IMG/VR virus record: IMGVR_UViG_3300026076_000078 | Location: 1-22,157 of that record | DNA from: a virus | Length of the DNA: 22,157 nucleotides | Direction: 5' to 3' (one strand) | Shown: in pieces, positions 1 through 22,157 of the stretch | Numbering within the stretch: position 1 is the stretch's first letter | How the letters are laid out: the number at the start of each line of letters is the position of its first letter | Program-made: the position numbers and the translations under genes | The notes under the pieces: model-generated | The model's input: only the letters and a program-made list of their open reading frames with translations | Told to the model about the DNA's origin: nothing | Database searches by the model: none

Positions 1-58
1 CATAGAGAATATTTCCCCGAACTGACTTCAGAAAATTGTCTAATCTAGAGAGACCCAT
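1..58 (-). CDS. Conserved marine T4-like virion structural protein, N-terminus only
   Basis: An ATG on the minus strand at 58-56 opens a frame that stays open to the window edge and gives 19 residues beginning MGLSRLDNFLKSVRG. I recognise this opening from a large structural protein of marine T4-like phages (cyanomyoviruses and relatives). In those, the residues after it contain a pectate-lyase/fibre-like beta region. That recognition is from memory, and the visible part is too short to show any domain. The start is supported by the motif itself and by a late-promoter-like CTAAATA 30 nt upstream. No clear Shine-Dalgarno sequence is visible. The 3' part of the gene lies outside the window. Confidence 0.7.
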   Translation of the reverse strand, partial: MGLSRLDNFLKSVRGNILY

Positions 59-88
59 CTTGCTCGCATTATAGTTCTTGTTATGGAT

Positions 89-95
89 TATTTAG
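89..95 (-). promoter_or_regulatory. Late-promoter-like element CTAAATA
   Basis: CTAAATA on the minus strand, with 30 nt between the element and the ATG of the structural gene at 58. It resembles the T4 late promoter TATAAATA recognised by the phage sigma-like factor gp55. The spacing matches four similar elements elsewhere in the window. Assignment is by motif and position only. Confidence 0.5.
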
Positions 96-144
96 CATCA
101 CAAAAAGGCATCTATTAAATTTCTTGCCAAACCTAACGTGAGAG

Positions 145-170
145 AAAAAATGGCAGGATTTTTTTCCCGC
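145..170 (-). terminator. Intrinsic terminator after the 72-residue gene
   Basis: On the minus strand, GCGGGA (170-165) and TCCTGC (158-153) form a 6-bp stem with one G-T wobble around a six-A loop. A run of six T (150-145) follows after CA, and a six-A run precedes the stem. It begins 11 nt past the stop of the 72-residue gene. The same palindrome read on the plus strand is also followed by six T, but its stem has an A-C mismatch, so minus-strand use is preferred. Confidence 0.65.
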
Positions 171-180
171 TTTTTTGGAA

Positions 181-399
181 TTAAAGGTCGTTTTTCCCTG
201 AGAGAGGGTCTGCGTAAACTAATCGATCATCTGGACAAGTAGCACGTACCAACTCAAGCACATTCATAAACTCCTCTACATTATCACAATTTACTTGTTT
301 GGTATCACCTTCACTAGAATAAAGATAGAAGGTTCTTCTAACAGGATCTACCACACATTTCGTGAGATACTCTTCGTCTTCCATCTTATTATTTGACAT
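181..399 (-). CDS. Small conserved hypothetical protein (72 aa) in its own sigma70-type unit
   Basis: Acidic 72-residue protein with no signal peptide or membrane segment. The central part, around KCVVDPVRRTFYLYSSEGD and then EEFMNVLELVRAT, resembles a small conserved protein of unknown function that I recall from marine T4-like phages. I do not recognise a fold or function. It lies between late structural genes but has its own consensus host-type promoter just upstream and an intrinsic terminator just downstream, so it is probably expressed early and apart from its neighbours. The start is uncertain. The first ATG lies about 2 nt after the predicted transcription start, making it nearly leaderless. 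The in-frame ATG at residue 6 (384-382) would leave a short leader and a 67-residue protein. Neither has a good Shine-Dalgarno sequence. Confidence 0.75.
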   Translation of the reverse strand: MSNNKMEDEEYLTKCVVDPVRRTFYLYSSEGDTKQVNCDNVEEFMNVLELVRATCPDDRLVYADPLSGKNDL

Positions 400-407
400 A
401 TTTAGAC

Positions 408-436
408 AGTATACACCATCCTAGAATAAATGTCAA
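408..436 (-). promoter_or_regulatory. Consensus sigma70-type promoter (TTGACA-17-TATACT)
   Basis: On the minus strand a perfect -35 hexamer TTGACA (436-431) is followed by a 17-nt spacer and a five-of-six -10 hexamer TATACT (413-408). The -35 overlaps the TGA stop of the upstream fibre-like gene (435-433). The predicted start, 7 nt past the -10, is at about 401. It would drive only the 72-residue gene. This is the pattern of a phage early promoter read by unmodified host RNA polymerase. Confidence 0.75.
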
Positions 437-1200
437 CGAGTCCAAGTATTTTGACCAGAATAAGAAGAATCATTTCCTTTAGGATCAGGATAATCTTCCC
501 ATGTCTCACCTTCATACTCTACCACTAAAGGATTTATATCCTTTCTTTCAGCATACACATGATAAAAGCAATCAATTGGCATTCCACCTTTTGATTGTAA
601 ATAAATCTTCTCATCATCCCACCTCTTTATTATAATGTCCTGATGAGCACCGATAGGTTGAAGTTGGACTGAAATACTATCTAAATGAACTAGACCTTTC
701 CAATAAGAAGGTAAGAAAATTTCTTTTCCACTTCTCAATCTACCTCGATGATAAACACCAACCTCTGCACCCTCAATACATGCATGAGCAAGACGATAAC
801 CTTCCTTTGATGGATGAGGGATGTCAAACTTTTTAGGTAGTCCATCTGCTACTGAATGTCTTGCCTCTAATCTTCCAGTGGAAATACAATCAACTGATCC
901 AGTAACATAGATATCTCCATCAACAAATACTCCCCCACGAATCCATTGTGCTGTTGGAATGGATCCAGATGTACCAAGAGACTTCTTAGGCATCTCACAA
1001 TCAGGATCATCATTAGTAAGTGACCCTACCATCATCGTAGCACCAGTATGATCAAACTCAGAAGGTTCACCAAAAACTACTGGACCTTCCGCAAACAAAG
1101 CACCATTAATTTCTTCATCACCTTCTTTAATAGCAGGAACAATCCCTACTCCTATTCGTACTGCCTTTCCACAGTTTAATGTTTCTTTTTCTATAGCCAT
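433..1200 (-). CDS. Fibre/structural protein with C-terminal chaperone-like or adhesion domain
   Basis: A 255-residue protein in two parts. Residues 1-120 are Gly- and Val-rich short beta repeats (FAEGPVVFGEP, GGVFVDGDIYVTGSVD), as in fibre shafts or collars. Residues about 122-240 form a conserved block with FDIPHP, RLAHACIEGAEVGVYHRG, LPSYWKGLV and QPIGAHQDIIIKRW. I recall this block at the ends of tail fibres of marine phages and giant viruses, where it occupies the position of an S74-like intramolecular chaperone. Whether it self-cleaves or binds a receptor is not visible. It is the last gene of the minus-strand late cluster, 8 nt after the preceding stop (AT-rich, no evident Shine-Dalgarno), and its stop overlaps the -35 of the next promoter. 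The structural role is fairly sure; the exact role is not. Confidence 0.65.
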   Translation of the reverse strand: MAIEKETLNCGKAVRIGVGIVPAIKEGDEEINGALFAEGPVVFGEPSEFDHTGATMMVGSLTNDDPDCEMPKKSLGTSGSIPTAQWIRGGVFVDGDIYVTGSVDCISTGRLEARHSVADGLPKKFDIPHPSKEGYRLAHACIEGAEVGVYHRGRLRSGKEIFLPSYWKGLVHLDSISVQLQPIGAHQDIIIKRWDDEKIYLQSKGGMPIDCFYHVYAERKDINPLVVEYEGETWEDYPDPKGNDSSYSGQNTWTR

Positions 1201-1208
1201 TTTAATTT

Positions 1209-1961
1209 TTATTGAAGTTCATTAGTGCCTGGTTTATATTGTTGAGATGGTTCTCCTCTATCTAGTGATGCAACAGTAGCAGGAGAAGCACTTTCAAGAC
1301 TGTTCTGTTGTCTTTCTCTTTGTCCTCCAAACTTAGAGGGTTTTCCAAACACAGCATCAGTGATGTTACTAATTAGAGAGGCATAAGTTGATAAAACTCC
1401 ATTAGCAGCAGTTTCAAAATCACCAGCACTACACATCTTTGTGAAGACCTGCGAACTAGTAATTAATTTTTTACACTTAAGATCGACAGTCTCTTCAATA
1501 TCCATTTTAAGATGTCCTCTAGTCTCACCTTCGCCTTTAGTAACTAACTCAATGTCAGTTGCTTCCATTCTAATTTTACCATTACTGGCTTTGATAATAA
1601 TATTACCATTCTCTGCATGAATAAGGCAAGACTCTAATGCTTCTTTTTCTTCACGATCATCAATCCAAGGATACCTTCCACAGGTTAATGACAATCTACC
1701 AGGACTAGTAGAAGTGGTAGAAGATCTTCTATTGTTATCTATTTCTAAACAAAATTGATGCTCTCCATCTTGTTTGTTTTCTAATTTAACAGCATTAGTT
1801 ACAGCACCATCCTTTGATATACCGCCAAGAAAAACACCTCCTTTCTCATTCGATCCAATACATAAAGAAGTATAATTTTTCTCAGCAGTAGCAGTTGGTG
1901 GTCCGTTTTTATTATCCCCTCCTCTACTATTTGGATTTTTATTTGTTTTAGATCCTTGCAT
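1209..1961 (-). CDS. Putative structural protein with spike-like beta repeats
   Basis: A 250-residue protein. The first 30 residues are polar and disordered (Asn, Lys, Gly). Residues about 113-186 are alternating beta strands of the type found in needle or spike beta-helices of gp5/VgrG-like proteins (LIHAENGNIIIKASNGKIRM, then DIELVTKG, LKMDIEETVDLKCKKL). The C-terminus, from about 205, is polar again. The gene starts one base after the stop of the 1847-residue gene (TAA-A-ATG), so the two are probably translationally coupled. Because the gp5 encoded nearby is short and lacks the T4 needle, this protein could supply a separate beta-helical needle or baseplate tip. That is inference. It could equally be a fibre-attachment protein. 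Confidence 0.55.
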   Translation of the reverse strand: MQGSKTNKNPNSRGGDNKNGPPTATAEKNYTSLCIGSNEKGGVFLGGISKDGAVTNAVKLENKQDGEHQFCLEIDNNRRSSTTSTSPGRLSLTCGRYPWIDDREEKEALESCLIHAENGNIIIKASNGKIRMEATDIELVTKGEGETRGHLKMDIEETVDLKCKKLITSSQVFTKMCSAGDFETAANGVLSTYASLISNITDAVFGKPSKFGGQRERQQNSLESASPATVASLDRGEPSQQYKPGTNELQ

Positions 1962-1962
1962 T

Positions 1963-4900
1963 TTATGTTAGATTATCAGGGGTACCAGGAATGTCTAGTC
2001 GTGGATTATCACTACTTATATCAGTACCCTGTCTGAGGATTGCAGAAGCAGGTGTGGTGACTTGAGCATCGATGCTTTCTTGTAGTGTATCATAAATCTG
2101 CACCAATTGACCAGCAGTTTCATAATATCCAGCATATTTAACACCATCTTTATAGAAGATAGCACCATAATATGCACGACCATCATAATATCCAGTCTGC
2201 TTCACACCTACCAGATCAGTAACTTGTAATAATTTATCACGATCCAAACCAGGATCTACAGGATCAGGAACTACCTCTACTACAGGAACTCCTCTAAATC
2301 CAGATCCTGTTGGAGAATCTATTGTTACACGAGGATAACCTGTAATTCCAACTCCAACAGTATCATCATCAATACATATTTTTTTAATTCTTCCATAAGA
2401 ATCCATCTCGCATATATGGGCTTTAGTACCACCTCCATTATTACCTATATCTACTGCATCATCAGGATTATAATTGATTCCAGGCGTATCTATAATTATT
2501 TCTTTTAACTTTATTCCAACAGGATATCCAGGACCAGTTGGTGGTTCCCAACCATTACCTGGAGATATAGGAATCACTTCATCAACCACCCCTGCTCCTC
2601 CTACTACATTAGGACAAGGTGGAGGGATAAGTATACCTGACACACCCATAGGATTTTCTGCCCAAGATTTATGTTTAGGTTTTCTACCTGCAGCCACATT
2701 TACATCCACTTTTCTAGTAATTGAAAGAGCCATTCCAGATGGATTGTTAAACCATGCTTGCTGTCCTCTATAATAATCAGCAGATAATTTTTTAAATAAA
2801 CCATCAGCAGCAATATTAGTCTTACCTAAGTTTCCAAAGGAGGGAGCAACAGCTACCACATGCTTTCCTTTAGTTACTTTTATCATCTTTGTTATACCAG
2901 TTTTCCAATTTGCTTCATCTCTTGCAGAAACTCCAGCAATTGTATCAAAATCTCCTATAATTATCTCCTTACCATCCAAATATACTGATCCATGAGCATC
3001 ATGAGCAAATAGAAATTTATAAGTATCATCTGCAGGAAAATCAACATTAGACCAAACATAATTTATTACTTGACCACTACCCCCAACTGGATAATCAGGA
3101 GCAACCCCACTCTTTTTCATAAATTGTCCATATCCTTTAAAAGCATAGCGATATAATTTAGGACCATCATAAGTAACTGCATCTTTCTGCACCTTAACTG
3201 ATGCTACAGAAGAATCTACTTTAAACTTACATATATTACCTTTAATATCATAAAATTTACCATGAGATGCCGTACATACCAAATCATCAAACGTTACCCC
3301 TCCTTGTTGTTCTGCTGGTACGTTAGGAATATCCTCTACCATTAATACACCACCATCTGTTTTTAAAGCAGCGAGTGGAGCAGGATAATTACCCATCAAT
3401 CCTTGTCCTGCATTTTTAATTTCAACAATATATTCTTTCCCAATCTCTACTCGTCTTATAATACCTTTCTTACCATCTAATTGACGCAACTGAGTTTCTT
3501 CAACAGGATCAAAAGTTTCAACCTCAGGTTCAGATAATTGTTTCACACTATTAGCAGTAAAATGTGCTCTAGTATCCCCAAAAGAATCTGCACCTGCGGT
3601 TGCACCCCCAGAAGTATCAAGATCAAAGAAATTAATTCTTCTACCTGGTATCTCTCGACTAACATTATCTAAACTACCAGCAGCATCAATGATAGGATCA
3701 GCAGCACCTGCTAATCTTTTAGTTGTTATAGGATATTCTTTACCACTTTTAAAGGTTCCTTTTTTAGTTACAGAACCTCCTCTAAAAGGCCATCCTGATA
3801 AATCTCTAGGACCATCAGTTCTTCTAAAAGATAGAGGAGTATCTTCGGTCTGAATGATGATATGACTAACAGCAATAGGTGGTGGATCAAATGATGGGAT
3901 AGGTGGATCAGATAACTGAGTAATTGAGTTAGTGCTAAAATATGCTCTTACATCTCCATCGAGATCTGGACCTGATGTTGCACCACCACTGGTATCTCGA
4001 TCAAAGAAATTTATTCGTTTATCTGGACCAGAACTGCTAGTATTATCCAAACTACCAGCAGGACCAATTACAGGATCAGGTGCTCCTGATATTGTACTAA
4101 AGGTAACTTCATATTCCCTCCCATTTATAAAGGTTCCATTTTGAATTACTACTCCTCCTCTACCAGGCCAACCATCTAATAACATTCTTGGTCCATCCGA
4201 CTTTGTAAAAGTAAGAGGAGCACCTTCAGTCCTAACAGTAATAGAAGTTACTGCATCTCCACCACCACGCTTAGGATCGTCTACATGATAACGAAACTCT
4301 AATGCTACATCTACCAAATAGTTACCAGTAACCTGCAAGAAATACTTACCACTCTTCTTCACGAACTTCATGGTGGCAGCAACAGGCACAGGATCAGGAG
4401 GAGAAGGTAGTGCTACATATCTAAAATCAAATCCAACTTCCACCAAATCATTACCCGTAACCGCCATGAAATAATCGCCACCCCTCTTTATAAATTCCAC
4501 ATTAGCATCAACTGCTGGTTTAATTTGAGGTGGTGGAGTTACTTTTCCTGCTATTAATTTTGGACCTTGTTCATAAAATAATCCTTTAATGTCTATAGAA
4601 TTAATAAGAGCTGTATTAGTCGTTACTTTAAAATCAACATCAACTGTCTTAGCAAGAGATCCCTCTCCAGCATCTACCCAGTCAGCAGCATTAAAAATCT
4701 TTTGGTCTATTAAATTCCTCTCTTCAAACAAATAATTCTCAACAACAACTTTTATCTTAGATGGTCCTTCATTTAGAAAAACCATTGTCTCATCTTTAAC
4801 CTTACCTGATCTTTTAGTTTCTAATTCTAATTTACCATCAATATAAAACTGAGAATTATCATCTGCCGAACCCTTTAACTTATAAAAACCATCGTAAGGA

Positions 4901-7506
4901 ATATCTACTGTCCATTCATTCTCAAAAGGAGTCCCACCACCTGATGTACTGTCTATATCATATGGTGGTACAGGAGACATTGCATATTTGTTAAGGAACG
5001 GTCCCCATCCATCAACATATACTGGATGCCATTGGACAGTTCCACCAGCAAATCTAGTAGTCCAGAAAGGATTAGGAGGACATCTACCTTCCTGTACTGG
5101 TTTAGGTTCTTGGGGAACAGGTGGATTGGGTGCATCAATTATCATGGCAACACCCATTGGGTTTTTATTCCAATCTAATTTCGCAACTCTTTCTTCTTTT
5201 GTAAAAACAGTTGTAATATTAATAGCCAAAGCCATAGGGTTTAATCCCTTTCCAAATCCAAATTTACCACCAGGAATTTGTTCTAATCCAGCAAAAATAT
5301 TATAAGTTCCTTCCTTTATATAATGGACTTCTCTTAATTTACCAGTGCTTCTATATCTACCCTTAACTATGGTAAATCCTTCCTTTCTAATCTCAACTTC
5401 ATCTCCTATTCTTAAATTAACATTATCATCAACTGCTATCTCAATAATATAGTTACCACTTATAGGAAAATTAACATTATTCCATCTGATTTCATGAGTT
5501 CCTGCATAAGGATTGTCAGGAAGAGTAATAGTAGTATCAAAAGGACAAATTCCATAGTCATTTATAAATCCCTGCCCACTACCAGAATTTATTCTCCATA
5601 GTTTTCTATTCGCTTTATTAATATAATCAACAGTATTAAAAATAGTCTTAAGTTTTGTAGACTCTGATGAAGTAGGTGCTTTAATTATAGTTCTTGATTC
5701 TTGTAGATTTTTGGCACTAACAAGTTTTAAAGATCCATTAGTATCTGACCCATGACTATCTAAGAAATCTATCTGACCATATTTAACACTATTAACACCA
5801 TAGGTAAGATTTTGTCTGACTAATTTAGTTGATCCACTATTACCCTCAACTATAAAAGGACCATATCCAAACTCACTACGTTTAAAAACTCCTTTAGCAG
5901 AAACCGATCCTTTAGTTTTAAAATTACCATTAGAATCTTTTTCTCTTTCCAATACTAAATCAGGACCATTTGGATTAGGAATAGTAATTTTAGTAACAGC
6001 AGTCCCTGCAGTCTTTGGATTATCATTATATTCTAAACTTAAAACCAATTCAGTTTCTTCATTACCACCAACAGCAAGATGATATCCATTACTCTTAAGA
6101 ATAAAATCTCCACCTGCTACTTGAATTTCTTGTCTAGTAGATATTTGATCTCCCTGAACTGTAATATCTTCTAATTTAGGATGATTATAAAGTTCTAATT
6201 TTAGTCTATGCTTACCCTTACCTGTTGACACTCTAAAAGTTAAAGGATTGGATAAGACACTACCAGCAGCACCACCTCTACCTATTTTAAAATCCGAAAC
6301 CGCTTCATTATCGAAAAAGAATCGAGCCTCATTATCACATTGTACTCTAAAAATATACTCCCCATCATAAGGAAATTCTACATCATCCCATTCAAATGTA
6401 TACCACCTTCCAGAAAAATCCGATCCCTTTGATTTTGACATAGGAACAGGTGATATAGCATATGAATTCATAAAATTCTCTTTATCAAACTCCCAATATG
6501 TACCAAATTTATAAGTCACATCTGACATGACAGGTTTTCCTTCTTCCTGAACCTTTTTCCATTCAGGTTGACGTTTCATATCCTGCTCAATCACAGCAAG
6601 ACTCTCACCACTCTCTCGTAAATTTTTCCAATACGCAAGACCAGATGGTTCCCCTCTTCTTCCAAATAATTTTATATAAAGATTATCAATTTCATCATTG
6701 GTTCCTGTTTTTGCACCCCATGCCCAATGATGTACTTTATAAAAAGTTTTTGTTGTTCTATTATCTCCTGTTACTTTACTGGGAGCTTCATGAGTAGTCC
6801 ACCAAGGACTTTGCACCCCTCGCAATTCCTTCATATAATTTTTAACTGTCTGCTCAAAAGGAGTCTCTTGAGGATTAATATACTTATTTGGATTCCATGC
6901 TCCTATATTTTTTCCTTCAGAAAATTCGACTCCATATCCTACAATTGGAGGAGCAAGTTCCATTACATGTGGAGGAAAATAATTCTCAAAATCTTCTTCA
7001 TCTTCATAAGTTTGATATGTAGTAACTGTTGAACCAATTCCAGCCCTAACAACTACACCTGCTGCATATCCTGTAGGATCCTCTACTGATACCTGAGGAG
7101 GATACTTATATCCGAATCCTCCTGAAACTAAATGAACTCCTAATAAAGATCCATCCTGTCCAATAACAGGATTAGCTTGAGCTCCTACACCTCCTCCTCC
7201 AGAAAAAATTATCTTAGGATCTTTATCCTCATCATCTTTAGTAAGAATATTCGCACCACCACAAGGATCGTTACCTCTAGGAAGATCATCAACAGTTAAC
7301 TTATTTACTTCATTTATATTAAGATATCGTGTCCCATCTCTATTATTAAAAATAAAAGTTGTTCCTGGATTTTTCTTAGCATATACGTTTGCATCCCATA
7401 ATCCTACCCCTGACACATATCCTGTTTCCGTAGAAATATAACCCACCTTTACATCACGTAAAGTGGGTGCTCCAAAAACATTAAATGATCCTTGACGTTC
7501 AGGCAT
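1963..7506 (-). CDS. Giant modular virion protein with four PA14-like modules (adhesin-like)
   Basis: A 1847-residue protein, the largest here. It probably sits on the outside of the baseplate or fibres and may bind surface sugars. The N-terminus (residues 15-75, with GYISTETGYV, RDGTRYLNINEVNKLT) and C-terminus (1770-1847, with TGYYDGRAYYGAIFYKDG, LQESIDAQVTTPASAI, DNPRLDIPGTPDNL) match ends I recall from marine T4-like structural proteins. Between them are a GGFGY repeat (about 124-158), a DUF4214-like segment (about 268-320), four PA14-like beta modules (about 331-437, 636-740, 813-925, 1449-1555) each with VxFPxDGxYxF and a D-[DN]-x-x-x-x-x-xDG-type strand, VTGN strands (468-495, 1003-1073), a tandem 125-residue repeat (1084-1334), paired NPMG motifs (756 and 782; 1588 and 1618) and Gly-Tyr repeats (1663-1748). 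PA14 domains often bind carbohydrate, but no calcium site can be confirmed here. CATAAATA overlaps the preceding stop only 6 nt before the ATG. Confidence 0.75.
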   Translation of the reverse strand: MPERQGSFNVFGAPTLRDVKVGYISTETGYVSGVGLWDANVYAKKNPGTTFIFNNRDGTRYLNINEVNKLTVDDLPRGNDPCGGANILTKDDEDKDPKIIFSGGGGVGAQANPVIGQDGSLLGVHLVSGGFGYKYPPQVSVEDPTGYAAGVVVRAGIGSTVTTYQTYEDEEDFENYFPPHVMELAPPIVGYGVEFSEGKNIGAWNPNKYINPQETPFEQTVKNYMKELRGVQSPWWTTHEAPSKVTGDNRTTKTFYKVHHWAWGAKTGTNDEIDNLYIKLFGRRGEPSGLAYWKNLRESGESLAVIEQDMKRQPEWKKVQEEGKPVMSDVTYKFGTYWEFDKENFMNSYAISPVPMSKSKGSDFSGRWYTFEWDDVEFPYDGEYIFRVQCDNEARFFFDNEAVSDFKIGRGGAAGSVLSNPLTFRVSTGKGKHRLKLELYNHPKLEDITVQGDQISTRQEIQVAGGDFILKSNGYHLAVGGNEETELVLSLEYNDNPKTAGTAVTKITIPNPNGPDLVLEREKDSNGNFKTKGSVSAKGVFKRSEFGYGPFIVEGNSGSTKLVRQNLTYGVNSVKYGQIDFLDSHGSDTNGSLKLVSAKNLQESRTIIKAPTSSESTKLKTIFNTVDYINKANRKLWRINSGSGQGFINDYGICPFDTTITLPDNPYAGTHEIRWNNVNFPISGNYIIEIAVDDNVNLRIGDEVEIRKEGFTIVKGRYRSTGKLREVHYIKEGTYNIFAGLEQIPGGKFGFGKGLNPMALAINITTVFTKEERVAKLDWNKNPMGVAMIIDAPNPPVPQEPKPVQEGRCPPNPFWTTRFAGGTVQWHPVYVDGWGPFLNKYAMSPVPPYDIDSTSGGGTPFENEWTVDIPYDGFYKLKGSADDNSQFYIDGKLELETKRSGKVKDETMVFLNEGPSKIKVVVENYLFEERNLIDQKIFNAADWVDAGEGSLAKTVDVDFKVTTNTALINSIDIKGLFYEQGPKLIAGKVTPPPQIKPAVDANVEFIKRGGDYFMAVTGNDLVEVGFDFRYVALPSPPDPVPVAATMKFVKKSGKYFLQVTGNYLVDVALEFRYHVDDPKRGGGDAVTSITVRTEGAPLTFTKSDGPRMLLDGWPGRGGVVIQNGTFINGREYEVTFSTISGAPDPVIGPAGSLDNTSSSGPDKRINFFDRDTSGGATSGPDLDGDVRAYFSTNSITQLSDPPIPSFDPPPIAVSHIIIQTEDTPLSFRRTDGPRDLSGWPFRGGSVTKKGTFKSGKEYPITTKRLAGAADPIIDAAGSLDNVSREIPGRRINFFDLDTSGGATAGADSFGDTRAHFTANSVKQLSEPEVETFDPVEETQLRQLDGKKGIIRRVEIGKEYIVEIKNAGQGLMGNYPAPLAALKTDGGVLMVEDIPNVPAEQQGGVTFDDLVCTASHGKFYDIKGNICKFKVDSSVASVKVQKDAVTYDGPKLYRYAFKGYGQFMKKSGVAPDYPVGGSGQVINYVWSNVDFPADDTYKFLFAHDAHGSVYLDGKEIIIGDFDTIAGVSARDEANWKTGITKMIKVTKGKHVVAVAPSFGNLGKTNIAADGLFKKLSADYYRGQQAWFNNPSGMALSITRKVDVNVAAGRKPKHKSWAENPMGVSGILIPPPCPNVVGGAGVVDEVIPISPGNGWEPPTGPGYPVGIKLKEIIIDTPGINYNPDDAVDIGNNGGGTKAHICEMDSYGRIKKICIDDDTVGVGITGYPRVTIDSPTGSGFRGVPVVEVVPDPVDPGLDRDKLLQVTDLVGVKQTGYYDGRAYYGAIFYKDGVKYAGYYETAGQLVQIYDTLQESIDAQVTTPASAILRQGTDISSDNPRLDIPGTPDNLT
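3505..4257 (-). repeat. Tandem ~125-residue repeat inside the giant structural gene
   Basis: Copy 1 (residues 1084-1208, bases 3883-4257) and copy 2 (residues 1212-1334, bases 3505-3873) align over their whole length. Shared motifs in order are DGPR, GWPxRGGxV, GTFxxGxEY, GAxDPxI, AGSLDN, RINFFDxDTSGGATxG, GDxRAxF, QLSxP and FDP. The DNA is also similar (for example GATCAAAGAAATT in both on the plus strand), so the duplication is fairly recent or kept similar by recombination. Confidence 0.85.
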
Positions 7507-7515
7507 AATTATTAT

Positions 7516-9729
7516 TTATGTGTAGGATTGGAGGTTATCCGATAGGTTTTCTGCAGCATCAGTCAACCCACTAGCAATATTAGAAATGTCAGGCATACCT
7601 TTAGTTGGTAAAGCAAAAGGTAATTTTTTAGGGATATCTAAATCAGATATCTCTGATAATGTCTCAGGATTAATAGCAGTATCAGCTAAAGATGAAAGAC
7701 TAAATTGCTGTGAATCAGGCATTCCTCCACCTCCTTCATTAAGAGTATAAAAATCAGCAACAGCAGGATTAGGTGGAAGTTCAAAGGGAAAAACATTAGC
7801 TGCTATATTTTTAAAATCTAAAGCAGCACTCAGATCACCACCCAAACTACCAAGGACTGACATTATACCACCCAATCCTTGGGGTTTATTCTTACCAGAA
7901 GTAGGAGCCTCTATTTTTACCTGTCCAGGATTTGTTGTTTGAGTAGCAGTAAAAGTAGCATCAGGAGCAGTGCTATTATATGTTTCTCTGAAAACAGTTA
8001 TCAAATCCCCAGTCGAATATCCAGTCCCTCTATCTCTAAGAACCAATCCAAACTGATCAATGCGACCTCGTGGTTTAATTATTTCAAACGTACATCCCGA
8101 ACCACCATTAGCACCAGCAACAGTCAATACATCACCTTTCTTATATCCCGTTCCTCCTTGACCCTCAGTAATAGTAACCTTGTTTCCTACTCCACTTTCA
8201 TAAGTAATATTTGCTTTACACCCACTTCCCGATCCACCTGTAGTATTTTGATTGGAATTCGTACCATCATTACTAGGAGATCCCCCTCCAGTATTATATC
8301 CTGATCCACCTGTGAGTAATTTAATATACGATTCACCCTCTGTTGTACCAGTAGCACCTCCCTCAGTCACAGTTATATCTACAGTCAATCCCTGACCACC
8401 ACCAGGAGCAGTAGATGCAATACCAACTCCTCTATTGGTTACATTACCAGCATTAATAGTTGCTACATTCTCATCAGTAATATAGAAACTACCACCTTGG
8501 TTATTACCTAAACCTTCTTCATCAGTTATACCAAGAACAGCACCATCAAGACTACCATCTCTTGCCTTTGGTTTTGCTTTTTGTTCTGCATCTTCCAATT
8601 CTATTTTCATATCATCTAAGAAAGCATTCATACTTTTAATAACATTACTATTTGCTTCTACTATTACATCTTTACTTCCTGCTAATGCTTGCCCCATTAC
8701 ATCTTCTGCATAACAAATAGGAACAGTAGGATGAGTCTTCACATCTCCATAAAGAGTTTCATCACCATCAACAGAATTCCCAGTTGCAAAAGAATCAAAT
8801 GTCAAAGTTGTATTTCCATTTGATTGAGAATCTGTATCAGTAGTGGGTAAAGTAGTACCTGTCCTTCCTGTTCTTCCTACCGTGTAAATATTATTTCTAA
8901 ATCTAATCTTCTCACCTGAGGTAACTGTCATTCCAGGAATCCAATTCCGAAAGAAAGCATTTGATGTAGGAGTACTAGGATTATCCACCATACTTACTGC
9001 TTGCTCTATTAAATCATTAGGTTTTAATGTCTTAGACAAAATACCCGATAACATCCCACCAATACCATTACCAATACCACTATACTGCTTAAGCATGTCC
9101 TGATTGATAACTTGTTTCATATCAGCAAACATAGATCTCTTGGATGCTGGCATCTTTGAAATAGTTTTTGATAACTCAGCATTTAATTTCTTGTTAGTAA
9201 ATTCATTCATCTTATTAAAGATGGTTTTCATATACTTTGCATTAGTAGATGCAGCATCTTGTATCATGGCATCTAAATTCATTGGAGGATTCATAGATGC
9301 ATCAGCATAGTTGCCCATCGATTGTAAGGCAATATTCATTTTCTGCGTAAGATTATCAAGAGTAATCTGCATCCCTTTGATTGCCGAACCAACACTATCC
9401 TCTGGTTTAGATAAAGGAATTTTCTCTGTCAAATAACTCTGCAACTGTGCTTGTCCTGCAGTTATAAGATGAATTGCCTCTCCTTCTAATTCAGGACGAC
9501 CAACTGCTCTTTTATTAGGAGAATCAGCAGCAGCAACACGACTCCTTAAATTCTTTCTTACTTCATCGCCTATAAAACTATTAGAAAATTCCTCTATTTC
9601 TGCAACACCAAAACCATCTCTTGTCCATTGGTCTCTTAAATTCTGTACCTCCTGAGTAGCATTCTCAATGTCCTGTAACATTGCTGGAGTTCTAATGCCT
9701 TGGGGGAATCCAAACTTATCAAATGCCAT
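7516..9729 (-). CDS. Virion structural protein, helical N-terminus and Gly-Tyr beta repeats
   Basis: A 737-residue protein directly coupled to gp5 by a TAATG stop/start overlap, so probably a baseplate or hub-associated component. Residues 1-260 are mainly helical (QEVQNLRDQWTRDGF, LTQKMNIALQSMG, MKTIFNKMNEFTNK). Residues 265-345 form a conserved core with WIPGMTVTSGEKIRF and THPTVPICYAEDVMG, which I recall from marine T4-like structural proteins. A helix follows at 355-387. Residues about 412-600 are a Gly-rich beta region with three GSGYxxG/GTGYxxGD motifs. The tail (610-737) is rich in Gly, Pro and Leu. No catalytic motif is visible. No T4 counterpart is evident by sequence, and the function is inferred only from position. 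Confidence 0.7.
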   Translation of the reverse strand: MAFDKFGFPQGIRTPAMLQDIENATQEVQNLRDQWTRDGFGVAEIEEFSNSFIGDEVRKNLRSRVAAADSPNKRAVGRPELEGEAIHLITAGQAQLQSYLTEKIPLSKPEDSVGSAIKGMQITLDNLTQKMNIALQSMGNYADASMNPPMNLDAMIQDAASTNAKYMKTIFNKMNEFTNKKLNAELSKTISKMPASKRSMFADMKQVINQDMLKQYSGIGNGIGGMLSGILSKTLKPNDLIEQAVSMVDNPSTPTSNAFFRNWIPGMTVTSGEKIRFRNNIYTVGRTGRTGTTLPTTDTDSQSNGNTTLTFDSFATGNSVDGDETLYGDVKTHPTVPICYAEDVMGQALAGSKDVIVEANSNVIKSMNAFLDDMKIELEDAEQKAKPKARDGSLDGAVLGITDEEGLGNNQGGSFYITDENVATINAGNVTNRGVGIASTAPGGGQGLTVDITVTEGGATGTTEGESYIKLLTGGSGYNTGGGSPSNDGTNSNQNTTGGSGSGCKANITYESGVGNKVTITEGQGGTGYKKGDVLTVAGANGGSGCTFEIIKPRGRIDQFGLVLRDRGTGYSTGDLITVFRETYNSTAPDATFTATQTTNPGQVKIEAPTSGKNKPQGLGGIMSVLGSLGGDLSAALDFKNIAANVFPFELPPNPAVADFYTLNEGGGGMPDSQQFSLSSLADTAINPETLSEISDLDIPKKLPFALPTKGMPDISNIASGLTDAAENLSDNLQSYT
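7930..8496 (-). repeat. Gly-Tyr beta-repeat region in the 737-residue protein
   Basis: Residues about 412-600 carry three spaced copies of a GGSGY/GGTGY/RGTGY motif (at about 474, 525 and 567), two of them followed by GD and a beta strand. Two copies are followed by GSGC and a further strand. Similar motifs occur near both ends of the 1847-residue protein, so the module appears to be shared between neighbouring structural genes. Confidence 0.55.
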
Positions 9730-10301
9730 TATCCAAATCCTCCCAACATATTTCCTAAAATAGCACTCTCTTGTGCATCTGTTTTTGATTTAGGTCTAGA
9801 TGTACCTCTATCACAAAAACCTGCTTGACACTCTGCGTTTCCTTTATCTCCTGCTTGTGTTGCAAACCCACTCTGACCTTCAAATGCTACTCCTCCAGTC
9901 AATTCCGTCTTACCTTGTAATTCAGTCTGTGCATTGTTACCTAAGATGCCCCATATAATAGGAACATTCTCATGAGCATCCATAAAGAATCCAAAGACAA
10001 AATTACCAGGACGGATGCCAGGAGTTTTTAGTGTACCTCCTTGACCTCCACCATCAGTAACTCCATACATTACAGATGCAAACTTAAGTTTCTCAGAGGG
10101 GAGGGTATCATTAGACTTAGGATGCATTCCCATGATCCTTACCTTATATCGATACCCCCATCCCTTAATTGATTCGGGATTATCAAACTTATGATTAAGA
10201 ACATTATCTCTCCAAGTAGAATCATCACAAACTTGACCCATCCACCATTGGAAAGATCCTCCTAGAAATCCTACATCAGCTAACGATCCTCTTTCTGCCA
10301 T
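9729..10301 (-). CDS. gp5: Baseplate hub protein gp5, short form (OB-fold domain only)
   Basis: A 190-residue homologue of the N-terminal OB-fold part of T4 gp5, which sits at the centre of the baseplate below gp27. Evidence is the order of motifs: FQWWMGQVCDD, YRYKVRIMGMHPKSND, EKLKFASVMYGVT, GIRPGNFVFGFFMDAHE and PIIWGILGNN. This parallels T4 gp5 (a strand with WFVGVVED, then RVRVVGLHP, EKLPWMSV, G-x-x-V-x-G-x-F-x-D and GIVLGTYGG). T4 gp5 is 575 residues, with a lysozyme domain and a C-terminal triple beta-helix. Here both are absent and the protein ends in a short Gly-rich tail (NMLGGFG). It lies 2 nt after the His-rich gene and overlaps the next gene by one base (TAATG). Identity is fairly sure. 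Confidence 0.85.
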   Translation of the reverse strand: MAERGSLADVGFLGGSFQWWMGQVCDDSTWRDNVLNHKFDNPESIKGWGYRYKVRIMGMHPKSNDTLPSEKLKFASVMYGVTDGGGQGGTLKTPGIRPGNFVFGFFMDAHENVPIIWGILGNNAQTELQGKTELTGGVAFEGQSGFATQAGDKGNAECQAGFCDRGTSRPKSKTDAQESAILGNMLGGFG

Positions 10302-10303
10302 AT

Positions 10304-10573
10304 TTAATCGTCGTATACTCTACATTCCAGTGAATCTGGATGATTGTCACAATACACTTCTAAGTGCTTATCTTCATGACGTGTATGCCAATCATTAATC
10401 TTACCCTCATTAGGTTCTACTTCCTCCTCTGAATGATCGTGGAATGCATCATTATGCATCTTTAAATCTTCTTCAGTATATTCTATCATACCATGATTGA
10501 TATGTTCTTTATGATCTTTAGGATCAAGATAGACCTCATGGTTTAGGTCATGGTCTGGGGTTTTAGTAGTCAT
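10304..10573 (-). CDS. His-rich acidic small protein of unknown function
   Basis: An 89-residue hypothetical protein with 12 His and many Asp/Glu residues, and only two Cys, both in the C-terminal EVYCDNHPDSLECRVYDD. The His residues fall in short clusters (HDLNH, HKEHINH, HDH, HTRHEDKH), which suggests metal binding, but no known metal-site pattern can be named. There is no signal peptide or membrane segment. The start is supported by AGAGGAA about 9 nt upstream. A late-promoter-like ATAAATA lies 24 nt upstream, overlapping the gp27 stop, so it begins a late unit that continues into gp5. A virion-assembly or metal-related role is only a guess. Confidence 0.7.
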   Translation of the reverse strand: MTTKTPDHDLNHEVYLDPKDHKEHINHGMIEYTEEDLKMHNDAFHDHSEEEVEPNEGKINDWHTRHEDKHLEVYCDNHPDSLECRVYDD

Positions 10574-10597
10574 AGGTTTAAATTCCTCTAACGAAAG

Positions 10598-10604
10598 TAT
10601 TTAT
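10598..10604 (-). promoter_or_regulatory. Late-promoter-like element ATAAATA
   Basis: ATAAATA on the minus strand, with 24 nt before the ATG of the His-rich gene, overlapping the TAA stop of the gp27-like gene. It resembles the T4 late TATAAATA. It would give the gp5-to-fibre genes a promoter separate from the gp26 unit. Confidence 0.5.
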
Positions 10605-12178
10605 TTAATGTTAGGCAAGAAATTATCCTGCATCACGGTATGAGCATTTGTACCTTTCCTAAAGGCATGATTACCCTTACGTCCAGTAGAATCTCTTACT
10701 AAATTCATTTTAGTATAAGTTTCTTTCTTTGAAATGTAATGTGTGAGATCAGATATAATATATACACCACCATCCTTTTCATTTATATCATCAGCAGCAA
10801 TGTCTGCTTCTAAAGTAGAAATATCTACGAAGAGAGCATCTCCTGCGTGTAATGAAAAATCTCCTGCAATAGTAAGTGTTATTGTAGAAGCAAACAATTG
10901 ATTATATCTCATTACAGACTGATTGTAAATACCTTTTGTATCAAAGTTCTCTTCCTTGGATTTATCAAGTTGTTCCTCAGTAGTTCCACCAGGCTGAACT
11001 CCCTCATCAGTAACTAACCAACTTACTCTAGTTGGATTTTGAGAGTATATTCCTAGATCAGGCAACTCTTCTCCAGACATTGATAAGAAATCCTGACTTC
11101 CACCAAGCTCAAATGCTTTAGCACTCGACATAAAGTTCTCATCAAATTTAGGATCATATAAATTAAATGTATTTAACTTAGTAGAATATGCACCTGCCAA
11201 CATTTTATTCTGAACATCTACTGCACTATTTCTAGAATATTCAAGAGCCTTAAGATCATATCCTGGTGCACCTGGAGAATCATCATCAGATGGAGATTCA
11301 TTATAGATGACTGACTTCTTTTGTTCTTGTCCTAATAAAGTATCAAGAGATTTAAAATGATATCCATCTGAAGTCTCCCAAAATATAAATCCTGCCGAGT
11401 TTCCTGCTTTATCTTTTCCTTGAGGAGTTGCCTTAGTAGATAAAAGATTAATACAATAAAAAGGTTTTCTTTTATTCCCAATAAAATTATAATTCTTTGA
11501 ACCTGTTGGTTCAATATCAATTGCCTTATCCGTCTTTAAATTTTCTTCTGCAATTTTTTTAATGTGTTCAGATATTTTTCCTTCATAACATAATTCTACT
11601 CTATTTGGTTCCTCTTGATTATTAAATAACTCCTCAGAAACGAGTTGTAATTGAGCTGCAGATTTAGTAGTTTTATCATCGAAAGGAGTTATACCATTCA
11701 CTTTTAACTTTAATGTTAAATTGTTATCTCTATTATCAGTAAAACTTAATTCAACTTGCTCTCCACCAACAACAGGTAATTTATCAAGAACAGTACCTGT
11801 ATTCTTACAGTTACTCCCTGTCTTTTGATTATTAACACTATCTCCCGAATCAGAATAAGTATAGGTTGCTCCAATAGTATTAGATAAAAGACTTTCAAAA
11901 TATTGTAGAAGAATTAATCCACCAGTTAAATCTACAGTATTAGAACTATCTTTATGAGAAGTTACTATTATTTTTTCAACCTCACACGGAGAACTTAGTT
12001 TTTTTGCTAACTCCTTTTCTTCCTCTTTCTTTAAAGCATTAACTGAAGTGCCATGACGATTTTTTTGTCTCTCTGATTTTTGACGTTCGTTTCCAGTAAC
12101 AACATTTGTATTTTGTTGCTGCAGTTTCTGTAACTCCTGAGTTCTTTTTCTTTTTGCTGCTGTTTGAGATCCTGCCAT
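10601..12178 (-). CDS. gp27: Baseplate hub protein, gp27-like
   Basis: A 525-residue protein resembling the hub subunit that forms the ring joining the gp5 spike to the tail tube (T4 gp27 is 391 residues). Residues 1-65 are a Lys/Gln-rich, probably helical extension absent from T4. A beta domain follows (DLTGGLILLQYFESLLSN, residues 83-100, then alternating strands to about 180). Residues 263-284 carry GFIFWETSDGYHFKSLDTLL, a signature I associate with hub proteins of marine T4-like phages. The C-terminal part (SVMRYNQLF, TLTIAGDFSLHAGDALFVDI, YIISDLTHYI, TKMNLVRDSTGRKG) is typical of the gp27/GpD-like fold. It lies directly upstream of the small gene and gp5, its expected partner. The start is fixed by a strong Shine-Dalgarno sequence. 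The numbering is by similarity and position. Confidence 0.7.
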   Translation of the reverse strand: MAGSQTAAKRKRTQELQKLQQQNTNVVTGNERQKSERQKNRHGTSVNALKKEEEKELAKKLSSPCEVEKIIVTSHKDSSNTVDLTGGLILLQYFESLLSNTIGATYTYSDSGDSVNNQKTGSNCKNTGTVLDKLPVVGGEQVELSFTDNRDNNLTLKLKVNGITPFDDKTTKSAAQLQLVSEELFNNQEEPNRVELCYEGKISEHIKKIAEENLKTDKAIDIEPTGSKNYNFIGNKRKPFYCINLLSTKATPQGKDKAGNSAGFIFWETSDGYHFKSLDTLLGQEQKKSVIYNESPSDDDSPGAPGYDLKALEYSRNSAVDVQNKMLAGAYSTKLNTFNLYDPKFDENFMSSAKAFELGGSQDFLSMSGEELPDLGIYSQNPTRVSWLVTDEGVQPGGTTEEQLDKSKEENFDTKGIYNQSVMRYNQLFASTITLTIAGDFSLHAGDALFVDISTLEADIAADDINEKDGGVYIISDLTHYISKKETYTKMNLVRDSTGRKGNHAFRKGTNAHTVMQDNFLPNIK

Positions 12179-12184
12179 GTTAAT

Positions 12185-12191
12185 TCCTCCT
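12185..12191 (-). promoter_or_regulatory. Strong ribosome-binding site AGGAGGA of the hub gene
   Basis: AGGAGGA on the minus strand, 6 nt before the ATG of the gp27-like gene. It is the strongest Shine-Dalgarno sequence seen in the window, where most genes have weak ones. It fixes the start and suggests high hub expression within the operon. Confidence 0.75.
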
Positions 12192-12199
12192 AGTTATAT

Positions 12200-14623
12200 T
12201 TAACGCTTCTGTAATTCCTTAGACCAATTAGAACTACTACCAGAAGAATTCAGTGATAATGATGCTAGTTCTACTTGTTCAACACCACCTTGCTGATCTG
12301 TGCCAGTATTAGTTGTTGGATTTCTCTTTTGTGTGACCACATAGGTTGTTGATCCTGAATCTTCTTCATAATCTGCGTAAGTATTAAGACCACTATAATC
12401 ATTACCCATTGATTTTCCTAACTCCACTGCCATCTGCTGCTTGGCACTTAAAGGTTTTCCTTCTTCAACTCTTTCACCAGCAATCTCTGTATAGTTTTCT
12501 GAAGTAGTGCTTGATTCTCCATCATCCCCCTTAAGATCTTTATCTTTCTTATCTTCATTTTCTTTAGGGTCTTTATCTCCAAAAATCTTATCATATAATA
12601 AACCACCCAATAAATCACCACCAGCACCACCTAAAAACATACCAATTGCAGTTCCAATACCTGGCAAAGGAACTAATGTACCTAGTGCTCCTCCTACCCA
12701 TGTACCTAGACCTGCACCTACTGCCATGAATGCAGACCTTCCTAGTGGTTCCTTAAATACAAAAACATTTAATAAGAAATCAACTAGAGGTCCTAAGAAA
12801 GGAATCTTCTTAACTATAGGACTGATAATCTTCTTAGCAGCCTTTAGTGTACCCGAAACTGCTTTAAGTCCCGCCTTACCTGCAGTGGTTGCTCCTTTTG
12901 CTGCTCCTTTTGCTGCAGCAGTAACTGCCTTGGTGGTGGTAGTTGCTACCTTACTTGCTGGTTTTACTATATTTTTTGTAAGAGATTTAGATGCACTCGT
13001 TGCTACTTTAGTTGCAGGTTTTACTATATTTTTAGTAATTGCCTTCGTTGCTTTCTGGGTAACTGGTTTTAAGGCTTTAGTTACAGGTCTTACTGCCTTT
13101 ATTAACTTCTGACGTTGCTTAGTAAAAGATTTTTTAAATTGTTTTACTGCTTTAGATCCTGGTTTCTTACCTCTTATCCTTATCTGAGGTCTCTTAGGTT
13201 TTGGTTTTGGTTTAATTTTGGGTGCTTTTATCTTTCCTTTCTGAAGGGCAGTTATCGCTCCTGCTCCTCCTCCCGTGAGCATTGTCTCTGATAAACCTTT
13301 ACTCTTAGAAATGTCATCATCTTCTTCATCCTTTTTTTTCTGATCTCCTACTGTTTGGTTTCCAAAGAAAACATCATACATCAATCCACCTAGTGCATCA
13401 CCTGCCCATCCCCCTAGAACTGCACCTACAAACGTACCTGCACCTGGAATTATACTTCCTATTGCACCACCTAACCATGCTGCTAGACCTGCACCAATTG
13501 CCTTGAACGCTGCTTTCCCAACAGGTTCTTTAAACACAAGAAGATTTAATGCAAAGTCTATCAAGGTTCCTATGATAGGAATCCCTCTTACAGTAGGACT
13601 TACAAATCTCTTTACTGTTTTAAGGAAAGTTTTACTTCCTTGTTTCCCTAAAAGAGTAGTTAATCCTTTTCTTCCTAATTTTGTTGCAGTAGATCGTGCA
13701 GCAGTGCCACCATATCTCTCAACTGCTTCACCACCAAATTTCTTAATCGCTGCATTTCTACCATACCTTTGAGCATATCTTGTAACTGCTGCTGGTTTAA
13801 CACCACGAGCACCACCTACTCTAGTAAGACCACCAGGACCACCGCCGCCACCAAACATACCTGATCTTGCTCCTACCATTGCAGCAATCAATGCTGTATT
13901 AAGAAGAATTTTAAACGTGTTTGATAGAGTATCAAATAACTTAAGTCCAGATTCACCAAACAAATTACCTACGGTTCCTCTGACACCATCATAAATTCCA
14001 TATCCCAAACCAATCAAACTGGTAAAAGTATTCAGAAGTTTTCCTCCCCAATCAATAACAAAATTTGCTACTGCTGCTAATCCTAAAGCAAGATTTTTAA
14101 ATAATCCTACATTATCAAGCAAACCCATCAAAATTTTACCTAAAAATAAGGTAACAAAAAAGTTTATAATATTTCCAAATATACTTTTTGCTTTTGTAGG
14201 TACAAGTCTACCAAGTCCAAACTTTCTACCATTCTTTTTGGTAGCACTTTCTAATTTCTTTTCGCTATCATCATCTTTCTTTTTTTCTGATCCTCTCTTT
14301 CTTTCAGTTTCTCTTATTTTATCTAATGCAATTGATCCCTTCAATAAGGTATCAACATCCACAAGACTAGTCTTAATTCTAAATGCGGTTCCTTCTAAAG
14401 TTTCTGTTCCTATAGAAGGAGTTGCCTTACTAATAGTGTTTGCATCGATGGCACGAGAAGAAGGAAGCAAAGGAGTTTTAGGTTTAACATTAACAGGAGT
14501 TGCTTCTACATCTACTGTTTGTTGAGAGGCAGGTGTTTCCTTTCTCTTAAACATACGACCAGCCATCTTAGACCCACGACCTGCCCTTCCTACTACTCCT
14601 CTTGCTATTGCTCCTAACACCAT
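12200..14623 (-). CDS. Tape-measure-like tail protein with duplicated hydrophobic modules and basic region
   Basis: An 807-residue protein. Residues 1-145 are polar and basic. Residues 147-205 form a hydrophobic block with FFVTLFLGKILMGLL, shared with the upstream 774-residue protein. A second hydrophobic helix (about 231-250) and a Gly-rich turn follow. An approximately 83-residue Gly-rich hydrophobic module occurs twice (339-421 and 599-682, with VFKEPxGxxAF and GAGLxxWxGGAxG). Residues 447-614 contain no Asp or Glu and are rich in Lys, Ala, Pro and Thr. The C-terminus carries GKPLSAKQQMAVELGKSMG. Such composition, next to hub and gp26 genes, fits a tube-filling tape-measure or DNA/membrane-interacting tail protein. 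It has no clear sequence match to T4 gp29. TAGGA before the ATG overlaps the preceding stop region (4-nt gap). Confidence 0.6.
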   Translation of the reverse strand: MVLGAIARGVVGRAGRGSKMAGRMFKRKETPASQQTVDVEATPVNVKPKTPLLPSSRAIDANTISKATPSIGTETLEGTAFRIKTSLVDVDTLLKGSIALDKIRETERKRGSEKKKDDDSEKKLESATKKNGRKFGLGRLVPTKAKSIFGNIINFFVTLFLGKILMGLLDNVGLFKNLALGLAAVANFVIDWGGKLLNTFTSLIGLGYGIYDGVRGTVGNLFGESGLKLFDTLSNTFKILLNTALIAAMVGARSGMFGGGGGPGGLTRVGGARGVKPAAVTRYAQRYGRNAAIKKFGGEAVERYGGTAARSTATKLGRKGLTTLLGKQGSKTFLKTVKRFVSPTVRGIPIIGTLIDFALNLLVFKEPVGKAAFKAIGAGLAAWLGGAIGSIIPGAGTFVGAVLGGWAGDALGGLMYDVFFGNQTVGDQKKKDEEDDDISKSKGLSETMLTGGGAGAITALQKGKIKAPKIKPKPKPKRPQIRIRGKKPGSKAVKQFKKSFTKQRQKLIKAVRPVTKALKPVTQKATKAITKNIVKPATKVATSASKSLTKNIVKPASKVATTTTKAVTAAAKGAAKGATTAGKAGLKAVSGTLKAAKKIISPIVKKIPFLGPLVDFLLNVFVFKEPLGRSAFMAVGAGLGTWVGGALGTLVPLPGIGTAIGMFLGGAGGDLLGGLLYDKIFGDKDPKENEDKKDKDLKGDDGESSTTSENYTEIAGERVEEGKPLSAKQQMAVELGKSMGNDYSGLNTYADYEEDSGSTTYVVTQKRNPTTNTGTDQQGGVEQVELASLSLNSSGSSSNWSKELQKR
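12578..13609 (-). repeat. Two copies of an ~83-residue Gly-rich hydrophobic module
   Basis: The copies are at 13361-13609 (residues 339-421) and 12578-12829 (residues 599-682). Shared landmarks are SPxV, IPxxGxLxDFxLN, VFKEPxG, GAGLxxWxGGAxGxxxP, GGxxGDxLGGLxYDxxFG. The 260-residue offset encloses the acidic-free basic region. Within that region a shorter 19-residue tandem repeat occurs at residues 530-567 (TKNIVKPATKVA and TKNIVKPASKVA; bases about 12923-13036). Confidence 0.85.
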
Positions 14624-14627
14624 ATTC

Positions 14628-16952
14628 CTATACCACTATCCCCAAAACATCTACTTTAGCTGGATCTATCATAAAAGAAGGTCTCAGAGTAAATTGAGGA
14701 ATTTCATTACCACCTGCGTCTGCTTCTTGATCTTGTTGTTGCTGTTCATTAACTGCTTGCTCATATGCAACTACAGTATTCTTTTTCTCCTTAGGTTTTA
14801 CTTCATACTTATCAGTATTGACCATTGCATCAACATTACTACTGATTGGTCCTAAGATCCCACTACTACCACCTTTACTACCACCTTCTTTTTTACCACC
14901 ACCAAACAATCCACCAACAGCACCTGCAGTTTTTCTTATCAATCCACCACCACTTTTTTTATCAAAGTCAAATAGATTACCCGTAAGTTGATCAGCAGTA
15001 CCACCAACAACACGTTTAAGTCCACCAAATAATCCACCACCTTTTTTCTTTTCCGTTACTGGAGTCTGTGTTGGTGTGGAAGTGCCTCCCCGACTTGCTA
15101 TTATTTGACTCTGGATTGCATGTATTTCGGCTCCAATTTCATTCCATCTCTTCCTATCCTTTCTTGATAATTTACCATCAGGTCCTCTGTCCATAGCATC
15201 TCTCTCATTTCGTAACTTTTCAAGTTGTGCCATTGGTCGATTATCAAAAGCTTCTGCCATAGCATTTGCTCTCTCTTGAGTCATTGGTTGCCCACCACCT
15301 TGCAATCCTTGAACTAACCCACCACTCATAAAATGCTGAACCAAACCACCACCAGTATATCCCATTTTATTCATCTGTCTTGCTCTATCCTCTGCTGATA
15401 TTCCTGCCTTTGCTGCTGCACTAGTAGTATCTGCTTGTGCTCTTAAGAATAATCTATTTGCTGCTGTGCCTGGAATATCTTTATTAATATCAAATGCCAT
15501 ATCTCCCTTGAAGTTAGGATTATCCAGTGTCTGACTTCTAATAAAAGTCATCTTCTGAAACAATGCTTGCGAAGCTTCTGGTGGTATCTCTTCATTACTC
15601 TGTACCATCCCCACTGAATTATTAAAAGCAGATTCACTTTGATTAGCAATGAACTCACCAAAGTTTGGCATCTTTCCATCCCTATCCATTTTTAATTTTA
15701 TACCGTTATAAGCATCAGGATTCTCATCTACTGCTGCATTCTGTTGCTCCATGAACTGTTTGAGAAAAGGAGAAACTACTTTTACAAACTCCTTTTGATG
15801 TTCAGGATTATCATAATCAAAATCCTCTCGTAATCCAAAATCTGCAGCAGTAGGAGTAGTAGGATCTCCACCATCAGCAAATCCTTTACGTTTTTTATCT
15901 GGCATCAATACTGGAATATTAGTTCCACCAGCAGCAGCATTCATTCCTTCAAGAGTATCCACTCCATATTCCTGAACTGCTCCCTTACTCATCACAAACT
16001 CACCAGGAGTTAGCATTGCAGGGACTGTATCCTTATTACCAGATCCAGGAACTGTTCCACCCTTATTCATTTGAAGTGGTTCTTGCTGATCATCACCACC
16101 TTGCATTCTACCTATACCATATCCAACTCCACCAGCAAGTGCGAGAGGAGCAGCAACTTTAGCAATCGCACCTATTTTTCCACCACCAGGAATCATCTTC
16201 ATAAATTTAGCAGACTTTAAAGCCACAATAGCTTTACCCATTGCAGGAATAAACCACATAATGGTTTTAATTAACCCTGCAACTAATCCACCAAATCCTG
16301 TTCCAAATAGTAACACTGCAGCAGTCAGAGCAGGCCACCAGTCCTTCACAAATCTAACTAAAGTTATTATCTTTCCTTGATTGGCTGGATTACCAAACCA
16401 ATCTATAAAATTCATCAAGATTTTTCCTAAGAAAAGTGTTTTTATAAAATTAAGTATCTTACTCCATATACTCATCACAGGTTTTATAATTGGATCTGCG
16501 AATTTTTGAAGAAGTTTTGGTTTCTCTAATTTTTTCTCTTGACTCGCACGATCTTTCTCCTCACGCTCCCTTCGCATACTTTCAGCAACACCTTTGTCAT
16601 TATCTTGCTGCTGAATCAAAGTATCTCTAATCGAATCAACAGTAGAAGCAATGGACTGAAGAGATTCCAATAAAGGACTCCCCATTTGCTGTGATTTATC
16701 CTGCTCTACCTCTGATTTTAATTGTTTATCTACATTCTGTTTACGAAGTTTGACGATGTTCTTTAATAAAGTAATCTTCTTTTCATTTGCAGTAACTCTT
16801 CCCTCTATATTATCGCTAGACTCTTTACTGGTTCCTTTCTTAAATGAATCGGCAGTTATAGTTGACCTCTTAACATTAAGCCCACCAAGTTTTTCCTTTT
16901 CATTCTTTAAAAAGGAAGATCCTTGTATTAATTGTTGGCGAGATTTAGCCAT
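14628..16952 (-). CDS. Tape-measure-like tail protein
   Basis: A 774-residue protein. Residues 48-147 are charged and probably coiled-coil. Residues 160-240 are hydrophobic, with FIKTLFLGKILMNFIDW and later LTAAVLLFGTGFGGLVAG, then a Gly/Ala helix to 281. Residues 296-330 carry KGGTVPGSGNKDTVPAMLTP, GEFVMSKGAVQEYG, a motif common in phage tail tape-measure proteins. Further GGGLVQHFMSGGLVQ repeats lie at 535-553, a charged helix at 555-620 and Gly-rich loops to 700. The end (PSFMIDPAKVDVLGIVV) matches C-termini I recall from marine T4-like tail proteins. Its ATG overlaps the last codons of the 61-residue frame by 8 nt, so translation is coupled to the chaperone-like gene, as in other tail operons where the chaperone precedes the tape measure. 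Confidence 0.7.
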   Translation of the reverse strand: MAKSRQQLIQGSSFLKNEKEKLGGLNVKRSTITADSFKKGTSKESSDNIEGRVTANEKKITLLKNIVKLRKQNVDKQLKSEVEQDKSQQMGSPLLESLQSIASTVDSIRDTLIQQQDNDKGVAESMRREREEKDRASQEKKLEKPKLLQKFADPIIKPVMSIWSKILNFIKTLFLGKILMNFIDWFGNPANQGKIITLVRFVKDWWPALTAAVLLFGTGFGGLVAGLIKTIMWFIPAMGKAIVALKSAKFMKMIPGGGKIGAIAKVAAPLALAGGVGYGIGRMQGGDDQQEPLQMNKGGTVPGSGNKDTVPAMLTPGEFVMSKGAVQEYGVDTLEGMNAAAGGTNIPVLMPDKKRKGFADGGDPTTPTAADFGLREDFDYDNPEHQKEFVKVVSPFLKQFMEQQNAAVDENPDAYNGIKLKMDRDGKMPNFGEFIANQSESAFNNSVGMVQSNEEIPPEASQALFQKMTFIRSQTLDNPNFKGDMAFDINKDIPGTAANRLFLRAQADTTSAAAKAGISAEDRARQMNKMGYTGGGLVQHFMSGGLVQGLQGGGQPMTQERANAMAEAFDNRPMAQLEKLRNERDAMDRGPDGKLSRKDRKRWNEIGAEIHAIQSQIIASRGGTSTPTQTPVTEKKKGGGLFGGLKRVVGGTADQLTGNLFDFDKKSGGGLIRKTAGAVGGLFGGGKKEGGSKGGSSGILGPISSNVDAMVNTDKYEVKPKEKKNTVVAYEQAVNEQQQQDQEADAGGNEIPQFTLRPSFMIDPAKVDVLGIVV

Positions 16953-17130
16953 ACTTAGATTGCTGTTGTTTGTTTTTTAATTCTTCCTCTTCAAGATGCT
17001 GTCGAAGAAGACCCACATAGATGTCTCGTTCCCAAGGCATCATATTTTCAATCTCTGTTAAGCTATATTTATGGTACTGCATCAAGGCAAAATTCACTCG
17101 GAAATAAGATTCCAAGTTCATATATGCCAT
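16945..17130 (-). CDS. Downstream frame of tail-assembly chaperone (probable gp26 -1 frameshift extension)
   Basis: A 61-residue frame, helical and charged, with SLTEIENMMPWERDIYVGLL and then LEEEELKNKQQQ. The MPWxRD/E-x-Y pattern recalls the distal domain of phage tail-assembly chaperones (the T part of lambda gpGT). It could correspond in position to T4 gp51, but sequence similarity to gp51 cannot be claimed. Its first ATG lies 2 nt past the gp26 stop and has no Shine-Dalgarno sequence. The frame is open back through the end of gp26, and a -1 slip on T TTT TTC there reads into it with three linking residues (Arg-Ile-Gly). It may therefore be made mainly as a fusion of about 302 residues (238 + 3 + 61). 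Stand-alone translation by coupling to the gp26 stop remains possible. Confidence 0.7.
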   Translation of the reverse strand: MAYMNLESYFRVNFALMQYHKYSLTEIENMMPWERDIYVGLLRQHLEEEELKNKQQQSKYG

Positions 17131-17132
17131 GC

Positions 17133-17852
17133 CTATGCGAAAAAAGACGCTAAGCCCTCCAGTACCACTTCACTTTCAACTTTTGTTTTAGGATTAGTAA
17201 CTTTAATAGTATGAGATAATTTAGGCATAGTCTCAAAGAACTTTTCAATATCCTTAAACTGTGATGAATTCATTGACTCAAGAAATTCTTTTACTTCTTT
17301 CTTAGTACAATCAGCAGTTGCCCAAACTTCTTCTTCATTATAAATCTTATCGATACAAGTACCAATCAACTCAAAAGATTGTTCCATTTGATTTCCATCA
17401 TTAAAATCAAAATTGTTCTTGATAAACTCATCTAAAGAAGGATATTTAAGTTCCATCATCAAATTATCATCTAACTTAATTTGTTTATTATGTTCATCAT
17501 TTATCTGAACTTTAATATCATCAACATCAATAGTAATTGGAACCTCAGTCTCCTTATCATCAGGACAAATAATCCTAAGTTCTAATTCTTCTCCAACAGA
17601 TTTACCACGAATATGAAGAAATAGAAATTCAATATCAAATGTAGGAAGAGTTTCTACTTTAATTCCTTTAGTAAGAACACAACTTTTAAGAACAGATTTA
17701 ATTGCTGTTGTGATCTGCTTGGTATCTTCACTCTCCAATGCAAGCACTAAAAGTTTTTCTTCTTTAACAAGGAAAGGTCTATATTTAACAGACTGACCTG
17801 TTGATGGTAACTCCAACTCATAAGTCGGAGTAGCAATTTTTGGTAAAGGCAT
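17133..17852 (-). CDS. gp26: Baseplate hub subunit gp26 (T4 baseplate family), likely chaperone
   Basis: A 239-residue homologue of T4 gp26 (208 residues), Pfam T4_baseplate type. Motifs seen are KYRPFLVKEEKLLVLALES (residues 23-41), AIKSVLKSCV (50-59), LPTFDIEFLFLHIRGKSVG (69-87), and a helical C-terminal half with PSLDEFIKNN. In T4, gp26 is needed for hub assembly. Its family also resembles the first partner of tail-assembly chaperone pairs, which fits the slippery heptamer two codons before the stop (17145-17139) and the following 61-residue frame. The start has TTAGGA 5 nt upstream, with a late-promoter-like CTAAATA 27 nt upstream. It opens the gp26-to-gp27 transcription unit. Identity is fairly certain. 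Confidence 0.85.
   Translation of the reverse strand: MPLPKIATPTYELELPSTGQSVKYRPFLVKEEKLLVLALESEDTKQITTAIKSVLKSCVLTKGIKVETLPTFDIEFLFLHIRGKSVGEELELRIICPDDKETEVPITIDVDDIKVQINDEHNKQIKLDDNLMMELKYPSLDEFIKNNFDFNDGNQMEQSFELIGTCIDKIYNEEEVWATADCTKKEVKEFLESMNSSQFKDIEKFFETMPKLSHTIKVTNPKTKVESEVVLEGLASFFA
17139..17160 (-). promoter_or_regulatory. Programmed -1 frameshift site (slippery T TTT TTC with upstream SD-like GGAGGG)
   Basis: In the gp26 frame the codons are TCT TTT TTC GCA TAG. The heptamer T_TTT_TTC (17145-17139) has the X_XXY_YYZ form in the correct phase. GGAGGG (17160-17155) lies 9 nt upstream, close to the spacing of the stimulatory Shine-Dalgarno sequence in E. coli dnaX. A -1 slip continues as CGC ATA GGC ATG, which is the 61-residue frame. 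No strong downstream hairpin was evident by eye. Confidence 0.72.
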
Positions 17853-17879
17853 AATATCCTAATACAATTCAGTGTACTT

Positions 17880-17886
17880 TATTTAG
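17880..17886 (-). promoter_or_regulatory. Late-promoter-like element CTAAATA before gp26
   Basis: CTAAATA on the minus strand, 27 nt before the gp26 ATG and inside the 41-nt gap between the tube-like gene and gp26. It resembles the T4 late TATAAATA, and its spacing matches the other elements in this window. Confidence 0.55.
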
Positions 17887-17893
17887 AGGGGTT

Positions 17894-18670
17894 TTATTGA
17901 TCTCCTATAAAGTTACCATTCTCATCATAAAAACTTATAGAATCAATTTGTTCCTGAGTTATTACTTTATTTTTTTCAGCATTAAATTCTGATAACCCTG
18001 TGGGATCTATGGCAAAATTTTTACTTGGAGCAGAACCTTGTGCTCCTGATATTCCTTGTACAATATACCTAATATATGTCAAAGATACAGTGCATCTTAA
18101 TAAATCTGACCCATTATAGGTAACAGGCATTGCGGTTATATTTCTTGGAAAACTCTTTAGGAATTCATACTTTAATCTTTGTTTATAATCTCTTTCAAAT
18201 TTAGTAACTGTTAATCCCGTAGCAGTATAACCTGCTGTTCCATCAGGATATCTCATTCTATAAAAATAATTATTCGATCTCACCTCCTTTTCTGATCCTT
18301 GTGGTCCATATTGTTCTCCTGTAATATATGCCATCCATGTTTCAAAAACTCTAATTGGTAAATAATCTTTCGCATCTACATAGAATGTTAAATCTATTAC
18401 TTCATCAAATACCCTTCTATATGCATGTCTCTCAGTAACACCTGTAAAATTATTATTAATTTCCGTTGTGGCTAAGGAACTTCCAGGAAGTGTTGCTTCA
18501 GAACACAATAAATGAAGTTGCTCTTGATGGGGGTTTTGGGAATAACCAAATGCATCACTCATTACCTTATCAAATCCAGGAGGCAATCCAATAGTCACCT
18601 CATAATGAGATGTCAATGCTGGACGCAATAGATTAGATTTAATCGCAGCTATGTTTTTTACAGAAGGCAT
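17894..18670 (-). CDS. Tail-tube-like baseplate protein (possible gp54-type tube initiator)
   Basis: A 258-residue protein with the look of the gp19/gp48/gp54 tail-tube fold: an N-terminal SNLLRPALTSHYEVTIGLPP, then LHLLCSEATLPGSSLATTEI (the loop typical of tube proteins), AYRRVFDEVIDLTFYVD, FETWMAYITG and YEFLKSFPRNITAMPVTY before a final strand LTYIRYIV. T4 gp54 (320 residues) starts tube polymerisation on gp48, and the gp48 gene lies just across the divergent promoter. That pairing favours a gp54-like role, but a distinct tube-related baseplate protein is possible. The gene is divergent from gp4. Its ATG has no good Shine-Dalgarno sequence. A TATAAT lies 25 nt upstream. Confidence 0.6.
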   Translation of the reverse strand: MPSVKNIAAIKSNLLRPALTSHYEVTIGLPPGFDKVMSDAFGYSQNPHQEQLHLLCSEATLPGSSLATTEINNNFTGVTERHAYRRVFDEVIDLTFYVDAKDYLPIRVFETWMAYITGEQYGPQGSEKEVRSNNYFYRMRYPDGTAGYTATGLTVTKFERDYKQRLKYEFLKSFPRNITAMPVTYNGSDLLRCTVSLTYIRYIVQGISGAQGSAPSKNFAIDPTGLSEFNAEKNKVITQEQIDSISFYDENGNFIGDQ

Positions 18671-18702
18671 TTATAAATACTTTTTGACCTTATATATTAT
18701 AT
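18671..18702. promoter_or_regulatory. Divergent promoter region between the minus and plus late clusters
   Basis: A 32-bp AT-rich spacer between oppositely transcribed genes. On the plus strand, a full T4 late consensus TATAAATA at 18672-18679 lies 23 nt before the gp4 ATG. On the minus strand, TATAAT (18701-18696), continuing into ATATAAGG, lies 25 nt before the ATG of the tube-like gene, without a recognisable -35. The two clusters thus seem to start back to back with overlapping control DNA. Confidence 0.65.
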
Positions 18703-19152
18703 ATGGCTGAAAGTAAGAAAAGTCTTTACAAACCTAAATTTCCCAAGAAATATAAGGGTGATATATCTAATATCATATGCCGTAGTAGTTGGGAGAATAA
18801 ATTTTGCAGTTGGTGTGACTTAAATGATAACATTCTAGAGTGGGGAAGTGAAGAATTCTTTATACCATACCGTGCTCCTGATGGTAAGACCCGTCGTTAC
18901 TATCCAGACTTTATCATTAAGGTAAAGGAAAGCACTGGTCAAGTGAAAACATATGTAATTGAAGTTAAACCTGCCAAGCAAACAAAACCACCTAAACCAA
19001 GAAAAAAAGTGACTCAATCATATATCTACGAATGTAAAACCTATGCTACTAACCAAGCCAAATGGAAAGCAGCAGATGAATGGTGTAAAGATAAGAGAGT
19101 TGAATTTAAAATCATCACAGAAAAAGAATTAGGTATCCATCATGGTAGATAG
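18703..19152 (+). CDS. gp4: Head completion nuclease gp4
   Basis: A 149-residue homologue of T4 gp4 (150 residues; also called gp50/65), which finishes filled heads before tail joining and has a PD-(D/E)XK nuclease-like fold related to TnsA. The sequence shows SSWENKF (Glu31), RYYPDF (Pro68-Asp69) and YVIEVKP (Glu87-x-Lys89). Together these form a complete E...PD...ExK arrangement, so the active site appears intact. The Lys/Pro-rich segment after it (KQTKPPKPRKK) could contact DNA. It is the first gene of the plus-strand unit, with a TATAAATA element 23 nt upstream, and its end overlaps the next gene by 11 nt. Identity is confident. Confidence 0.88.
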   Translation: MAESKKSLYKPKFPKKYKGDISNIICRSSWENKFCSWCDLNDNILEWGSEEFFIPYRAPDGKTRRYYPDFIIKVKESTGQVKTYVIEVKPAKQTKPPKPRKKVTQSYIYECKTYATNQAKWKAADEWCKDKRVEFKIITEKELGIHHGR

Positions 19153-19543
19153 TTTTGGATTTAATGATGGGATAGAACAACAACAAGAAAACAATAGAAT
19201 CAGACAATATCTCAGTGATTTAAACAATAAAACCAATGATCCAGAAGAAATGATGCTAGAGATCATGGAGGTTCTTAATCAAACTGTAGAACCTATCCCT
19301 GAAGTAGGAAAGTTCTATACCTTTGTTTATAATGCCAAGACTCCTGGCGAAACTTATGATCAACATCCTTTGATTGCTTGTACTTCACTAGAGAGATGGG
19401 GATTCCGTGGTCTTAACTTTCATTGGCAAAAATATAGGAACTATACATGGGAAGAACTAGCAGGACAACTATATGTGGTGCAATATAATGAACTCGATGA
19501 CCTTCTTGCCATACCTTATGCTAAATTCCTCCTAAATAACTAA
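19142..19543 (+). CDS. Conserved hypothetical protein between gp4 and gp48
   Basis: A 133-residue protein starting inside the gp4 gene (11-nt overlap), with TTAGG about 9 nt upstream of its ATG. The first 55 residues are polar and helical (NRIRQYLSDLNN, EEMMLEIMEVLNQ). The second half is a compact beta domain with KFYTFVYNAKTPGETYDQHP, WGFRGLNFHWQKYRNYTWEE and LYVVQYNELDDLL. I recall a similar P-L-I ... G-x-N-F-H-W layout in proteins of unknown function from other T4-like phages. In T4, gp4 is followed directly by gp53, so this gene and gp48 are placed differently here. A structural or head-tail joining role is inferred from position only. Confidence 0.7.
   Translation: MVDSFGFNDGIEQQQENNRIRQYLSDLNNKTNDPEEMMLEIMEVLNQTVEPIPEVGKFYTFVYNAKTPGETYDQHPLIACTSLERWGFRGLNFHWQKYRNYTWEELAGQLYVVQYNELDDLLAIPYAKFLLNN
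19532..19538 (+). promoter_or_regulatory. Late-promoter-like element CTAAATA before gp48
   Basis: CTAAATA on the plus strand, within the last codons of the 133-residue gene and 19 nt before the gp48 ATG. It resembles the T4 late TATAAATA and may give gp48-gp53 extra transcription. Confidence 0.45.
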
Positions 19544-19557
19544 AAAATAATATCCAA

Positions 19558-20967
19558 ATGTCTAGTTTACCTGTTGGTACACAACTATATCAAAGCAGCC
19601 AAGCACAATCAAGTTTTACAATACCTGGAGGGGGTAATGAAAAGTATTGGATGAAAGTAGCTAAAAGTGGTCCTAATAAAGGTAAAATAGAATTATGGAA
19701 TTCACAAATTCTTGATGATCGTCGCATTGGTGTATTGGATTCTAAAACAGGAAAGTGGGATTTTAATGAAGCACCATTAGGTATAGGAGTTGGACATATA
19801 AAAGTAAATGGAAAAAGAGTAAATGAAATGGAGCTTTTAACAAATCAAAATGTTAACGGACAAAGTGTACCCAAATTTATTATAGATAAAGCTCAACAAT
19901 TAATAATTCAAGACGAACTCCAAGAGAATCCTGGAGATGTAGATGAAGCAAGGAAAACAGCTGAAGAAACAGTACCACAAAATGAAGCTCTCAATAGTGA
20001 GAAAGATAATTTAACTAGTGAATTAAATAAAAAAGGAACTGTTGATAGTGCTGAAACAAGAAGAAAGTTTGGTACTTTCGTATATCCTGAAACCCTCAGA
20101 CAAGATGATCAAGATGTTATTAAATTTACCATACTAGAATATAAACCTAAAGGATTTAAAGCAAGAGCAAATAAACTAGATTTCTTTGGTGAGAGAAGTA
20201 TAATGAAAGATAGAACATCAGTTGGAACAATAGTACTTCCTATTCCTGCTAACATAGGTGATGCTAATTCATGTGATTGGGGTGAGGACTCTATGAATGC
20301 TGTTCAAGCAGCAATGGCTAATATTGGTATAAATTTTCTTACAGGGGCAGACATAGCTGGTACAATAACAGATACTGCAAAAGGAGTACAAGCCAATAAA
20401 GAATCGGTTAAAGACGCTTTAGGATCTGCTGTTGTTGAAGCAGCAACAGGGGCTAGTGCAGGAGCACTTCTTTCCAGATCAAAAGGTGTAATAATGAATC
20501 CAAATATGGAATTATTATTTAAGAAACCTCAACTCAGACCATTTAACTTTACATTTAAGTTAGCTCCTCGTAATCATCAAGAAGCAATGACAGTAATCAA
20601 TATCATCAGAACATTCAAACAATCCATGGCTCCAATAAGAAGTCAATCCAATCTATTCTTAAAGACTCCCCATACATATCGCCTCCAATATATGTCAAGG
20701 GGGAAAGTTCATCCATTTCTAAACATGTTTAAAGAATGTGCTCTTACAAATCTGTCAATGAAATATACACCCGATGGTAACTATGCTACATATGAAGATG
20801 GTGTTATGAGTTCATATGAAATGACTATGCAATTTAAAGAACTCGAGCCAGTATTCAATGATGATTATGAGCAAAGTAGTTCCTCATCAATAGGGGAGGA
20901 TACTGATATGGATTGGGATACTGCTGATGCAGGTAAAGGAAGAATGACAACTAAAATAGGTTACTAA
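19558..20967 (+). CDS. gp48: Baseplate tail tube cap gp48
   Basis: A 469-residue homologue of T4 gp48 (364 residues), which caps the baseplate hub and is the platform for tube assembly. Supporting blocks are FVYPETLRQDDQDVIKFTIL (residues 174-193), SVGTIVLPIPANIGDANSCDW (from 221), NMELLFKKPQLRPFNFTFKL (316-335), the helix QEAMTVINIIRTFKQSMAP (341-359) and a tube-fold C-terminus with NLSMKYTPDGNYATYEDG and SYEMTMQFKELEPVF (to 433). The first 160 residues, including a beta stretch WMKVAKSGPNKGKIELWN and a Glu-rich helix, are an extension relative to T4. An Ala/Gly-rich helix region (246-305) separates the core parts. The tail 439-469 is Ser/Asp-rich. It is followed after one base by gp53. Confidence 0.85.
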   Translation: MSSLPVGTQLYQSSQAQSSFTIPGGGNEKYWMKVAKSGPNKGKIELWNSQILDDRRIGVLDSKTGKWDFNEAPLGIGVGHIKVNGKRVNEMELLTNQNVNGQSVPKFIIDKAQQLIIQDELQENPGDVDEARKTAEETVPQNEALNSEKDNLTSELNKKGTVDSAETRRKFGTFVYPETLRQDDQDVIKFTILEYKPKGFKARANKLDFFGERSIMKDRTSVGTIVLPIPANIGDANSCDWGEDSMNAVQAAMANIGINFLTGADIAGTITDTAKGVQANKESVKDALGSAVVEAATGASAGALLSRSKGVIMNPNMELLFKKPQLRPFNFTFKLAPRNHQEAMTVINIIRTFKQSMAPIRSQSNLFLKTPHTYRLQYMSRGKVHPFLNMFKECALTNLSMKYTPDGNYATYEDGVMSSYEMTMQFKELEPVFNDDYEQSSSSSIGEDTDMDWDTADAGKGRMTTKIGY

Positions 20968-20968
20968 C

Positions 20969-21640
20969 ATGTCAAATTATTTTAAACAAGTTCCAAACTT
21001 AGAGTATGTCAGTAGACTTCCTAATGCTAAAATATCTGACTATATCACTGTCAAGAATCTTTTTAAAAGAGGAACCTTAGCAGATGATATATTTCAAGAT
21101 TTAACTATCTTTACCAAATATGAAATCAAAGGTGATGATAGACCTGATAATGTTGCAAATAAAGTTTATGAAGACCCTGATTTAGATTGGGTGATTCTTC
21201 TCACTAATAATATTATTAACATACAAAGTGAATGGCCAATGCCTCAAAGAGATTTTGATAGATATCTACTAGACAAATATGAAACCTATGAAAAACTTAA
21301 TGAGGTTCATCATTACGAAACACTAGAATGTAAAAACCTTGTGGGTGCAGTTGTTGTACCAAAAGGGTTATGGGTAGAATCAGATTACTCTGTCACCTAT
21401 TATGATTGGTATGCAGGAGCAGAAATGACCAAATCATCTTCCGATATAGTAGTTCCAGTAACCAACTATGAATATGAAGACAATTTAGAAAATGAAAAAA
21501 GAAATATTTACTTACTTAAAGCGAGATATTTAAACATTATAAAAGATGATCTAAAAGAAATGATGCAATATAAAAAGGGTTCTACCCAATACTTGGATAA
21601 AACCCTCAAGATTGCAGAGAATATTAGATTATATCAATAA
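20969..21640 (+). CDS. gp53: Baseplate wedge protein gp53
   Basis: A 223-residue homologue of T4 gp53 (196 residues), a wedge subunit that locks wedges around the hub. Evidence is SNYFKQVPNLEYVSRLPNA at the N-terminus, KNLFKRGTLADDIFQDLTIF (residues 29-48), and YEDPDLDWVILLTNNIINI with EWPMPQRDFDRYLLDKYE, all typical of the family. The C-terminal part (150-223) is charged and helical. The start is one base after the gp48 stop (TAA-C-ATG), so translation is probably coupled. The TAA stop ends at the base immediately next to the stop of the oppositely transcribed gp32 gene, leaving no spacer for a terminator. Confidence 0.88.
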   Translation: MSNYFKQVPNLEYVSRLPNAKISDYITVKNLFKRGTLADDIFQDLTIFTKYEIKGDDRPDNVANKVYEDPDLDWVILLTNNIINIQSEWPMPQRDFDRYLLDKYETYEKLNEVHHYETLECKNLVGAVVVPKGLWVESDYSVTYYDWYAGAEMTKSSSDIVVPVTNYEYEDNLENEKRNIYLLKARYLNIIKDDLKEMMQYKKGSTQYLDKTLKIAENIRLYQ

Positions 21641-22157
21641 TCACTCCTCAGCTAGTTTCTGAAAATACTTCAGTGCATCATCCTCATCTTCACTGGATGA
21701 ACTAACAGCAGCAGTCACTGTTGCTTCTGCTTTACGTGTCTCAAAACTAGGAGTAAATGATCCACGACTGTTATCCTCATTAAAAACCTCTTCATCTACA
21801 CGACGAGCAGGTTGTTTATGTCCTAGAACATAATCCAAACGCTTCTTCAGGTCATCATATGACTTGAACTGGTCTGGTGCAGTAACAGCAGCAAGTGAAT
21901 ACTGCTTCTTCCACAATGCTTCTAGAGCATCATCATCTTCTAAGAGAGGAGATACTTTATCGAACTCTGACTTGTCATAGTTCCAGTAACCATCCTTCTT
22001 AACAATCTTCAACTTAAAGTTAGCACCTTGCCAGAAGTCAAAAGGATTAATCGGTGACTCATCCTCAAACTCTGGTTGCATTGCTTCCATTACTTTGTCA
22101 AAGATCTTCTTACCAAACTTGTAGAGGAATACTCCACCCTCATTCTGAGGATTGGTA
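21641..22157 (-). CDS. gp32: ssDNA-binding protein gp32, C-terminal part
   Basis: The frame is open from the right edge and gives the last 171 residues. The edge segment PQNEGGVFLYKFGKKIFDKV parallels T4 gp32 ([20 protein letters not shown]). It is followed by DFWQGANFKLKIVKKDGYWN with YDKSEF (T4 has CPWEGANFVLKV, then NYDESKF), so this is the OB-fold C-terminal half. The N-terminal cooperativity domain and zinc site lie outside the window. The end is a Ser- and Asp/Glu-rich tail (SSSSEDEDDALKYFQ), the acidic tail that recruits replication proteins in T4. An internal Met at 22090 is not the start. gp32 coats ssDNA during replication and recombination and marks the boundary between structural and replication genes. 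Confidence 0.92.
   Translation of the reverse strand, partial: TNPQNEGGVFLYKFGKKIFDKVMEAMQPEFEDESPINPFDFWQGANFKLKIVKKDGYWNYDKSEFDKVSPLLEDDDALEALWKKQYSLAAVTAPDQFKSYDDLKKRLDYVLGHKQPARRVDEEVFNEDNSRGSFTPSFETRKAEATVTAAVSSSSEDEDDALKYFQKLAEE

Follow-up and report, generated by a model that had tools for sequence, protein, structure and literature searches.

The locus described here lies in the IMG/VR virus record IMGVR_UViG_3300026076_000078. The stretch of DNA that was analyzed, called the window, comprises positions 1 to 22,157 of that record (22,157 nucleotides), and all coordinates below are those of the window. A tail-tube-like gene is followed on the minus strand by a homolog of T4 gene 26, a short frame that encodes a gp51-type C-terminal domain (C-domain), and tape-measure-like frames (Table 1). 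The order tube, gp26, C-domain, tape-measure-like matches the V-G-T-H order of phage lambda. Residues 161-221 of the 774-residue open reading frame (ORF) are 41% identical to residues 147-209 of the 807-residue ORF (E 1e-7). An 1847-residue ORF occupies positions 1963-7506 of the minus strand, and several similar PA14-looking stretches can be recognized in it by eye.

Table 1. Features of the gene 26 region, in window coordinates (TAC, tail assembly chaperone; SD, Shine-Dalgarno)
Feature	Position	Strand	Evidence
Tail-tube-like gene, directly upstream of gp26	17894..18670	-	PF23849 Phage_TTP_2 8e-13; phrog_45 tail tube 2e-30
Gene 26 homolog, putative TAC-N short form, 239 aa	17133..17852	-	PF12322 T4_baseplate 1.9e-74; phrog_150 8e-80; AlphaFold2 pLDDT 91
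SD-like GGAGGG, candidate 5' stimulator	17155..17160	-	9 nt upstream of slip site
Slippery heptamer T_TTT_TTC	17139..17145	-	Sequence; kept in relatives
Zero-frame stop TAG of gp26	17133..17135	-	Sequence
60-nt downstream RNA structure, candidate 3' stimulator	17079..17138	-	Folding z scores
-1 frame extension, R-I-G + 61-residue TAC-C (gp51-type) domain, giving a predicted 302-aa TAC-NC	16945..17139	-	phrog_634 1e-28; phrog_150 C-terminus
774-aa ORF, tape-measure-like, likely client, overlaps the TAC-C end	14628..16952	-	Weak PHROG match; hydrophobic segments
807-aa ORF, second tape-measure-like	12200..14623	-	Profile matches; stretch common to 774-aa ORF

The 3' end of gene 26 reads GAG GGC TTA GCG TCT TTT TTC GCA TAG GC ATG on the minus strand. 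The heptamer T_TTT_TTC is in the X_XXY_YYZ phase, and a single codon separates its end from the TAG. If read with a slip of one base backwards, the sequence continues as F F R I G M A Y M... and stays open to 16945, giving a fusion of 302 residues. The ATG at 17130 lies 2 nt past the TAG in the -1 frame, and no ribosome-binding site is suitably spaced from it. The original prediction, an earlier reading of the same DNA by sequence alone, had claimed an in-phase T_TTT_TTC near the gp26 stop, a GGAGGG 9 nt upstream of it, a -1 frame that passes through Arg-Ile-Gly into a 61-residue frame without a stop (about 302 residues in total), and the lack of a ribosome-binding site proper to that frame. 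All these elements are present where they were described, the heptamer at 17145-17139 and the SD-like element at 17160-17155. The RNA structure downstream of the heptamer was absent from that prediction and is added here. The heptamer, its phase, the -1 frame, their conservation, the potential for structure and the identities of the domains can all be read directly from the nucleotides and their translations.

Gp26 matches PF12322 with 250.5 bits, above the curated cut-off of 24.5 for this T4 gp26/gp51 family; T4 gp26 and T4 gp51 score 215.6 and 177.5 bits, respectively. The 61-residue frame corresponds to phrog_634 (gp51, 'baseplate hub assembly catalyst'). It matches phrog_150 as well, at the C-terminal end of that profile, which covers the gp26-like part together with the C-domain. 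Residues 1-287 of the fusion align with positions 5-280 of the 282 in phrog_150, with 307 bits compared to 269 for gp26 alone. T4 gp51 (249 residues) matches the whole length of phrog_150 and, with its C terminus, phrog_634, and its alignment with the fusion crosses the junction (23% identity, E 1e-6). On these profile matches, T4 gp51 is the long form written as one uninterrupted gene. Gp26 and gp51 are listed as hub assembly chaperones (PMC3004832).

The folds nearest to residues 1-95 of the gp26 model in the Protein Data Bank are 3fgx (Z 7.9), the HK97 TAC 2ob9 (7.8) and YqbN 3klu (7.3), followed by the next at 4.7, where Z scores below 8 are middling. Foldseek ranked 2ob9 second for the gp26 model, but with an E value of 0.8. 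The predicted N-terminal fold thus supports, without proving, the assignment of gp26 as a tail assembly chaperone. The C-domain model consists of three helices, and a fold search with it gave no significant match. Sequence searches of the Protein Data Bank with the gp26 and C-domain profiles found nothing. Of the putative clients, the 774-residue ORF contains hydrophobic segments and has a weak match to a tape-measure PHROG (7e-6 over a short stretch). Such matches, the hydrophobic segments and the position suggest, if weakly, that the ORFs after the C-domain are plausible tape-measure proteins, possibly encoded by tandem, partly paralogous genes.

Relatives of the locus were taken from IMG/VR and from annotated phages, and 317 distinct junctions were compared. 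Alignment of relatives for the heptamer and its phase had been named beforehand as a check. Both are kept: the codon-phased T_TTT_TTN is found in 313 of the 317 junctions, which is the fair figure for conservation because the motif was the criterion for selecting the 313. In all of these 313 the T run starts at codon position 3, the second frame is offset by -1, and that frame is open past the slip site; the downstream domain is 56-76 codons long in the 306 relatives with a readable stop. The last base of the heptamer is C in 275, A in 21, T in 16 and G in 1. It varies even when Phe is changed to Leu as a result, and thus the nucleotides are conserved and not the protein. Given the amino acids, about 153 of the 313 would be expected from codon usage to have NNT-TTT. 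Other conserved Phe columns of the same gene are TTT in 43-93% of cases, compared to 100% for the slip-site column in the 313, where this holds by construction. The bare heptamer is not rare in the AT-rich window (13 copies compared to 11.7 expected from shuffles). Its mere presence therefore proves nothing, and it is the conservation that gives it significance. Many of the relatives are closely related, and the counts are those of related sequences, not of independent events. The slip site is found in phages of cyanobacteria, Pelagibacter, Vibrio, Aeromonas, Delftia, Stenotrophomonas, Pseudomonas (Milchi) and Agrobacterium.

The exceptions to T_TTT_TTN are the IMG/VR locus L155, Cygsa01, the Vibrio K369 group and IME-SM1. 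In L155 (IMGVR_UViG_3300049043_000112), the slip site differs slightly, which puts gp26 and the C-domain in one open frame, and the fused gene is the only PF12322 copy in a 236-kb record. An assembly error could be the cause of this in-frame fusion. Pseudomonas phage Cygsa01 and the Vibrio K369/D510/K469 group (L088, L093, L347 and L348) have the -1 layout and a TAATG stop-start overlap but lack T_TTT_TT, and may rely on coupling or on a different slip site. IME-SM1 (L089, KR560069) has a T5 run, one T short at the slip site, which takes the gp26 of this record into another frame. All 14 other Stenotrophomonas entries have one base more at this position, and Mendera has T6. IME-SM1 accordingly only seems to be an exception, its T5 run being probably a sequencing difference specific to that record.

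The SD-like element is enriched across the relatives. Glu-Gly codon pairs at the site are SD-like (GAG GGN or GAA GGG) in 203 of 256 cases overall and in 88 of 92 in the near clade, compared to 45 of 122 Glu-Gly pairs elsewhere in the same genes. When measured against synonymous recoding, the energy of the duplex with the anti-SD sequence has a mean z of -0.89 at the site and 0.07 at other positions. This enrichment is consistent with a role for GGAGGG in stimulating slippage at the gp26 site.

The 60 nt that follow the heptamer in the window (17079-17138) have a minimum free energy of -19.4 kcal/mol and a z score of -3.36, and none of 200 shuffles was as stable. Synonymous recoding gives a similar z of about -3.3. 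Over 309 relatives, the mean z of this stretch against synonymous recoding is -2.32, whereas the values for other stretches range from -0.17 to -1.05. In the P-SSM2-like subclade an 11-bp stem begins 5 nt past the heptamer; 94.5% of the alignment cells pair, and 23 cells are changed on both sides in a compensatory manner. The covariation of this stem is 0.203, compared to 0.100 in shuffles (0 of 500 reached it) and at most 0.085 in slid controls. These results indicate selection on a 3' RNA structure a few nucleotides past the heptamer. The structure in the window is a long irregular stem, unlike the compact hairpin of the P-SSM2-like subclade: the compact 40-nt hairpin is absent from the window (z about 0.1), and structure appears only in the 60-nt stretch. 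A covariation test over all relatives found no common structure, and no single structure covers them all. At the gp26 slip site the downstream structure would be a further stimulator of slippage. It is possible, and put forward here tentatively, that the SD-like element, T_TTT_TTN and a 3' structure rebuilt with differing shapes from lineage to lineage form a three-part cassette that sets the TAC-N:TAC-NC ratio, with its stimulators under selection, an arrangement previously undescribed for the family.

The conserved slip signals, the gp51 C-domain and the predicted fold similar to the HK97 TAC together point to a TAC-N/TAC-NC pair of the lambda G/GT type. With high confidence, gp26 is predicted to be the short form and the 302-residue fusion the long form, produced by programmed -1 frameshifting. 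The original prediction had proposed just such a G/GT-like joining of gp26 to the next frame, and the heptamer, its phase, the -1 offset and the enrichment of the SD-like element bear it out. Most ribosomes would stop at the TAG and make the 239-residue TAC-N. On T_TTT_TTC a minority would shift back by one base, so that both tRNAs pair anew with TTT TTT, and would continue to a 302-residue TAC-NC composed of gp26, R-I-G and the gp51-type C-domain. Pausing would probably help the slippage, as GGAGGG pairs with the 3' end of the 16S RNA and the RNA structure lies just downstream. Like lambda gpG and gpGT, both forms would bind the tape-measure protein and recruit subunits of the tail tube. Slippage and its rate, the stimulatory roles of the SD-like element and the RNA structure, and the chaperone function of the products are inferred here.

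The same layout could in principle serve translational coupling, in which ribosomes that have stopped at the TAG would reinitiate at the ATG 2 nt on and make a separate 61-residue gp51. The adjacency of stop and ATG in the window, the TAATG overlap in some lineages and the annotation of two genes in GenBank records speak for this explanation. However, no ATG, GTG or TTG lies in the -1 frame between the slip site and the conserved downstream domain in 116 of the 313 relatives. Furthermore, conservation extends to the residues that separate the slip site from any ATG and to the junction peptide in general (e.g. His at position 6 in 90%), T4 encodes both domains as one protein, and coupling leaves the heptamer and its phase unexplained. 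Coupling in place of frameshifting is thus improbable. Because the ATG is in the -1 frame so close to the TAG, stop-start coupling could nevertheless add some free C-domain to the products of frameshifting.

Transcriptional slippage, by which the gain or loss of a base within the T6 run during RNA synthesis would make some mRNAs encode the fusion, is less probable still. The run it needs is present, and is T7 in 16 relatives, but T6 is short for this process. The run always begins at codon position 3, and ribosomes would be sensitive to this phase whereas the polymerase would not; the upstream SD-like element and the downstream RNA structure fit ribosomal slippage. Lastly, the heptamer could be a chance succession of two Phe codons in an AT-rich gene, and the small frame after it could be unrelated. 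The number of heptamers in the window, about that of shuffles, would agree with this, but this very remote explanation is already contradicted by the comparative data, as the motif is kept in 313 of 317 junctions where about half would be expected and the second frame is a known domain (phrog_634).

Programmed -1 frameshifting at gp26 has several counterparts. The E. coli dnaX gene has an upstream SD-like element, a slippery heptamer and a downstream RNA structure. Only this layout is common to dnaX and the window: the dnaX heptamer is A_AAA_AAG, and the shift leads to early termination. Vladimirov et al. in 2022 reportedly found frameshifting to be conserved in several T4-like groups, with T4 using genes 26 and 51. 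As related from that work (Vladimirov, Gautam and Davidson 2022, Virology 566:9-15), some T4-like phages have one short and one long TAC gene and no frameshifting (PMC10885494), and poly-T frameshift signals occur in T4-like TAC-N genes (PMC12846349). By these accounts, -1 frameshifting in T4-like TAC genes has already been reported, and the present site is not new in kind. The T4-like TACs belong to the same family as gp26 of the window (PF12322, phrog_150, phrog_634) and follow the same logic of a short and a long form. T4 itself is described as having two separate genes (PMC10885494), whereas the window has one gene that would slip.

In lambda, G/GT functions as a short protein and its -1 extension (PMC5009743). 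The pair in the window would have the same composition and lies between a tail-tube-like gene and putative tape-measure genes. However, lambda slips on G_GGA_AAG, whereas the heptamer of the window is T_TTT_TTC, and lambda G and T overlap, whereas the gp26 stop is one codon past the slip site. The TAC locus of Pseudomonas phage Adele (Vandenendeviridae/Andersonviridae, PMC12846349) is also predicted to undergo a -1 frameshift. Like the window, it has an open -1 frame, and GTTTTT is conserved at the end of TAC-N. These phage families are different from that of the window.

Judged by sequence comparison, the site in the window is a new, well supported case of TAC frameshifting, and this marine T4-like phage very probably produces a tail assembly chaperone in two versions from one gene. 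In the records inspected, gp26 and the C-domain are annotated as unrelated proteins, or the C-domain is left out. T4-like phages rank with the most common marine viruses. A single chaperone gene that gives two products would explain what gp26 and gp51 are for, and what T4 encodes in two separate genes would correspond, in its marine relatives, to one gene that slips. The signals conserved in the RNA would lend themselves to studies of how the balance between short and long form is set.
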